From assembly GCA_021371855.1 (NCBI GenBank), contig JAJFVL010000052.1, positions 198,969 to 262,968 on the forward strand: a stretch of DNA of 64,000 nucleotides, in the 5' to 3' direction. Position 1 is the stretch's first letter; each line of letters begins with the position of its first letter. This stretch comes from Bacteroidales bacterium (GTDB lineage Bacteria; Bacteroidota; Bacteroidia; Bacteroidales; VadinHA17). Of the stretch, positions 1-64,000 are shown one piece after another. The notes under the pieces were generated by a model. That model had not been told where the DNA came from. It saw only the letters and a program-made list of their open reading frames with translations, and did no database searches. Made by a program: the position numbers and the translations under genes.

Positions 1-1791
1 GTTGAATTTGGGAGTGAAATAGGTATAACCTAACTCGAACGAATGTGATACTTCCGCTTTCAACGCAGGATTCCCATAACTTATATTCAGAGAATCATTA
101 TTGTTTACATAAGGATTCAGGTACCATATACCCGGACGTGAGAGACGCTGGGTATAGGACAATTTGATAGTTTGGCCCTGTTTGGGCATATAAGATAAAG
201 TAATATAAGGCACCAGGTTGAAAAGCCGGTTCGTAAAATCAGTATTGATACCTGATGTTTTAGACGTCCCGTCGTTCCAGGTCCGTTCGAGGCGCAACCC
301 GGTTTTGGTGCTTAGCTTTTTCCACTTGATCAGATAACCGGCATAAGCTCCCATGATGTACTGAGTGTAATCCAGATCGTTCGCATTGCCTAGCATCACA
401 TTATCGCGATAAATTTCAGAATTGCTTGTATTTTCCCGTAATATGAATTTTATACCACCTTCTATCTGGTGCGTCTTGGTTATAGGATCATAATAGTCTG
501 CCTGGAATGTTTGCTCACGTCCTACTGCATCATTTTCCGATCGCTGGCTATAAGAGGGATAATTAGTAATTCCGTCTATGTCGGTGGTACTGTTTACAGA
601 TCTGGGGTTGTTATCGAGTTTGTAGGAAAATGTAAGTGATTTATCGGGCTTTTTATAAGTCTTCTGATAATCGATATTTCCAGAGAGTGAACCAAAACTG
701 TTTTTGCTTTTCATGTAATTATAATACATTCGGGTAATAGCATCAGAGGTATTCAAATATTGAGTTTCAGTAAAGCCGTTGTTTTCGTATGAGCCCTGGT
801 ATCCCCAGAAGGAAAGGCTGATGAGGTTCAATGAATCAATATCATAGCTTGCTTCACCGGAAAAGCCGTTGGATAATCCTTTGTATGTGCTGTTACCATT
901 CGAGTTTGAATAATGGTAATCGGTATTATTAAAATATTCGGTTTCACCAATTGTACCCGATTCTGGTTGTTTGAACTGGCTGCCGTAATAACGCGCTGAG
1001 AAACTGAACTTTTTTATTTTTGTGGCCAGATAAGCACTCCAGTTGATACTTCCACGGGCATCTACCCCCGAACCTACGCTACCGTTGTATCCATTGATTG
1101 TTTTTTTTGTAGTGATGATGTTGATGATTCCGCCGACTCCTTCTGCATCGTATTTTGATGAAGGATTGGTGATCACTTCAATGTCTTTGATGGTATTGGC
1201 CGGAAGACTTTTAAGCGCCTCCTTAAAGTTTGTCGACATCATTGAGGAGCTTTTACCGTTTACCAGTACTTTGAAATTCGACTGCCCGTTAAGTGTTATG
1301 TTTTCTTCGGCATCAACTGTAACAAGGGGTACTTTACGCAGCATTTCCAAAGCATTGTTTGCTTGTGCTTCGGGATCTGACTCCATACTATAAACGATCT
1401 TGTCCGGGTCCACTTTTACAAGAGGTTTTTGTGCCGTTATGGTAACTCCCTTTAATTCGATCCCCTCTTCTATCGGTAACGTTCCGAGATCAGTTTTCAG
1501 TTTTGAAACAATCAGGGGAATGCTGAATCCTTTATATCCGACTGAAGAAACGGTTAAAGTATATTTGAGTGGAGCAACCAGACTTATTGAAAAATGTCCC
1601 GAATTATCACAGGCCTGTGCCTTCTTCACTTTAATACTATCGTTTTTAATAATTACCGTAGCAAAAGGAACTCCTTTTCCAGATAATTTTTCGACAATCT
1701 GACCACTCACCTGGTAATTGCTGATCTTGCTTTGTGCCAGTACCGATACTGAAATCAAAATACCCAGTAATAACAAACATAAATGTTTCAT
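1..1791 (-). CDS. TonB-dependent outer-membrane receptor, C-terminally cut by the window edge
   Basis: Reads from ATG at 1791 to the window edge without a stop (597 codons). Residues 1-19 form a signal peptide ending in LAQ. A carboxypeptidase-regulatory-like beta-sandwich follows (about 28-110), then a plug domain (about 115-210, containing NALEMLRKVP and IEVITNPSSKYDAEGVGG) and the start of a beta-barrel rich in aromatic residues (for example SYMPKQGQTIKLSYTQRLSR). This order fits the 'outer membrane beta-barrel' receptor group (OMP_b-brl_3-like) rather than SusC, which has a longer plug and a SusD partner. The substrate is unknown. It may import a metal chelate, peptide or glycan fragment. 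No SusD-like gene lies beside it. Confidence 0.85.
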   Translation of the reverse strand, partial: MKHLCLLLLGILISVSVLAQSKISNYQVSGQIVEKLSGKGVPFATVIIKNDSIKVKKAQACDNSGHFSISLVAPLKYTLTVSSVGYKGFSIPLIVSKLKTDLGTLPIEEGIELKGVTITAQKPLVKVDPDKIVYSMESDPEAQANNALEMLRKVPLVTVDAEENITLNGQSNFKVLVNGKSSSMMSTNFKEALKSLPANTIKDIEVITNPSSKYDAEGVGGIINIITTKKTINGYNGSVGSGVDARGSINWSAYLATKIKKFSFSARYYGSQFKQPESGTIGETEYFNNTDYHYSNSNGNSTYKGLSNGFSGEASYDIDSLNLISLSFWGYQGSYENNGFTETQYLNTSDAITRMYYNYMKSKNSFGSLSGNIDYQKTYKKPDKSLTFSYKLDNNPRSVNSTTDIDGITNYPSYSQRSENDAVGREQTFQADYYDPITKTHQIEGGIKFILRENTSNSEIYRDNVMLGNANDLDYTQYIMGAYAGYLIKWKKLSTKTGLRLERTWNDGTSKTSGINTDFTNRLFNLVPYITLSYMPKQGQTIKLSYTQRLSRPGIWYLNPYVNNNDSLNISYGNPALKAEVSHSFELGYTYFTPKFN

Positions 1792-2111
1792 ACGTATATA
1801 AATTAATTTTAAAGGTCGTATTGAACCACACATGATTAACTTCGCTGAGCTCACCGCCAGCTGTCGGTTCGGTTTTGTTTTGGAAAACATGAGGTTTCTT
1901 AGGTTTAATTTAATGTGAACAGAATAACAGAATAAATAATATTTGCAAATTTTTACTTTCCAATTCAAATTTATAACGAATATTTTAGTTATGCAATAGT
2001 ATTATAATATTATTTGAAAATCTTGATATTAATAAATCAAAAGTGGAATCCTGAAAGAGAAAAAAATCCTAAACCAGTTCATAAATGACTCTGGCAAAGG
2101 GACAGTATTTT
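1792..2111. other. Intergenic region, no gene seen
   Basis: AT-rich spacer between two minus-strand genes. It must hold the promoter of the receptor gene, but I could not find a convincing TAnnTTTG box or terminator. No conserved RNA or short coding frame was recognised. Confidence 0.5.
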
Positions 2112-3227
2112 TTAATTAAAGGCTGATTTTCCGGAAAAATTAACATAGAGCTGAAAATAGCCCATGCTGTTTTGAAATATTTTCTTTCCGGCTTGTTCAA
2201 CTGTTTTGTTATATTCAACACGGATAGTCTGTTTACCAAATGTCGGTTCCAGCCGGCGTATCTGGACCAGATATGCGCACATTGAAATATTCTGACCGGT
2301 TTCAAAATATTTTTGAATTGAATAGATCTCTGCCTGTTTGCCGTTTATCGTAATATTCATATCCTTTATATCCAGCTCAGGTGCGATATTGTTTAAGTTG
2401 AACTCTTTATCATTTATGATTTGTTTACTCTTTGTTTTACTTCGGTCACCTAAAACCATCGGACGAAAGGAAAGGAGAAGCGAATTATATCCTCCATTGT
2501 TTGGCCAAACGGTTAAATTGTATACTTCACCGGTTCCTATCTTATAATCAATTTCCTGGTCTTCATCCACAATCATATGCCAGGACCAGGCTTCCAAAGT
2601 TGTTGACCTGTAATTTCCGTCATTAACATAAAAGTTATTATACGTCCTTTCAGGAAGACTTATTTCATAATAGCCATCAGCATTACTCCAAACTGCATTT
2701 ACGTCTTCAAATGCATCCGGTTTGACCGAGATAAACGATCTTAAAGGATTTCCACTAAAATCAGTCATGTGCCCATATATTTTGTGATACTTACAGAATA
2801 TCCATTTTTCTAAATGCCTATCTGAAGAATATATGGTTACTTTGATCTTATCAGGGTCTTTGCTTAACTGATCAACGGAAGACATAATCCGAAAATAATT
2901 ATTTATTACATCAACCTGATAGTTCTTAACCGGTGCATCCTTTCTGATCAAGAAATTATTAGTATAAGCCATTATACCGTCAGGAAGGAAAACTTCAACT
3001 TTTACATAAAATGAATCTGAGATAACAGGACCATATAGTTGAAGTGTTGACTGAAAATAGAAAGTTTCGTTTAAAGTGGCTAAAGTAACTGAATCAGGTT
3101 TGCAGTTATACCAATACGCTAAAATGGACGATTGCTTATCTTCTGTTTTAAACGGAAAATATACCTGCCCGTTACCAGGTACATTAATCCATAATCCTAT
3201 CACTAATAAACAGAATGCTTTTTTCAT
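2112..3227 (-). CDS. Secreted protein with carboxypeptidase-regulatory-like domain, function unknown
   Basis: 371 residues with an N-terminal signal peptide (MKKAFCLLVIGLWINVPGNGQ, cleavage near 21). The first 130 residues look like an extracellular beta-sandwich. Residues about 148-200 (YGHMTDFSGNPLRSFISV, then NADGYYEISLPE) match the G-x-DGxYxl pattern of carboxypeptidase-regulatory-like folds. The rest is beta-rich with no catalytic motif. It is probably a periplasmic or surface protein. It stands alone on the minus strand with large gaps on both sides. I do not recognise a specific family. Confidence 0.6.
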   Translation of the reverse strand: MKKAFCLLVIGLWINVPGNGQVYFPFKTEDKQSSILAYWYNCKPDSVTLATLNETFYFQSTLQLYGPVISDSFYVKVEVFLPDGIMAYTNNFLIRKDAPVKNYQVDVINNYFRIMSSVDQLSKDPDKIKVTIYSSDRHLEKWIFCKYHKIYGHMTDFSGNPLRSFISVKPDAFEDVNAVWSNADGYYEISLPERTYNNFYVNDGNYRSTTLEAWSWHMIVDEDQEIDYKIGTGEVYNLTVWPNNGGYNSLLLSFRPMVLGDRSKTKSKQIINDKEFNLNNIAPELDIKDMNITINGKQAEIYSIQKYFETGQNISMCAYLVQIRRLEPTFGKQTIRVEYNKTVEQAGKKIFQNSMGYFQLYVNFSGKSAFN

Positions 3228-3437
3228 TACTGAATTCCTTTCTTTTTTCAGAGACGGAGAAAATATTTAATAGCTGCATCCACAACTCACAATTCACATT
3301 AAAGTTGAGAAACGTTGCCCCTGAAAGATCTCGAATTTTACAATAATGAAGATATCAAAGCAGTTTTATTGTAAAATAAATATGTTTAATAAATGAAAGG
3401 TGTTAAATTATGAAACATGCGATTCTCGCTGCAGAAT

Positions 3438-3479
3438 GCTAAGAATGCAATTCCGATCAATCGGTATTGCATTCTTAGC
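3438..3479. repeat. Long imperfect palindrome downstream of the OmpA-like gene
   Basis: Arms GCTAAGAATGCAAT (3438-3451) and ATTGCATTCTTAGC (3466-3479) are exact inverted copies. The middle adds a second stem, CCGAT/ATCGG, around a two-base loop. It begins about 30 bases beyond the stop of the minus-strand OmpA-like gene, so it may protect or end that transcript. No T-run follows it on either strand, so it is not a textbook terminator. Confidence 0.6.
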
Positions 3480-3509
3480 GGTCAATGTCGGTATCGGTTT
3501 TCAGGGTTG

Positions 3510-4832
3510 TTATAATTTAATGAACTCAACCCTGCGGTTAAGCGATTTGTTCGATGGTGTGTCATTTGGAGCAATGGGAACACTTTCTCCTTTTCCGTCA
3601 GATTCAAGACGGGATGCATCAATTCCGAAGGTCTTTACCAGCTCATTCTTAACAGAAGCGCCACGGCGTTTTGAGAGATCGAGGTTTGATGCATCAGCAC
3701 CATCGCTGTCGGTATGCCCAACTATTTTTATACGTACTTCAGGATTCTCTTTCAGTATTTTTGCAATATCATTCAATGCGCCAAAAGACTCTGCTTTAAC
3801 AGCATCTTTATTTACATCAAAGTAGATGCCATAACTGATGAGTTTTCCTTCCGTAAGAAGCTTGCTGCGTGTATCGGCGCCGGCAGTAGTGATACGTATG
3901 TTAGTTACATATGGTCTTCCTACCATGCTCCATAATGAAAAACGAAGATGGTTATAATTAATTGGTGTATATAAAAAAGTAGGAAGATCAATTACTTTTT
4001 GTCCTGAATGATATATTCGTATACGTCCCTTCTGAACCCAAGCTATAATATGATGTAATTCATTTACTCCGACAGGGGATAATGTTGATTCCCCATCTTT
4101 TCCATCTTTCTCATTAGAGTACGATTGCACCCACCATCTACCATTCTCTATTCCCATTTTAAAGCCATTATCTCCCGGAAAAAGATCATCAATTCTATAA
4201 TCATCATTCGCATGGAAAAAAGAGATTGAAAAATCGAAAATATCATCTCCATCTTTGGGAGCTGTTATTACGTCGCATTCAAATATGAAATTTTCAGGTA
4301 AAGGAATCTCTTTAGTCATTGCATATACGGCATCTTCCGTATTCATGTGCAGCCAATTTCCAGGGGCAATATTTACAGTTTTTACTTCACCTGAACCATT
4401 TGTTGTCCATAATGCCGGGAAATCACCAACAGCATCCTGAGAAAAATCTTCAAAGAATAGTACTTTGTCGCCGGGGACAAAATCATATTTGGTACTGCTT
4501 AGTATTGAAACCTTGTCCTGGACCGGTTTAACTGTTTCCTCCTGATCAGTTGACCCAGACCTATCCGAGTCTTTTGCTTTTTTTGATTTATTTTCAGATT
4601 CAGAATCCTCGTCATCGTTATTGTCGCCATCGTTATTATCATTATTAACTGAGTTTGCAACACCTTCCTCAATAGCGTCAAGTCCTTTATCAATAGCGTT
4701 GTCGACATGTTTATTAGCCCTGTCATTGAGTTGGTCATTTAGTTTACCTTTCAAATCTACATGTATCTGTGCACTAACGTCATATGACAATCCTAAAATG
4801 GCTGCGAAAAGAATTAATTTGAGAAGTTTCAT
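3510..4832 (-). CDS. OmpA-family protein with acidic N-terminal linker
   Basis: 440 residues. The signal peptide (1-21, ending VSAQ) is followed by a charged stretch (about 25-105) rich in Asp, Asn, Glu and Ser that probably binds ions or is disordered. A beta-rich middle (about 120-315) resembles a concanavalin-like sandwich. The C-terminal OmpA peptidoglycan-binding domain spans about 330-440 and holds VGHTDSDG, LSKRRGASVKNEL and SNKSLNRRVEF. It likely anchors the outer membrane to peptidoglycan. It is monocistronic, flanked by a palindrome on the 3' side. Confidence 0.85.
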   Translation of the reverse strand: MKLLKLILFAAILGLSYDVSAQIHVDLKGKLNDQLNDRANKHVDNAIDKGLDAIEEGVANSVNNDNNDGDNNDDEDSESENKSKKAKDSDRSGSTDQEETVKPVQDKVSILSSTKYDFVPGDKVLFFEDFSQDAVGDFPALWTTNGSGEVKTVNIAPGNWLHMNTEDAVYAMTKEIPLPENFIFECDVITAPKDGDDIFDFSISFFHANDDYRIDDLFPGDNGFKMGIENGRWWVQSYSNEKDGKDGESTLSPVGVNELHHIIAWVQKGRIRIYHSGQKVIDLPTFLYTPINYNHLRFSLWSMVGRPYVTNIRITTAGADTRSKLLTEGKLISYGIYFDVNKDAVKAESFGALNDIAKILKENPEVRIKIVGHTDSDGADASNLDLSKRRGASVKNELVKTFGIDASRLESDGKGESVPIAPNDTPSNKSLNRRVEFIKL

Positions 4833-5017
4833 TTTTGCTGAAATTTAGATTAATGGTTTTGACTATAAATATTCTCGACTTTTAATTTTTTATTAAAGAA
4901 TGTATTAATCAATGGTAAACTTATATTAAAAATTAAAAAATCTAAAATGAACCTGATTAATTGTTTTAAACAATCAAACACATAGATATTAACAATAGAA
5001 TATCAGCATCCATCAGC

Positions 5018-5053
5018 AAAAAACGGCAACTTCTGAAAAGGTTGCCGTTTTTT
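5018..5053 (-). terminator. Rho-independent terminator of the RND efflux operon
   Basis: Stem AACGGCAAC (5022-5030) and GTTGCCGTT (5041-5049) around a ten-base loop, flanked by A-runs and T-runs on both sides, so it can work in both directions. It lies about 28 bases past the stop of the efflux outer-membrane gene. Confidence 0.85.
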
Positions 5054-5080
5054 ATATACAATCATTATAGATTTTTTCTA

Positions 5081-6478
5081 CTATTTCCATCCGCCGCCCA
5101 GGCTATGGTATAATGAAACAACAGCCTGTAATTGCTGAAGTTTGTCATTTACACTGTTTATCTGGGCAGAAAGCAGATTCACTTCGGAAGTTAAAACATC
5201 TGTATAGTTGGTGTTTGACGTAAATTTTAGCAATTCCATAGTATAATCTACCGATTTTTCCAGGTATTCAATCTGCATTTTCCGCAAAGTAAATTTTTCA
5301 GTTGCAGTCTGATATGCATGCAAGGAATTTACTACCTCTTCTCCTGCTGCCAGAAGAGTCTGTTTATAAGCAGCAAGATATTCTTCCTGGTTTGCTTCGG
5401 CAATCTTCAAGCGCTGCCTGTTTAGTCTGTGGTTGAATACAGGTTGTGTCAATCCTCCTGTAATATTCCAGAATATCTTATTAGCATTAAAGAGTTTCGA
5501 TAAGTCAGTTTCTGTGATACCTCCCGCAGCCGTAATGGTTAGAGCGGGATAAAAATAGGAACGCGCCACTTTTGTCATTTCAAAATAGTATCTGAACCGG
5601 TATTCAGCTTCCTGAACATCGGGACGGTTGGCAAGTAATTGAGCAGGAACTCCGGTTTTAAGATTAGCAGCGATTTCCTGTTCTGCAAGTGTTCCACGGT
5701 CAATTGGTCCGGGATTTCTCCCAAGAAGAAGACTAATTGCATTTTCTGTTTCGTAAACAGCCTGCTTAAGATCCGGGATTGTGACTTCTGCAGAGTAACG
5801 GTTAGCCTGGCTGAGAACAAGGTCAGCTCCGGTTACAACATCGTTGTCTTTCATCAGTTTCATAGCTTCCACGTCAGCTTCTCTTTTTTCAATCGTCTTC
5901 TCTGTAATCTGAAGTTGTGCATCGTATTTAAGTAATGTGAAATAGTTTGTTGCAACAGCAGAAATCAGTTGAGTCTGTACAGCTTTCCTGTAGGCTTCAC
6001 TTTCAAGTAAAGAGGCAAGATTAGCCCTTTTAGTACTTCTGAGTTTACCCCAGATATCAACTTCCCAGCTTGAACTACCATACAACTGATAAGCTTCAGA
6101 AACACCGGAACCATCTGTCTTTTCGTTTTTAAAGACAGCGTCACCTTCTATACCGAGTGATGGATATAAAGCGGCTTTACTCTGATTCAGAATTGCTTCA
6201 GCTTTTTTTACACGGGCTGCTGCAATCTGTAAATCAGGATTGTTTTTTATAGCTTCTTCTATAAGTGATTGGAGGCGGGGATCGGTAAAAAGACTTTTCC
6301 ATGGAACATTGGCAATGTTTGTTGTGTCGGCAGCTTCAATATCTCTGAATAATTTATTGTCAGGCGATAAATCGGGATACCTGTTAGGTTGAAGCACTTT
6401 ACATGATGTTAATGTTATCACCAACATCAGTAAGCATGGAAATGATTTTTTAATTTTGATAATATCTTTTAAATACAT
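5081..6478 (-). CDS. RND efflux outer-membrane lipoprotein (TolC/NodT family)
   Basis: 465 residues, the usual length of NodT-type outer-membrane factors. The lipobox LTSC places the acylated Cys at residue 26. Two repeats of paired long helices follow, with family signatures PWKSLFTDPRLQSLIEEA near 57-75 and the NPDLQIAAARVKKAEA helix. It forms the channel that carries drugs across the outer membrane and docks on the adaptor and pump encoded just upstream. It lies 11 bases after the pump gene in the same operon and is last before the terminator. Confidence 0.93.
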   Translation of the reverse strand: MYLKDIIKIKKSFPCLLMLVITLTSCKVLQPNRYPDLSPDNKLFRDIEAADTTNIANVPWKSLFTDPRLQSLIEEAIKNNPDLQIAAARVKKAEAILNQSKAALYPSLGIEGDAVFKNEKTDGSGVSEAYQLYGSSSWEVDIWGKLRSTKRANLASLLESEAYRKAVQTQLISAVATNYFTLLKYDAQLQITEKTIEKREADVEAMKLMKDNDVVTGADLVLSQANRYSAEVTIPDLKQAVYETENAISLLLGRNPGPIDRGTLAEQEIAANLKTGVPAQLLANRPDVQEAEYRFRYYFEMTKVARSYFYPALTITAAGGITETDLSKLFNANKIFWNITGGLTQPVFNHRLNRQRLKIAEANQEEYLAAYKQTLLAAGEEVVNSLHAYQTATEKFTLRKMQIEYLEKSVDYTMELLKFTSNTNYTDVLTSEVNLLSAQINSVNDKLQQLQAVVSLYHSLGGGWK

Positions 6479-6489
6479 AATAATCAGGA

Positions 6490-9400
6490 TTATGAGATTA
6501 CTAACTCATTGTTTTCATCATTATTCTCTCTGTTTTTCCTTAGTTTCTCCTGAAGGGTCTGGAAAATGATAAAAAGAACCGGAATTACAAAAATGCCAAA
6601 TATGGTACCGAACAGCATTCCTCCCACTGCTGAGAATCCGATTGATTTATTTCCGTTTGCTCCGGCACCAACTGAAAACATCAAAGGCATTATTCCAAAA
6701 ATAAAGGCAAGGGATGTCATTAAAATAGGTCTGAGTCTGGCCTTTGCTCCTTCTATTGCAGCTGTAACGACAGACATTCCGTGCTCTCTTCGTGTTGCAG
6801 CAAATTCAACAATGAGGATAGCATTTTTTGCAAGAAGACCTATCAGCATTATCATTGAGATCTGCATATATATATTGTTGTCGATTCCAAAGACCTTTGC
6901 AAAAACAAATATTCCTGATAAACCAACGGGAAGCGAAAGCAAAACAGATAATGGCAAAAGATAACTTTCGTAAAGCGCACTTAGCAGGAAGTATACAAAA
7001 AGAAGACACAATATAAATATATATACTACCTGAGAACCGCTGTTTTGTTCTTCGCGGCTCATACCGGAGAATTCATAACCATAACCCTGTGGCAGCGTCT
7101 GATCTGCTACTCTTTTTATTGCTGCCATTGCTTCTCCTGAGCCATATCCTTTATTGGGAGATCCGTTGATTGCAATGGCTGTGAACAAATTAAAACGTGA
7201 GATACTTTCAGGCCCATATACTTTAGTCAGTGTGATGAACTCAGTAATAGGTGCCATATTGCTATTTTTTGTGCGCACGAGTATTTTATTCAGGTCTTCA
7301 GGATTTTTGCGGTAATCTGGTTCAGCCTGAACCATAATACGGTATTGTTTTCCAAACTGATTAAAGTTGGAAACATACAATCCGCCAAGATAACCTTGCA
7401 TGGCAGACATTATTTCACTTACTGTTAATCCTGCCTGTTTAACCTTAGGTACGTTCAGCTCCAGAAGATATTGCGGAAAATTCGGATTAAACGTAGTATA
7501 AGCCAATTGAATCTCAGGTTGCTTATTTAATTCAGCAAGGAAATCCTGAGAAACCTTATAAAACTGGTTAATGGTATGGCCTCCTTTATCCTGCAGCTGT
7601 AAAGAAAAACCTCCGCTCATGCCAAATCCCGAGATAGTCGGCTGAGAAAAAGGCATTATACTTGCATCTCTTATACCCGAAGTCTTTTTCATTAATGATT
7701 GAATGATATCGACATTGGTTACACCTTTTCTCTCCTTCCAGTTCTTTAGTTCCAGTATAACCATTGCATATGAGCTACCGCTTCCGGCCATAATATTATT
7801 TCCAACCATACGCAATACACCATTGACTTCAGGAATAGAACGGGCTATATCGGCAACCTGATCAGCGATAATTGTTGTACGTTCAAGAGATGAAGATGGC
7901 GGAAGACTGATATTGACAAAGATGGTTCCCATATCCTCTTCCGGCACAAAACCTGAAGGTGTTGTTTTCATCAGTATTAATAGGCCACAGCAGAAAGCTA
8001 TTACAGTTGTGATTGTTATCCATTTCTTTTTAGACAAGAATGTAACAGACTGGATATATTTAGTTTTGGTAGCTTCAAACCCGGTATTAAAGAGAATGTA
8101 AAACTTATGTAACCCACCTGTTTTCCTTTTCTCTTTGTTTTTTGGTTTAAGGAAAAGAGCTGCAAGTGCAGGGCTTAGGGTAAGAGCATTAATAGCCGAA
8201 ATGATAATGGCGATTGCCAGTGTTATACCAAACTGCTTATAAAAGACTCCGGAAGATCCTGAAATAAAAGTAACAGGTACAAACACCGACGCCATAACAA
8301 GTGTGATAGAGATGATTGCTACCGATATCTCATTCATGGCATCAATTGAAGCTTTACGGGTTGAAGTATATCCCTGGTCGAGCTTGGCATGAACCGCTTC
8401 AACCACAACTATTGAATCATCAACCACAATACCTATTGCAAGAAGCATTGCAAAAAGAGTCAGAAGATTTATACTGAAATCGAACAGGTACAGGAAGAAA
8501 AATGTTCCGACAATGGCAACAGGTACCGATATTGCAGGTATAAGAGTTGAACGGAAGTCCTGAAGGAATAAATATACGACGATAAATACAAGCAAAAATG
8601 CTTCGAGCAGGGTTCTTAAAATCTTTGCAATTGAAGCATCAAGAAATTTGTTTGCATTGACCGTATTGACATAATGAACACCTTCGGGGAACGATTCTGC
8701 GGCTTCGTCAAGAACTTTTAAAGATTCTTTTATTACTTCACGGGCATTGGAGCCGGAGGTCTGGCTGACAGCAATATTCGTAGCCGGTTTGCCATTGACA
8801 AGAAGGTTGCTGGTATAGGACTGGGCTCCCAGTTCAACCCTTGCAACATCTTTCAGCTTCAGGTACTGACCATTTTCCCTGACTTTTATAATTATGTTTT
8901 CATATTCTTCTACAGTTTTTAGTTTTCCGGTATACCTGATCACATACTGGAAACTCTGATTACCCTGTTCTCCAAACCTTCCGGGAGCTGCTTCAATACT
9001 TTGATCGTTCAGGGCAGAAGTGATATCGCCCGGTACTAGTCCGTACACAGCCATCAGGTCAGGTTTCAGCCACACACGCATAGAATAGGTCCGTCCGCCG
9101 AACGCAGAAGCATCACCAACACCATTCACCCTTTTAAGCTTGGGAGTAATATTTATGTTGGCATAGTTCTGGAGGAATAATTCATCATATGTTGGATTGT
9201 CACTGTAGAGAGCTGCCATAAGAATCATACCGCCTTGTTGTTTTCTTACAGTTACTCCTGCACGTGTAACTTCTGCAGGCAGCAGACTGGAGGCAGATGA
9301 GACCCTGTTTTGCACTTCCACAGCAGCCATATTTGGATCAGCTCCAACTTTAAAATAGACATTGATAGATCCTCCACCATCATTTGTGGCGCTTGATGTC

Positions 9401-9633
9401 ATATATGTCATTCCTTCCACCCCATTGATCTGTTCTTCAAGAGGGATAATAACACTGTTAAGTACTACTTCTGCATTAGCTCCGGCATAGCTGGCTGAAA
9501 CACGCACTGTCGGAGGGGCTATGTCGGGATATTGTTCTATGGGCAGACCTACCAGACCAAGTATTCCTAACATGAAGATGATTATGGAAATAACCGTACT
9601 TAAAACGGGACGTTCTATAAACCTTTTAAACAT
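6490..9633 (-). CDS. RND efflux pump, HAE1 family inner-membrane transporter (AcrB-like)
   Basis: 1047 residues, matching AcrB-type pumps. The start MFKRFIERPVLSTVISI is typical of the family. Twelve membrane helices are arranged 1+5 and 1+5 around two large periplasmic loops. Helix 4 carries GIVVDDSIVVVEA, whose adjacent Asp pair relays protons, and the family NVxP-like segments are present (GLPIEQYPDIAPPTVRV). It exports hydrophobic or amphiphilic compounds, powered by protons. It lies between the adaptor gene (24 bases upstream) and the outer-membrane factor gene (11 bases downstream). Confidence 0.96.
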   Translation of the reverse strand: MFKRFIERPVLSTVISIIIFMLGILGLVGLPIEQYPDIAPPTVRVSASYAGANAEVVLNSVIIPLEEQINGVEGMTYMTSSATNDGGGSINVYFKVGADPNMAAVEVQNRVSSASSLLPAEVTRAGVTVRKQQGGMILMAALYSDNPTYDELFLQNYANINITPKLKRVNGVGDASAFGGRTYSMRVWLKPDLMAVYGLVPGDITSALNDQSIEAAPGRFGEQGNQSFQYVIRYTGKLKTVEEYENIIIKVRENGQYLKLKDVARVELGAQSYTSNLLVNGKPATNIAVSQTSGSNAREVIKESLKVLDEAAESFPEGVHYVNTVNANKFLDASIAKILRTLLEAFLLVFIVVYLFLQDFRSTLIPAISVPVAIVGTFFFLYLFDFSINLLTLFAMLLAIGIVVDDSIVVVEAVHAKLDQGYTSTRKASIDAMNEISVAIISITLVMASVFVPVTFISGSSGVFYKQFGITLAIAIIISAINALTLSPALAALFLKPKNKEKRKTGGLHKFYILFNTGFEATKTKYIQSVTFLSKKKWITITTVIAFCCGLLILMKTTPSGFVPEEDMGTIFVNISLPPSSSLERTTIIADQVADIARSIPEVNGVLRMVGNNIMAGSGSSYAMVILELKNWKERKGVTNVDIIQSLMKKTSGIRDASIMPFSQPTISGFGMSGGFSLQLQDKGGHTINQFYKVSQDFLAELNKQPEIQLAYTTFNPNFPQYLLELNVPKVKQAGLTVSEIMSAMQGYLGGLYVSNFNQFGKQYRIMVQAEPDYRKNPEDLNKILVRTKNSNMAPITEFITLTKVYGPESISRFNLFTAIAINGSPNKGYGSGEAMAAIKRVADQTLPQGYGYEFSGMSREEQNSGSQVVYIFILCLLFVYFLLSALYESYLLPLSVLLSLPVGLSGIFVFAKVFGIDNNIYMQISMIMLIGLLAKNAILIVEFAATRREHGMSVVTAAIEGAKARLRPILMTSLAFIFGIMPLMFSVGAGANGNKSIGFSAVGGMLFGTIFGIFVIPVLFIIFQTLQEKLRKNRENNDENNELVIS

Positions 9634-9657
9634 CGTATTTACTTTAGATAAAGAAGA

Positions 9658-10809
9658 TTAATTAATATTTCCATATATGTTGTTTGCATCTGCCTCTTTC
9701 GGAACTATGACAGTGCCGTCCCTGAGAGAAGCAACCCCTTCTATAACAACCCTGTCGCCGGCCTTAAGGCCTTCTGTGACCAAAAAGAATTTACCATCAT
9801 CACTTGGGATTGAAATAAAGTTAGTCGCAGTTACTTTGTTGTCTGGGCCAACTGTGTAGATGAACCGTTTATTTTGCAATTCGTAAGTGGCACTCTGAGG
9901 TATTATAAGGACGCTGTCGATAATCTCAGGTATCTGAATTTTAGCGCTTGATCCGCTCCTGATAAGACCATTCGGATTTGGAAAAACGGCTTTAAATGTG
10001 GCAGTGCCCGTCTCTGTTGAGATCAGTCCGCTGGCCATTTCAATTTTACCTTTTGATCCGTATTCTTTTTCATTGGCAAGTATCAGTGTTGCCTCAGGCA
10101 TGTTTTTTACTTTTTCTTCAACAGTAGTTCCATGAGAATCGGATAAGAAATCAAGAAGTTGCTTTTCATTCCATGAAAAATATGCAAAGACATTGGTTAT
10201 GTCAGAAAGCGTTGTCAATGCTTCTGTACTGTTACTGCTTACCAATGCTCCGGCTTTATATGGAATAGTACCAATTATTCCATCCTGAGGGCTCTTGATG
10301 ATTGTATAACCCAGATTTGCTTCGGCATTTGCAAGTGAGGCATGAGCCTGGGCAAGAGCAGCCTCTTTTGCCTGAAGTGTAAGTTCTGCAGATTTCAGAC
10401 GATACTCACTGACTATCTGTTTTTCAACAAGCGGCTTCACTTTTTCAATTTCCATTCTGGCTGAATTAACATCAGCTTCAGAACTATTTATCTGAGCTTT
10501 TGCTGTCAGTACAGCCTGCTCATATTGAGGATTATTGATAATAAAAAGCACCTGGCCCTTATTTACATGGTCACCTTCTCCGACTTTTATTTCCCTGATA
10601 TATCCGCTTATCATAGGCCGGATCTCAATGACCTGCTGCCCTTCAATGGTAGCCGGAAAATTATTGTGGATAGAAACTGATTTAGGATTCAGTGTAAGCA
10701 CTGAATAATCTTTAGCTGCAGCCGGTCCCTGTTTATTTTGTTTACCCTGGCTGCACGACATAAAAATAACCATGGATAGACAAATTATTGAAGTACTAGT
10801 TCTCATCAT
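9658..10809 (-). CDS. RND efflux periplasmic adaptor (membrane fusion protein, AcrA-like)
   Basis: 383 residues. The N-terminus ends in a lipobox-like IFMSC (Cys19), so it is probably a lipoprotein. A lipoyl half-domain follows (about 60-90, RPMISGYIREIKVGEGD), then an alpha-helical hairpin (about 95-165), the second lipoyl half (YTIIKSPQDGIIGTIP), a beta-barrel and a membrane-proximal domain. It joins the pump to the outer-membrane channel. It is first of the three structural genes and starts 49 bases after the TetR gene, so all four may be cotranscribed. Confidence 0.94.
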   Translation of the reverse strand: MMRTSTSIICLSMVIFMSCSQGKQNKQGPAAAKDYSVLTLNPKSVSIHNNFPATIEGQQVIEIRPMISGYIREIKVGEGDHVNKGQVLFIINNPQYEQAVLTAKAQINSSEADVNSARMEIEKVKPLVEKQIVSEYRLKSAELTLQAKEAALAQAHASLANAEANLGYTIIKSPQDGIIGTIPYKAGALVSSNSTEALTTLSDITNVFAYFSWNEKQLLDFLSDSHGTTVEEKVKNMPEATLILANEKEYGSKGKIEMASGLISTETGTATFKAVFPNPNGLIRSGSSAKIQIPEIIDSVLIIPQSATYELQNKRFIYTVGPDNKVTATNFISIPSDDGKFFLVTEGLKAGDRVVIEGVASLRDGTVIVPKEADANNIYGNIN

Positions 10810-10858
10810 ATTTTATTAATTATTAGATATCAATATATTAATTACATATTATTTGTTT

Positions 10859-11461
10859 CTAAGAAAATAAAATGGTTAAGATCAATTGTTTCCGCTCATC
10901 GAGGATTTTATTATATTCATTTTCATTCAGATTTAAAAGTTTCATTTGAAGCGGTTTCATTATCTGAGGATATATCATCAATGAAAACAGGTTCAAAATG
11001 AAATGGACAGGATTGGTTGCAGGAATATTCCCTGCAGACATCTCTTTTTCTATTTCATTAAGATATTTGTTTATTGGAGTGGGTTGTTTTTCTTCGGGTA
11101 CATCAAGATCATTTTTATTTAGTCGTTGTTTAATGATTTCAACAGTCATGTATGATTCCAGGTAAGGATATTTTTCAAGATTGTTCATGAAATCATCTAT
11201 AAACCTTTCGGTCTTTTCTTTTATGGGTAAATCGGAAGACAATATTAAGTCAGAATTCCCTATGAATTCTTCTTTCGCTTTTTTAACGACATAATTGAAT
11301 AAAGTCTTTTTTGATCTGAAATAATAATTGATAAGAGTCCTGTTAATACCTGCAGCATCAGCAATTTCCTGTGTTGTAGCATTTATTCTTCCTTCTGTAA
11401 AGAAAACCTTCATTGCAGTATCAACAATATGTTTTTCAGTCTGACAATCCTTAATTGGCAT
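10859..11461 (-). CDS. TetR-family repressor, probable regulator of the efflux operon
   Basis: 200 residues. The N-terminal helix-turn-helix (about 12-58) has the usual pattern: ATTQEIADAAGINRTLINYY, then F.SKKTLF. The C-terminal ligand domain is divergent, as is normal. It sits directly upstream of the adaptor gene in the same orientation, the common arrangement for local repressors of RND pumps. A perfect short palindrome lies 15 bases before its start codon and is a plausible autoregulatory operator. The inducer is unknown. Confidence 0.9.
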   Translation of the reverse strand: MPIKDCQTEKHIVDTAMKVFFTEGRINATTQEIADAAGINRTLINYYFRSKKTLFNYVVKKAKEEFIGNSDLILSSDLPIKEKTERFIDDFMNNLEKYPYLESYMTVEIIKQRLNKNDLDVPEEKQPTPINKYLNEIEKEMSAGNIPATNPVHFILNLFSLMIYPQIMKPLQMKLLNLNENEYNKILDERKQLILTILFS

Positions 11462-11476
11462 AATTGACTGTTTAGT

Positions 11477-11492
11477 TTGACAAAAATGTCAA
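11477..11492. promoter_or_regulatory. Candidate TetR operator palindrome
   Basis: TTGACAAAAATGTCAA has perfect six-base arms (TTGACA/TGTCAA) around four bases. It lies 15 bases upstream of the TetR start, between that gene and the divergent MATE gene, where an autoregulatory site would be expected. Confidence 0.5.
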
Positions 11493-11610
11493 CAAAAATA
11501 TATCTTTTTCATTACCCTTGTTAAAAATTTTTAGAATTACTAATAATTTGTGAATATATTCATGATAATCAAGATGATAATAAACAACGACAAATTTCCT
11601 GGATTAGAAT

Positions 11611-11618
11611 TATGTTTG
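11611..11618 (+). promoter_or_regulatory. Candidate Bacteroidetes -7 box for the MATE/maturase genes
   Basis: TATGTTTG matches the Bacteroidetes sigma-ABfr -7 consensus TAnnTTTG exactly and lies 67 bases before the preferred MATE start. I see no clear -33 TTTG, so support is partial. Confidence 0.4.
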
Positions 11619-11685
11619 TTAGTTTGGGTATTCACAATTGAATAAAAATGAAGATATTTGCATCCGTTTCAGACAAAGAATTTAT

Positions 11686-13044
11686 ATGGTAACGAGAGGT
11701 AGTGCAAATGAACTGAGCGTTGAAAAAGTCGGGAAGCTGCTTATTCAATATTCAATTCCTGCAATTATTGCAACTGCCGCAGCTTCTCTATATAACATTA
11801 TAGACAGGATTTTTATAGGACAGGGGGTTGGACCACTTGCTATTTCCGGATTGGCTCTCACCTTTCCTCTTATGAATATTCTTGCTGCATTTGGCTCTCT
11901 GGTAGGTGTAGGTTCAAGCGCGATGGTATCAATCCGGCTGGGACAACATGACCGACGGGGCGCTACATTGATTCTGGGCAACGCTGTCATGCTGAATATC
12001 ATATTGGGAACAGTTGTGCCTGCCATAACTATAATTTTTCTTGAGCCGATTCTGTACGCTCTGGGAGCAAGCAAAGACACCTTGCCTTATGCAAAAGAGT
12101 TCATGCAGATAATATTGGCTGGAAACATCTTTACTCACCTTTATCTTGGTCTGAATAATATAATGAGGGCATCAGGTTATCCTCAGAAGGCAATGGTGAC
12201 TACACTTGTCACCGTTGCAGTTAATCTTGTTCTTGCCCCGTTGTACATATTTGTTTTCAAATGGGGTATAAGGGGCGCAGCTTTCGCAACTGTATGTGCA
12301 CAGATAACAGGCACAGCATGGGCACTGTTTCACTTTGCCAGGATCGACAGTTTTGTTCATTTCCTCCCCGGCTATATGAGATTAAAGAGAGTTATCATAA
12401 AAGATATCTTCTCTATCGGGATGTCAAACTTTCTAATGCTTATTTGTTCCAGCGTTGTAGTATCGATAATGAATCTAAGCCTGTCAAGGTATGGTGGTGA
12501 TTTTGCAATCGGCGCTTTCGGAATAATAAACAGCATTGCGAATCTTGTTGTAATGATTGTTATTGGATTTAACCAGGGTATGCAGCCTATAGTAGGGTAT
12601 AACTATGGTGCAAAAAAGATTCTCCGCGTTATTAAAACATATAAGATAACAGTTTTTGCCGGAGTTTGTGTTACCTGCTTTGGATTTCTTCTTGCAGAAA
12701 TCTTCCCGCGACAGATTGCTTCGGCATTCACTACAAGCAAAGAACTTATTGACCTTGCTGCCATGGGGATGAGATTAAATCTTATCATGCTACCTATCGT
12801 CGGATTTCAGGTTGTAACAACAAATTTTTTCCAGTCTATCGGCAAGGCAAAAATCTCAATATTTCTTTCCCTGGCACGACAAGTTTTGCTACTTATTCCT
12901 GCACTCTTAATTCTGCCCCTTTTTCTTGGTCTGAATGGTGTATGGCTCAGCGGTCCTGTTGCCGACTTAACTTCTTCCATTATTACACTGATGGTACTGC
13001 AGTGGCAGATAAAAAAAATGCAACATGGATATCCTCTTCAATGA
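11686..13044 (+). CDS. MATE-family multidrug/sodium antiporter
   Basis: The ATG at 11686 gives a 452-residue protein beginning MVTRGSANELSVEKVG, the normal MATE length and N-terminus. An upstream in-frame TTG at 11638 would add 16 untypical polar residues, so I did not use it. Twelve hydrophobic helices form two MatE repeats (about 15-180 and 235-400), with family motifs SLYNIIDRIFIG, GLNNIMRASG and FNQGMQPIVGYNYGA. It probably exports cationic or metabolite-like compounds in exchange for Na+ or H+. Its last 20 bases overlap the maturase gene, so the two are translationally coupled. Confidence 0.93.
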   Translation: MVTRGSANELSVEKVGKLLIQYSIPAIIATAAASLYNIIDRIFIGQGVGPLAISGLALTFPLMNILAAFGSLVGVGSSAMVSIRLGQHDRRGATLILGNAVMLNIILGTVVPAITIIFLEPILYALGASKDTLPYAKEFMQIILAGNIFTHLYLGLNNIMRASGYPQKAMVTTLVTVAVNLVLAPLYIFVFKWGIRGAAFATVCAQITGTAWALFHFARIDSFVHFLPGYMRLKRVIIKDIFSIGMSNFLMLICSSVVVSIMNLSLSRYGGDFAIGAFGIINSIANLVVMIVIGFNQGMQPIVGYNYGAKKILRVIKTYKITVFAGVCVTCFGFLLAEIFPRQIASAFTTSKELIDLAAMGMRLNLIMLPIVGFQVVTTNFFQSIGKAKISIFLSLARQVLLLIPALLILPLFLGLNGVWLSGPVADLTSSIITLMVLQWQIKKMQHGYPLQ

Positions 13045-14377
13045 TGCGCTGAAGCTTCAACGGCCTGATGCCTTCAACGTAATGGTAAAGCCGACAGGTC
13101 CGGTTTGTAATTTAAACTGCACTTATTGCTACTATCTTGAAAAGAAGAAACTTTTTCCGGAGAAGAAAGATTTCAGACTGCGCGAGGAACTTTTAGAGAA
13201 TTTTATCAGGCAGTACATTGAAGCCCAACAGGTACCTGTTGTAACATTCACATGGCAGGGAGGTGAACCGACACTCCTGGGTCTCGATTATTTTGTCAGG
13301 ATTATTGAGCTTCAGAAGAAGCATTCAAACGGGAAGAAAATTGAGAATGCATTTCAGACAAACGGGACAAGGCTGACAGACGATTGGTGCAGGTTTTTTG
13401 CAGATAATAATATACTGGTCGGCATATCAATTGACGGAGCGGAACATACTCACGACCATTACAGAAGAACAAGTTCAGGAGGTCCTACTTTTAAGAAGGC
13501 AATGCGGGGTATTGAATTGCTTCATAAAAATAAGGCGGAATTCAATACTCTTAGCTGTGTAAATAGTTACAGTGTTCATTACGCATCAGAAACATACAGG
13601 TTCCTGAAAAATATTGGCAGCGGGTTTATCCAGTTCCTGCCTGTGGTGGAAAGAAGTGCCGGTATTAAGGATAGTAATGGCTTAAATCTTGTGGCTCCAG
13701 GGTATGGCGGCAAAGCTTGCGTTACGGACTGGTCGGTTAATGCCAGAGATTTTGGCAGGTTCCTGATCACGATTTTCGATGAATGGGTTCGAAATGATGT
13801 TGCAAGGTACTACGTTCAGATATTCGACACTACACTGGCTAATTATGCCGGAGAGATGCCCGGTTTATGTGTTTTCTCCGAAACCTGCGGGGATGCACTG
13901 GTTATGGAACACAATGGAGATCTTTTTTCGTGTGATCATTTTGTTTATCCCGAATATCTTCTTGGGAACATTTCAGAAACACCAATGATTGACCTTGTGA
14001 AATCGCAGAGGCAGTTTGATTTCGGGATTGACAAAAGAAATAAGCTTCCACGATACTGCCTTCAATGCGATGTCAGATATGCCTGCCATGGAGAATGTCC
14101 AAAACACAGGTTTATAAACACCCCTGACGGTAAACCGGGCTTGAACTATTTGTGCGAGGGTTATAAGGCGTTTTTCCATTATGTTGAACCATACATGGAA
14201 TATATGGCGAAAGAGCTTAAAAATAAACGTCCACCTGCCAATGTAATGAACTGGATCAGAAACAAAGAACATCAGGTTGTGAAACCTGTAATTCCGGAAA
14301 GGAATGCCCCCTGTCCATGCGGAAGCGGGAAAAAATTCAAGAACTGTTGCTTTGGGAAACCAATATATAACCTTTAA
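13025..14377 (+). CDS. Anaerobic sulfatase-maturating enzyme (radical SAM, SPASM) with SEC-C tail
   Basis: 450 residues. The radical SAM motif CNLNCTYC (Cys28, 32, 35) follows the family's FNVMVKPTGPV. Further signatures are TFTWQGGEPTLLG and the SPASM cysteines near 283-385 (CDHFVYPEYLLGN, CLQCDVRYACHGECPKHRF). This enzyme oxidises an active-site Ser or Cys of sulfatases to formylglycine without oxygen. The C-terminus ends in a SEC-C zinc motif, PCPCGSGKKFKNCC. All sulfatases in this window are Ser-type, which only this kind of maturase can activate. It overlaps the MATE gene. Confidence 0.94.
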   Translation: MDILFNDALKLQRPDAFNVMVKPTGPVCNLNCTYCYYLEKKKLFPEKKDFRLREELLENFIRQYIEAQQVPVVTFTWQGGEPTLLGLDYFVRIIELQKKHSNGKKIENAFQTNGTRLTDDWCRFFADNNILVGISIDGAEHTHDHYRRTSSGGPTFKKAMRGIELLHKNKAEFNTLSCVNSYSVHYASETYRFLKNIGSGFIQFLPVVERSAGIKDSNGLNLVAPGYGGKACVTDWSVNARDFGRFLITIFDEWVRNDVARYYVQIFDTTLANYAGEMPGLCVFSETCGDALVMEHNGDLFSCDHFVYPEYLLGNISETPMIDLVKSQRQFDFGIDKRNKLPRYCLQCDVRYACHGECPKHRFINTPDGKPGLNYLCEGYKAFFHYVEPYMEYMAKELKNKRPPANVMNWIRNKEHQVVKPVIPERNAPCPCGSGKKFKNCCFGKPIYNL

Positions 14378-14540
14378 CCTTATAAAAGCATCAGAGGCTT
14401 CAGAAACATAACTGCCTCCTCAGCCTCTGCAGACCCTTCAATCAGAAACTCTTAAATCATAAAATCTAAGATCGCACCAACTATTGTTTGCAACTATACT
14501 CTTCCGGAATATTACCAGTGTTTTTCCGGGTTTGAATCTT

Positions 14541-15710
14541 TTATATTGGAATCGTAAAATAGAATACCGATCCCTTATCAGGTAGTGATGTAAACCAGAT
14601 ACTGCCTCCGAGCATCTCTATGTAAGCCTTTGAGATAGTCAATCCCAGACCGGTCCCGTCGTAATTTCGTGTACTGCTGCTGTCAACCTGATAAAACCTG
14701 TCGAATATTCTTGATTGATATTGAGGAGGAATGCCTATACCGGTATCTGAAACATAAAATTCAATTTTGTAATTTTTAAAATGGTAACCGAATATTACTT
14801 TTCCTTTACCCGTGAATTTCACTGCATTACCTACAATGTTATTCAGAACATATAACAATTTGCATTCGTCGGTTAATATGATCAAATCACGGTTATCGTA
14901 AGGTGGTATCTCTAAACACAGCTGAAGGTTCTTTTCGCCTGCCTTTGAACTGAATTTATCATAAACTTTGTGTAACAAAGAATTAAGATTTATCTCCTTT
15001 TCAAAGAGCGTTATGTTGTTTGCCTCTATTTTGGAAATGTCAACGATATCGTTTATTACTTCAAGTAAATGATCAGTGCTTCGGGTAATTATATCCAGAT
15101 ATTCCTGCCGTTGCTCCCTGCCATTTTCCACTTCGTTCAGTAATGTCGAGAAGCCGACAATTGCATTTAAAGGAGTTCTTATTTCATGAGAAATGTTATG
15201 TAGGAAGGTCTCTTTTAAAAGTTCATCATCTTCTCTCTTTTCCTGAACTTTCATTGATTGATTAACAGCCGGTTTACGTCCGCTTATATCAAATAGTATC
15301 CCAAAAGAACCAATCACCTTGCCTGTAAACTCATCTGTCATTGGCAATGAAGACTCTCTTATCCATTTTTTTTCTCCGCTCATCGTCCTGACTAATACTT
15401 CTGCTTTGAAACTTTTGATATCTCCGTTTATGAATTTCTCGCGAATAATCATCGGATCACTGGGAATATCATCGGAGAGAGGAACTATCTCTTCAATCAT
15501 ATTATTATAATATCTTTCAGTAAGATATTCAGGTGCAATACCAAGAAGCTGATTGAGACCCGACCCTATATTGAGATAAAAGCCTTCACCCATACGAGCT
15601 CCGAAGATCAGCTGAAAGGGGACTCCGTCGGCATTCTCGATTACCTCACGAAAGTATATTCCTGACTTAAGAAATAACTCTTCAGTTTCTTTGTAAATGT
15701 GACTTTCCAT
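14541..15710 (-). CDS. Soluble PAS-domain sensor histidine kinase
   Basis: 389 residues without membrane segments or signal peptide. A PAS/PAC unit (about 15-143) ends with GSFGILFDISGRK. The HisKA dimerisation helix carries the phospho-acceptor in HNISHEIRTPLNAIVG (His175). The HATPase_c domain (about 280-389) has the N box NNIVGNAVKFT, DTGIGIPPQ and GTGLGLTISK. It has no receiver domain and no response regulator nearby, so it is an orphan kinase that may feed a hybrid or distant regulator. The gene is divergent from the sigma-factor gene. Confidence 0.9.
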   Translation of the reverse strand: MESHIYKETEELFLKSGIYFREVIENADGVPFQLIFGARMGEGFYLNIGSGLNQLLGIAPEYLTERYYNNMIEEIVPLSDDIPSDPMIIREKFINGDIKSFKAEVLVRTMSGEKKWIRESSLPMTDEFTGKVIGSFGILFDISGRKPAVNQSMKVQEKREDDELLKETFLHNISHEIRTPLNAIVGFSTLLNEVENGREQRQEYLDIITRSTDHLLEVINDIVDISKIEANNITLFEKEINLNSLLHKVYDKFSSKAGEKNLQLCLEIPPYDNRDLIILTDECKLLYVLNNIVGNAVKFTGKGKVIFGYHFKNYKIEFYVSDTGIGIPPQYQSRIFDRFYQVDSSSTRNYDGTGLGLTISKAYIEMLGGSIWFTSLPDKGSVFYFTIPI

Positions 15711-16098
15711 GTAGTCTGTAGTTTTAACAACTCTTTATTGCATATAAATTTTCTTTTACTTTCACATTATTCATTACAATACTTGAAAAATACATTATGG
15801 CTTTATCGATTCCTTTCTAAGGAACTAACAAAGCTCATTAAATCACGTATTTACAATTTGTTGTTTTCAAAATTCCTTTTAAAAACAATGTTTAATAAGA
15901 ATATGCACAAAATTGTTACCCGTAATTTTTAATAATTTTTCGACTTAAATGTGAAATAGAAAAGAATATGTTGATTTTCAAACCATTAAAATGTATCAAA
16001 ATTATTTACTTGTATTTTAAATATTTTTTAATAAAAGTTTAAAAAATGTTTTTATATTTGAAAAGTACTTTAAAGATTCTGCAATAACAATATAATTC
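15711..16098. other. Divergent intergenic region between kinase and sigma-factor genes
   Basis: Very AT-rich spacer, about 390 bases, that must carry the promoters of both divergent genes. No coding frame or RNA structure is convincing. The only recognisable signal is a TATATTTG box near its right end, listed separately. Confidence 0.5.
16053..16060 (+). promoter_or_regulatory. Candidate -7 box upstream of the sigma-factor gene
   Basis: TATATTTG is an exact match to TAnnTTTG. It lies 38 bases before the GTG start, giving a leader of about 30 bases. The -33 element is not clear. Confidence 0.45.
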
Positions 16099-16692
16099 GT
16101 GAAAGCTTATACCGACAATGAAATAATCGAGTGTCTGAGAAACCGGCAGAGTTATGTTGTCCAATATCTGTCAGAAAGGTACATGCCTATGATCAGGCTA
16201 ATGGTTAACAACATGGGAGGTAGTGTCGATGATGCACACGATGTTTTCCAGGATGGTCTTATTATAATGCTTGAAAAGTTGGACAATAAAGATTTTGTTC
16301 TGACCTGCAAATTCAAAACTTACCTTTATTGTGTATGTGAAAACCTCTGGAAATCGACTCTCGAGAAACGGCATGCCGCTGCAAATTATTTTATACGCAG
16401 AGATGAACCTGAATTTGAGAATGATTTTACTGAACATATCGATCAGGAAATGTACCAGGATATATTCCGTGATGCCTTTGAAACACTGGACCCTGTAAGC
16501 AAAAAGATACTGGAATTATACTGGAAGGAGATGTCACCACAGGAAATTGCTGATGAACTTGGATATACATACGGCTATGTAAGGAAGAAAAAATGTGAGG
16601 CACAGAGTGAACTTACCGAAAGAGTAAAGAGACACCCTGGTTATAAACGTATAATGAAAACAGAAAACACTGCAAGAGATATTGTGCGGTGA
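16099..16692 (+). CDS. Sigma-70 family RNA polymerase sigma factor (ECF-type)
   Basis: 197 residues from a GTG start at 16099; no upstream ATG is in frame. Region 2 (about 25-95) includes DDAHDVFQDGLIIMLEKL and FKTYLYCVCENLWKS. Region 4 (about 145-185) has a helix-turn-helix, SPQEIADELGYTYGYVRKKK. The two-region layout marks it as an ECF-type alternative sigma factor. It lies 52 bases upstream of a TPR membrane protein whose place matches an anti-sigma or signal partner, and it points toward a convergent CHAT gene. I infer it controls this local module. Its target promoter is unknown. Confidence 0.88.
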   Translation: MKAYTDNEIIECLRNRQSYVVQYLSERYMPMIRLMVNNMGGSVDDAHDVFQDGLIIMLEKLDNKDFVLTCKFKTYLYCVCENLWKSTLEKRHAAANYFIRRDEPEFENDFTEHIDQEMYQDIFRDAFETLDPVSKKILELYWKEMSPQEIADELGYTYGYVRKKKCEAQSELTERVKRHPGYKRIMKTENTARDIVR

Positions 16693-16744
16693 TACTTTCT
16701 GAAAAAGAAAATTGCATTTGGATTTGAATGGATAATAAACAGAA

Positions 16745-17773
16745 ATGAATAACAAAAACAAACATATACGCGATAAATCCGGTCCTTTTATTAAGTACAT
16801 TTCAAGTGACAGATCCTATAATGATTTGCAGCTTAAAAATGACGATCTTGTTCTCTTCGGAACAATAAGTGAATATATGCAGGGATCACTTGACATTGAG
16901 GATGTAAAAAACGATCCTGATTTTCAAAAGACCGGCGATTTGGTTAAAGAGATGATATCCGATTATAATAAAAACAGCTCTGTAAAGAAGGAAAATGAAA
17001 AATTCATAAGGGATATTTTTGCTGAAAGTGCTTCTGAAGATAAGGTAATTGAAGATATATGCCAGATAAAACACGAAACCGGGAAAAATGATCTGGATCT
17101 TGTTACTGCAGAATGGGTTAATGAATGGCATGCAAAGAAGCAGAGAAATGGTGGACGAGAACCTGAAAATGAAATTAAAGACTTTATTACAAGTTCTCTT
17201 AAATCTGATATAATTAAGTCTGAAAAAATCTTATCCGAAGCTAGCGGAAAAAGATCAAACCGGAAGTTTTCCGTACGGTACCTGTCACTTGCAGCCGCTG
17301 CAGTAATTGGCGCTTTCATACTTGTAAGGTCACTTCTCCCCTCGTATAATCCTGAAGAACTTTTTAATTCATATTATGAACCCCTGAATGCAATATCCCC
17401 TGTTACACGCAGCATAAATAACGTTGAGACAGGCAGCTTTGCATCAGCTATAGGAAGTTATAAGAAAGGTGATTACCAGAATGCTTCTATGGGATTCTCC
17501 GCTGCATTGCAAAAAGATAATTCTTCGGTGTCATCGAGGTTCTTTCTTGGACTGACACAGATAGCACTTGGGAATTATAATCAGGCTGTTGAACTTCTTA
17601 CAGCAGTTGTATCTGACGGAAGTGAATACGGGAAGGAAGCACGGTGGTATCTTGGTCTGACATACCTTAAAACAGGGAATAAACCCAAAGCTTCTGAATG
17701 TTTTGAATATCTTTCAAAGTCAAACGGTTTTTACCGCGATCGATCAGAAAAGATTCTATGCCGTTTGAAATAG
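16745..17773 (+). CDS. Single-pass membrane protein with C-terminal TPR repeats, possible anti-sigma partner
   Basis: 342 residues. The hydrophilic N-terminal part (about 1-175) is charged and helical. One membrane helix lies at about 181-197 (LAAAAVIGAFILVRSLL). The C-terminal part (about 230-340) holds tetratricopeptide-type helical pairs, for example YKKGDYQNASMGFSAALQKD and LGNYNQAVELLTAVV. Cytosolic N-terminus plus external TPRs is the layout of an anti-sigma or sensor protein, but I see no standard anti-sigma motif such as zinc HxxxCxxC. It is cotranscribed with the sigma factor and its last 43 bases overlap the convergent CHAT gene. Confidence 0.7.
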   Translation: MNNKNKHIRDKSGPFIKYISSDRSYNDLQLKNDDLVLFGTISEYMQGSLDIEDVKNDPDFQKTGDLVKEMISDYNKNSSVKKENEKFIRDIFAESASEDKVIEDICQIKHETGKNDLDLVTAEWVNEWHAKKQRNGGREPENEIKDFITSSLKSDIIKSEKILSEASGKRSNRKFSVRYLSLAAAAVIGAFILVRSLLPSYNPEELFNSYYEPLNAISPVTRSINNVETGSFASAIGSYKKGDYQNASMGFSAALQKDNSSVSSRFFLGLTQIALGNYNQAVELLTAVVSDGSEYGKEARWYLGLTYLKTGNKPKASECFEYLSKSNGFYRDRSEKILCRLK

Positions 17774-20511
17774 CATAACAGGACTCCTGACAGTATTAAA
17801 ATCAGACTTATCATAATCAGAACTGTACTGAAACGATTACGTACAACTGGTGCGTTATCGCCAAGCACTTCATATGCAGCCCAGTAATATGGATTGGTAA
17901 ATGCAGGGGAAGAATTTTTTAAATAATCAAGTTTAGCCAGCCGCATGGCTATATCTTTTTCTTTGCCCTTTGAAAGATAATAATAGAATCGGGTGATAAT
18001 AGCTGAGCTTACTTCATCATTAACTTCCCAGGAGGTTTTTATTACGGAAGAAGCACCTGCCAGGATAAAACCACGTGCCAGGCTCATCAATCCTTCACCA
18101 TAATATAATGTACCCGTACCAGAATTGCAGGCGCTGAGAACAACCATAGGCGATTTTATTCTGCTTAAACTTATCTCATAATTATATAGTTTGCTGTCTT
18201 CCACTGTACAATTATGAGTATCGAACAGCATGTATGAGTAACGTGAGTTCACACTGTCGGACATTGAATGCATTGCCAGATGGAAAATAGCGGGTTTTTG
18301 AATGGCTTTTAAGAAATTTACTTTAGTGGCTCTGTTGCCTGTAAAGGTTTCACCAAAGAACCATTTATAGATCGATTCAATCTCGTCGTTTGCGCCCTGA
18401 AGAGAGTCCAGTCCTTCTCCGTAAAAAGTTGTATTGCTGTAATCGGGAGAAAAGGAAAATACCTCAGCTCCTCTTTTCAGCCTGCTGTTTTTGCTGAAAA
18501 TTAGCGATGAAGAGTACCCGTACGAAAAAGTAAAATCATTTATCAGGTAGTGAAGTCCTTCATAATCTGTCTGATCCTGTCCTGGACTCTTCCTGAGGAA
18601 CGAATCAAAAGGAAGCCATCCGATCTCTTCATCAGGAATGATGATGAGGTTATTGCCGGCAAATAGTCCTTCGACAGGCTTGATAAGGTTCAGATACATG
18701 TAATGGAGAGCGCCGGCATAATTGCTGAAATTTTCATTTTGTTTACCAGAAGCAAGTGACGGATCGCATGTCATACGAATAATGGAAGAATTCTTATTAA
18801 AAAGCGAATCAAGGCTGGTCTCGCGGAATTCAAGACGGTTTCTGGTAATTAAAAAGATATACAGTTTTCGTTTTCCGCCGGAATATTGATTTGAGAGAAG
18901 ATAATCAACTATCGTCTCATTATTTGTCAGTTGTTTCTGTATTTCACGCAGCGAAACGGGCTCTGTCTTAGTTATGAGATCGTGGTATTGAGGAAATACC
19001 CTGGCGATCTCATCAGATACTTCTTCCTTTTCGCGGTTCATATCAAAAAGAGCATCTTTCCATAGAGATATTTTACTGCTGTCGGGATTTAGTTTTCGTT
19101 TTTCTGCTATGATCAGGTTATTATATGCAGCAATATCTGAGGCCAGACGGTTTTGCTTTTCCCTGAGTGTATCAGGGATTCCTGAGGAATAAAGTATTTC
19201 GTTCCCTTTGATCTCATTCCGGAGAACTGCTGCTTTGGCTTTCATTGCAATTTCGTACATTTTATTGCCGATTGTTACATCATGCGAAAGTGAAAATAAA
19301 CTGAAAGCCAGGTGTGCTGCATAAATATATGTCTCCTTCTCGTTTTCAGCAAGGTAGATACGGCTCTCTTCCGACAGATATTTATTCCTTATATTGTCGA
19401 CCAGTTGAAGAGCAAGTTCTATGGTTTCGAGTCCTTTTCTTATAGTTTTGATTTTATTTTCAGGATCTTTTTGCTCCCCGGCAAATAATTCAAGGGCCTG
19501 TGCCTTGCTTTTCAGGTTATCAAGAAGACGGATATCAAAAAGGGAAGAGTCGATTGAAGGATTTGAATAAATATCAGGATTTTCAAAATTGGTTACAATT
19601 GCAATTAATGATTTCTGGTAATATGAGAGTGCCAGATTATAATCGGACTTATGCAGACAGTCATCACCAATCAGCTTATAGGCAAAGGAAACCAGAGAAT
19701 GCTTTTCTCCATAATTTTTCAGGCATATGGATAATGCTTTCTGATGAGCTTCCCATGCTTCATCATTTCTTCCTGCTGACTTCAAAAACAAGCCATAATC
19801 AAAATATACTTCCGCAAGCCTGAAATAGTTTTCGTTATATTCGTACATGAGGCTGGAAATGCTTTTCAGGTAGAAATTTTCTGCTTCATTTTTGTTTTCA
19901 GCTTTTATATACGATTTAGCAATATTAAGATAAACAAGTGCCAGTCCAGGTAGTTTGAATTTTGATTTGATCTCAGCGCTTTTTGTAAAATACTCTAATG
20001 CTGATTTGTAATCTTTTATTTCAAGATAGACTATTCCTAAATTCAGGTATGCTGATGATAGGCTAGAAAAAACACTTTTTTCATTACTCTTCATACCTAA
20101 ATAAATTTTGATACCTTTTTCAAAATATTCAATAGCTAATGGATATGATTTTTGAAAGCCATAAATGATAGCCTTATTAATATAAATATTTCCAAGCGAT
20201 AGAGATGTATTTTCTTTATTATTTATCAAAATTTCAGCTTTACTATAATAATCTAAAGCGACTTGATACTTCCCTAATAATATACATGTTGCTCCAAGGT
20301 TATTAAATACAGCAGCTTTATATTCTGCAGGTATAGTTTTGTTAGAGTCTAAGATCAGTAATAATTTTTTTTCTGCGCCTACAAGGTCCCCATTATTATA
20401 GTGTCTCGAAAATTCGTGATATAGAGAATCAACATATTTATCCTGAGCTTTTAAATGATTTGTTAAAGCATTTGAAAATATAAAAATAACAAGGAAAAAG
20501 ATCTTTTTCAA
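17731..20511 (-). CDS. Secreted, membrane-anchored TPR-CHAT protein (caspase-like peptidase)
   Basis: 926 residues. The signal peptide (1-22, ending LKAQ) is followed by about seven TPR units (about 35-330), a coiled linker and a C-terminal CHAT domain (about 600-880). The likely catalytic pair is His748 in HLAMHSMSD and Cys795 in VVLSACNSGTG, the usual CHAT His-Cys arrangement. The fold closes with SLARGFILAGASSVIKTSW. A final membrane helix (about 894-914) anchors it, so the peptidase domain is expected in the periplasm. CHAT domains are caspase-related cysteine peptidases often controlled through TPR sensors. Its substrate is unknown. The short double-glycine peptide encoded just upstream is an obvious candidate. 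Confidence 0.88.
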   Translation of the reverse strand: MKKIFFLVIFIFSNALTNHLKAQDKYVDSLYHEFSRHYNNGDLVGAEKKLLLILDSNKTIPAEYKAAVFNNLGATCILLGKYQVALDYYSKAEILINNKENTSLSLGNIYINKAIIYGFQKSYPLAIEYFEKGIKIYLGMKSNEKSVFSSLSSAYLNLGIVYLEIKDYKSALEYFTKSAEIKSKFKLPGLALVYLNIAKSYIKAENKNEAENFYLKSISSLMYEYNENYFRLAEVYFDYGLFLKSAGRNDEAWEAHQKALSICLKNYGEKHSLVSFAYKLIGDDCLHKSDYNLALSYYQKSLIAIVTNFENPDIYSNPSIDSSLFDIRLLDNLKSKAQALELFAGEQKDPENKIKTIRKGLETIELALQLVDNIRNKYLSEESRIYLAENEKETYIYAAHLAFSLFSLSHDVTIGNKMYEIAMKAKAAVLRNEIKGNEILYSSGIPDTLREKQNRLASDIAAYNNLIIAEKRKLNPDSSKISLWKDALFDMNREKEEVSDEIARVFPQYHDLITKTEPVSLREIQKQLTNNETIVDYLLSNQYSGGKRKLYIFLITRNRLEFRETSLDSLFNKNSSIIRMTCDPSLASGKQNENFSNYAGALHYMYLNLIKPVEGLFAGNNLIIIPDEEIGWLPFDSFLRKSPGQDQTDYEGLHYLINDFTFSYGYSSSLIFSKNSRLKRGAEVFSFSPDYSNTTFYGEGLDSLQGANDEIESIYKWFFGETFTGNRATKVNFLKAIQKPAIFHLAMHSMSDSVNSRYSYMLFDTHNCTVEDSKLYNYEISLSRIKSPMVVLSACNSGTGTLYYGEGLMSLARGFILAGASSVIKTSWEVNDEVSSAIITRFYYYLSKGKEKDIAMRLAKLDYLKNSSPAFTNPYYWAAYEVLGDNAPVVRNRFSTVLIMISLILILSGVLLCYFKRHRIFSDRSR

Positions 20512-20602
20512 TTCAGCTTACTTTAATCAAATTGAATCCCATTACAGTTTAAAAGGTAATTTAACAAAATAAGTAAAAATGTAAATTGAAAAAAAATAAA
20601 AA

Positions 20603-20628
20603 AGCATCCTTGTTATTGAAAGGATGCT
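20603..20628 (-). terminator. Terminator between the GG-peptide gene and the CHAT gene
   Basis: Stem AGCATCC (20603-20609) with GGATGCT (20622-20628). On the minus strand the stem is followed directly by a long T-rich run. It stands 22 bases past the peptide stop, so the peptide can be made as its own short, abundant message, with partial readthrough into the CHAT gene. Confidence 0.85.
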
Positions 20629-20650
20629 CTATTAATATGTAAAAAATTTC

Positions 20651-20818
20651 TCAAGGTTTTGTCGGATCAGTAATGATTGGTTCACTTCCATTGCCATCGG
20701 CCTCTCCGCCACGCACATGGATCATTTCCTCCAGATTCAACATTTCGTTTTCTGACAATTTGCAAATTAACTGATCAAGGTTTTTGTTTGTTTTTGGTGA
20801 TTCATATGCTCTTTTCAT
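20651..20818 (-). CDS. 55-residue peptide with double-glycine leader motif
   Basis: ATG at 20818 to TGA at 20651. The N-terminal 38 residues are charged and helical, containing LSENEMLNLEEMIHVRGG. This matches the leader pattern of Bacteroidetes double-glycine precursor peptides (hydrophobic residues at regular spacing, then GG). Cleavage after GG would free a 17-residue acidic tail beginning EADGNGSEP and ending DPTKP. There is no signal peptide and there are no cysteines. No ABC exporter or radical SAM modifying enzyme is next to it. The neighbour in the same direction is the CHAT peptidase-like gene, separated by a terminator. It could be a peptidase substrate, secreted signal or modified peptide; which of these is not known. 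Confidence 0.65.
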   Translation of the reverse strand: MKRAYESPKTNKNLDQLICKLSENEMLNLEEMIHVRGGEADGNGSEPIITDPTKP

Positions 20819-20846
20819 GACTTTATAAATTGATTAAGGTTTCTAT

Positions 20847-20866
20847 TTTCCTGTTTAATCAGGAAA
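20847..20866 (-). promoter_or_regulatory. Hairpin in the leader of the GG-peptide gene
   Basis: Perfect seven-base arms TTTCCTG (20847-20853) and CAGGAAA (20860-20866) around six bases, 29 bases before the peptide start. It may be a 5' UTR stem or an operator. The remaining upstream region to 21150 is AT-rich with no other feature seen. Confidence 0.45.
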
Positions 20867-21150
20867 TGTCCTTAAATGTTACCCGGTATTTGATGATATT
20901 TTTCATGAAAATGATACAAGGTATGTCTTCAATTGCACTAATGTATTATTTTATAAATAGATATAGAGAGTAAAAATATTTATTTTTTCTTTAACAAATC
21001 TTGAATCAGTCAGATATTTTATGAAAAAACAAATAATGTGGTAACAATTTAGCAACAAAACTTATAAAACTATGAATTTTGCATATTGAAAAGTTTTGTC
21101 TCCTTAAACAATTGTGCTTACTGAACTGAATAAAAAAAATTCATAAAAAC

Positions 21151-21462
21151 ATGCTTGAAAAATATTATGTTGGGATCAGGCCGCAGACAAATGGATTTCA
21201 TGCTGTGCATGAAGAAGGCTGTCCGTTCTTACCCGAAACCGGAAAACGAATCTTCCTGGGGAGATTTCAGAACCCTCAGGATGCCTTAAAGGAAAGCAGA
21301 AAACATTTTAAAAGATCAAATATCTGCCTCTTTTGTTCAAAAGAGTACCTGCCTCAGAAAAACACACAGCAAGAGCCTGTGTTTGAGATTTCCGAAAACT
21401 TTATATCATCAAGCCGGCTTGCAGTTACCTGGGAAAGTGCGCTTCTGTGTTCTGTGAATTAA
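21151..21462 (+). CDS. Small conserved-looking Cys/His protein, function unknown
   Basis: 103 residues, no signal peptide. The first half reads like a compact fold starting YYVGIRPQTNGFHAVHEEGC, followed by a CxxC pair (NICLFCSKEY, about 72-81). Together the His and Cys residues (HxxxC and CxxC) could bind a metal. The C-terminal third is variable. It lies divergent to the GG-peptide gene and ends three bases from the convergent sulfatase gene. I do not recognise a named family. Confidence 0.55.
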   Translation: MLEKYYVGIRPQTNGFHAVHEEGCPFLPETGKRIFLGRFQNPQDALKESRKHFKRSNICLFCSKEYLPQKNTQQEPVFEISENFISSSRLAVTWESALLCSVN

Positions 21463-21465
21463 CGG

Positions 21466-23046
21466 CTAAGGTCGAGGTTTAGGCTTAGTTGGCAGAAAAG
21501 ATTGTGCAGAAGCCTCACTGTCGTTATATTTTTTCATCAGCTTTTTAAGCCGCTTATGAAGATCCTTTCTTACAGAAGCATATGCCGGATCGTCATAAAC
21601 ATTTCTTAATTCATGAGGATCTGCCTGTAGATCATAAAGTTCCCATTCATCTATATCATAGTAGAAGTGAATGAGTTTATACCGCTCAGTACTCATCCCG
21701 TAATGACGTTTAACCATATGTGAACCGGGATACTCGTAATAATGATAATAATGCTCTTTTCTCCAGTTTGAAGGAGTTTTGCCTTTTAAGACAGGAACAA
21801 AACTTCTGCCCTGCATATCGGAAGGCACTTTCGTACCGGCCATATCGAGAAATGTCTCTGCAAGATCGAGATTTGATACCATATCATTGTTTATACTACC
21901 AGGTTTTACTATGCCCGGCCACTGGATAAGAAGAGGTGTACGATAGGATTGTTCAAACATCCAGCGTTTGTCGAACCATCCGTGTTCTCCAAGATAGAAT
22001 CCCTGATCAGAAGCATATATAACTATTGTATTCTTATCAAGACCGCTTTTCCTCAGAAAGTCAAGAACCTCCCCTACACTTCTATCGACAGCTGCTATAC
22101 ATGCCAGGTAATCCTGAAGATATCGCTGGTATTTAAAACGGATAAGATTATTTCCTTTAAGATCCGATTTATAGAATTGTCTAATTATTGGATCATAGAC
22201 GGAATCCCATGCAGCCATTTGCTCTGAATTCATGCGATCGAGACCAGTTTTTTTCATCTTCGAACGATTCTTGTACATCTTGATATCCTCTTCTATCCTC
22301 ATGGTTTTGGATATAGTCATATCCTGAGTCTTCTCTGCAGTACCACGATTCGAATAATCATCAAAAAGTGTTGAAGGCTCGGGAAATGTAATATCTTTAT
22401 AACGTGTTAATTCATTTGGGCCAGGTTCCCACTCGCGGTGTGGAGCCTTGTGATGCATCATAAGCATAAATGGTTTCCCTGAGTCTTTTACTTCATCTAT
22501 CCACTCAATGCACTTTTTTGTAATTATCTCGGTAACATACCCTTTCTCGGTATGTTTTCCATCTTTGTTAATAAAATCAGGATTATAGTAGTTTCCCTGT
22601 CCTGGCAATATTTCCCAATGGTCAAATCCAGTTGGTATTGATCCAAGATGCCATTTACCTATCATTGCGGTCTTATAACCTGCTACCTGCAAAAGTTTCG
22701 GGAAAGTCTGCTGCGAACCGTCAAAATCAGGCTGACCTTCATTTTTAATAAAGCCATTCAGGTGGCTGTATTTTCCAGTTAATATTACCGCACGACAAGG
22801 ACCTGAAATAGAATTTGTAACCAGACACCGGTCGAACCTCATACCGTTAGCAGCAATCCTGTCGATATTTGGTGTTGGCGCAATATCTTTCAAAATGCCA
22901 CCGTATGCGCTTATCGCCTGATAAGCATGATCATCGCTCATGATATAGATGATATTGGGTCTTTCGGCTGGTGTTGTCTGCGAGTAAATACCGGTTGAAA
23001 ATGCCGTCAGTCCAAGTGTTGTCGCGATCTGCAGGTTTAATTTCAT
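21466..23046 (-). CDS. Type I sulfatase, Ser-type (S1 family)
   Basis: 526 residues with a signal peptide (1-22). Metal-binding Asp pair in IIYIMSDDH (Asp38, Asp39). The formylglycine motif is SGPCR followed by AVILTG, so the modified residue is Ser81. The downstream signature MIGKWHLGS is present, and [18 protein letters not shown] supplies further metal and sulfate ligands. The sequence most resembles the group that includes N-acetylglucosamine-6-sulfatases, but I cannot assign the substrate. It is exported to the periplasm or surface and needs the anaerobic maturase encoded at 13.0-14.4 kb. Confidence 0.92.
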
Positions 23047-23090
23047 AATAAAGGTTGTAAAAGTTGAAAGGTTGCAGGTTTGAAATGGAA

Positions 23091-24590
23091 TCAGTTTTTG
23101 ATTCTTTTTATTGATCCCGGGTTTCGAATGTTGGCACCGGGGATATTGTAGTTATCATCCCCGAGATCAAGTCTCATTTCATCAACAAGTTTTTTCAGGT
23201 CTTCAACAACTTCCGGGTATAATTCTTTCACGTCATATCGTTCGCCGGGATCTCTGCGAAGGTCGTATAAGGCATAGTCGGTTTTGCCATTCGTGTATTT
23301 TCCGGGCCATCCGTCGTTACCTGGCATTACTCCTTCGTATGAGCGAAACCTATGAGGCAAAACCAGTTTCCATTGTCCTTTCCTGACATTTTCGAGACTG
23401 TTTTTTCCATAATAATAAAAGAACACATCGCGGGGATCTGAATCAAAATTTCCTTCAAGCAAGGATATTATATTTACTCCGTCGATTCTCTTTTTTGGCA
23501 ATGTAGCACCTGTTATATTGCAAAGTGTCGGTAATATATCGATTGTGGAAGCAATGCTGTTGCATATTTCACCGGAAGGAATCCTGGCTGGCCACGACAT
23601 AATGCATGGAACCCTCTGCCCTCCTTCCCAGCTGCAGCCTTTCCCCTCCCGCAATCCTCCTGATGAACCTGCATGATTGCCAAAATTCAGCCATGGACCG
23701 TTATCTGACATGAAAACTACAAGAGTGTTTTCTGCAAGGCCGTTTTTCTCAAGAGTATTCATTATTTCACCTACTGACCAGTCGACTTCCATTACAACAT
23801 CACCATAAAGACCCTGTTTGCTTTTACCTTTGAATTTATCTGAGACAGCCAAAGGAACGTGTGTCATGGAATGAGCCATGTATAAGAAGAACTGGTTCGC
23901 CTTGTTGCGTTTTATAAAATCAACGGCGTATTCTGTGTATGAAGTTGTGAGCTGAGCCTGATCTTCAAGTGTTTCTATTATCTTAACTGTCTCGTTCCCT
24001 TTGATAAGCGGCAGCGGTGGATACTTCAACAGCCAGGAACCTTTATCTTTTGTCGCATGCAATCCGTCATAATCAACAGGCCACATGTCATTTGAATAGG
24101 GAAGTCCGAAATATTCATCAAAACCGTTTTGCAGGGGAAGAAACTGACGTTGGCAACCGACATGCCATTTTCCCACGACTGCATTTTTGTAACCTTTTGT
24201 TGCAAGTAATTCAGGGATCAGTTCTTCTTCCGGATTGATACCAACACTGTCCCATGGCATAAGCGCACCTGTAATACCGACCCGGTTTGAATAACATCCT
24301 GTCAGCAAACCTGCTCTTGAAGCGCTGCTTACAGCCTGTGCTGCATAGAAGTTCGTGAACCGCATCCCGTTTGCCGCCAGCCTGTCGATGTTGGGTGTCC
24401 GGTATTGTGTAGCCCCGAAACATCCCAGATCACCATAGCCCATATCGTCTATTAAGATCAGTATCACATTAGGGAGTTTCTGTACCGCCGGTTTTTGGGC
24501 TATCCCCGGTCCGGTAATCAATGACGTTAAACCAACACCAAATAATGATTTAAGTATTGTACTGTTTTTATTTGAAAAAAAATCTGGCAT
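23091..24590 (-). CDS. Type I sulfatase, Ser-type (arylsulfatase A-like)
   Basis: 499 residues. The N-terminus is a probable signal sequence (hydrophobic 12-31, ending GIAQ). Metal site [13 protein letters not shown], and formylglycine motif SSASR followed by AGLLTG, with Ser88 as the modified residue. The third position is Ala instead of Pro, which is tolerated in the family. AVVGKWHVG and [20 protein letters not shown] supply further catalytic and metal residues. It resembles arylsulfatase A/GALNS-like enzymes. It lies 44 bases before the next sulfatase gene in the same direction. Confidence 0.92.
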
Positions 24591-24635
24591 ATTAAAAATA
24601 ATTTTAGTTAAACATAAAAACAGAGAGGATATTTC

Positions 24636-25030
24636 TCAAAATCTTGTTTTTTCGTAGCCTTTAATTTTATTAAGAAGATCAGTCAGTTCCATGCATCACC
24701 TTTAGCGATTCCGGTTCCTGGCCTGCGCCATGCATATTCACCTGTAAGAATGGAATATCGCGAGGGAGTACTTGTTGCCGATGTGCAGTGGGCATTGGTA
24801 AAGCGAAGTCCCTGGGCAGCCAGTCTGTCGATGTTTGGCGTGCTGACTTTTGTGGCCCCATAACAACTGACATCCCCGTAACCAAGGTCGTCAGCATAAA
24901 TTAAAACAATATTAGGTTTTTCAACCTTTCCTGAGCATCCCCATTGCAGTACCGCAAGGGATGCAATGCCAAGAGTACCGGTGATATAATTGAAATTTCT
25001 AAGAAATCGGTTATTTTGTATTTGGTTCAT
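24636..25030 (-). pseudogene. Sulfatase remnant: N-terminus fused out of frame to its own C-terminal tail by an internal deletion
   Basis: From ATG at 25030, 115 codons encode a lipoprotein signal (Cys32) and a normal sulfatase start: YADDLGYGDVSCYGATKVST, then STPSRYSILTG with Ser87 as the formylglycine site, then YAWRRPGTGIAKGDA. The frame then stops at 24683. In the next frame, starting within two codons of the break, 18 codons read as a typical sulfatase C-terminus (ELTDLLNKIKGYEKTRF, stop at 24636). About 350-400 codons between the two ends are missing. The neighbouring sulfatases are intact. The frame overlaps the end of the preceding sulfatase gene by 20 bases. Confidence 0.85.
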
Positions 25031-26444
25031 AGGAAAAAGGAAATATCTCTGACTTTATATGTGCCTGTTTCATAAGTTCTTCCATCTTCTTTACCACTTC
25101 AGGGTTTGACGATGCCAGATCGTTGGTTTCACCTATATCTGATGTCAGATTGTACAATTTTGTAACACCCTGCGGGACTTTATCTACATCAAGTTTTATA
25201 GCTTTCCAATCACCCATCCGGAGTGCAGTTTTTGCTCCCTCCTCATGAAATTCCCAATAAAGATATTCGTGTTGTTTCTGCTCTTTTCCAAGGAGTGCAG
25301 GAAAAAATGATATTCCATCAATTCCTTCAGGAATATTAGCCCCTGTTATTTCTGCAAACGTCGGCAAGACATCCCAGAATGCTGAAACATGGTCACTTAC
25401 TGATCTTTTTGCGACTTTTCCGGGCCATTTGACGATCATAGGAACCCTGATGCCACCTTCAGTCATATCCCGTTTGTATCCATTGAATTCGCCATTGCTG
25501 TTAAAATAATCAGGATCGGCTCCGCCTTCAAAATGGGGTCCGTTATCTGAAGTAAACACAAAAATTGTATTTTTTTCCAAACCCAATTCTTTGATTCTGG
25601 CCACCAGTTCTCCAACGTAATCATCAAGCTCAGTCACCATAGCCGCAAAAGCCGCATGAGGATAAGGTTGTGAACCGTAGCCTCCAATCCTGAAACTATT
25701 ACCGCTGTCAATTCCGGCATAATTCACTTCAGGGTCAAATTTTCCTCTGAATTTTGACATATACTCTTCTTTTGCAAATAACTCTGCATGAGGAAGATTG
25801 GTAGTATACATCAGGAAAAATGGTTTATCCTTATTGGTCTCAATGAATTTAAGGGCTGCATCATGAATTTTATCAGGAGCATAATTCCCGGTTTTAGTCC
25901 CTTCATTTCCGGTCAGAATCACTTTTGTGTTATTATGCCAGAGATAATATGGATAATAGTTGTGGGCCATTCTCTGGCAGTTATATCCAAAAAATTCATC
26001 AAACCCCTGCATGTTGGGATCTCCTTCAGTACCTACAGAACCCAATCCCCATTTTCCGAATACACCTGTTGCATATCCTTTAGTCTTAAGTATTTCAGCC
26101 ACTGTAATAGAACTTGAAGGTAAAGGCCACTGTCCCTCCGGCAGAATTTCCTTATTTCCTCTTATAGGAGTATGTCCTGTATGAAGTCCTGTTAAAAGAG
26201 ATGAGCGGGATGGCGCACTTACCGTACATCCTGCATAATGTTGCCTGAAAAGCATCCCCTGTTGAGCAAGCCGGTCGATATTAGGGGTAGAAACCTTTTG
26301 CTGACCGTAACAGCTTAAATCGCCATATCCCAGATCGTCGGCAAGAACATAAACAATATTTGGTAGTGATTTATTACTATTGCATGAAGAACATGAAATA
26401 AGAGCAAGAGTTGCGCATAATGTTACAGGAGTCCTTGTTTTCAT
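25011..26444 (-). CDS. Type I sulfatase, Ser-type lipoprotein (arylsulfatase-like)
   Basis: 477 residues. The lipobox ALISC puts a lipidated Cys at 18, so the enzyme is membrane-anchored. Metal site VLADDLGYGDLSCYG, then formylglycine motif SAPSR followed by SSLLTG (Ser76). GVFGKWGLG, RMAHNYYPYYLW and FTSDNGPHFEGG are family signatures. It is complete to the usual C-terminal 'LYNLTSDIGETNDLA' tail. It is first of the sulfatase row on the minus strand, and its stop overlaps the start of the broken sulfatase gene, so the row was probably one operon. Confidence 0.93.
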   Translation of the reverse strand: MKTRTPVTLCATLALISCSSCNSNKSLPNIVYVLADDLGYGDLSCYGQQKVSTPNIDRLAQQGMLFRQHYAGCTVSAPSRSSLLTGLHTGHTPIRGNKEILPEGQWPLPSSSITVAEILKTKGYATGVFGKWGLGSVGTEGDPNMQGFDEFFGYNCQRMAHNYYPYYLWHNNTKVILTGNEGTKTGNYAPDKIHDAALKFIETNKDKPFFLMYTTNLPHAELFAKEEYMSKFRGKFDPEVNYAGIDSGNSFRIGGYGSQPYPHAAFAAMVTELDDYVGELVARIKELGLEKNTIFVFTSDNGPHFEGGADPDYFNSNGEFNGYKRDMTEGGIRVPMIVKWPGKVAKRSVSDHVSAFWDVLPTFAEITGANIPEGIDGISFFPALLGKEQKQHEYLYWEFHEEGAKTALRMGDWKAIKLDVDKVPQGVTKLYNLTSDIGETNDLASSNPEVVKKMEELMKQAHIKSEIFPFSYEPNTK

Positions 26445-26606
26445 AAAGTTATTTTAAGCTATACCGCGGCAAAATATCTTTTTTCATGTACAGCTTAAAA
26501 TTAAAACAATTTATTGGAATATCAGTAGGGTCTTCCTACCCACGAAGTATTATTCCCCTATCTGTGTGTGATGAAAAAACAAACAAAATGACCAGGTTTC
26601 CCGATG

Positions 26607-28274
26607 TTACTTATATGAGTCTTTGTGTACAGTTTTAACAGCCCGGCCGGATGGATCGATCATGTTTTTAAATGATTCATCCCAGGCAATAGCTTCCGGA
26701 GTGCTGCATGCGACTGATGGAACAGAAGGAACGCATGATGCTGCTGAATCAGATGGGAAATGTTCCGTAAAGATTGATCTGTAAAAGTACTCCTCCTTCG
26801 ACATGGGCGGATTAATCGGGAACCTGTACTTTGCATTAGCCAGCTGTTCATCAGTAACCTCCTTTTCAGTAAGTGCCCTGAGTGTATCAATCCAGTTGTA
26901 ACCTACACCATCTGAAAATTGTTCTTTTTGTCTCCAGGTAATGTTTGCAGGAAGATAATCTTCGAAAGCTTTTCTCAGCACCCATTTTTCTATCCGGTCC
27001 TTAGTTATCATCTTGTCTTTAGGATTCAATCGCATTGCAACATCCATAAATTCCTTGTCGAGAAATGGGACACGGCCTTCAACACCCCAGGCTGCAAGCG
27101 ATTTATTGGCCCTGAGGCAGTCGTAAAGATGCAACTTGTTTATTTTTCTTACTGTCTCTTCGTGAAATGACTTAGGATCGGGAGCCTTGTGGAAATAAAG
27201 GTATCCTCCGAATATTTCGTCGGCACCTTCTCCCGAAAGCACCATCTTCACTCCCATTGATTTGATAACTCTGGAAAGAAGGTACATGGGTGTCGAAGCT
27301 CTCACTGTTGTTACGTCGTATGTCTCTATGTGATAAATAACATCACGTATTGCATCAAGACCTTCCTGCACAGTGAAGTGAATTTCATGATGTACTGTAC
27401 CTATATACCCTGCAACTTTCCGTGCAGCTGCCAGATCAGGAGAACCTTCAAGTCCTATTGCAAATGAATGTAACCGGGGCCACCATGCCGGACTCTTATC
27501 ATCTGATTCAATTCTTTTTGGTGCATATTTCTTAGCAATTGCTGAAACGATAGATGAGTCTAAGCCTCCTGAAAGCAGAACCCCATATGGAACATCTGAC
27601 ATCAGCTGACGGTGTACAGAAGCTTCGAGCGCTGCTTTAAGATCTTCAATACTGGTTTCATTTTTTTCAACTGCAGAATAATCCATCCAATCTCGTTCAT
27701 ACCATTTTTTCATTACTCCGTCCCTGCTGTAGAGATAATGACCCGGCAGAAATTCCTGTATCCTGTAACATACTCCTTCGAGAGCCTTCAGTTCTGATGC
27801 AACATAAAAATTTCCGGATTTATCCCAACCCATGTAAAGAGGAATAATGCCTATATGGTCGCGTGCAATAAAATAGCAGTCGTTTTCCTTGTCATAAATT
27901 GCAAATGCAAAGATGCCGTTCAGCTCTTCTACAAAAGAAGGACCCTTATCCCGGTAAAGTGGAAGGATAACCTCACAGTCGGAATGTGTAAGAAACTCAT
28001 ATGAACCCTCATAACGCTTCCGTATTTCCTGGTGATTATATATTTCACCGTTTACGGTAAGTATGAGATTGCCATCTTTACTTATCAATGGCTGCTTTCC
28101 TGACTGAGGATCGACGATAGATAACCTTTCATGGGCGAGTATTGCTTTTTCGCAATAATAGATACCAGACCAGTCAGGTCCGCGATGCCTTAATTTTCCT
28201 GACATTTTCAGGACACCTGGTCTTAACTCCTTATAGTTTACTTTGAGATCAAATACACCTACTATTCCGCACAT
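26607..28274 (-). CDS. asnB: Asparagine synthase B, glutamine-hydrolysing
   Basis: 555 residues, as in E. coli AsnB. The N-terminal class II glutamine amidotransferase domain starts with the catalytic Cys2 (MCGIVGVF) and holds RHRGPDWSG and VNGEIYNH. The synthetase domain contains the pyrophosphatase loop VLLSGGLDSSIVSAIAKK and VLSGEGADEIFGGYLYFHKAP. It makes asparagine from aspartate, ATP and glutamine in the cytoplasm. It is probably monocistronic, with a long AT-rich spacer upstream and the unrelated sulfatase row downstream. Confidence 0.97.
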   Translation of the reverse strand: MCGIVGVFDLKVNYKELRPGVLKMSGKLRHRGPDWSGIYYCEKAILAHERLSIVDPQSGKQPLISKDGNLILTVNGEIYNHQEIRKRYEGSYEFLTHSDCEVILPLYRDKGPSFVEELNGIFAFAIYDKENDCYFIARDHIGIIPLYMGWDKSGNFYVASELKALEGVCYRIQEFLPGHYLYSRDGVMKKWYERDWMDYSAVEKNETSIEDLKAALEASVHRQLMSDVPYGVLLSGGLDSSIVSAIAKKYAPKRIESDDKSPAWWPRLHSFAIGLEGSPDLAAARKVAGYIGTVHHEIHFTVQEGLDAIRDVIYHIETYDVTTVRASTPMYLLSRVIKSMGVKMVLSGEGADEIFGGYLYFHKAPDPKSFHEETVRKINKLHLYDCLRANKSLAAWGVEGRVPFLDKEFMDVAMRLNPKDKMITKDRIEKWVLRKAFEDYLPANITWRQKEQFSDGVGYNWIDTLRALTEKEVTDEQLANAKYRFPINPPMSKEEYFYRSIFTEHFPSDSAASCVPSVPSVACSTPEAIAWDESFKNMIDPSGRAVKTVHKDSYK

Positions 28275-28557
28275 ATAATTTCTCTTTAAATATTTTAAAA
28301 GAATTATTAAAAAACTAATGGCGTAAAATTAATAATTATTTTGATTAAAATAATTTAATATGATATTAAAAAGCTGTATTTACATTAAATAATTAAGCAA
28401 ATACAATGTAAACGTAAATATATGTAACAATAATGGCTTATTTAATTTAATTCTATTACTGCAGCGAAACAGTCGTGTTTTAAGGTTTTAAACCTGCTAT
28501 AAAGATCTTTTCGAATAAATGTATCATAAAGCAAAGCCTGCAAAATGGACGGAGTAT
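28275..28557. other. AT-rich upstream region of asnB
   Basis: Spacer between asnB and the rhamnose operon terminator. It should carry the asnB promoter, but no TAnnTTTG or other motif stands out. No short coding frame was recognised. Confidence 0.5.
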
Positions 28558-28596
28558 AAAAAAATGGTAACAGAAGGAAGTCTTCTGCTACCATTT
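28558..28596 (-). terminator. Terminator of the rhamnose operon
   Basis: On the minus strand the long stem AAATGGTAGCAGAAG pairs with CTTCTGTTACCATTT (one G-T pair) and is followed by a seven-base T-run. It is 68 bases past the kinase stop codon and ends the rhaT-rhaM-rhaA-rhaB unit. Confidence 0.85.
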
Positions 28597-28663
28597 ATAA
28601 ATAGATATTAGGGTTAGGGTTAGGATTATTGTAATGTCTGTAAAAAATTCATTGACAGGGAAT

Positions 28664-30010
28664 TCAACATCTTGCAAGGCCGAGGTTAAGAGAGGGTTGA
28701 GAACCTTCAATAACGAGAGCTGCTCCAAGTGCAGTTGCATTAGCTATTTCAGAAGTATAAACCAGTTTCGAAGGATAAGCTTCTTTGATGAGATTCAGGA
28801 ATATTTCATTTTTTGAAAATCCACCTGTAATGTAAATATTTGCTATGTCATCATCAGCCGGAAGAACCAGGTTTACTGATTCGATGGTAAGATCGCATAA
28901 TTCATTCATCAGCTGATGATATGCTTCCTCAAAATTATTAAACACATAAAGGTCAATGTAATCCTTCAAATCCCTGGAATATGGTGTTGTTTGAAAGAAT
29001 ACTTTCTTCTCTGCGAATTTGGTCTTCAGCTGGGCAGATAACTGCTTATCGGCTTTGACTTTTTTATAATAATCTTCAGGCTTATTAAAATGTTCTGCCA
29101 ATTGCTCAATGGCTATTTCGTGAAGATGACCGAGAAATAATCTCGATGATTTAACCGGTTGCCTGGTGATACTCATGTAGCACAGACAGTCTTTATCGAG
29201 TTGTTCTGCAGTCAATTTTTCTGAATTAAAAGGATTCATATTTATGCACCAGGTCCCGGTGGAGAGAAGTAAAAATTTACCATTGCTTCCTGCAAAATAA
29301 GGAGCAAGTGATGATGAGCTGTCGTGAATACCTATACCAACCTGTATTTTTTTTCCTTCAATATTAATCTCGTTAAGAGTATTGACAGGAACAGGTTCCG
29401 GCAGGTTCAATCCATTCATTTTAACCCAGGGGTGGTAAGCCATGTTATCAAAATCCCATAATGCAGTATGACATCCGATTGAAGTATGCTCAGAATATAT
29501 CTTCCCGGTCAATATATAAGAAAGGTATTGCGGAAAATGAAGGATATATTTTATTTTGGAAAACACATCAGGTTTTTCTGCCTTCAGCCAAAGTGGTTGA
29601 ATGCCGGAATTCAACATTCCAAGGGCAGGGGAAGCTGTCCGCCTGCAGAATTCATCCCTCCCTCCATGTCTTTTGTAAAGATTCTCCGGTATCCTGTCGT
29701 CAATTGGTTTAAGATAGTTATAGACCGGAGTCAGTCTTTTACCCTTTTCATCAAGATAGACAAGAGTGGCGCCATATGTTGTAAAATTGACCGACTTAAG
29801 ATCATATTTTTCGGAATGTACTAATCCGGTAATTGTCTCTTTAATCCATCGTTCAATTAATTCAATATCATCACATTCAAATCCGTCATCATCCTTAATC
29901 AAAGCAAACTTCTGTTCTGTTTCCGAAACAACTTTAAAATCTTCATTAAACAGAATTATTTTTTTGTTCGTTTTGCCGATATCAAATATGGCGACAACTT
30001 TCTCTTTCAT
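28664..30010 (-). CDS. rhaB: FGGY-family sugar kinase, probable L-rhamnulokinase
   Basis: 448 residues, a little shorter than E. coli RhaB. The N-terminal phosphate motif is VVAIFDIGKTNKKIILF, the family middle region includes GIGIHDSSSSLAPYF and LLSTGTWCINMNPFN, and the C-terminal ATP site is NIYITGGFSKNEIFLNLI. It is expected to phosphorylate L-rhamnulose at C1 in the cytoplasm. Assignment over fuculokinase rests on its place directly after rhaT, rhaM and rhaA. It is last in the operon, with a hairpin between it and rhaA. Confidence 0.8.
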   Translation of the reverse strand: MKEKVVAIFDIGKTNKKIILFNEDFKVVSETEQKFALIKDDDGFECDDIELIERWIKETITGLVHSEKYDLKSVNFTTYGATLVYLDEKGKRLTPVYNYLKPIDDRIPENLYKRHGGRDEFCRRTASPALGMLNSGIQPLWLKAEKPDVFSKIKYILHFPQYLSYILTGKIYSEHTSIGCHTALWDFDNMAYHPWVKMNGLNLPEPVPVNTLNEINIEGKKIQVGIGIHDSSSSLAPYFAGSNGKFLLLSTGTWCINMNPFNSEKLTAEQLDKDCLCYMSITRQPVKSSRLFLGHLHEIAIEQLAEHFNKPEDYYKKVKADKQLSAQLKTKFAEKKVFFQTTPYSRDLKDYIDLYVFNNFEEAYHQLMNELCDLTIESVNLVLPADDDIANIYITGGFSKNEIFLNLIKEAYPSKLVYTSEIANATALGAALVIEGSQPSLNLGLARC

Positions 30011-30033
30011 ATATTTTTTGTGATATTTTAAAA

Positions 30034-30069
30034 ATATGCAGGGGCACTGACTTCAAGGTCCCTGCATAT
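30034..30069 (-). promoter_or_regulatory. Intercistronic hairpin between rhaA and rhaB
   Basis: Ten-base arms ATATGCAGGG and CCCTGCATAT around a 16-base loop. On the minus strand five T residues follow. It could be a partial terminator or an RNA-stability element that sets the isomerase-to-kinase ratio. Confidence 0.55.
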
Positions 30070-30085
30070 AAACATAATAAATCAA

Positions 30086-31351
30086 TTATCTTTTAAGAAG
30101 CACCTCTTTTTCGTATTTCTGTATATCTTCAATATATTCCTGTCCAACAGGAACGTTATTCTGGAGGCAATAATAATCCCAAACTGCTCCGAAAGGCTTT
30201 GTTTTTAGAAGTTCGAGGAATGCCAGTCTTTCAAAGTTCTTTCCCTGTTCCTCAAATTTGACCAGTGTTTTAACGGGTTCGAGAAGAGCAAACATGAATG
30301 CCATCTGTACAGCTCTTGCTCCTATTACGTATGCACCTATCCTGTTAAGACTTGCATCAAAATAATCGAGGCCGATATTAACTTTGTTTAACGCCTTAGC
30401 CCTGATAATTTCCTGCGCAATAAGGATAATCTCATCATTAAATGTAGCAACATGGTCGCTGTCCCATCTTAATCCTCTGGTGAGGTGAAGAAGAAGTTCA
30501 TCAACATTCTGGAGACAGGATGAGATTTTATCACCGATCTGTTCTGTGGGATGGAAATGTCCATTGTCAAGGGTAATCATTATGTTATTTTTTGCAGCAT
30601 ACCCAAGATAAAAATCGTGTGATCCGACTACCATTGCTTCAGAACCTATACCAAATAGTTTGGCTTCAACCGAATCCTTCAGATATTTTTGAGGATATTT
30701 TACTGCAAATATCTCATCCAATGATTTTTTAAGAAGTTTGCGGAGACCATTCCTGTCAACAGGGTTATCTTTTGAACCATCCGGGATCCAGATATTATGA
30801 ACAGATGGTGTTCCGAGTTGTTTTCCCATTTCTGCGCCTATTGCACGGCATCTTTTTACATGCTCAACCCAGAATTTCCTGATTTTTTCATTTTTACTCG
30901 ACAGAGTGAAACCATCATCAGCATACGGATGAGAGAAGCAGGTACAGTTAAAGTCAATACCTATTTTCCTTTTTTTTGCCCAATCGATCCAACCCTGGAA
31001 ATGTTCAACCTCTATCTTATCCCTGTCGATTAGTTTGCCTCCAAACTCACCATATATGGCGTGTAGGTTCAACCTTTGCTTTCCGGGAAGAAGTGACATT
31101 ACCTTATCAAGGTCGCTTCTCATCTGTTCGATAGTTTTTGCTTTCCCTGGAAAGTTGCCGGTGACCTGAATACCACCGCCTCCTAATTCTGCTCCCGGTT
31201 TTTCAAAACCGCCAACATCATCAGTCTGCCAGCAATGCAGGCTTATATTGATTTTATCCAATTCGGAAAGTACCTTGTCGACATCAACTTCAAGTTCTGC
31301 ATATTGTTCTTTTGCAAGCTGATATGCTTTTTCAATAGCTGCTTTTTTCAT
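30086..31351 (-). CDS. rhaA: L-rhamnose isomerase
   Basis: 421 residues, the usual RhaA length. The signature ISLHCWQTDDVGGFE sits near the N-terminus, followed by NLHAIYGEFGG, IGIDFNCTCFSHPYADDGFT and HNIWIPDGSKD. Metal and substrate ligands appear in ITLDNGHFHPTEQ, RWDSDHVATF and NIGLDYFDASLNRIGA. It converts L-rhamnose to L-rhamnulose using Mn2+/Zn2+ in the cytoplasm. It is the third gene of the rhamnose operon, 73 bases after rhaM. Confidence 0.95.
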   Translation of the reverse strand: MKKAAIEKAYQLAKEQYAELEVDVDKVLSELDKINISLHCWQTDDVGGFEKPGAELGGGGIQVTGNFPGKAKTIEQMRSDLDKVMSLLPGKQRLNLHAIYGEFGGKLIDRDKIEVEHFQGWIDWAKKRKIGIDFNCTCFSHPYADDGFTLSSKNEKIRKFWVEHVKRCRAIGAEMGKQLGTPSVHNIWIPDGSKDNPVDRNGLRKLLKKSLDEIFAVKYPQKYLKDSVEAKLFGIGSEAMVVGSHDFYLGYAAKNNIMITLDNGHFHPTEQIGDKISSCLQNVDELLLHLTRGLRWDSDHVATFNDEIILIAQEIIRAKALNKVNIGLDYFDASLNRIGAYVIGARAVQMAFMFALLEPVKTLVKFEEQGKNFERLAFLELLKTKPFGAVWDYYCLQNNVPVGQEYIEDIQKYEKEVLLKR

Positions 31352-31424
31352 TTTTCTATCTCTTTTTAATTCATTTATTTTATTCTGAATACTCTATTAA
31401 CATTAATCCGCCCCTGGCCCCGAA

Positions 31425-31742
31425 CTATTCCATATAAAAAACCTGTTCAAGTGGAATTGAGACGGGAGAATTGTCTGGATTAGTTTCCATAATATCTGCC
31501 ATATATTTCCACCACTTTTTTACGATTTCGGTTGTTCCGAGGTCCTGTGATGAACTAATTCCTGATTGTTCCTGGTATGCAAATAGAGTATTTGTCTCTT
31601 CATCAAAGAAGATAGAGTAGTTACCTATTCCTTCATCTTTCAACAACTTAACCAGTTCGGGCCATATCTCACTATGGCGCTTCCTGTATTCATCCTTGAA
31701 TCCGGGAAACAGTTTCATTTTAAAGCCAAATCGTGTTGTCAT
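31425..31742 (-). CDS. rhaM: L-rhamnose mutarotase
   Basis: 105 residues from the ATG at 31742. Reading can extend upstream to 31844, but that would overlap the rhaT end and add 34 Cys-rich residues foreign to the family, so I reject it. The signature RFGFKMKLFPGFKDEYRKRH, then NYSIFFDEETNTLFAYQE, fits the small dimeric RhaM fold with a catalytic His. It interconverts alpha and beta rhamnopyranose to feed the isomerase. It starts 11 bases after the rhaT stop. Confidence 0.9.
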   Translation of the reverse strand: MTTRFGFKMKLFPGFKDEYRKRHSEIWPELVKLLKDEGIGNYSIFFDEETNTLFAYQEQSGISSSQDLGTTEIVKKWWKYMADIMETNPDNSPVSIPLEQVFYME

Positions 31743-31753
31743 ATAAATAAAAG

Positions 31754-32782
31754 TTAACCAAGTTTTACAACAAATGTAGAAAGTATCAGCACTACAATTC
31801 CGATAAGAAGAATAACAATAGTTTTTCTTTTTGCACCTTTCCACTCATTAAGGAACAGCCCCCATATATTACTAATAGCAATATTTAGTGCCATTAGTAT
31901 GCTCCAGGCAAAAACAGACATGCCTTCCGGTAATTTACTTGAACCCATTCCGAAGAAATGGAATTGCAGAAACCATAAGAAACCTGCAAGGAAAGTGAAA
32001 AAGATATTATTCCAGAATACAGAACCTGAAACTGAAATGTAATCCTTGTAGGTCTTATTCTTAATATTCAAAAATACACAATAGACAAAATTAGTAATGA
32101 ATCCACCAAGCAGAATAAAGATGAGAGTTGGATTTTTCTGAAAGAGTGGATTTGTTCCATGAGCGAGTGCAATATTCTCAATAGGTTTGCCTGCCTCATA
32201 TCCGAAATTAAAACAAGCGCTCATTATTCCGGCAAAAATCGCAATCAACAAACCTTTTTTAAGAGCGAATTCCTTAACGGCTGCTTTTTTAGCTTCTTCA
32301 GTCATCTCTTTGCTTTTCAGTGAACCTGCATATCCTATGATAATTATACCTGCAATTGTCAATGAAACTCCAATAATTGTCAGTATTCCAGCAGTTGAAC
32401 CAAACAGATTATCACCTGCAATAACCGGAGGGATCAGTGTTCCGAAAGCAGCACAAAGGCCCAATGCAATGCTTTGTCCCAGAGCGACTCCGAGATAGCG
32501 AAGACATAATCCAAATGTCAATCCGCCAAAACCCCACAAAATTCCAAAAAACATTGACATTAATTTAGCTGAAGATGGCGCTTCATGTATAACAGGAATA
32601 AGTTCACCACTGGGAACAAAAATAAAAGCAAACAGCCATGGGGCTATAAGCCAGGCTGCAACACCCTGGGATATCCAATATGATTCCCATGCCCATGATT
32701 TTACTTTTTTAAACGGAACATAAAAACTTGCAGCACCAATACTGCCAAGTGCTATTAAAAAAATACCTGCAACTGGGTTCAT
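31754..32782 (-). CDS. rhaT: L-rhamnose/proton symporter
   Basis: 342 residues with ten hydrophobic helices, matching RhaT of the drug/metabolite superfamily. Typical segments are FYVPFKKVKSWAWESYW near residue 20, LRYLGVALGQSIALGLCAAFG, and SACFNFGYEAGKPIENIA. It brings L-rhamnose across the inner membrane with protons. It is first gene of the operon and divergent from the GH78 rhamnosidase across 148 bases, where a common regulator probably binds. Confidence 0.93.
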   Translation of the reverse strand: MNPVAGIFLIALGSIGAASFYVPFKKVKSWAWESYWISQGVAAWLIAPWLFAFIFVPSGELIPVIHEAPSSAKLMSMFFGILWGFGGLTFGLCLRYLGVALGQSIALGLCAAFGTLIPPVIAGDNLFGSTAGILTIIGVSLTIAGIIIIGYAGSLKSKEMTEEAKKAAVKEFALKKGLLIAIFAGIMSACFNFGYEAGKPIENIALAHGTNPLFQKNPTLIFILLGGFITNFVYCVFLNIKNKTYKDYISVSGSVFWNNIFFTFLAGFLWFLQFHFFGMGSSKLPEGMSVFAWSILMALNIAISNIWGLFLNEWKGAKRKTIVILLIGIVVLILSTFVVKLG

Positions 32783-32899
32783 GTAAAACTTTTTAAGATT
32801 ATTAATTGAACCGCAATTTAAAAACTTTCAGCAATGAAATTGACTTTTCGGATATTTTTTTATTCAGACATTTTTTCATAATCTTGAAATATGTTTAAT

Positions 32900-32932
32900 A
32901 AATACCATTATTCTATAAATACCTTATTCTAT
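32900..32932 (+). repeat. Tandem 17/16-base repeat at the rhamnosidase start codon
   Basis: AAATACCATTATTCTAT (32900-32916) is followed at once by AAATACCTTATTCTAT (32917-32932), identical except for one deleted base. The second copy runs into the ATG. It occupies the place where a ribosome site or operator would be. Confidence 0.6.
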
Positions 32933-35666
32933 GAAATCACTAAAACTAGCATTTGTATTTCTTTTCCTATGTGCAATGACCAATGCTCAGGATTTGGTTT
33001 TAAAAGATCTTTCCTGTGAACATAATAAAAATCCAATAGGAATTGAAGTAGCTCAACCGAGGTTCTCCTGGAAAATCAGTGGAACGGGAAATAACATTAT
33101 GCAAACCGCGTATTCAGTCCGTGTTGCTACAGACAACAAATTCTCATCAAAAAAAATTGTATGGCAATCAGGAAAGATTGAATCTGATGAATCAATCCTG
33201 CAGGATTACAAAGGGCCCCAGCTTAAATCAGGACAGAGATATTTCTGGCAGGTAAAAATCTGGGACAATAAAGGAAGAACATCCAAATGGAGCGAGACTG
33301 CTTTCTTTGAAATGGGATTGCTCTCACCTGCCGATTGGAAAGCAAAATGGATAGAGATCGAAAGTGATACATTGAAATATTCCCCTTCCAAATATTTCAG
33401 GAAGGAATTTCCGGTTGACAAGAGTATCGCAAATGCAAGAGTCTATGTTACGTCTCATGGTTTCTATGAATTGCATTTGAATGGGAAAAAGGTAGGCGAC
33501 CAGGTTCTAACTCCTGGCTGGACATCCTACAAAAAAAGACTTCAGTATCAGGTGTATGATGTGACCGATATGATAGTAAAAGGTAATAATGCAATTGGTG
33601 CAATCCTTGGAGATGGGTGGTATAGGGGCACTCTTGCATGGAATAATAACTGGGCAATATATGGCAAGCGGCTGGGTCTTTTGCTTCAGTTGAAAATCAC
33701 TTTCACTGATGGCTCTGAAGCACTAATTGCAACTGATGGTACATGGAAAGCTTCGAAAGACGGAGCAATCAGAATGTGTGACATATATAACGGTGAAACA
33801 TTTGATGCAAACAAGAATCTGGACGATTGGGATAAAGCAGGTTTTATTGATGATAATTGGGAAAGAGTCAGTATTGGCAGTTATAATAATAATAATCTTA
33901 TTGCATCAGAAGGTGCTCAGGTAAGAAAGATTCAGGAGATCAAGCCTGTTAAGATATTCAAAACCCCAAAAGGAAGCCTTATTGTTGATATGGGACAGAA
34001 CATGGTTGGATGGCTGCGCTTAAAAGTTTCCGGCAATAAAGGGACTGTGGTAACATTAAGGCATTCAGAGGTACTTGATAAGAATGGTGAGTTTTATACA
34101 ACCAATCTCAGATCTGCAAAATGTCAGTTAACCTATACTCTAAAAGGTACAGGTGAGGAAGTGTACGAGCCGCGGTTCACATTTATGGGGTTCCGGTTTG
34201 TTGAAGTTACAGGATTCCCCGGTGAACTGACAACTGATAATCTTACCGGAATTGTTGTACATTCTGACATGGCTGTGACTGGTAGCTTTGAATGCTCCAA
34301 CACATTGATTAATCAATTACAGCATAATATACAATGGGGCCAGAAAGGTAATTTCGTAGATGTTCCTACCGATTGCCCGCAACGTGACGAACGGTTGGGC
34401 TGGACTGGTGACGCTCAGGCATTTTGCAGAACAGCCGCATATAATATGGATGTTGCAGCTTTCTTCACTAAATGGACAAAAGATATTGCGGCTGATCAGC
34501 GACCGGCCGGAGAAATCCCGGTAGTAATACCTGATGTTCTTAATAAGCAGGAATCTACCTCTGTGCAGACATCTGCCGGATGGGGAGATGTTGCTGTTAT
34601 TGTTCCATGGACAATGTATCTTGTTTATGGTGATAAAAAATTGCTTGAGACACAATATCCATGTATGAAGAAGTGGGTTGAATATATTAGGAAAACTGCC
34701 GGTAATGATTATATATGGAATGGGGGAAGTGTATATGGAGACTGGCTGTTTTATCATCCGCCAATAAATAATCATTCGGAACCGGATGGCTTTACTGAAC
34801 ATGATTTCATAGCTACTGCTTTTTATGCATATTCTATGGAAATTTATATTGAAGCAGCAAAAGTGTTAGGAAACACTGAAGATGAAGAAGTTGGGAAAGC
34901 CGTATTAAACAAAATTAAGGAAGTGTTTAATGATGAGTATGTTACAAAGACAGGAAGAGTTGGAACAAATTCCCAGACTGCTTATGTGCTGGCTTTGATG
35001 TTTGATTTATTACCTGAAAAAATTCGTCCAAATGCTGCAGCTTTTCTGGTAAGTGACATCAAGAGCAGAAGAAATCATCTTTCTACCGGTTTTCTTGGAA
35101 CGCCATATCTATGTCATGTCTTGTCTGATAATGGATACACTGATGTTGCTTATGATCTGCTACTTCAGAAAACTTATCCTTCCTGGCTTTACCCAGTCAA
35201 AATGGGAGCCACAACAATTTGGGAACGCTGGGACGGTCAGAAAACTGACAGCACGTTTCAGGATCCTGGCATGAACTCATTTAACCATTATGCTTACGGA
35301 GCAATAGGTGACTGGATGTACAGGGTATCTGCCGGGATTGAGATTGCAAGTCCGGGATATAAGCATATTACTATTCAACCTCATCCAACTAAAAAACTGG
35401 AATATTCTAAAGCTTCATTTGAGAGTTCTTACGGAACAATTGCTTCAGGCTGGGAAAGAAAAGGGGATAAAATTATTGTAAGCGTTAAGATCCCGGCAAA
35501 TACTATTGCAACAATAAATTTCCCTGTTAATTCAGCCACAAAGGTAACAGAGGATGGGAAAAACATTTCGGATAATAAGTACTTTTCTGATATACGGGTA
35601 GCAGGAGATAAATTGCTGTTTGAAACCGGATCGGGTAATTATGTTTTTGAGTATACTGAAGAGTAG
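32931..35666 (+). CDS. Secreted alpha-L-rhamnosidase, GH78
   Basis: 911 residues, typical of GH78. Signal peptide 1-19 (ending TNAQ). N-terminal beta-sandwich domains include a Fn3-like unit (about 25-130) and the segment with SKYFRKEFPVDKSI, HGFYELHLNGKKVGDQVLTP. The (alpha/alpha)6 catalytic domain contains DCPQRDERLGWTGDAQAF (acid residues) and GATTIWERWDG with the predicted base Glu. A C-terminal beta domain ends the protein. It cleaves terminal alpha-L-rhamnose from glycans in the periplasm or outside the cell. It is divergent from rhaT, which would import the product. Confidence 0.95.
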   Translation: MKSLKLAFVFLFLCAMTNAQDLVLKDLSCEHNKNPIGIEVAQPRFSWKISGTGNNIMQTAYSVRVATDNKFSSKKIVWQSGKIESDESILQDYKGPQLKSGQRYFWQVKIWDNKGRTSKWSETAFFEMGLLSPADWKAKWIEIESDTLKYSPSKYFRKEFPVDKSIANARVYVTSHGFYELHLNGKKVGDQVLTPGWTSYKKRLQYQVYDVTDMIVKGNNAIGAILGDGWYRGTLAWNNNWAIYGKRLGLLLQLKITFTDGSEALIATDGTWKASKDGAIRMCDIYNGETFDANKNLDDWDKAGFIDDNWERVSIGSYNNNNLIASEGAQVRKIQEIKPVKIFKTPKGSLIVDMGQNMVGWLRLKVSGNKGTVVTLRHSEVLDKNGEFYTTNLRSAKCQLTYTLKGTGEEVYEPRFTFMGFRFVEVTGFPGELTTDNLTGIVVHSDMAVTGSFECSNTLINQLQHNIQWGQKGNFVDVPTDCPQRDERLGWTGDAQAFCRTAAYNMDVAAFFTKWTKDIAADQRPAGEIPVVIPDVLNKQESTSVQTSAGWGDVAVIVPWTMYLVYGDKKLLETQYPCMKKWVEYIRKTAGNDYIWNGGSVYGDWLFYHPPINNHSEPDGFTEHDFIATAFYAYSMEIYIEAAKVLGNTEDEEVGKAVLNKIKEVFNDEYVTKTGRVGTNSQTAYVLALMFDLLPEKIRPNAAAFLVSDIKSRRNHLSTGFLGTPYLCHVLSDNGYTDVAYDLLLQKTYPSWLYPVKMGATTIWERWDGQKTDSTFQDPGMNSFNHYAYGAIGDWMYRVSAGIEIASPGYKHITIQPHPTKKLEYSKASFESSYGTIASGWERKGDKIIVSVKIPANTIATINFPVNSATKVTEDGKNISDNKYFSDIRVAGDKLLFETGSGNYVFEYTEE

Positions 35667-35746
35667 ACCTAAAAAGGCCCGTTTTTTATGAGACTGGCTG
35701 AATGTTAACAGGTTTTAATATTTAATATGGAATAAAGTTTATTTTT

Positions 35747-35772
35747 ACTGGCCTGAATTATTTCAGGCCAGT
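35747..35772 (+). terminator. Terminator after the rhamnosidase gene
   Basis: Perfect eleven-base stem ACTGGCCTGAA/TTCAGGCCAGT with a four-base loop, followed by TTTTATT. It lies 81 bases past the GH78 stop and just before the EamA transporter gene. Confidence 0.9.
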
Positions 35773-35794
35773 TTTTATTAACAGAATCTATGTA

Positions 35795-36697
35795 ATGTAT
35801 TTTATTCAAAATCATCTTGGTGAATTTGCTGCTTTGCTGACTGCCTTTTTCTGGACAGTTACTTCGTTTTCTTTTGAGTTTGCCAGCAATAAAATAGGTT
35901 CTGTGGCTGTAAATATCTTAAGGCTGATCATCGGATTGATATTTCTGAGTCTGTTTACCCTTATAAGAAGAGGAATATTTTTACCGCTCGATGCCAGTAA
36001 TGAGAACTGGCTATGGCTCTCATTATCGGGATTGGTAGGATTTGTATTTGGGGATCTTTTCCTTTTCAAATCATATACGATAATAGGTTCACGGTTCTCA
36101 ATGCTTATAATGACCCTGGTCCCTCCTATTACTGCATTATTCAGTTTTATTATTCTGGGAGAACGCCTTACTCTTTTCCATTATCTCGGTATGGCACTGA
36201 CCTTTTCCGGAATATCCATGGCAATATTCAGCAGGAACGTGAAAGGTGAAAAACTATCATTGAAGCTTTCCCCCCGAGGAATTCTTTATGCTTTCGGTGG
36301 TGCTGTCGGACAAGCTATAGGTCTTGTTTTAAGTAAGTTTGGGCTAAAAGATTATGATCCGTTTGCCGCCACTCAAATCCGGATAATTGCCGGAATCGCT
36401 GGTTATGTTTTCCTGGTGACCATTCTGGTACGATGGGGAAGTATTTTAAAAGCGACCCTGAATAAAGAAGGAATGCTTTTAACGAGCCTTGGTGCATTTT
36501 TTGGTCCTTTTTTAGGAGTCTCCTTTTCGTTAATAGCTGTCAAGCATACTGAAGCTGGTATTGCTTCGACAATTATGGCTCTTGTACCTGTTTTTATTAT
36601 TCTTCCTTCTGTTGTTCTGTTTAAGCAGAAAGTTACACTCCCGGAACTTTTGGGAGCGATAGTCAGTGTTGGCGGGGTAGCCCTGTTTTTTCTTTAA
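35795..36697 (+). CDS. EamA/DMT-family transporter
   Basis: 300 residues with ten helices in two EamA repeats (about 10-145 and 155-298). Signature features are LLTAFFWTVTSFSFEFAS, PPITALFSFIILGERLTLFHYLGMALTFSGI and the second repeat's IMALVPVFIILPSVVLFKQ. It moves a metabolite across the inner membrane; the substrate cannot be read from the sequence. It follows the GH78 terminator and lies 18 bases before arfB, so these two genes may be cotranscribed. Confidence 0.9.
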   Translation: MYFIQNHLGEFAALLTAFFWTVTSFSFEFASNKIGSVAVNILRLIIGLIFLSLFTLIRRGIFLPLDASNENWLWLSLSGLVGFVFGDLFLFKSYTIIGSRFSMLIMTLVPPITALFSFIILGERLTLFHYLGMALTFSGISMAIFSRNVKGEKLSLKLSPRGILYAFGGAVGQAIGLVLSKFGLKDYDPFAATQIRIIAGIAGYVFLVTILVRWGSILKATLNKEGMLLTSLGAFFGPFLGVSFSLIAVKHTEAGIASTIMALVPVFIILPSVVLFKQKVTLPELLGAIVSVGGVALFFL

Positions 36698-36715
36698 TTT
36701 AATAACACATTGTTT

Positions 36716-37138
36716 ATGGATCCATTGGAGTTAAAAGAACGCCATTTTGAAAATGAATTTATTTTTTCAACATCAAGAAGTGGTGGTCCCGGAGGCCAAA
36801 ATGTCAATAAACTAAATACGAAGGTTGAATTGCGTTTAAACGTCATTTCGTCTTCGCATTTTTCAAATACAGAAAAGGAGTTAATATCCAGAAAGTTAAA
36901 GAATAAGATTAATAAAGACGGGGATTTGATACTTGTCTCACAGTCGGAACGTACTCAGTTAATGAATAAAATGGCGGTGATTGAAAAATTTTATGATCTG
37001 ATTTCCAAAACGCTCACCATACCTGTAAAACGAAGATCGACAAAGCCGACGTTTTCATCGAAAATAAAAAGACTTGAAACAAAACGGAACAGAGGGATTG
37101 TCAAAAAGATGAGAAAAGATTCCGGCATTCAGGAGTAA
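36716..37138 (+). CDS. arfB: Alternative ribosome-rescue factor ArfB (peptidyl-tRNA hydrolase)
   Basis: 140 residues from ATG 36716; a TTG two codons earlier is less likely. The GGQ motif occurs in STSRSGGPGGQNVNKLNTKV, the catalytic loop that hydrolyses peptidyl-tRNA. The basic C-terminal tail (many Lys and Arg, about 105-136) enters the mRNA channel of stalled ribosomes. Length and tail match ArfB/YaeJ rather than a full release factor. It rescues ribosomes on non-stop messages in the cytoplasm. Confidence 0.93.
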   Translation: MDPLELKERHFENEFIFSTSRSGGPGGQNVNKLNTKVELRLNVISSSHFSNTEKELISRKLKNKINKDGDLILVSQSERTQLMNKMAVIEKFYDLISKTLTIPVKRRSTKPTFSSKIKRLETKRNRGIVKKMRKDSGIQE

Positions 37139-37694
37139 AATAAGCAGATATTATTACGGACTGGCAGGGAATGCAGTAAAACAGTGTGATGAAATTCTCC
37201 TGTCAAAATATATTAACATTTCAGTTTTATTATCTGATGATATTTCAATGTCTTTACATCAGGAATCTGTGTCAGAATTGCATATTAACGGATTGCCAAT
37301 GTATTCAGAAACCAAAAATTCAATTTGGCATGATTCTTGAAAAACTGCTCCACAGTAATTATTGGGAAGAAATAAGTGCTGATTAGAAGGTCAGGATATA
37401 CTTTGAAAGTATGATTCGAAAAAAAAGCATCAAAATAATACTAATTTACAGCTTAATTACAGCATGTTGAAGAAACATTATAAAGTGTTAATAAACAGTG
37501 CTATATAAAGATGAAAGAAAGGTGGAAAATATCAATTGTTAATAAAATGCCAATTGTGTTAATATTTCTGATAGTCGAATGATACATTGTATTTATAGAT
37601 TATTTATTTTCGTCCAAAATTATTTTTTAGAAACAGTAATAAAATTTAAAACAAACAAACTAAAAAGAAAAGGTGAAAATTCTCATCATCTGCT
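37139..37694. other. Intergenic region, no gene seen
   Basis: About 550 bases between arfB and the kamA-like gene. It is AT-rich with several stop codons in every frame. A short palindrome (ATACTTT/AAAGTAT at 37398-37412) has no clear role. It should hold the promoter of the kamA operon, but no strong -7 match was found. Confidence 0.5.
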
Positions 37695-38939
37695 ATGAAT
37701 GCTAACAATAATGGGGCTACGACACTCCCTAGAGAGAGTCGCCTCGTGGGTTGTTCTTCTGATGAAGAACCTGGCGCGAAAACCATGATCTTTTCGCAAA
37801 ACGAAATCCCAATTCAGTTAGTTAGCAACCGAAGTTCGGAGTTCATGCACCGCTACTTCCCCCTAACAACTATCGATTCCTGGAATGATTGGAAATGGCA
37901 ACTCAGGAACACTATCACCACCATCGAAGATCTAAAGAAAATCATGAAATTGTCCGATAAGGAGGTTATTGCTATTAATAATCTTAAAGGACGTCTTCCT
38001 CTGAGGATCACTCCGTATTTTGCTTCGTTAATTTATGATAGTAAGCCAACCAATCCATTGCGTCGAAATGTAATTCCGGTTGTTGAAGAATTACTCACAA
38101 GCAGAAGCGAACAGTCTGATCCTCTGCATGAGAAGGAATCTTCTCCTGTCAAAGGCATTGTTCACAGATACCCCGACAGGGTTTTGTTTACCGTTACACA
38201 GGTATGTTCGAATTATTGCAGGTACTGCACACGTTCACATTCTGTAGGAAGACTTGATAAGCTCGGCAGACAGGATTTTGAAAAGGCATTTGGTTATATA
38301 GCAAGTCATAAAGAAGTAAGAGATGTACTTATCAGTGGAGGAGATCCATTTACATTAAATGATGATACACTCGATTATATTCTTTCAAATATACGTCGCA
38401 TTGAGCATGTTGAGATAATCAGGATCGGAACCAGAATTCCTGTGGTTTTACCACAGAGGGTTACTGATAATCTGATTAATATACTTAAAAAGTATCAGCC
38501 ACTGTTTCTCAGCCTTCATTTTATGCATCCTGACGAAATAACCGAAGAATGTGCGAAAGCATGTAACAAACTTGCTGACGGAGGCTTCCCGCTTGGAAGC
38601 CAGACTGTCCTTCTAAAGGGGATTAATGATAATGTTCCTGTCATGATGGAACTTATGCATAAATTACTTAAAGTGAGGGTAAGACCATATTATCTTTATC
38701 AATGCGACCTTATACCTGGTTCAGGTCATTTCAGGACAACAGTCAGGAAGGGATTGGAGATAATAAAAGGCCTGAGAGGCTTTACTAGTGGTTATGCCGT
38801 ACCTACTTTTGTTATTGATGCCCCTGGGGGTGGTGGTAAAATTCCTTTACTGCCTCCGGACTACGTGGTGGAACATAATGAAGAACATATTGTAATGCGC
38901 AATTACAAAGGCGTATTATGTGAATATCCTGAAAAATAA
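37695..38939 (+). CDS. KamA-family radical SAM aminomutase, lysine 2,3-aminomutase-like
   Basis: 414 residues in the longest frame. Radical SAM motif CSNYCRYC (Cys171, 175, 178). In the clostridial enzyme Asp293 and Asp330 bind the substrate side-chain amine and Lys337 holds PLP; the matching Asp338, Asp375 (in VIDAPGGGGK) and Lys382 keep exactly the same spacing. This favours lysine over glutamate as substrate, giving beta-lysine. The C-terminal zinc cluster of the clostridial enzyme is missing. Homology begins near residue 50, so the true start may be 37785 or 37845. First gene of a tight operon with two ATP-grasp genes and a GNAT. Confidence 0.85.
   Translation: MNANNNGATTLPRESRLVGCSSDEEPGAKTMIFSQNEIPIQLVSNRSSEFMHRYFPLTTIDSWNDWKWQLRNTITTIEDLKKIMKLSDKEVIAINNLKGRLPLRITPYFASLIYDSKPTNPLRRNVIPVVEELLTSRSEQSDPLHEKESSPVKGIVHRYPDRVLFTVTQVCSNYCRYCTRSHSVGRLDKLGRQDFEKAFGYIASHKEVRDVLISGGDPFTLNDDTLDYILSNIRRIEHVEIIRIGTRIPVVLPQRVTDNLINILKKYQPLFLSLHFMHPDEITEECAKACNKLADGGFPLGSQTVLLKGINDNVPVMMELMHKLLKVRVRPYYLYQCDLIPGSGHFRTTVRKGLEIIKGLRGFTSGYAVPTFVIDAPGGGGKIPLLPPDYVVEHNEEHIVMRNYKGVLCEYPEK
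37720..37797 (+). promoter_or_regulatory. Three consecutive hairpins at the 5' end of the kamA-like gene
   Basis: Hairpin A pairs CGACACTC with GAGAGTCG (37720-37741, one mismatch). Hairpin B is GTTCTTC-TGAT-GAAGAAC (37753-37770), perfect. Hairpin C pairs GCGAAAA with TTTTCGC (37776-37797), perfect, and carries the alternative start ATG 37785 in its loop. The region is GC-richer than its surroundings. If translation really starts at 37785 or later, this is a structured leader. Otherwise it is coding. Confidence 0.45.
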
Positions 38940-38946
38940 GGCTTAA

Positions 38947-39930
38947 ATGAAAATTGGTTTAACATTTGATCTGCGGTCATGGTATATTGACCGGGGATAT
39001 TCTATGGAAGAAACTGCCGAATTTGACAAGCAGGAAACTGTTGATGCTTTGGATAATTCATTGAGGACGATGGGATACGAAGCAGAACAAATCGGGAATA
39101 CCTTCCAGCTAATTGAGGCTCTGGCTGCAGGCAGACGGTGGGATATCGTTTTTAATATCACGGAGGGTTTATATGGTGATGGAAGAGAGTCTGTTGTACC
39201 AGCCATCCTTGATCAGTATAAAATACCCTATGTATTTAGTGGCCCTGTTATAATGGGTATCTCGCTTAACAAGCACCTTGCAAAACTTGTAGTTGCTTCA
39301 GCAGGTGTTCCGGTGAGTCCTGGTTTCCTGGCACTTGAATCAGGCGATTCAGACAGATGTACTCTTAAATATCCACTGTTTGTTAAACCCGTATCTGAAG
39401 GAACGGGCAAGGGCATTACAGAAAAAAGTATTGTTAATTCTTCAGAAGAACTCAGGAATATGGTTGAATGGATTCTTAAAGAGTTCAGCCAGCCTGCTCT
39501 TATTGAAGAATACCTGCCCGGCCGGGAGTTTACAGTAGGCATTGTCGGATCGGGAGAAGAGGCCGTGGCTATTGGAGGTATGGAGGTTATATGTGCCAAT
39601 AATCTTCCCTATTCAGTTGAAGTCAAGGAGAATTATCAGAATTACTGTAAATATATCCCGTTGGGCAATGATATTATTGATGAATGTAAATCGGTAGCTC
39701 TTAAAGCATGGAAAGCTCTTGGTGCTGTCGATGCCGGGAGAATTGATCTGAAGGCCGACAGAAATGGAAGGATCTGTTTCATTGAAGCTAATCCGCTTGC
39801 AGGACTTAATCCGGTACATTCAGATCTTCCCATCTTATCAAGAATGTATGGTATTGAATATCAGACTTTAATAGAGATGATAATGAAAGCTGCCATAAAG
39901 AGAATAAAGAGAATCAAGGGGACAAATTGA
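38947..39930 (+). CDS. ATP-grasp ligase, D-Ala-D-Ala ligase-like (first of pair)
   Basis: 327 residues. The N-terminal domain has DIVFNITEGLYGDGRESVVP, related to the substrate-side loop of Ddl enzymes. The ATP-grasp core (about 115-320) shows KYPLFVKPVSEGTGKGI, IEEYLPGREFTVGIVG and the metal-binding strand GRICFIEANPLAGLNP. Such enzymes join an amino group to an acyl phosphate made from a carboxylate. Its partner genes suggest a beta-amino acid or dipeptide substrate. It starts seven bases after the kamA-like stop. Confidence 0.85.
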   Translation: MKIGLTFDLRSWYIDRGYSMEETAEFDKQETVDALDNSLRTMGYEAEQIGNTFQLIEALAAGRRWDIVFNITEGLYGDGRESVVPAILDQYKIPYVFSGPVIMGISLNKHLAKLVVASAGVPVSPGFLALESGDSDRCTLKYPLFVKPVSEGTGKGITEKSIVNSSEELRNMVEWILKEFSQPALIEEYLPGREFTVGIVGSGEEAVAIGGMEVICANNLPYSVEVKENYQNYCKYIPLGNDIIDECKSVALKAWKALGAVDAGRIDLKADRNGRICFIEANPLAGLNPVHSDLPILSRMYGIEYQTLIEMIMKAAIKRIKRIKGTN

Positions 39931-39932
39931 AC

Positions 39933-40895
39933 ATGAAAAGATGCTGCATCATATTTAATGAACCCGGCGAAGGAGCACTGGCCGATGAACTTGACGTAAT
40001 TGACCAGGTTGATCATATTGAAAAGCACCTTAAGGAACTGGGCATAACCGTTTATCGTAAAGGGATCACAAACAGGTTTATGGATGAAATAGCTGCCCTG
40101 GCAGCTGAGAAACCTGATTTTGTTTTCAATCTTGTTGAATCGATAAATAACAAAGGTGAACTCAATTATTTTGTTCCCGCCCTTCTTAATATGTATTCAA
40201 TCCCTTACTCAGGTAATCCTCTTGAAGCATTATTCGTTACAACTAATAAGACACTTGCAAGTAAGGTTATGAAAGGTGCTGGTGTAAATAATCCGGCATC
40301 CTATAAGCCTTCACAGGCTGGACTCTTAAAACCTGGAAGAAAATATATTGTTAAACCGATATGGGAAGACGGTTCACTGGGAATTACAGATACCTCGGTG
40401 TTTGAATGCAAACCGGGTTATGAGGATAAATTGAAAGGGCTTGATGATTCGCATTGGTTCATTGAAGATTTTATCGATGGACGCGAGTTTAATATAAGTG
40501 TTCTGGCAGGGAATAGTGGCCCAGAGGTCATGCCCCCTGCCGAAATTGTCTTCGTGAACTACGATGAGAAAAAACCCAGGATAATCGATTTCAAAGCAAA
40601 ATGGGAAATGGAAAGCTTTGAATATATTAACACAGTCAGAGAGTTCCCCGGAAAAAACCTTAGCCCTAAGCTTGCTAAGAATTTAAAGGAGATTGCCCTT
40701 GAATGCTGGCATTTATTCGGACTTAAGGGTTATGCAAGGGTGGATATCAGAACAGACAGCAATGACAACGTTTTTGTGATCGAAATAAATGCAAATCCGT
40801 GCATTTCACCCGATGGTGGATTTGTTGCGGCAACAAAAGAAGCAGGTTATCCTTTTACTGATGTCATACAAAGAATTATTAATGATTTAAACTGA
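39933..40895 (+). CDS. ATP-grasp ligase, D-Ala-D-Ala ligase-like (second of pair)
   Basis: 320 residues from ATG 39933. An in-frame TTG at 39927 overlaps the previous stop and is nearer an AGGGG at 39917, so it cannot be ruled out. The N-terminal half includes KPDFVFNLVESINNKGELNY. The ATP-grasp core has KYIVKPIWEDGSLGIT, FIEDFIDGREFNISVLAG and the metal strand VFVIEINANPCISPDGG. It is clearly related to the preceding gene but quite diverged, which suggests two separate ligation steps or a heteromer rather than a recent duplicate. Confidence 0.85.
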   Translation: MKRCCIIFNEPGEGALADELDVIDQVDHIEKHLKELGITVYRKGITNRFMDEIAALAAEKPDFVFNLVESINNKGELNYFVPALLNMYSIPYSGNPLEALFVTTNKTLASKVMKGAGVNNPASYKPSQAGLLKPGRKYIVKPIWEDGSLGITDTSVFECKPGYEDKLKGLDDSHWFIEDFIDGREFNISVLAGNSGPEVMPPAEIVFVNYDEKKPRIIDFKAKWEMESFEYINTVREFPGKNLSPKLAKNLKEIALECWHLFGLKGYARVDIRTDSNDNVFVIEINANPCISPDGGFVAATKEAGYPFTDVIQRIINDLN

Positions 40896-40902
40896 TAATA
40901 AG

Positions 40903-41382
40903 ATGATGACAATTTCGAAGGGAATAACAGAAAATGACCGGAAGGGTATTGAAGAAATACTTCGATCGACAGATTTTTTTTATGAGTTTGAAATTCAGAC
41001 AGCCCTTGGAATAGCTGACGAGACATTGGAAAAAGGTGCTGAGGAAAGCGGTTATTCGTGGATGAAAATAACAGATGATGATGGTCTTGTTGCGTTTGGG
41101 AATTATGGCAAGAATCCCTTCTCATTCCACTCATGGGATTTGTATTGGCTTGCCGTTCATCAGAATTCGAGGAACAAGAAACTGGGTTCCGGATTACTTA
41201 AAGCTATTGAAGATGATGTCAGGACTTCGGGAGGAAAGATCCTGTGGATCGAAACAGCAGGAAGACCACTATATGCCCCGACTGAAAGCTTTTACAGGCA
41301 CAACGGTTATACTCTGGCAGCAAGTCTCAAAGATTTCTACAGTTTGGGCGATCCCAAGCAGATATATTCAAAAGTTTTATAA
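40903..41382 (+). CDS. GNAT-family N-acetyltransferase
   Basis: 159 residues. The acetyl-CoA-binding motif A lies in LYWLAVHQNSRNKKLGSGLL (V-x-x-x-x-R-x-x-x-x-G pattern), and motif B near FYRHNGYTLAAS. It begins seven bases after the second ATP-grasp gene, so it belongs to the same operon. It is much shorter than AblB, the acetyltransferase that makes N-epsilon-acetyl-beta-lysine, and I do not see AblB signatures. It probably acylates the operon's product. The substrate is unknown. Confidence 0.85.
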   Translation: MMTISKGITENDRKGIEEILRSTDFFYEFEIQTALGIADETLEKGAEESGYSWMKITDDDGLVAFGNYGKNPFSFHSWDLYWLAVHQNSRNKKLGSGLLKAIEDDVRTSGGKILWIETAGRPLYAPTESFYRHNGYTLAASLKDFYSLGDPKQIYSKVL

Positions 41383-41424
41383 ATTTGCAACTTTTATTTT
41401 CTTTTATAAATAGTTGCAAGCATA

Positions 41425-41793
41425 ATGAAAGGTTTTGATACAGTAATGCTTTTGGTGGCATCGAATACTTTTATGACTTTTGCATGGTATGGTCACCTTA
41501 AGCTGAAGACGATGAGCCGGTTTGAAAATATCAGTCTCATCGCAGTAATATTAATAAGTTGGGGAATTGCATTCTTTGAATACATGCTTCAGGTCCCTGC
41601 CAACAGAATCGGCTTCAGAGGAACGGGAGGCCCTTTTTCACTTGTTGAGTTAAAGGTCATTCAGGAAGTAATATCAATCACGGTTTTTACAGTGTTTACC
41701 TTACTGGTTTTCAGAAATGAACATTTCGGAGTAAATCAGCTTATAGGCTTTTGTTGTCTTATACTTGCTGTTTACTTTACATTTAAGAAATAA
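41425..41793 (+). CDS. DUF486 / DMT-like small membrane protein
   Basis: 122 residues with four hydrophobic helices. The signatures SNTFMTFAWYGHLK and SWGIAFFEYMLQVPANRIG are typical of DUF486. The C-terminal helix FCCLILAVYFTFKK closes the domain. Function is not established; the family resembles half of a small multidrug-resistance transporter. It follows the GNAT by 42 bases in the same direction and might export the operon product, but this is inference from position alone. Confidence 0.88.
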   Translation: MKGFDTVMLLVASNTFMTFAWYGHLKLKTMSRFENISLIAVILISWGIAFFEYMLQVPANRIGFRGTGGPFSLVELKVIQEVISITVFTVFTLLVFRNEHFGVNQLIGFCCLILAVYFTFKK

Positions 41794-41795
41794 TT

Positions 41796-42245
41796 CTACT
41801 TTATCAAATTGGCATTGTAATATTCAGGTTTCCCTGTTACTTCCTCTCCTAACCAATCGGGCTTATCAAAATATTCATCTTCTGATTTAAGCTCAATTTC
41901 AGCAATTACGAGACCTTCGTTTTTATCATGGAAAACATCGACTTCAAAGGTGTGACTGCCTGACGGGATTAAGTATCTGGTTTTTACTATTTTACCAGGA
42001 AGACAAATATTCATCATTTCACGGGCATCAGAAACAGGAACAGGAAATTCCCATTCGCTCTTCGCAATTTTTCTTCCGCTTATTCGGCTTTTTATTGTCA
42101 GAAATGCTCTATCATCGGTAATCCGCAACCTTATTGTTTTGTCGGGATGGATGGAAAGATATGATTGAATTATATTAATCTCTTTGACAGCCAGATGCTT
42201 GAATTCATTCTTAACGAGAAATTTACGTTCGGTTTCTGTTGCCAT
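41796..42245 (-). CDS. CYTH-domain protein (triphosphate tunnel metalloenzyme)
   Basis: 149 residues, a single small CYTH domain. The N-terminal ExExK motif is in ETERKFLV, with later tunnel residues in TIRLRITDDRAFLTIKS and VIAEIELKSEDEYF. Short bacterial members of this family, such as CthTTM and NeuTTM, hydrolyse inorganic tripolyphosphate or nucleoside triphosphates using Mg2+. It is cytoplasmic. It is convergent with the DUF486 gene, two bases apart. Confidence 0.9.
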   Translation of the reverse strand: MATETERKFLVKNEFKHLAVKEINIIQSYLSIHPDKTIRLRITDDRAFLTIKSRISGRKIAKSEWEFPVPVSDAREMMNICLPGKIVKTRYLIPSGSHTFEVDVFHDKNEGLVIAEIELKSEDEYFDKPDWLGEEVTGKPEYYNANLIK

Positions 42246-42378
42246 TTTTTATTGTAAAGTTAGTGTAATTAAATATAATGGATACCATTACGAACTCTTC
42301 CCTTTTTACAAATCCACCTTACACTAAACTCCTCTTTCAGGGGAAAAGGACCTGAAATCCATTATATCTGCTTTTTTT

Positions 42379-42435
42379 TATTCCATTCTTCCATTCTTCA
42401 ATTCTTTCTTCCTTCCTTCCTTTTCCCCTTCGCCC
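42379..42435. repeat. Pyrimidine-rich CTTC low-complexity tract
   Basis: Runs of TTCC/TTCT, including a short CCTT tandem at 42411-42422, between the CYTH and ung genes. It may form unusual structure or be a slippage product. It is not a recognised regulatory site. Confidence 0.5.
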
Positions 42436-42495
42436 CTGGAAGAAGAATTGTTTATTTTATTACATTAGTACATTATAAAGTTCTAATATTATACC

Positions 42496-43161
42496 ATGGA
42501 CGTAAAGATTGAACCGAGCTGGAAATCAAGACTTAAGAATGAATTTGAAAAAGAATATTTCATAAAACTCACCGGTTTTATCAGGGAAGAATATAAAGTA
42601 AATACCATTTATCCACCAGGAAGTCTGATTTTCAACGCATTAAATCTTTGCCCGTTTCCAAATGTAAAAGCTGTCATCATAGGACAGGACCCATATCATG
42701 GACCAGGGCAGGCGCATGGATTATGTTTTTCTGTCAGGAATGGTGTGGAATTTCCACCAAGCCTTGTTAACATTTTCAAAGAGATCGAATCGGATATTGG
42801 TATTTCACGACCAGTATCAGGCAATCTTGAAAGATGGGCTTCTCAGGGAGTTTTGCTTCTGAATGCAACACTTACGGTACGTGCTCATCAGGCAGGATCA
42901 CATCAGAAAAAGGGTTGGGAAGAATTTACAGATAGTGTTATAAGTATTATTAATAGTGAAAAGAAAAATATTGTTTTTTTCCTTTGGGGAGCTTATGCTC
43001 AGAAAAAGGGTGAATCTATCGACAGGTCGAAACATCTGGTTTTAGAGTCGGTTCATCCCTCTCCTCTTTCAGCCTCGAGGGGTTTCTTCGGGAACAAGCA
43101 CTTCAGCAAATGCAATAATTATCTTATTGAAAACGGAATTTATCCAATTAACTGGGAGTAA
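42496..43161 (+). CDS. ung: Uracil-DNA glycosylase
   Basis: 221 residues, the common UDG size. Motif A GQDPYHGPGQAHGLCFSV carries the catalytic Asp of the water-activating loop. The uracil-binding Asn is in LLLNATLTVRAHQAGSH and the minor-groove loop is HPSPLSASRG. It removes uracil from DNA to begin base-excision repair. It stands alone on the plus strand. Confidence 0.97.
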   Translation: MDVKIEPSWKSRLKNEFEKEYFIKLTGFIREEYKVNTIYPPGSLIFNALNLCPFPNVKAVIIGQDPYHGPGQAHGLCFSVRNGVEFPPSLVNIFKEIESDIGISRPVSGNLERWASQGVLLLNATLTVRAHQAGSHQKKGWEEFTDSVISIINSEKKNIVFFLWGAYAQKKGESIDRSKHLVLESVHPSPLSASRGFFGNKHFSKCNNYLIENGIYPINWE

Positions 43162-43202
43162 CTGTGTTTCAAAACTATTTGGATTAAGCAGAGAAAGTGC
43201 AG

Positions 43203-43622
43203 TCATTTCAGAACTAAAGGTTCTTCCAGAATTATATTGCTTATGGTAAGTTCTCTTTTATTCATATCCGAAATATAGACTTCGAATGTCATTCTGACCT
43301 GGCTTTTATAATCCATGTACGTATAATTTTCCGGGCCTGTCGAAAATTGCATTAAAGTACCTCCTATATTTATTTTTGCAGAGATTTCTGCTTTCGAATA
43401 TGCTTTTGAAAACCGGAAGTATTCTGACACGGCTTTGCCTGCAATAACTCCGAATAAAATTGTATCTCCAACCTTTTCTGAGGTACTGACAATTACATCT
43501 TCGAAATTCAAATCAGATAAGTTTCTAACTCTCACATCGGTAGGCCCTTCAGGAGAAAATTCAGTTTTTTTACAGGCAACAAGAATCAAAACGAAAAACG
43601 AGATGAAAAATATTTTTTTCAT
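43203..43622 (-). CDS. Small lipoprotein, function unknown
   Basis: 139 residues. The lipobox LVAC places the acylated cysteine at residue 17. The mature part is a beta-rich domain with no recognised motif (for example VRVRNLSDLNFEDVIVST). Proteins of this size and pattern are frequent in Bacteroidetes but I cannot name the family. It is convergent with ung and separated from batE by about 70 bases. Confidence 0.65.
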   Translation of the reverse strand: MKKIFFISFFVLILVACKKTEFSPEGPTDVRVRNLSDLNFEDVIVSTSEKVGDTILFGVIAGKAVSEYFRFSKAYSKAEISAKINIGGTLMQFSTGPENYTYMDYKSQVRMTFEVYISDMNKRELTISNIILEEPLVLK

Positions 43623-43690
43623 TGTCTGAAATAGTTTAAGATTATCCTATTAAGACTGACTTGACAATATTGCAAAAGGTTGCAAGCAGG

Positions 43691-44461
43691 TCAAATTATA
43701 TTAAGACTATTTCCCGGGACCCAGCCTTTATTCCCATCTGAAAGTTTTATTTCAACCCATTCTCCTACTTCATCTTCAACTGATACCTTGGTGCCTTCGT
43801 GCAGTACAAACAAATCGGTCCCGCTTGCATCAGGTGAACTTTTGCCGCTTAATAACGGACTGGTTATTATTGCTTTGTGGCTGTCGTAGACAAGTTCCTT
43901 ATTCCTTATTGTAAGAGCAAAAGATGAAAGCGTAACGATGAAAAAGGATATGGCAATCCAGAATCCGATTACTTTCTGGCGGTACTTTGGCGAATAGATA
44001 TATAATGACAATGCAAGTAGTGAAAGGATAAATGAAAATATGCTGATTTTCGCCCAACTGTTTGATGACAGGATCAGCGACATGAAATTATACCATCTCA
44101 CAAAGAAAAGTTCAGGGATCTCCTTGAACCGGTCGACAATAAGAGTCCTTGCAATCTGAAGGTTGTAATTGACATTTTCATCAGCCGGATTCAAAAGATA
44201 TGCCCGCTCATAAAAAAGAATTGCAAGCGGTATATTATTGAGTTTAAAATATGCATTTCCGATATTATAATTCAGATTGACTGACCGGTAACCTGTGTTA
44301 TAAATATCACTCCATACCTTCAAAGCTCCCTCATAATTTCCTGAAGTATAAAAAGTAACTCCCTGGCTGAATTTACCTGTATTTGTATCTTGTGAAAATG
44401 CTTCTCCCGCCAAGAATGAAATCAAAAGAAGCGAAAATATAAATTTTGTCTTCGAGTTCAT
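43691..44461 (-). CDS. batE: BatE: TPR and SH3-like membrane protein
   Basis: 256 residues. Signal peptide (1-23), TPR repeats (about 30-115, containing VNLNYNIGNAYFKLNNIPLA), two membrane helices (about 137-180) and a C-terminal SH3b-like domain with EWVEIKLSDGNKGWVPGNS. It is last gene of the Bat operon, three bases after batD. Bat proteins were linked to aerotolerance in Bacteroides and to envelope complexes, but the biochemical role is not settled. Confidence 0.88.
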   Translation of the reverse strand: MNSKTKFIFSLLLISFLAGEAFSQDTNTGKFSQGVTFYTSGNYEGALKVWSDIYNTGYRSVNLNYNIGNAYFKLNNIPLAILFYERAYLLNPADENVNYNLQIARTLIVDRFKEIPELFFVRWYNFMSLILSSNSWAKISIFSFILSLLALSLYIYSPKYRQKVIGFWIAISFFIVTLSSFALTIRNKELVYDSHKAIITSPLLSGKSSPDASGTDLFVLHEGTKVSVEDEVGEWVEIKLSDGNKGWVPGNSLNII

Positions 44462-44464
44462 TTT

Positions 44465-46276
44465 CTAACCTATTGAGTTTTCGACTGACTTAATAAATTG
44501 TGATGCTCCTTCATAAATAGTTTCTGCCTTTGTCTCCGATGCTGCTGGTGAGAATCGTGCATATTCGCATGCATCAAGAATTTCAGTCAGGCTTTTAATC
44601 CTGTCTTCCTCTATTCCTTTTTCCTCCAGAGCAGAAATTGCATTACTCCGGGTGAGATCGGAAACAGGAATGTTCAGTTTGTCGCTAAGGTAACCCCATA
44701 TTGCTTTAAGTGTCTCTTCATAGAATTTATCGATCTCTGCGTTATTCAGACAAATTGAAGCTGCATGTAACCGTTTGACGGCAACTTTGCCGGCTTTTCT
44801 GTTCCGCACAACTGAGCTGTCCGAATTGCGTCTGATGTGTTCTCTCCTTAAGAAAAGTATTACCAGAAAAGCAAAAAGTGCAAATGCATAAGAACTGTAA
44901 AATGAACGTTTTGAAGCAATTATGTTGATCGGCCTTGAGAGTTTTCCGGACGCCGATTTGATAAAACGAATGTCTTTACCAAGATATTTGACGTCTTCTT
45001 TTGCGACCCCTCCATATACAGTTGTTCCTGTATTCTGTTCATTCCCTTTCCGTGCATAAAAATGGAATTCTTTCGTCGTCAGTTTTTCATATCTGCCACT
45101 TGAGGTATTGAAATAAGAATAAGTTACCGGAGGTATTGTGTAGTCGCCATGATGACGTGGTATAAGCAAATATTCAAAATTTTTTTGTCCCGATGATCCA
45201 TTCAGCCCATTCTTAACGTCATCCAAAATCTTAGGATCATAAACCTCGACATCAGGGGACATTTTCAGCACAGGGGCAGAAGCAATTTTCATATTTCCAT
45301 TTCCCGTGATAGTTATTTTGAAATTAATAGCATCATTAACATTTACAGAATCCTCGTTTAATTCAGCCTTAATGTCGAGTTTTCCGACTATTCCCGAGAA
45401 ATCATCAGGTTTAACTCCGGGTAAGGGTTTTACATTTACTTTAACAGCTTTGCTTGCGACCGCTCTTGGTATCGTCTGATATGTCGCAAAAAAATCTCCG
45501 AAGAAGGGATCTGGCTGACCTGACTTTTGCTGAACAAGAACAGATAGTTGAACGGGATCGATGTTAATCTCACCTGTAATCTGGGGAAACAGAAGAAACT
45601 GCTGAACTATTCCGGTCCCGTATGCTGTACCGTTTATCCTCTCCTGGCGAAGAGAGGTAAGTGGCGGTGTGGCCAGATCTGTTTTCAGGAAACCATCAAA
45701 CGGAGGATATTTCACCTCGTTAATGCCCGATAAGTTCACTTTTGTATAGATCTTAACAGTAGCAACAATGTGTTCCCCAAGATATAGTTCTTTGCGGTCT
45801 AAAGAAAGATTTACAAATATATCATTTCCTGATTGTTCAGGTTCAGACTCATCACCACTATTGTTTGCGCCGGCAGCATTATTCTGTTTTTGTGCAGAGC
45901 TTCCAACTACCTCGATATTCATCTCATCGGAAACATAAGTTTTGTGTTTAAGTGTAAAGGTGGCAGGAGGAATTACAAATTTACCTTCATTATCAGCCTG
46001 AAGATAATAAACATAGGAATATGATGTCTCTTGTGACATTTTCCCGTTTATAATCTGGGTGCTGGAGCTGTATGATGTCTGCGGCCCCATAAGCTTGGTA
46101 AAACCTTTAAATGATGGTGGAGTAAACTCTCCACCTCCGGAATTAACAGTCCACATAACACTGAACTGCTCTCCTGCTGTTACAACTGAAGGATATTCAA
46201 CTTTCAATGAAACATCCTGACCTGTAACAGATAGTGGAAATAAGATGAATGCCAAATATATTAATGACTTTTTCAT
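44465..46276 (-). CDS. batD: BatD: oxygen-tolerance family envelope protein
   Basis: 603 residues. Signal peptide (1-19), several immunoglobulin-like beta-sandwiches (SLKVEYPSVVTAGEQFSVMW near the start, then LYLGEHIVATVKIYTK), one membrane helix around 440-460 and a cytoplasmic helical tail. This is the BatD layout. It lies between batC and batE. It may hold the two VWA proteins together on the periplasmic side. Confidence 0.92.
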   Translation of the reverse strand: MKKSLIYLAFILFPLSVTGQDVSLKVEYPSVVTAGEQFSVMWTVNSGGGEFTPPSFKGFTKLMGPQTSYSSSTQIINGKMSQETSYSYVYYLQADNEGKFVIPPATFTLKHKTYVSDEMNIEVVGSSAQKQNNAAGANNSGDESEPEQSGNDIFVNLSLDRKELYLGEHIVATVKIYTKVNLSGINEVKYPPFDGFLKTDLATPPLTSLRQERINGTAYGTGIVQQFLLFPQITGEINIDPVQLSVLVQQKSGQPDPFFGDFFATYQTIPRAVASKAVKVNVKPLPGVKPDDFSGIVGKLDIKAELNEDSVNVNDAINFKITITGNGNMKIASAPVLKMSPDVEVYDPKILDDVKNGLNGSSGQKNFEYLLIPRHHGDYTIPPVTYSYFNTSSGRYEKLTTKEFHFYARKGNEQNTGTTVYGGVAKEDVKYLGKDIRFIKSASGKLSRPINIIASKRSFYSSYAFALFAFLVILFLRREHIRRNSDSSVVRNRKAGKVAVKRLHAASICLNNAEIDKFYEETLKAIWGYLSDKLNIPVSDLTRSNAISALEEKGIEEDRIKSLTEILDACEYARFSPAASETKAETIYEGASQFIKSVENSIG

Positions 46277-46292
46277 TTTCGTTTTATTCAGG

Positions 46293-47048
46293 TTACCAGT
46301 TTTTTACAGTTAAAACTTTTGCTTTTGCAGCTTTATCAAGTTTGACTTTTTCCTGTACATTCTTTTCCTCATTAGCAAGAGCATTCAGCAAACGTTGGGC
46401 ATCTTCCTTCGACATACTCTGCTCCTGCTGCTGTTGCTGTTGCTGATCCTGGTTTTGTTCTTTCTGCTGGTTTTGATCCTTATCTTTATCTTTTTGGTTC
46501 TTTTTATCATCTTTCTGATCTTTCTGATTCTTGTCTTTGTTCTGATCCTGCTTGTTTTTATCCTGTTGTTGCTGTTGCTGTTGCTGCTGAAGCTTCAAGA
46601 GATCCTGGGCGTAGGCAAGATTGTATTTTGCTTCTTTATTATCAGGTCGTAATTTTAATGATTCTTTATATGCTTCGATACTCTCCTGAAGCTTATTTGC
46701 TTTCAGAAGCGAATTCCCAAGATTATACAAACCTGACGACTTCTTCTTCTTGTCTTCATTGCGGCTTACATTCTCAGTAAATTGTTTGCCTGCGTCTTCA
46801 AACTTATTTTGTTTATATAGAGCATCGCCAATGTTAAATACAACATCCGGTGATAGCTTGTTCTTATCAATTGCTTTACGATAAGAAACTTCAGAATCTG
46901 CAAATTTATTCTTTTCATATTCCCTGTTGCCCTGTCTGATAAATTTCTTATTTGACTGTGCATTGATTACAACAGAAAAAACGAGGAATAAACAGGTTAA
47001 GAGATCCCTGACCAATCCATGATTTTTTATGTCAATTATTCTGAACAT
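46293..47048 (-). CDS. batC: BatC: TPR protein with Gln/Lys-rich low-complexity tail
   Basis: 251 residues. A signal-like segment (hydrophobic 12-30) is followed by TPR repeats (about 37-155, including KANKLQESIEAYKESLKLRP) and a tail (about 160-215) of glutamine runs alternating with Lys/Asp/Gln. The repeats come from CTG/TTG trinucleotide tracts and may vary in length. TPRs normally mediate binding to other Bat proteins. It is 19 bases from the batB stop. Confidence 0.88.
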   Translation of the reverse strand: MFRIIDIKNHGLVRDLLTCLFLVFSVVINAQSNKKFIRQGNREYEKNKFADSEVSYRKAIDKNKLSPDVVFNIGDALYKQNKFEDAGKQFTENVSRNEDKKKKSSGLYNLGNSLLKANKLQESIEAYKESLKLRPDNKEAKYNLAYAQDLLKLQQQQQQQQQDKNKQDQNKDKNQKDQKDDKKNQKDKDKDQNQQKEQNQDQQQQQQQEQSMSKEDAQRLLNALANEEKNVQEKVKLDKAAKAKVLTVKNW

Positions 47049-47067
47049 CTGGTTTACAAAAGTTTTT

Positions 47068-48108
47068 TTAAAGTTTAAATTTAAATAACCTGATATTAGT
47101 TAATCTTCTGTTTTTTCTCTCCATAATGATAAAATCAGCCAACAAAAGGCACAAGGAAATTACAGCAAAAATCCCGAACTGATCGTTATACTCTGTGTAC
47201 ATTGTGCTTTCAAGTTCCTGTTTCTTCATATTTCGTATTTCGCTGAAGATCTCATCCAGGCCAATATTCGAATTGCTTGCCCTGACGTAATTTCCGTTTG
47301 TGCTTAAGGCAATTTTCTTAAGAATATCTTCATCAAGCTTTGAAATAACGGTATTGCCATCGACATCTTTCAGATATTCCTTTCTGCCGTTAAGTGTTAA
47401 AGGTATAGGAACTCCATCGGTTGAACCAATCCCTATTGTATGAATAATTATACCGGCTTTGGCTGCTTCTTCTGCTCTGGAGACAGGATTGTCTTCATGA
47501 TTTTCCCCGTCAGTTATTATTATCATTGCTTTGCTTTTACCTTCACCCGGACTGAAAGATCTTATTCCAAGATTTATTGCAGCACCTATTGCAGTACCCT
47601 GTTTTGGTACCATATCGGGTCTGATTGTCGAAAGGAACATTTTAGCAGAAACATAATCGGTTGTAACGGGAATTTGAGTATATGCATCACCGGCAAAGAC
47701 AATTAGTCCAATCTTATCATTATCGAGGTTGTCGACAAGCCGTGATATTGCCTGTTTTGCCCGCGTAAGCCGGTCAGGCTGAATGTCTTCTGCAAGCATC
47801 GAATTACTGACATCAAGTGCAATAATAACCTCCACACCATGTTTTTTTACATCTTCAAGCTTTGATCCGAACTGTGGTCTTGCAAGCATAATAATGGCAG
47901 CCGTAAATGCAGCGAGCTGGAGGATAAATTTAATGAGAGACCTTATCGTTGACATTTCAGGAACCAGGCTACCTACAAGGTTAAATTCACCTAACCTCTG
48001 CAATGCCTTCTTTTTTCGGATCTCATTAATTATATATAGTAATATCAATACCGGCAGCAGAAGCAACAAGTACAAAAAATCGGGATTTGCAAATCTGAAC
48101 AATTGCAT
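47068..48108 (-). CDS. batB: BatB: VWA-domain membrane protein
   Basis: 346 residues. N-terminal membrane helices (about 10-28 and 58-76), a von Willebrand A domain (about 90-290) with a complete MIDAS: ALDVSNSML, then GTAIGAAI and ITDGENHEDN, and a C-terminal helix (about 308-326). The VWA domain faces the periplasm and binds a divalent metal and partner proteins. It is closely related to the upstream batA. Confidence 0.93.
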   Translation of the reverse strand: MQLFRFANPDFLYLLLLLPVLILLYIINEIRKKKALQRLGEFNLVGSLVPEMSTIRSLIKFILQLAAFTAAIIMLARPQFGSKLEDVKKHGVEVIIALDVSNSMLAEDIQPDRLTRAKQAISRLVDNLDNDKIGLIVFAGDAYTQIPVTTDYVSAKMFLSTIRPDMVPKQGTAIGAAINLGIRSFSPGEGKSKAMIIITDGENHEDNPVSRAEEAAKAGIIIHTIGIGSTDGVPIPLTLNGRKEYLKDVDGNTVISKLDEDILKKIALSTNGNYVRASNSNIGLDEIFSEIRNMKKQELESTMYTEYNDQFGIFAVISLCLLLADFIIMERKNRRLTNIRLFKFKL

Positions 48109-48122
48109 AATATCTCCTGCGT

Positions 48123-49115
48123 TTAAGTTAACTTTTTATATATAGTGTTACGTGTAAATATCTCAAAAGCCAGCAGACAGAAAGCAATTATGGCAGGAAG
48201 GAAATACTTCTCCTCTTTTCTGCTGAATTGTCTGACATCAATTTTTGACTTCTCCAGTTTATCTATTTCATTATAAACCTGAGTAAGTTTGTCATTATCT
48301 GTTGCCCTGAAATATTTACCTCCTGTAGTTTGAGCAATATCTTTAAGGATACCTTCATCAATTTCAACCTGCATATCCTGGTATTGAATTCCAAAAGGAG
48401 TCTGTACCGGATAAGGAGCCACACCCTGGGTACCTACGCCAATCGTGTACACTCTAATACCATATGTCTTGGCTATTCCGGCGGCAGTTGCTGGCGCAAC
48501 AGCTCCCCTGTTATTTACCCCGTCGGTCAGAAGAATAATAACCTTGCTTTTTGCTTCAGAATCTTTTATCCTGTTGACAGCTGTTGCAAGGCCCATCCCA
48601 ATTGCAGTGCCGTCTTCAATCATCCCGCTCTGAATTTCACGGAGAAGGTTTACAAGGACAGCATGGTCGGTAGTCAGAGGACATTGAGTAAAGCTCTCGC
48701 CACTGAATACGACAAGTCCCATTCTGTCGTATGGTCTTCCTGATATAAACTCAGTTGCGACATTTTTGGAAGCTTCAAGCCTGTCGGGCTTGAAATCGCG
48801 TGCAAGCATACTCCCGGAGATATCCAGAGTCAGAACTATATCAATACCTTCTGTTGAAATATCCTGAAATTTATCAGTTGCCTGCGGACGTGCAAGTACT
48901 ATTATCAAAAGTGCTATAATAAGAGTACGAACGGCAAAAAGGATATGTCTGAGATAATGGCGGAATGTTGTTCCTGCTTTTTCAAATGGCTGCAGTCCCG
49001 GCATCCGTAAAGATGCTGTTGTCTTTTGCTGTTTCAGAATATAAAATGCAACCATTGCAGGTATTACTGCAAGCAGATATAAAAAGAGCGGTTCCGCGAA
49101 TCTGATTCCGTTCAT
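48123..49115 (-). CDS. batA: BatA: VWA-domain membrane protein
   Basis: 330 residues. Two N-terminal helices (about 11-27 and 57-77), a VWA domain (about 88-295) with MIDAS segments TLDISGSMLARDFKPDR, GTAIGMGLATAV and LTDGVNNRG, and a C-terminal helix. It is a paralogue of batB, 14 bases from it. Its start overlaps the preceding DUF4381 stop by four bases, indicating translational coupling. Confidence 0.93.
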   Translation of the reverse strand: MNGIRFAEPLFLYLLAVIPAMVAFYILKQQKTTASLRMPGLQPFEKAGTTFRHYLRHILFAVRTLIIALLIIVLARPQATDKFQDISTEGIDIVLTLDISGSMLARDFKPDRLEASKNVATEFISGRPYDRMGLVVFSGESFTQCPLTTDHAVLVNLLREIQSGMIEDGTAIGMGLATAVNRIKDSEAKSKVIILLTDGVNNRGAVAPATAAGIAKTYGIRVYTIGVGTQGVAPYPVQTPFGIQYQDMQVEIDEGILKDIAQTTGGKYFRATDNDKLTQVYNEIDKLEKSKIDVRQFSRKEEKYFLPAIIAFCLLAFEIFTRNTIYKKLT

Positions 49116-50092
49116 AAAGTTCCCTCCTTTACCTTGTCTTTTTCGTCAACGGCCACATCCTTCACTTCAATCATTTTTGTAGTATCAACAAAATTCCATG
49201 AATTCTGATAAAGCAATTCATGTTCTGAAGATTCCGGATTATACTTTGCAAATTTTACCAGATCGGCCACTGTTAAAACTGTTTTAAGCTGATTGTACGA
49301 TTCGTCTTTCCTGAAACCCGTTCTAAGCAGTGATTCAAGTGTTTCAGCTGTTGTTAGTTCAAGTGAAAACACTCCGAACCTGTTTTCAAGATACTGCCGT
49401 AAAATTTCTGTCAGTCGTGTATAATAGTTCCTGACATCCCCCTTTTGCCATAGCTCTTCAGCCTTGAGTTCTTCAAGTTCGCGGAATGCAATGACATGTG
49501 CAGGATCTGGATTAGCGACAGGTTCCTCGCCTGTTTTGTATTTCCTGTGTTTCCTGATATATCTGATTATCAACCATACAGCAACAGCAATAAGAGCTAT
49601 GATAAGAACCCATGGCATGATTTCGTCAACTGTAACAGGAGCCCTGTATGGTTTTATAATGTCATAGATTTTAGAGGTTGTATCGGCCGGAGCAATATTA
49701 ACTCTAATCACTTCAAGCAGCGAATAATCGGAGAAAAACCGCTTCAGACCATCTTTCCCCTGTGACTCAGCAAAAACAGGCGGTAGTTGGTATTTGCCTG
49801 AATCAAAAGATGTCACAATGTATTTTTCAATTATACTTGTTCTTCCGTTCTGGCTGGAACTATCGACAACCGGACCTGATAAAATCTCTAAGTTTTTACA
49901 AAGAGTATCTTTAAAAAATGGTATCGAAAGCCTTAAACCTGAAGGTTTGTCAACTTTAATTGTATATTGTATCTGATCTCCGATAAATATTCTGGAAGTA
50001 TCAAAGGATGAAGTTATATTCACTTCCTGTCCTTTAATGGATAAGACACATGAAAATAAAAGAAATTTTAATATAATAAGCCTCTTTATCAT
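49112..50092 (-). CDS. DUF4381-like membrane protein of the Bat operon
   Basis: 326 residues. Signal peptide (1-21), a beta-rich periplasmic domain (about 24-135, containing GDQIQYTIKVDKPSG), a membrane helix (about 161-178, MPWVLIIALIAVAVWLIIRY) and a cytoplasmic helical domain (about 205-310) with NYYTRLTEILRQYLENRFG. Its periplasmic part resembles BatD on a small scale. Proteins like this usually sit between DUF58 and batA genes, as here. It is probably part of the same membrane complex. Confidence 0.85.
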   Translation of the reverse strand: MIKRLIILKFLLFSCVLSIKGQEVNITSSFDTSRIFIGDQIQYTIKVDKPSGLRLSIPFFKDTLCKNLEILSGPVVDSSSQNGRTSIIEKYIVTSFDSGKYQLPPVFAESQGKDGLKRFFSDYSLLEVIRVNIAPADTTSKIYDIIKPYRAPVTVDEIMPWVLIIALIAVAVWLIIRYIRKHRKYKTGEEPVANPDPAHVIAFRELEELKAEELWQKGDVRNYYTRLTEILRQYLENRFGVFSLELTTAETLESLLRTGFRKDESYNQLKTVLTVADLVKFAKYNPESSEHELLYQNSWNFVDTTKMIEVKDVAVDEKDKVKEGTL

Positions 50093-50094
50093 TG

Positions 50095-50958
50095 TTATCT
50101 GTTCTCAAACAATTTAATTAGTGGTTTTACATAATCAACATCAGTTCTCAAGTCGGTTGAATCGACTCCGCATCTTTTGAATATATTCTTAATTTGTGTC
50201 AAATGATCATTCCACCAGTTTTTGTAAGCATTTCTTGCAATTTCTGATGAAGTATCGACCCATTTTTCAAGACCTGTTTCTGAGTCGGAAACTTTAATAA
50301 GGCCAATATCAGGGATTTCCTGTTCCACGCGATCGAACACTTTCAGTGCAACTATATCATGTTTGCTTGATGCAATTCTCAGTGCATCTTCAAAGTCAGG
50401 GGCAATAAAATCGGAGATAATAAAAGCCGTGCATTTCTTTTTGATTGCATTTGTCAGGAATCGCAATGGTTCATCAAGATTTGTTTTCTGACTCTGCGCT
50501 TTAAAGTCAAGAATTTCCCTTATTATCCTGAGTATATGTTTCCTGCCTTTTTTTGGCGGGATGAATTTCTCTACTATATCGGAAAAAAATATTACACCGA
50601 TTTTATCATTATTAAAAATTGCCGAAAAGGAAAGGACTGCTGCAACTTCAGTCATTATATCTCTTTTAAAGCTGACAGCTGTACCGAAGTTACCTGATCC
50701 GCTTACATCAACAAGCAGCATTACCGTAAGTTCCCTCTCTTCCTCAAATATCTTTATATAGGGATGATTGAAGCGGGCAGTTACATTCCAGTCAATGCTT
50801 CTTATGTCATCGCCATATTGATATTCCCTGACTTCACTGAAAGAGATTCCGCGTCCTTTGAATGCACTATGATATTCTCCTGCAAATATATGCTGGCTCA
50901 ACCCCCTGGTCTTAATCTCAATTCTCCGGACTTTTTTTAATAATTCAGTTGCTTCCAC
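50095..50958 (-). CDS. DUF58 protein (VWA-like)
   Basis: 287 residues with no membrane segment. The DUF58 core shows FKGRGISFSEVREYQYGD and RSIDWNVTARFNHPYIK. A VWA-like core follows with the metal-site motif DVSGSGNFG. It is a cytoplasmic partner of MoxR in most genomes. It begins 11 bases after the small secreted protein gene. Confidence 0.93.
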   Translation of the reverse strand: MEATELLKKVRRIEIKTRGLSQHIFAGEYHSAFKGRGISFSEVREYQYGDDIRSIDWNVTARFNHPYIKIFEEERELTVMLLVDVSGSGNFGTAVSFKRDIMTEVAAVLSFSAIFNNDKIGVIFFSDIVEKFIPPKKGRKHILRIIREILDFKAQSQKTNLDEPLRFLTNAIKKKCTAFIISDFIAPDFEDALRIASSKHDIVALKVFDRVEQEIPDIGLIKVSDSETGLEKWVDTSSEIARNAYKNWWNDHLTQIKNIFKRCGVDSTDLRTDVDYVKPLIKLFENR

Positions 50959-50969
50959 TTTACAACAAA

Positions 50970-51404
50970 TTATTTTTCAGGTTTAATAGTAATAACACAG
51001 GACCATTTCTCATTACTGAGTTCAACAATGTAATTTATTCCATTGCGGCTATCGATCCATCTGTTTTCACCGCTCCTTTTATAAATTTTGTCAAACTCTT
51101 TCATCTTTTCTTCTTTAACAATATTGTTGCATATTAATCTTACACTTTTGCATATTGAATCGTTATTGATAAAGAATAACAATGTTTTGCTGTCAGAATT
51201 ATCAGCGTATTTAAGATATTTAAATTTATTATTTACAACTTTCTCAGAACTCATATTTCTGCAGTTCTCATCCATATATTTCCTTATCTCTGTTCCTTTG
51301 TAACCAATAAGGTTCTGTCCATTGGCACAAATACCTGTTAAAAGACAAATTGCAAATAGTGCATATAGATTTGCGTACCAGCAACTATGGGACTTCAACG
51401 ACAT
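50970..51404 (-). CDS. Small secreted protein inside the moxR-bat operon, function unknown
   Basis: 144 residues with a signal peptide (about 1-30, ending CANGQ). The mature part has four cysteines that could form two disulphides and a short beta-rich domain (SCVITIKPEK at the end). No family recognised. It overlaps the moxR end by 20 bases and precedes the DUF58 gene by 11 bases, so it is truly inside the operon. An accessory envelope role is an inference from place. Confidence 0.65.
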   Translation of the reverse strand: MSLKSHSCWYANLYALFAICLLTGICANGQNLIGYKGTEIRKYMDENCRNMSSEKVVNNKFKYLKYADNSDSKTLLFFINNDSICKSVRLICNNIVKEEKMKEFDKIYKRSGENRWIDSRNGINYIVELSNEKWSCVITIKPEK

Positions 51405-52380
51405 TAAGTATTTCAGAGATTATTTGATCCTGATTTATATTTTCTGCTTCAGCTTCATATGTCAGGCCCATTCTGTGACGCATAACATCAGGACATACCG
51501 ACCTGATATCTTCAGGAATGACATATCCCCTGCGTTTAATAAATGCAAAGGCTTTTGCTGCAAGTGCAAGATTTATTGATGCCCTTGGAGATGCTCCATA
51601 TGATATCATTTTTGTAAATGCCGGAAGCCCATACTTTTCGGGGTTACGGGTTGCGAAAACTATATTCAGGATATATTTTTCGATTTTTTCATCCATGTAA
51701 ACCTCTCTTACAATATTGCGGGCTCTTTTAATGTCGTCCGTTTTCAATACTGAATTTGTTCCCGGAAAATCTTTAGCGAGATTTTCCCTGACAATCAGTT
51801 TTTCTTCTTCCATAGTTGGATAATCAATCAGGACTTTCAGCATAAATCTGTCGACCTGAGCTTCAGGAAGAGGATATGTTCCTTCCTGTTCTATCGGATT
51901 CTGTGTTGCAAGAACCAGAAAAGGATCATCCAGTTTGAATACTGATTCACCTATAGTGATCTGTCTTTCCTGCATCGCTTCGAGCAAAGCACTCTGTACT
52001 TTTGCCGGAGACCTGTTTATTTCATCAGCCAGAATAAAATTGGCGAACACCGGTCCCCTTTTCACAACAAATTCCTCTTTCTTCTGACTATAGATCATGG
52101 TACCGATAAGGTCAGCCGGAAGAAGATCAGGGGTAAATTGTATCCTGCTGAACTTTGCATCAATTATAGATGCCAGTGTCTTTATTGCCAGTGTCTTGGC
52201 TAGTCCCGGAACACCTTCCAGAAGTATATGACCATTCGAGAGCAAACCAATCAAAAGACTATCTGTCAGATGTTTCTGACCGATAATGACTTTGTTCATC
52301 TCCATCCTGATTATGTCTACAAAAGCGCTCTCCTTCTCAATCTTTTCATTTAAAATTCTGATATCAGCAGTTTGCTCCAT
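51385..52380 (-). CDS. moxR: MoxR-family AAA+ ATPase
   Basis: 331 residues. Walker A GVPGLAKT, Walker B and sensor segment ILADEINRSPAKVQSALLEAMQERQ, then sensor 1 LATQNPIEQEGTYPLPEAQ with the arginine finger region DRFMLKV. The C-terminal lid (about 245-320) has SYGASPRASINLALAAKA. It is a cytosolic chaperone-like ATPase thought to activate VWA proteins. First gene of the nine-gene operon; a 188-base upstream region probably holds the promoter. Confidence 0.96.
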   Translation of the reverse strand: MEQTADIRILNEKIEKESAFVDIIRMEMNKVIIGQKHLTDSLLIGLLSNGHILLEGVPGLAKTLAIKTLASIIDAKFSRIQFTPDLLPADLIGTMIYSQKKEEFVVKRGPVFANFILADEINRSPAKVQSALLEAMQERQITIGESVFKLDDPFLVLATQNPIEQEGTYPLPEAQVDRFMLKVLIDYPTMEEEKLIVRENLAKDFPGTNSVLKTDDIKRARNIVREVYMDEKIEKYILNIVFATRNPEKYGLPAFTKMISYGASPRASINLALAAKAFAFIKRRGYVIPEDIRSVCPDVMRHRMGLTYEAEAENINQDQIISEILNVVEVP

Positions 52381-52568
52381 AGTTTAAAAATTTAAAGTGC
52401 CAAATATAATAAAACGAGTATCAATAACCATCCTTGAATTTTGGTTTACAAAAGAAGCCATTGAACATTAAAAATTGTGTTAAGGATTGTTAAACTTATG
52501 TTAAAGGTTGACTGCCATGAGTTTTAATTACTTGTTTTCCTTTGCATTAACAGTATCAATACTAAGGT

Positions 52569-53744
52569 TTATTTTATTGATAAAGGGTTCCATGAAAAAC
52601 GTGCTCTTACCGAGCTTCTTACTAAAATTGTACATACTAAAGGAAAAATGGCAGAATTAAACACTTGTGGCAGGAAATATTGAAATATCAGGAAAGTTAA
52701 TGTAATAAAAAAAACAATTTTAAACCATACAGTTCCTGACTTTTTCAGTATTAACATAATAAGGCATATTATGAGAAAAGGATTCAACCAGATAATGTTC
52801 AGATTCCATCTCGTCTGTTGATGATCAGTAAAAAAATTGAAAAAAATCATCAATATGGCAAGGATCGAGAAAATAGAAAAAAGAGTAATGTCAACTGTAT
52901 TGATCAGTTTCTTTCTTTTTTGAAAAGAAGTAAGAATAACTGCAACAATAAAAAGAAGAGTGAAAATCGTTGAAGGTGATGTTAAAAACTTTCTGTTTAC
53001 GACAGGTGGATCAAAATCAAGAATTGTCTCCGGATTCTGAAGCAATGGAATCATCTTGCTGTCCCTTCTGATAACGGCTTCAGAAAGTTCTTTCTGCATT
53101 TCGATCGGCAGAAACATTCTGTCTCTGAATTGAGCCTTTATATCGCTTGGAGAACCCACAAGGAGGTCAATCCCGAAATTCAGCCATGAATAAGGGCTTT
53201 GATATTTATGGATCAAACTCCTGAAAGTCGGGATTCCTTTGGTTTCAGATGGCGGGTACAATAGTTTTTCACCAATGGATTTTTCAAGAAGATCTCTGAT
53301 CCTGGTAGAACAATCATCATAAAAGAAATCATACCTGTACTTTACATTTTCAGGCTTAAGGTTTTCATTTATCAGAGCAATTAATTGTTCCGTTTCGTCA
53401 GGAGAAAGGTTGATCTTTTGAGAATGTACCGATCTCTTCTCAAGAAAGTATTCCTGCATAAAACTTTGCATTGTCATTGCTCCCAGCATATAATTCAACC
53501 TCCCCTTCGCAAATTTCCATGCAAAATGGGGCGTGTCAAAGTCGAAAATTCCCCAATTATAGACTAAGTCGATATGCTTTTTCTGATCTAATATTCGTAT
53601 AGCACTGTGACCATATATTGAATACGTTTCGGCTCCCACTCCGCATGTGAGAAGGTACACTTCAGGGCCTGCTGCCGGCTGAGAAAAAGTTGAAGGGATA
53701 TAAATTGTACAAAGCAGGAAGATGAATATAAGTATCTTTTTCAT
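52569..53744 (-). CDS. DUF4105 (Lnb-type) envelope protein with five membrane helices
   Basis: 391 residues. Signal peptide (1-21), then an Lnb N-terminal periplasmic domain (DUF4105, about 25-170). It has YGHSAIRIL (candidate His) and YDFFYDDCSTRIRDLLEK (candidate Cys), the pair expected of a thiol acyltransferase or protease. The C-terminal half (about 255-385) has about five membrane helices. Lnb-like proteins transfer an acyl chain between lipoprotein and lysophospholipid in some Gram-positives. That function in Bacteroidetes is only presumed. It stands alone. Confidence 0.8.
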   Translation of the reverse strand: MKKILIFIFLLCTIYIPSTFSQPAAGPEVYLLTCGVGAETYSIYGHSAIRILDQKKHIDLVYNWGIFDFDTPHFAWKFAKGRLNYMLGAMTMQSFMQEYFLEKRSVHSQKINLSPDETEQLIALINENLKPENVKYRYDFFYDDCSTRIRDLLEKSIGEKLLYPPSETKGIPTFRSLIHKYQSPYSWLNFGIDLLVGSPSDIKAQFRDRMFLPIEMQKELSEAVIRRDSKMIPLLQNPETILDFDPPVVNRKFLTSPSTIFTLLFIVAVILTSFQKRKKLINTVDITLFSIFSILAILMIFFNFFTDHQQTRWNLNIIWLNPFLIICLIMLILKKSGTVWFKIVFFITLTFLIFQYFLPQVFNSAIFPLVCTILVRSSVRARFSWNPLSIK

Positions 53745-54071
53745 TGAATTATAATTTTATTCTACATGAAAATGTAACTTGAAACTGCTTATTATAAACT
53801 TTGTGGAGTTTAGTCATGCAAGCTGGAATAGGTTAATAATGAAATATATACTTGCTTGTTTGCGATTAAAACGGATCATGTGGATCTCATAATTTTCTTT
53901 TTGTAAACGTAAGAGATTTTTATCAGAAAAGAAAGATCGATAAATAGCTATCCATTTTTTTAACAAGAGAAAAACAAAACCATCTTTTTATTAGCTTTAT
54001 GCCGGCAGTAAATTATTTTGTGACACAATTTCCCGAAAATACCAAAATTACAAACCTAATACAAAGGTAAC
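53745..54071. other. Divergent intergenic region, no gene seen
   Basis: AT-rich spacer between the DUF4105 gene and the PHP-like lipoprotein gene. It contains both promoters. I see no coding frame and no clear motif. Confidence 0.5.
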
Positions 54072-54866
54072 ATGAAAAAATACTCTTTAATCATCTTTCT
54101 TTTATCATCGTTCATATTAATGTCTTGCACTGATACAAATGAACTCCCTATCACAGATTTGCATATACATTTAAAAGGCAATTTTAAAATTGAAGATGCT
54201 GTTCAGAAATCGAAAAAAGAAAATATTAAATATGGAATTGCGATTAACTGCGGAGTAGGATTCCCTGTTCATAATGATAATCAGATAGATTCAGTATTAC
54301 TTACATTAAAAGATTACCCTCAGTTCTTTTTAGGCATGCAGGCTGAAGGCAGGGAATGGGTGAATATCTTCTCAGAAGAATCAATGAACAAATTTGATTA
54401 TGTATTCACTGACGGAATGACTTTTACTGATGCAAAAGGAAGAAGAAACCGGATCTGGATCAAGGAGGAGACCTGGATCGATAATGAGGAAGAGTTTATG
54501 GACTATCTTGTTAATACTATTGTAAGTATATTGAATAATGAACCAATTAATATTTATGTAAATCCGACATTTCTGCCGTCTCAGATGTCAGGCAGGTACG
54601 ATCATTTCTGGACCGAAGAGAGAATGGATAAAGTAATACAAGCCGCAAAAGATAATAATATTGCAATTGAGATAAACAACAGGTACCGGATACCATCGGT
54701 TGCATTTATCACAAAAGCTAAAAAAGAAGGGGTTAAATTTACTGTTGGAACGAATAATATGGATGAGCATTTTTCGGGTGCAAAATATGCAAAACAAGTA
54801 ATTAAGAAGTGTAAACTTACACAGGCCGATTTTTATTTGCCTGTTAATAAAAGAGCGGTTAAATAG
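54072..54866 (+). CDS. PHP/amidohydrolase-like lipoprotein, putative metal-dependent hydrolase
   Basis: 264 residues. Lipobox LMSC with Cys19. The mature protein starts with ITDLHIHLKGN, a metal-binding HxH-type motif of PHP and amidohydrolase folds, and later has EINNRYRIPSVAFI and KFTVGTNNMDEHFSG, consistent with a TIM-barrel metal site. The substrate is unknown. It is followed after 25 bases by an inositol-monophosphatase-family gene in the same direction, so the two may act together. Confidence 0.7.
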   Translation: MKKYSLIIFLLSSFILMSCTDTNELPITDLHIHLKGNFKIEDAVQKSKKENIKYGIAINCGVGFPVHNDNQIDSVLLTLKDYPQFFLGMQAEGREWVNIFSEESMNKFDYVFTDGMTFTDAKGRRNRIWIKEETWIDNEEEFMDYLVNTIVSILNNEPINIYVNPTFLPSQMSGRYDHFWTEERMDKVIQAAKDNNIAIEINNRYRIPSVAFITKAKKEGVKFTVGTNNMDEHFSGAKYAKQVIKKCKLTQADFYLPVNKRAVK

Positions 54867-54891
54867 TTAAATTTTCAATTATTACGGGAAA

Positions 54892-55677
54892 ATGAAACAA
54901 ACTTTACTTTTGGCATTGAAAACCGCTGGAGCAGAATTGTTAAAGCATTACGGACAACCTGTTGATTTTAAAGTAAAGGAATCGCAAAGCAGTATCGTTA
55001 CGAAAGCCGATCTTAAAAGCGACTCATTGATAACCACGCTTGTAAGAGAACATTTTCCTTCACATAATATAATCTCTGAAGAGAGCGGGTACAGGAATGT
55101 GCGTTCAAAATATACCTGGGTAATTGATCCGCTTGACGGGACATCAAATTTTGCATCAGGGCTTCCATGGTTTGGAGTATTGATTGCGGTTTTTGAGAAT
55201 AGTACCCCAATTATGGGGGGCGCTTATCTGCCTGTTAATGATCTTATCTACTTTGCAGAAAAAGATAAAGGTGCCTCTAAAAACGGTCAATCTTTTACTA
55301 TGGAGAAAAATAAAGGACTGAGAAATTCATTGATTTCATTTTCAGTTGATTATACCGATAACGAAATTGTCCTCAATGAGAGTCTCAACATATATAAGAA
55401 TCTTGTAAAAGCCACCCGGAACATACGATCGACCAATTCACTTGTTGATTTTCTTTATGTAGCAGAAGGGAAGTTCGGAGGATGTATTAATCTGTTTACC
55501 AAAGTATGGGATATCTCTGCGCTTGGATTAATCATATCTGAAGCCGGAGGTGTGATGAAAAATATTAAGGGTGAGGACATTCAATTCTTATTTGATGAGA
55601 ATATCGTTGAGAAAAATTTTGCAGTAATGTCAGGTTCTGAAGAAATAGTCGGGGAACTAAAAAAAGTACTATTATAA
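54892..55677 (+). CDS. Inositol monophosphatase-family phosphatase
   Basis: 261 residues. Metal-binding motifs SEESGYR (about 61-67), WVIDPLDGTSNFASGLPWFG and the third site KVWDISALGLIISEAGG are all intact. Family members hydrolyse inositol phosphates, 3'-phosphoadenosine phosphates or fructose bisphosphate with Mg2+. The exact substrate is not clear: the length fits both inositol monophosphatase and CysQ. It is cytoplasmic. Confidence 0.9.
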   Translation: MKQTLLLALKTAGAELLKHYGQPVDFKVKESQSSIVTKADLKSDSLITTLVREHFPSHNIISEESGYRNVRSKYTWVIDPLDGTSNFASGLPWFGVLIAVFENSTPIMGGAYLPVNDLIYFAEKDKGASKNGQSFTMEKNKGLRNSLISFSVDYTDNEIVLNESLNIYKNLVKATRNIRSTNSLVDFLYVAEGKFGGCINLFTKVWDISALGLIISEAGGVMKNIKGEDIQFLFDENIVEKNFAVMSGSEEIVGELKKVLL

Positions 55678-55722
55678 ATTTCAGAAATCAAATAGCAATC
55701 TTTCAAAAAATTAAATTCTGTC

Positions 55723-56802
55723 ATGAATAAAATGCATAAAACTTTCATTTTTTTCACTTCAATTATTCTGTTTTTCTTTATTGCAGGGTTGGCATACTCA
55801 CAATCAGATCCTTATCAAAAAAATCTTTTAGTTTACAAAGATGCTGGTGGAAATACCAAAACCATTAAATCGTCAAAAGAATGGGTCAAACACAGGAAAA
55901 TGATTTTGGATAATATTCAGAAAGTCATGGGACCATTACCTGACGTTTCAAGGAAAGTACCCCTTGATTTACAGATCATTGAAGAGAAACGGATTGGCAA
56001 TGTACGGCGCATAAAAATTTCATTTGCAACTGAGAAGGACGATCGTGTCCCTGCTTATTTACTTATACCTGCTGGTTTGAAAGGTCGTACTCCAGGCATC
56101 CTTTGTCTTCACCAGACAATCAAGATTGGGAAAGAAGAACCCGCAGGTCTCGGAGGCAATCCTGATCTGCACTATGCCATGGAACTTGCTAAAAGGGGTT
56201 ATGTAACTCTTGCACCAGATTATCCGAACTTTGGTGAGTACAATGTTGATCCTTATGCCATTGGATACTCCAGCACAACCATGAAAGGAATATGGAACCA
56301 TATGGCGGCAGTTGACCTGTTGCAGTCTTTACCTGAAGTAGATCCCGACAGGATAGGATGCATAGGTCATTCCCTCGGGGGCCATAATTCACTGTTTCTT
56401 GCTGTTTTCGATAACCGGATCAAAGCTGTTGTTACCAGTTGCGGATTTAACTCATTTTTTAAATACTATGGTGGTGATCTTACCGGGTGGAGCCATAAAG
56501 GTTATATGCCAAGAATCGCAGATATCTATGAAAAAGATCCCTCAAAAATGCCTTTCAATTTTACCGACATTCTGGGATTACTCGCTCCTCGTCCGGTTTT
56601 TATAAATGCACCGCTGAATGACAGCAACTTTGAGATTTCGGGAGTTTATGATTGTGTAAATGCAGCAACACCTGTTTATAAACTTCTTAGAGCAGAAGGT
56701 GAAATTATCATGGTAAATCCTGATGCTCCTCATGCTTTTCCACCTGCTGCACGTGAAGCGGCCTATATATTTCTGGACAAAGCATTTAAATCCCGGAAGT
56801 GA
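55723..56802 (+). CDS. Secreted alpha/beta hydrolase, esterase-like
   Basis: 359 residues. Signal peptide (1-26, ending AYSQ). The nucleophile elbow is GHSLGGHNSLF (Ser near 222). LAPRPVFINAPLND holds the strand before the acid, and PDAPHAFPP gives the catalytic His. The layout and length match dienelactone-hydrolase/acetyl-xylan-esterase-like proteins common in Bacteroidetes. It may deacylate glycans or other esters outside the cytoplasm. It follows the phosphatase by 45 bases. Confidence 0.88.
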   Translation: MNKMHKTFIFFTSIILFFFIAGLAYSQSDPYQKNLLVYKDAGGNTKTIKSSKEWVKHRKMILDNIQKVMGPLPDVSRKVPLDLQIIEEKRIGNVRRIKISFATEKDDRVPAYLLIPAGLKGRTPGILCLHQTIKIGKEEPAGLGGNPDLHYAMELAKRGYVTLAPDYPNFGEYNVDPYAIGYSSTTMKGIWNHMAAVDLLQSLPEVDPDRIGCIGHSLGGHNSLFLAVFDNRIKAVVTSCGFNSFFKYYGGDLTGWSHKGYMPRIADIYEKDPSKMPFNFTDILGLLAPRPVFINAPLNDSNFEISGVYDCVNAATPVYKLLRAEGEIIMVNPDAPHAFPPAAREAAYIFLDKAFKSRK

Positions 56803-56824
56803 ATGATCAAATTCGTCCTATACG

Positions 56825-56855
56825 AAAGAATCCCGCTCTATAGGCGGGATTCTTT
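56825..56855. terminator. Bidirectional terminator between hydrolase and isomerase genes
   Basis: Twelve-base arms AAAGAATCCCGC and GCGGGATTCTTT around a seven-base loop, then more T residues. The two flanking genes converge on it. Confidence 0.9.
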
Positions 56856-56892
56856 TTTATAAAAAACCTGGTTAATCTGCTTACAGCTCATA

Positions 56893-57780
56893 TTAAATTG
56901 CATCCTGATATGCAAGGAACAGGGCCCTGTAGTATTTAAGGAATCTGACAGGATCAGGATTACCATCGATTTCAGCATTACAATATCCTTTGTACCCAAT
57001 ACCTGAAAGTAATTTAAAGAACTGGCGGAATGGATATTCGGGAGTCCATAATTCATGCATATGAACACCCCTGATATGGTCTTTCAGTAAATTAAAATTG
57101 TATTCAAATCCGTTTTCTTCGGTGTCTTCAGGATTACAATTCCAGTTTACATATACATGAGGACTTTGTGAATAGTCAATTATTTTTTTTATTACCGAAG
57201 GTCTGTTTGTTTTGCTACCATGAACGCAGATTCTTACTTCAACACCGTTATTAAATCCAAATTCGCCAACTTCAGCCAATGCTTTTCCGATCTGTTGTTC
57301 AGTTTTTTCTTCAGGTACACCCACGGGCAAAGCATTCCCAAAAACCCTGATTCCTACTGCACCAACATCATGGGCCAGAAGAATGTATTCTTTGGTCCCT
57401 TCAATATTCTTCTTAAGTTCAACAGGATCAGGTGAATGATACTGAAATCCACTGGCCAGGCTTATGACTTCAAGTGGAGAATCCTTGAACCTTTTTTTCA
57501 CATCAGCTCTTTGTGCCGGGGTAAGATTAACTTCAACCTTGTGGGCATGAGTTGTCCTGAGCTCAACAGTCTGGTACTTAGCCTCCGTCAGATTTCTGAT
57601 GATTGTTTCAATATCCCAGTCTTTGGCCATAGTATAGGTCATAACACCAATTTTAAGTGGATTGGGATTCAGTAATGCTGGTTTAATCTTTTTTTTATCC
57701 GTCTCTGAATGAGCAGAGAGAGGGATCATTGCTGCCGTGGTTGACAAAGCAGCCGTCTTAATAAAATTTCTTCGTTCCAT
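56893..57780 (-). CDS. Exported sugar phosphate isomerase/epimerase-like TIM-barrel protein
   Basis: 295 residues from ATG 57780. A longer reading to 57840 would put 20 residues before the obvious signal. The N-terminus MERRNFIKTAALSTTAAM is a Tat-like signal (RRxFxK). The TIM barrel of the AP-endonuclease-2/xylose-isomerase-like family follows: KIGVMTYTMAKDWDIETII, ELRTTHAHKVE, GAVGIRVFGNALPVG and YCNAEIDGNPDPVRF. It is probably periplasmic and acts on a sugar derivative. Substrate unknown. It is convergent with the esterase. Confidence 0.85.
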   Translation of the reverse strand: MERRNFIKTAALSTTAAMIPLSAHSETDKKKIKPALLNPNPLKIGVMTYTMAKDWDIETIIRNLTEAKYQTVELRTTHAHKVEVNLTPAQRADVKKRFKDSPLEVISLASGFQYHSPDPVELKKNIEGTKEYILLAHDVGAVGIRVFGNALPVGVPEEKTEQQIGKALAEVGEFGFNNGVEVRICVHGSKTNRPSVIKKIIDYSQSPHVYVNWNCNPEDTEENGFEYNFNLLKDHIRGVHMHELWTPEYPFRQFFKLLSGIGYKGYCNAEIDGNPDPVRFLKYYRALFLAYQDAI

Positions 57781-58087
57781 ATACCTTAATTTTAATACTT
57801 GATAATTAATAAAATATGATTCAAATTGCAGTAATCTCAAATGTATTTTAATGCAAAAAAAAGTTCATGACAAAACTAATAATGTTTATGCAGAATGAAA
57901 TATGCATCGTGGCATTATTTCAACATATCAGATAATAACTAAAAACAATTTATATATTTGTTCGATATTTAAATCAATATCCCTGATTTATTAATTATAT
58001 GACTGGTAACAATATCTTGATTTTTCGGATATGCACCTGAAACAAAAATGATATTCACCAATAAGTAAATATAACTAAAGACCGTAG

Positions 58088-58723
58088 ATGGATTTACTGA
58101 ATATTAAAAGGACACTTGAATTTTTACCGGGTATTATATTAGGTTTGACTATTCATGAATATTGTCATGCTTTAATGGCCAGGAAGTGTGGTGATATGAC
58201 ATCAACAGATCAGGGCAGGGTTACATTAAACCCATTGAAACATATTGATACATTAGGTTTTATAATGCTTCTGGTCGCAGGATTCGGATGGGCAAAGCCT
58301 GTGCAGTTTAATGAACAGAACCTCCGGAATCCCAGTACTGATGTAATGAAAATTGCATTGGCAGGGCCATTGTCTAATGCAGTAATTGCTATGGTACTGT
58401 CGGTTTTATTTTCAATTTATTCAGCCTTTGCACCTGCATCAGGAATGCAGATAATTTCCGAGATTTTTCTTTATGCAATATACATTAACTGGGGTCTGTT
58501 TATCTTTAATCTTATCCCGCTCCCTCCTCTTGACGGGTCTCATCTTCTTTTCAATCAGCTGAGAAAGTTCCCCGCACTTCATTCTGCTTTATTCAGATAT
58601 GGCTCTCTTTTGTTATTTGGCCTTGTGATTGCGACAGCACTTACAAATATAAATTTTCTGCCAATCTGGCCCGTCATTGAATTTTTCGGAAAAGGATTTC
58701 TTTCACTGGTCGGATTTAGTTAG
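58088..58723 (+). CDS. Site-2-protease-family membrane metalloprotease (M50)
   Basis: 211 residues with five to six membrane helices. The zinc motif is TIHEYCHALMARKCGD (HExxH as HEYCH). The third ligand lies in FNLIPLPPLDGSHLLF, whose Asp is conserved. The short form lacks a PDZ domain. It resembles the SpoIVFB-like group of unknown substrates. It would cleave membrane-embedded segments. No anti-sigma factor is next to it. Confidence 0.92.
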   Translation: MDLLNIKRTLEFLPGIILGLTIHEYCHALMARKCGDMTSTDQGRVTLNPLKHIDTLGFIMLLVAGFGWAKPVQFNEQNLRNPSTDVMKIALAGPLSNAVIAMVLSVLFSIYSAFAPASGMQIISEIFLYAIYINWGLFIFNLIPLPPLDGSHLLFNQLRKFPALHSALFRYGSLLLFGLVIATALTNINFLPIWPVIEFFGKGFLSLVGFS

Positions 58724-58865
58724 ATATTAATGTCTTGCAGTCTTGCATTGCAGTCTTGCAGCTTTAAAAGTCTGTTTATCAATTATGCTGCTAATATGCA
58801 TTGAAGGTTACTGTATTTTTTGAAATATGGCAAATATTTTTTATCTTGCATAAAATAAGCATGTT

Positions 58866-59561
58866 GTGAGACTTGCGGTTGTTATTATATGTATAATTAT
58901 GTGGGAAAATATTTTTCCTCAGATTGACAAATATTATGCAGCAAGAAACAATATGGTTAAAACACAGATCATTGATCGTGGAATAACTGATGCTGCAACA
59001 TTAAACGCTTTAAGTAAGGTTCCACGCCATCTTTTTGTCCCAAAAGAAAATATGAATAATGCTTATGCTGACTGTCCACTGCCAATTGGCTACGGGCAGA
59101 CGATATCTCAGCCATATATTGTAGCTTATATGACTGAGGTCGTAAACCCCTCTAAAAAGAAAAAAGTACTTGAAATAGGCACCGGGTCAGGTTATCAGGC
59201 TGCAATCCTGGCTGAGATAACCGATACGGTATACACGATTGAGATCGTTCCGGAGCTGGCAAAAGAATCAACTGAAAGGTTGAGACAAATGGGATATAAT
59301 AACATTGTAGTAAAGTCAGGAGATGGATATAATGGCTGGCCTGAGCACGCTCCTTTTGATATTATTGTAGTAACAGCTGCCGTAACGGATATTCCCAAAC
59401 CTTTAACTGATCAGCTTTCTGAAAATGGACGTTTGGTAATTCCTGTGGGCGGGGTTAGCGAAGTTCAGGAGCTGATGCTTCTTGTAAAAAAGAATGGCAA
59501 GATTAAGAAATCAATTCTTACATATGTCCGGTTTGTTCCGTTTATCAGATCTAAAAAGTGA
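58866..59561 (+). CDS. pcm: Protein-L-isoaspartate O-methyltransferase, possibly exported
   Basis: 231 residues from GTG 58866, a start that gives a hydrophobic N-terminus (RLAVVIICIIMW) like a signal peptide. An ATG at 58899 would shorten it by 11 residues and remove most of this. The methyltransferase fold is clear: PRHLFVPKENMNNAYADCPLPIG, GYGQTISQPYIVAYM, the SAM motif VLEIGTGSGYQAAILAE and FDIIVVTAAVTDIP. It repairs isoaspartyl residues in damaged proteins. Its GTGA overlap with the next gene indicates coupling. Confidence 0.93.
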   Translation: MRLAVVIICIIMWENIFPQIDKYYAARNNMVKTQIIDRGITDAATLNALSKVPRHLFVPKENMNNAYADCPLPIGYGQTISQPYIVAYMTEVVNPSKKKKVLEIGTGSGYQAAILAEITDTVYTIEIVPELAKESTERLRQMGYNNIVVKSGDGYNGWPEHAPFDIIVVTAAVTDIPKPLTDQLSENGRLVIPVGGVSEVQELMLLVKKNGKIKKSILTYVRFVPFIRSKK

Positions 59562-60355
59562 AACAAATAATTTTCAATATAGAAAAACTATACGTTGATT
59601 GTATTGATAAACACGGAAATTGCTTTATTATTTACTGGGTAAAAGCGGAATTATTTTTAATTAAGTTTTTTTATTCCGGACTGGTATTTTGTGATGCAGA
59701 AGGCTTTACAACAGAAAAATCCAGATTAAAGAAAATCAAAAAACCAGTGATTAATGGATCATTAAATTTCAATAATAAATTTTTAAAGACTAATGTAAGC
59801 CTGGAAAGAACTGACGATCCCATTATCCGGTCGTTGTACAAGGACAGTGAAAAAAATGAATTAATATGGAACTGCCATCATCCTAAGGCTTTAACTGAAA
59901 TAAAATACAATGGCAACTTCTATAAGGGTTTTGGGTATGCGGAAACTCTGGTTTCCCCATTAAAACCATGGAGTCTGCCGATATATGAACTTAGGTGGGG
60001 ACGTTTTTTGACAGACTTATATACTTTGATCTGGATAAACTGGAAGGGAAAGTATCCTGTCAATAAAATATTTTTCAATGGTGTCGAATATAATGATGCA
60101 ATTTTTGAAAACGACAATTTTGTTTTTTGCAATGGCATGTACCAGTTGAAGTTTTCAGAGATTCAGATTATCAGGAAGGGTAATCTTTCAGGATTATTTT
60201 CAAAAATGAAATTGTTAAGAATATTCTTTAATCGCAGGTTCATGAAGACAGTAGAGATTAAGTACAAAGCAAAAACCACTTTAAACAAAAATTCTGTTGT
60301 CTTATCAAATGATTGGTCATTATTTGAAATTGTAACATGGGGAAAATTAAAGTAA
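59558..60355 (+). CDS. CrtC/AttH lipocalin-like protein, function unknown
   Basis: 265 residues from a GTG overlapping the Pcm stop. The segment PWSLPIYELRWGRFLTD, then YTLIWINWKGKYPVNKIFFNG, is what I associate with CrtC-type hydratase and AttH lipocalin-like families. The rest is beta-rich with no signal peptide. This assignment is from memory of family patterns and is tentative. Its last 19 bases overlap the start of the three-part membrane protein gene, so the two are likely coupled. Confidence 0.5.
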   Translation: MKQIIFNIEKLYVDCIDKHGNCFIIYWVKAELFLIKFFYSGLVFCDAEGFTTEKSRLKKIKKPVINGSLNFNNKFLKTNVSLERTDDPIIRSLYKDSEKNELIWNCHHPKALTEIKYNGNFYKGFGYAETLVSPLKPWSLPIYELRWGRFLTDLYTLIWINWKGKYPVNKIFFNGVEYNDAIFENDNFVFCNGMYQLKFSEIQIIRKGNLSGLFSKMKLLRIFFNRRFMKTVEIKYKAKTTLNKNSVVLSNDWSLFEIVTWGKLK

Positions 60356-62274
60356 TCACAGGCAAGATTTCTTACGGTTTATTGTTTGCAGCGGCAATTC
60401 CTTTTCTTTTAATTCTATGGGCAAAGTGCACCGATACTATTGTTAAATTACCTGTTCCGGATAATTTACTCTTTGGATATCTAATATTAATTGCAGGAGC
60501 ATTGTTTGTCGTATCCGGTATCTGGTATCTCTGGAGATTTGGTCGTGGATTACCAATGAATGCTTTTCCACCAAAGAGATTTGTTAAAAATGGTATTTAT
60601 GCCTTTACAAAGCATCCCATCTATTCCGGTGCTGTGATGATAAGTTTTGGATTATCGGTTGTCACGCAATCAGCATCAGGATTCTGGCTTGTAAGTCCAT
60701 TATTTACCCTTATGATTGTTGCATATGTCGTTGGATTCGAAAATGAAAGAACACAGACAATTTTTGGCACACAGAATTATGAACCTTTTCTATCATTACC
60801 AACCGCTTCTGACATTTCTCCATCATTTATCGAAAGAGTATCATCATATTTTCTTGTTTTTATTCCCTGGTTAATTGTTTACGAAGCTTTCATTTATATC
60901 GGCACACCTATGGATGCTATCAGCACAAATCTTTCTTTTGAAAAACATTTGCCAATATGGGAGTTCTCAGAAATAATCTATTCATTCACTTACCTGTTTG
61001 CTTTATCAGTCCCTTTAGTAATAAAAAACAAGAAACAATTAAGGTGCTTTATAACTGACTTTTGGTGTGCTATAATTATTGTGGGTATTATTTATATGGC
61101 GTTCCCCTTTATTGTTAGACAAAGAGATTTTACTCCACACTCATTTTTTGGACACATTATATTACTTGAACGTAACATGGACGGTGAAACTGCCGCTCTG
61201 CCATCTTTTCATGTAATATGGGCATTCATGTGTGCAACATATTATAGCAGAAGTTATGTGCGCTTTAAATGGATATGGTATGTTCTGGCAGTTCTGATCT
61301 CTTTAAGTTGCATAACAACCGGCAGCCATTCAATACTTGATGTTGTTGCCGGTTTTTGTATGTTCATATTAATTATTTACAGGCAGAAAATCTGGAACCA
61401 AATACGACAGCAATCTGAACGTCTTTCGAATAGTTGGCATGAATGGAGATGGGGTCCTGTAAGAATAATTAATCATGGTTTCTATGGAGGAGTTGCCGGA
61501 TTTGTCGGAACATTACTTGCAGGCTTCTTCCTTGGTCGCCAATATGCTATTGCAGGTTTTATTATAATGATATTTGTTATTATCGGAGCTGGTCTCTGGG
61601 CTCAGGTTATTGAAGGATCTTCAAAATTGCTCAGACCGTATGGCTATTATGGAGGTGTAACCGGAGTAATATTTTCAAGCGCGTTGGCATCCTTTATTTT
61701 TCAAATAAGCTTTTATACTTTACTCGCATCATTTGCAATGGCTGGCCCATGGATTCAGAGCATTGGACGTCTTCGTTGCCTGGTTCAGGGCTGTTGTCAC
61801 GGAAAACCTTCAAACCATAATATTGGTATCCGTTTTACACATCCTTACTCTCGTGTAAATAAGATATCAGGGCTATCTGGAGTTCCACTGCATCCGACAC
61901 AACTCTATTCAATAGGTAATAATATTATTACAGGATTAATTTTAATCAGGCTATTCAATATTGGAATGTCTTCTTCTTTTATTATTGGAATATATCTCAT
62001 ATTAAATGGATTAGGTCGATTTGTGGAAGAATCATTCCGGGGTGAAGCTCAGACTCCCTATTGGGCTGGAATGCGAATATATCAATGGATTGCGATAATT
62101 AATATCTTGTTTGGAGCGTTCTTTACAGCTATTCGCAATAGTGGAGTACTGTCATTCCAGCCCAATATTCTTTCATTATTCCTTGCAATTGGAATGGGGA
62201 TTCTGGTTGCCATTGCATCCGGAGTTGATTTCCCGGAGTCGAACCGTCGGTTTGCCCGTTTAACAAGCAATTAA
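60337..62274 (+). CDS. Three-domain membrane protein: PEMT/ICMT-like methyltransferase + PAP2-like + Lgt-like
   Basis: 645 residues. Part 1 (about 1-160) has helices and RFVKNGIYAFTKHPIYSG, then FENERTQTIFG, the phospholipid/isoprenylcysteine methyltransferase pattern. Part 2 (about 165-355) resembles Aur1-like PAP2_3: LPSFHVIWAF and TTGSHSILDVVAG are its catalytic blocks. Part 3 (about 380-600) resembles prolipoprotein diacylglyceryl transferase: RLRCLVQGCCHGKP, VPLHPTQLYS and GRFVEESFRGE. All three are membrane lipid enzymes, suggesting consecutive steps on one lipid. Roughly 15 helices. Overlaps the upstream lipocalin-like gene by 19 bases. Confidence 0.75.
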   Translation: MGKIKVITGKISYGLLFAAAIPFLLILWAKCTDTIVKLPVPDNLLFGYLILIAGALFVVSGIWYLWRFGRGLPMNAFPPKRFVKNGIYAFTKHPIYSGAVMISFGLSVVTQSASGFWLVSPLFTLMIVAYVVGFENERTQTIFGTQNYEPFLSLPTASDISPSFIERVSSYFLVFIPWLIVYEAFIYIGTPMDAISTNLSFEKHLPIWEFSEIIYSFTYLFALSVPLVIKNKKQLRCFITDFWCAIIIVGIIYMAFPFIVRQRDFTPHSFFGHIILLERNMDGETAALPSFHVIWAFMCATYYSRSYVRFKWIWYVLAVLISLSCITTGSHSILDVVAGFCMFILIIYRQKIWNQIRQQSERLSNSWHEWRWGPVRIINHGFYGGVAGFVGTLLAGFFLGRQYAIAGFIIMIFVIIGAGLWAQVIEGSSKLLRPYGYYGGVTGVIFSSALASFIFQISFYTLLASFAMAGPWIQSIGRLRCLVQGCCHGKPSNHNIGIRFTHPYSRVNKISGLSGVPLHPTQLYSIGNNIITGLILIRLFNIGMSSSFIIGIYLILNGLGRFVEESFRGEAQTPYWAGMRIYQWIAIINILFGAFFTAIRNSGVLSFQPNILSLFLAIGMGILVAIASGVDFPESNRRFARLTSN

Positions 62275-62606
62275 TGGATCTTTATCTTATCCAATTTAAA
62301 AATAGTGATAAAGAGCGTCTTTCCGTATTCAAGAAAACGGAGAGAATGGCTTAGACTAAACAGGTCTTATATTATTTGTTTTAAGATTAGGCAATGAATT
62401 CAAAACCTGATTCAACAACAAATAGCTCATCTTCACGCAAATTCTCCTTAAAATGTGACAAACCTTTCTTATTATTTGACAATAGATATTGACTTGTGCT
62501 TTATTATGATTGATCTTTGTGTAAAAATTTGCCTGACAAACAATGATTTAACTTGATAATGTAGAAACGTATATCTGACTTCTTATTATTAACTTGAATC
62601 TTCCTT
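62275..62606. other. Intergenic region after the fusion gene
   Basis: AT-rich region. A weak inverted repeat around TTTCCGT (about 62319-62340) may be a terminator but is not clean. No gene seen. Confidence 0.4.
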
Positions 62607-62774
62607 ATGAAAACAAAAACATTCTTCATTTTTTCCCTTTTATGCTTTTTATTAGTCATTGCATCTACTCAACTTTCTGCTCAAAACAACCAGAGGATAA
62701 GATCGGAATAACTGACTAAGGTATCTATACCTACCTCGATAAAGTCGTATGTCCTGGAAACTGAAATTGAATAA
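62607..62774 (+). pseudogene. Short secreted peptide frame interrupted by one in-frame stop
   Basis: ATG at 62607 opens a good signal peptide (hydrophobic 6-19, ending LSAQ). After 34 codons comes TAA at 62709. The same frame continues for 20 further codons (VSIPTSIKSYVLETEIE) to a TAA at 62774. One nonsense change would explain this. Alternatively, only the short first part is expressed. There is no recognised homologue. Confidence 0.4.
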
Positions 62775-62812
62775 ATAAAAATTTAATGCATTAACCAATA
62801 AACTTTAAAATC

Positions 62813-63265
62813 ATGAAAACACTGAAAATTTTTATTGTAATGTGCATTATCTCGGGATTCACTTCCAATAGTGCAAATTCTCAACCGGAAAGAACTGAAT
62901 CAAGTATTCGGGTTGTCTTTTTCGTCCCCTGTGTTAATGAAAACATCACTGGGTATCTGATAGCTGAAAGAGTTGCCTGGACTAATCAGAAAGAAGATTC
63001 ACCGCATCCATACAGTAAAATACAACTTAAGTATGGTAATGCCGTTCTTTATGGACAAAAAAGTCACCTTGCATATACTCTTGATTTTATTTCGAACGGT
63101 GAATGGTCAGGGCAAAGTGCAGATATTAACCACTTTGTCAGAATGGTGATGATCAGACTTGATGGAAAATTGATAGCTCTGCTTCCCATCTTGGTCCAAA
63201 GAACTATAACTCCTGATGGTGAAGAAGTTGTAAACATCAACGACTTCGGTGTCAGGTGTTTTTAA
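62813..63265 (+). CDS. Secreted protein, function unknown
   Basis: 150 residues. Signal peptide (about 1-23, ending ANSQ). The mature domain (about 25-150) is mixed alpha/beta with two Cys and segments such as IRVVFFVPCVNENITGYL and VVNINDFGVRCF. I do not recognise a family. It lies 38 bases after the interrupted peptide frame and begins with a similar leader (MKT), so both may belong to one unit of small exported proteins. Confidence 0.6.
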   Translation: MKTLKIFIVMCIISGFTSNSANSQPERTESSIRVVFFVPCVNENITGYLIAERVAWTNQKEDSPHPYSKIQLKYGNAVLYGQKSHLAYTLDFISNGEWSGQSADINHFVRMVMIRLDGKLIALLPILVQRTITPDGEEVVNINDFGVRCF

Positions 63266-63328
63266 TTCATAAGTATTGCATAACATTCTGGGAAATCAGT
63301 CCCGGAGGTGTTCGGGTTGCTTCCTTAG

Positions 63329-63402
63329 GGACTTTAGTCCATCATTTGAGGGCTAAAGCCCGTACTTTTGGTATTTCCTGATCCGTTGGCTAAAGCCAAC
63401 GG
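63329..63402. repeat. Cluster of three REP-like palindromes
   Basis: GGACTTTAGTCC (63329-63340), GGGCTAAAGCCC (63350-63361) and CCGTTGGCTAAAGCCAACGG (63383-63402) are each perfect inverted repeats sharing a CTAAAG core. Such units recur widely between genes in some Bacteroidetes and are tied to REP-associated Y1 transposases. Here they lie between convergently spaced small genes, in a 320-base region with no coding frame. Confidence 0.75.
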
Positions 63403-63585
63403 TAATTGAAATAGATTGCAGAATTCTCCAAAATTTCAATATGCCAAATTTAATTAAAACGACTCTAATAGAACTACTTACAAACCAAGATTGCCAAGAT
63501 GTCAAAGAACTAAATTGTATACAATTGAAAATCAAATATTTTTAAGTGGACATCCATGATATTATTTAACTAATTTTGGAAAAAA

Positions 63586-64000
63586 GTGAAAACCGGAAAA
63601 TTAATTTATTTACAATTAATGGGCGTTATTATGACAGGATTTTACTCTTGTGCTACGATACCTAATGGAGCAGTAGCTGTTAAACCTTTTGATAAAGAAA
63701 GATATCTCGGTAAATGGTACGAGATTGCCAGAATAGATTTCAAATATGAAAGGGATTTGAATAACACCACTGCAGCATATTCTTTAAATGACAACGGAAC
63801 TATTAAGGTTGACAATCAAGGATATAATACAAAAAAGGGAGAATGGGATCAAGCAATTGGAAAAGCGAAGTTTGTTGGAGATGAAAACATCGCCATGCTT
63901 AAAGTATCATTCTTTGGCCCATTTTATTCCGGATACAATGTAATCGCAATTGATGATGAATACAGATATGCTCTGATTACCGGAAAAAGTCTTAAGTATT
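63586..64000 (+). CDS. blc: Bacterial lipocalin lipoprotein (Blc-like), cut by the window edge
   Basis: The frame opens at GTG 63586, eight bases after a GGA, and is still open at the edge (138 codons). A later ATG at 63619 has no ribosome site. Lipobox GFYSC gives acylated Cys22. The lipocalin signature GKWYEIARIDFKYERDLNN, then AAYSLNDNGTIKV and SGYNVIAIDDEYRYALITG, matches outer-membrane Blc, which binds lysophospholipids or fatty acids in the envelope. The C-terminus is missing. Confidence 0.9.
   Translation, partial: MKTGKLIYLQLMGVIMTGFYSCATIPNGAVAVKPFDKERYLGKWYEIARIDFKYERDLNNTTAAYSLNDNGTIKVDNQGYNTKKGEWDQAIGKAKFVGDENIAMLKVSFFGPFYSGYNVIAIDDEYRYALITGKSLKY

Follow-up and report, generated by a model that had tools for sequence, protein, structure and literature searches.

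The question raised by this locus is why a secreted caspase-fold protein of the TPR-CHAT type should be encoded beside an ECF-type sigma factor, a single-pass TPR membrane protein (TPR-TM protein) and a short double-glycine (GG) peptide. The arrangement lies in the window, the whole stretch of 64,000 nucleotides of Bacteroidales DNA analyzed here, and had been noticed in a sequence-only reading, which took the four genes for one module. The four ORFs were recovered exactly where that reading had placed them, and Pfam/NCBIfam profiles confirmed the sigma, TPR, and CHAT assignments (Table 1). As described below, the four neighboring genes are strongly supported as one conserved unit, joined by gene order and a private promoter, and signaling is the most likely role of this unit.

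Table 1. Positions of the genes and regulatory elements of the locus in the window
Feature	Position	Strand	Remarks
PAS-HisKA-HATPase histidine kinase, 389 aa	14541..15710	-	predicted sigma target
GTAACA-N11-ATnCnnATnAAAC copy 5' of histidine kinase	15890..15919	-	0 mismatches
TATATTTG, housekeeping-type -7 element before sigma gene	16053..16060	+	footprint alignment
ECF-type sigma-70 factor	16099..16692	+	197 aa, GTG start; Sigma70_r2/r4, TIGR02937
Single-pass TPR-TM protein	16745..17773	+	TPR profile matches, alignment, AF2 model
TPR-CHAT caspase-fold protein	17731..20511	-	926 aa, TTG start
Intrinsic-terminator-like hairpin and T run between peptide and CHAT genes	20580..20636	-	
Double-glycine peptide gene	20651..20818	-	55 aa; kept in 21/21 loci
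ECF-type promoter motif GTAACA-N11-ATnCnnATnAAAC before peptide	20853..20882	-	phylogenetic footprint; 1 mismatch; GTAAC ~65 bp 5' of peptide start
GTAACA-N11-ATnCnnATnAAAC copy 5' of 103-aa ORF	21041..21070	+	1 mismatch
103-aa His/Cys protein	21151..21462	+	predicted sigma target; motif upstream

The sigma factor was matched by Pfam Sigma70_r2 (5e-8) and TIGR02937 (1e-18) and shows 50–77% identity among the same-genus loci, in which the TPR-TM protein shows about 36–57%. The TPR-TM protein is predicted to consist of an N-terminal helical part in the cytosol, a transmembrane helix (~176–197), and a periplasmic TPR domain (about 230–342), within which the TPR profiles matched residues 240–342. 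Its AF2 model was confident in the periplasmic TPR part only, with a linker of low confidence. No known anti-sigma domain was matched in the N-terminal part by Pfam/NCBIfam profiles or alignment. Judging from its topology and operon position, the TPR-TM protein is probably an anti-sigma factor. Its homologs are located directly 3' of an ECF sigma gene in many loci, including loci without a nearby CHAT gene, and the occurrence of such pairs indicates that CHAT is not always needed. A near-invariant juxtamembrane arginine, R222 (59/61), stands within the otherwise variable linker between the transmembrane helix and the TPR domain, and it was considered as a cleavage site of CHAT. Because the sigma/TPR-TM pairs without a nearby CHAT also keep Arg at this position, R222 is not CHAT-specific and gives no evidence for CHAT cutting there, and cleavage at R222 was demoted to an idea.

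The features ascribed to the CHAT protein by the sequence-only reading were all found: a hydrophobic start or signal peptide, TPRs, the CHAT domain (1.5e-42) at residues 608–885 (about 17857–18690), and a C-terminal transmembrane helix (889–907) followed by a short K/R-rich tail. The dyad was also exact, and His748 and Cys795 are invariant in 87/87 anchored relatives, while the overall identity among same-genus orthologs is 47–68%. A Foldseek search with the AF2 model (pLDDT 82) gave DdvA as the top match, followed by separase and the TPR-CHAT protein of Craspase. These matches represent fold-level similarity because the global TM-scores were low (0.2–0.5). By sequence, DdvA was the only CHAT match of the domain in the PDB (E 0.006). 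The TPR profile resembles kinesin-light-chain and Rap-type peptide-binding TPRs. Where a sigma gene lies nearby, 45 of 49 CHATs have the C-terminal transmembrane helix, versus 17 of 52 where none does (Fisher 6e-10, a value that ignores phylogeny, with order-level loci sampled by similarity to an anchored CHAT). A search of plasmids for CHATs yielded distant ones only. The TPR-TM and CHAT genes overlap tail-to-tail by 43 bp (17731–17773), and this overlap, which might allow antisense control, is retained in the relatives read.

The 55-aa GG ORF is a real gene under purifying selection. Across the genus, every distinct locus whose upstream DNA is intact (21/21) encodes a GG peptide beside CHAT, one of these peptides having been spotted by eye, and the sigma and TPR-TM genes are convergent to the CHAT gene. 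The pN/pS of the peptide gene is ~0.45 overall, leader and core alike, and lower in the closest pairs (0.05 versus 0.41 in one close pair). These values, together with the promoter footprint described below, rule out a chance ORF. The window peptide has a leader ending in NLEEMIHVRGG and a predicted mature part, EADGNGSEPIITDPTKP, of 17 aa without Cys. C39 PCATs recognize double-glycine leaders at positions L-12/E-8/M-7/V-4 (PMC6363468). In about 70 peptides of the family, Leu occupies −12 in 65/70, Met or Leu −7 in 69/70, and Val, Ile, or Leu −4 in 70/70, mostly with Glu at −8, and Arg or Lys precedes the GG in 66/70. The mature parts have a median length of 18 aa, are net negative in 84% and proline-rich, and contain Cys in a single case. 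Two other classes were considered and rejected. As an rSAM-modified RiPP precursor (TIGR04149, TIGR04194), the peptide scored 13 bits with TIGR04194 versus a curated cut-off of 33, and the radical SAM gene in the vicinity encodes a sulfatase maturase. The mature peptides of bacteroidetocins contain Cys, are somewhat basic, measure 42–48 aa, and are accompanied by a thiol oxidoreductase gene (PMC6671954), and this class was dismissed for the short, Cys-less mature part of the window peptide. Some loci carry more than one peptide gene: four tandem, similar GG peptide genes adjoin the CHAT gene at L129:6537-7458, and two copies are present in each of L103, L107, L120, and L135. A second GG peptide family (MKDLKKLKGAKILSKKEQISIKGG..., with Cys-containing cores), which resembles bacteriocin precursors, was observed near the CHAT locus at L103:17565-19191.

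Alignment of the orthologous regions revealed a footprint, GTAACA-N11-ATnCnnATnAAAC, about 60–65 bp before the peptide start. A weight matrix built only from these peptide-promoter sites also matched before the kinase gene and the 103-aa ORF, both in the window and in the orthologues. When the 4.7-Mb genome was scanned, four sites with ≤1 mismatch were found in total, and three of these are in the window locus. The element before the sigma gene, TATATTTG, is largely kept in orthologs and is of the housekeeping Bacteroidetes −7 type. A hairpin occupies the peptide/CHAT intergenic region in 12/12 loci tested of the window type (class A), with a T-rich stretch behind it in most. The histidine kinase gene is divergent from the sigma gene and is retained solely in the closest relatives. 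The 103-aa protein belongs to no known family, has invariant H, VH..GCP, and CxxC elements, and is encoded at the same position across the class A loci read. Since the kinase gene and the 103-aa ORF carry the same private promoter motif, the module spans 14541–21462 and is larger than had been claimed, and its standing as one module is borne out by conserved order, common promoters, and linked gain and loss. Conservation and the private promoters also rule out a chance neighborhood. The motif is presumably read by the window sigma factor, and a small local regulon is predicted, with the peptide-CHAT genes, the histidine kinase, and the 103-aa protein as its targets. The module is flanked in the window by an anaerobic sulfatase maturase gene (13025–14377) and two secreted sulfatase-like genes (21466–24590), which look unrelated to it because relatives carry other flanks.

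The same genome has a second module (C54; L046) composed of a sigma factor, a TPR-TM protein, a 1034-aa CHAT, a GG peptide, and a small histidine kinase. At this sister locus, it is the sigma gene, not that of the TPR-TM protein, that overlaps the CHAT gene. The footprint before the sister peptide, GTGTCACAAA-N13-ACATGT, is unlike the window motif and has two exact sites in the genome, one at the sister locus and the other on C12 before a gene for a 247-aa protein without a Pfam family (L209:695-1438), which is likely a second target of the sister sigma factor. The class A motif was absent from the class B (sister-type) loci scanned, and the class B motif had no site at the window module. For this reason, no shared regulon is claimed. 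The single C39 domain of the genome resides in a C39-peptidase ABC transporter, which with HlyD adjoins the sister module and not the window module. With one C39 exporter in the genome and two paralogous modules under private promoters, the modules appear to share the exporter.

To examine the distribution of the module, forty CHAT loci sampled phylum-wide and another forty within the order were read. Dozens of Bacteroidales families contain the sigma/TPR-TM/CHAT triad. All matches of the peptide profile below E 0.2 adjoin anchored-type CHAT genes, some as tandem copies, and none below this threshold was found at loci without an anchored CHAT. C39/HlyD genes are near CHAT in 15/25 peptide loci versus 0/34 peptide-less loci, and 22/22 tested peptide genomes contain a C39 domain versus 5/15 genomes with a peptide-less anchored-CHAT locus; both comparisons ignore phylogeny. 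In the CHAT tree, the anchored Bacteroidales proteins cluster, with only 7 changes of the peptide label versus 38 in shuffles. One clade of 22 members has the triad without the peptide, and most of its loci encode an SdrD_B/dockerin protein that is secreted and carries a type IX sorting tail. As to whether CHAT occurs in relatives without these neighbors, which would have counted against the proposed grouping, the answer is divided: the sigma and TPR-TM genes stay, and in this one clade the peptide is replaced by the protein secreted via the type IX system (T9SS). Because the triad persists there, the peptide cannot be the sole substrate of CHAT. The T9SS protein in the place of the peptide (L100, L101, L106, L110, L124, L130, and others) is roughly 410 aa long, with SdrD_B/CarboxypepD_reg and dockerin- or cohesin-like parts. 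A contig assigned to Peptococcaceae UBA2264 (L042) carries a module nearly identical to that of a Bacteroidales locus (L041) and is probably misassigned.

Here, we propose a mechanism in which the inhibition, the cleavage, the peptide binding and its sign, and the order of events are what we infer. What is observed is the gene order, the topology signals, the catalytic dyad, the promoter motif, the leader rule, and the co-occurrence. The module may well be an ECF sigma/anti-sigma envelope pathway that is gated by the periplasmic CHAT protease and tuned by the C39-exported peptide, a reading to which we give about an even chance. The sigma factor and the membrane TPR protein would be made from the housekeeping-type promoter, and the TPR protein probably keeps the sigma factor inactive. 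The predicted location of CHAT is periplasmic, with the C-terminal helix as its anchor, and CHAT would share this compartment with the TPR domain of the putative inhibitor. By analogy with the Craspase protease discussed below, activated CHAT may cut or displace the inhibitor, either directly or through a proteolytic cascade, and the sigma factor would be freed. Free sigma factor would then transcribe the peptide-CHAT genes, the histidine kinase gene, and the 103-aa ORF, before which the motif is observed. The peptide is probably produced in excess over CHAT because the terminator-like hairpin precedes the CHAT gene. As suggested by the leader rule and the co-occurrence of C39 genes, the peptide would be trimmed at the GG and exported by the transporter of the sister locus, although C39–HlyD may deliver it outside the cell instead of into the periplasm. 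Once mature, the peptide may serve as a feedback ligand, autoinducer, or brake by acting on the TPRs that CHAT, the inhibitor, or both would place in the periplasm. A more specific form is offered only tentatively, as possible but doubtful: the C39-exported GG peptide would be read by the periplasmic TPR-CHAT protein as a receptor-protease that turns on the ECF sigma factor, whose targets would include both peptide and receptor, and paralogous modules with private promoters would use one exporter.

The sequence-only reading had left the choice between a signaling and a peptide-processing circuit. Signaling is the best reading because of the sigma factor and transmembrane protein, the ECF-type promoters, and the DdvA-like fold, and the processing part has fared less well. 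CHAT could be the processing enzyme of the peptide, cutting the GG precursor (e.g. after Arg of VRGG) or trimming the exported peptide, which would then be the product of the module. The two genes do share an operon and a common promoter, and the frequent Arg or Lys before the GG would suit such a role, since several caspase-fold families cut after Arg. However, the leader obeys the C39 rule, exporters of this type co-occur, the 22-member clade keeps the triad without the peptide, and CHAT has a signal peptide whereas the precursor has none, so that the two would meet only after export. We therefore regard processing by CHAT as decidedly unlikely. It is rather unlikely that the module responds to envelope stress through direct sensing of damage by CHAT or the TPR-TM protein, with the peptide as a mere downstream output whose role lies outside. 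The peptide is indeed a predicted sigma target, and its replacement by a T9SS-secreted protein in one triad clade is expected of an output, but across much of the order the CHAT gene has the gene for the peptide or for its replacement immediately beside it, which a ligand–receptor pair fits better.

A bacteriocin whose regulation or immunity is provided by the sigma and CHAT genes would account for the GG leader, the PCAT/HlyD genes at the sister locus, and the tandem peptide copies at some loci. We consider it very unlikely, since the mature parts are short, acidic, proline-rich, and nearly always without Cys, purifying selection acts on the core, and no candidate for an immunity gene was noticed. 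The catalytic-type TPR-CHAT protein and its structural match to the TPR-CHAT of Craspase also bring to mind a defense or cell-death system, similar to Craspase or to the CHATs that cleave gasdermin. This is hardly credible for a CHAT predicted to be periplasmic, in a locus that has stable synteny among close relatives, that shows no nuclease, CRISPR, or gasdermin gene in its surroundings, and for which PADLOC yielded one weak partial match only.

The envelope sigma pathway gated by CHAT and tuned by the peptide, our preferred reading, has parallels in several known systems. One is DdvS/DdvA of Myxococcus xanthus, in which the ECF sigma factor DdvS is combined with a transmembrane TPR-CHAT protein, and the window CHAT comes structurally closest to DdvA (8rot/8rw5). 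DdvA itself is a transmembrane anti-sigma factor that carries the CHAT domain, whereas the window has a separate TPR-TM protein after the sigma factor, and its CHAT has no anti-sigma domain, with a signal peptide at the N terminus and a short cytosolic tail. DdvS/DdvA is not known to involve a GG peptide or PCAT. The exported peptides of the C39 type, such as ComC-type pheromones and bacteroidetocins, resemble those described here in the hydrophobic residues at −12, −7, and −4, Glu at −8, the GG, and a genomic C39 transporter. The cores of the window type differ in being acidic, proline-rich, and Cys-less, and they are linked to sigma and CHAT genes instead of any receptor kinase or immunity gene already known. 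Rap-type TPRs bind signal peptides, and the TPR profile of the window CHAT matches them. However, the Rap/RRNPP proteins are cytosolic receptors of re-imported peptides, whereas the window TPRs are predicted to be periplasmic.

In Craspase, the TPR-CHAT protein Csx29 cleaves Csx30, an inhibitor of an ECF sigma factor (CASP-sigma) (PMC10028731). A TPR-CHAT protein with a His/Cys dyad, an ECF sigma factor, and a separate protein, the inhibitor in Craspase and a predicted inhibitor here, are common to both. In contrast, Csx29 is RNA-activated via Cas7-11, whereas the window CHAT is predicted to be secreted and anchored and is accompanied by a GG peptide, and the ORF maps, both for the window and for related loci, contained neither Cas7-11 nor a CRISPR array. 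CHAT proteins also occur in the genetic context of ECF54 sigma factors, for which proteolytic control has been proposed (PMC8999054, a review). The model member of ECF54 is actinobacterial (Geodermatophilus), the group is classed as lacking an anti-sigma factor, and no GG peptide or C39 exporter is mentioned. In the window, the sigma gene is followed by the putative anti-sigma TPR-TM protein, which has the layout of such a factor. The partnership of CHAT with sigma factors is thus already known, and the combination of an anchored CHAT, a separate TPR-TM protein, a GG peptide, and a C39 exporter looks new. A protease-linked peptide signaling circuit of such make-up was not found in the searchable literature, which covered few subscription papers, and its absence is unproven. 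Most of what is known of CHAT proteases comes from CRISPR-guided and cell-death systems. In the present case, gene order and promoter logic connect an anchored CHAT with an ECF sigma pathway and an exported peptide throughout an order of Bacteroidota. The module, with a ligand-sized candidate of 17 aa, is a concrete case for asking whether caspase-fold proteases serve ordinary peptide signaling, and it sets DdvA, Csx29/Csx30, and ECF54 inside a broader pattern of CHAT–sigma partnership.
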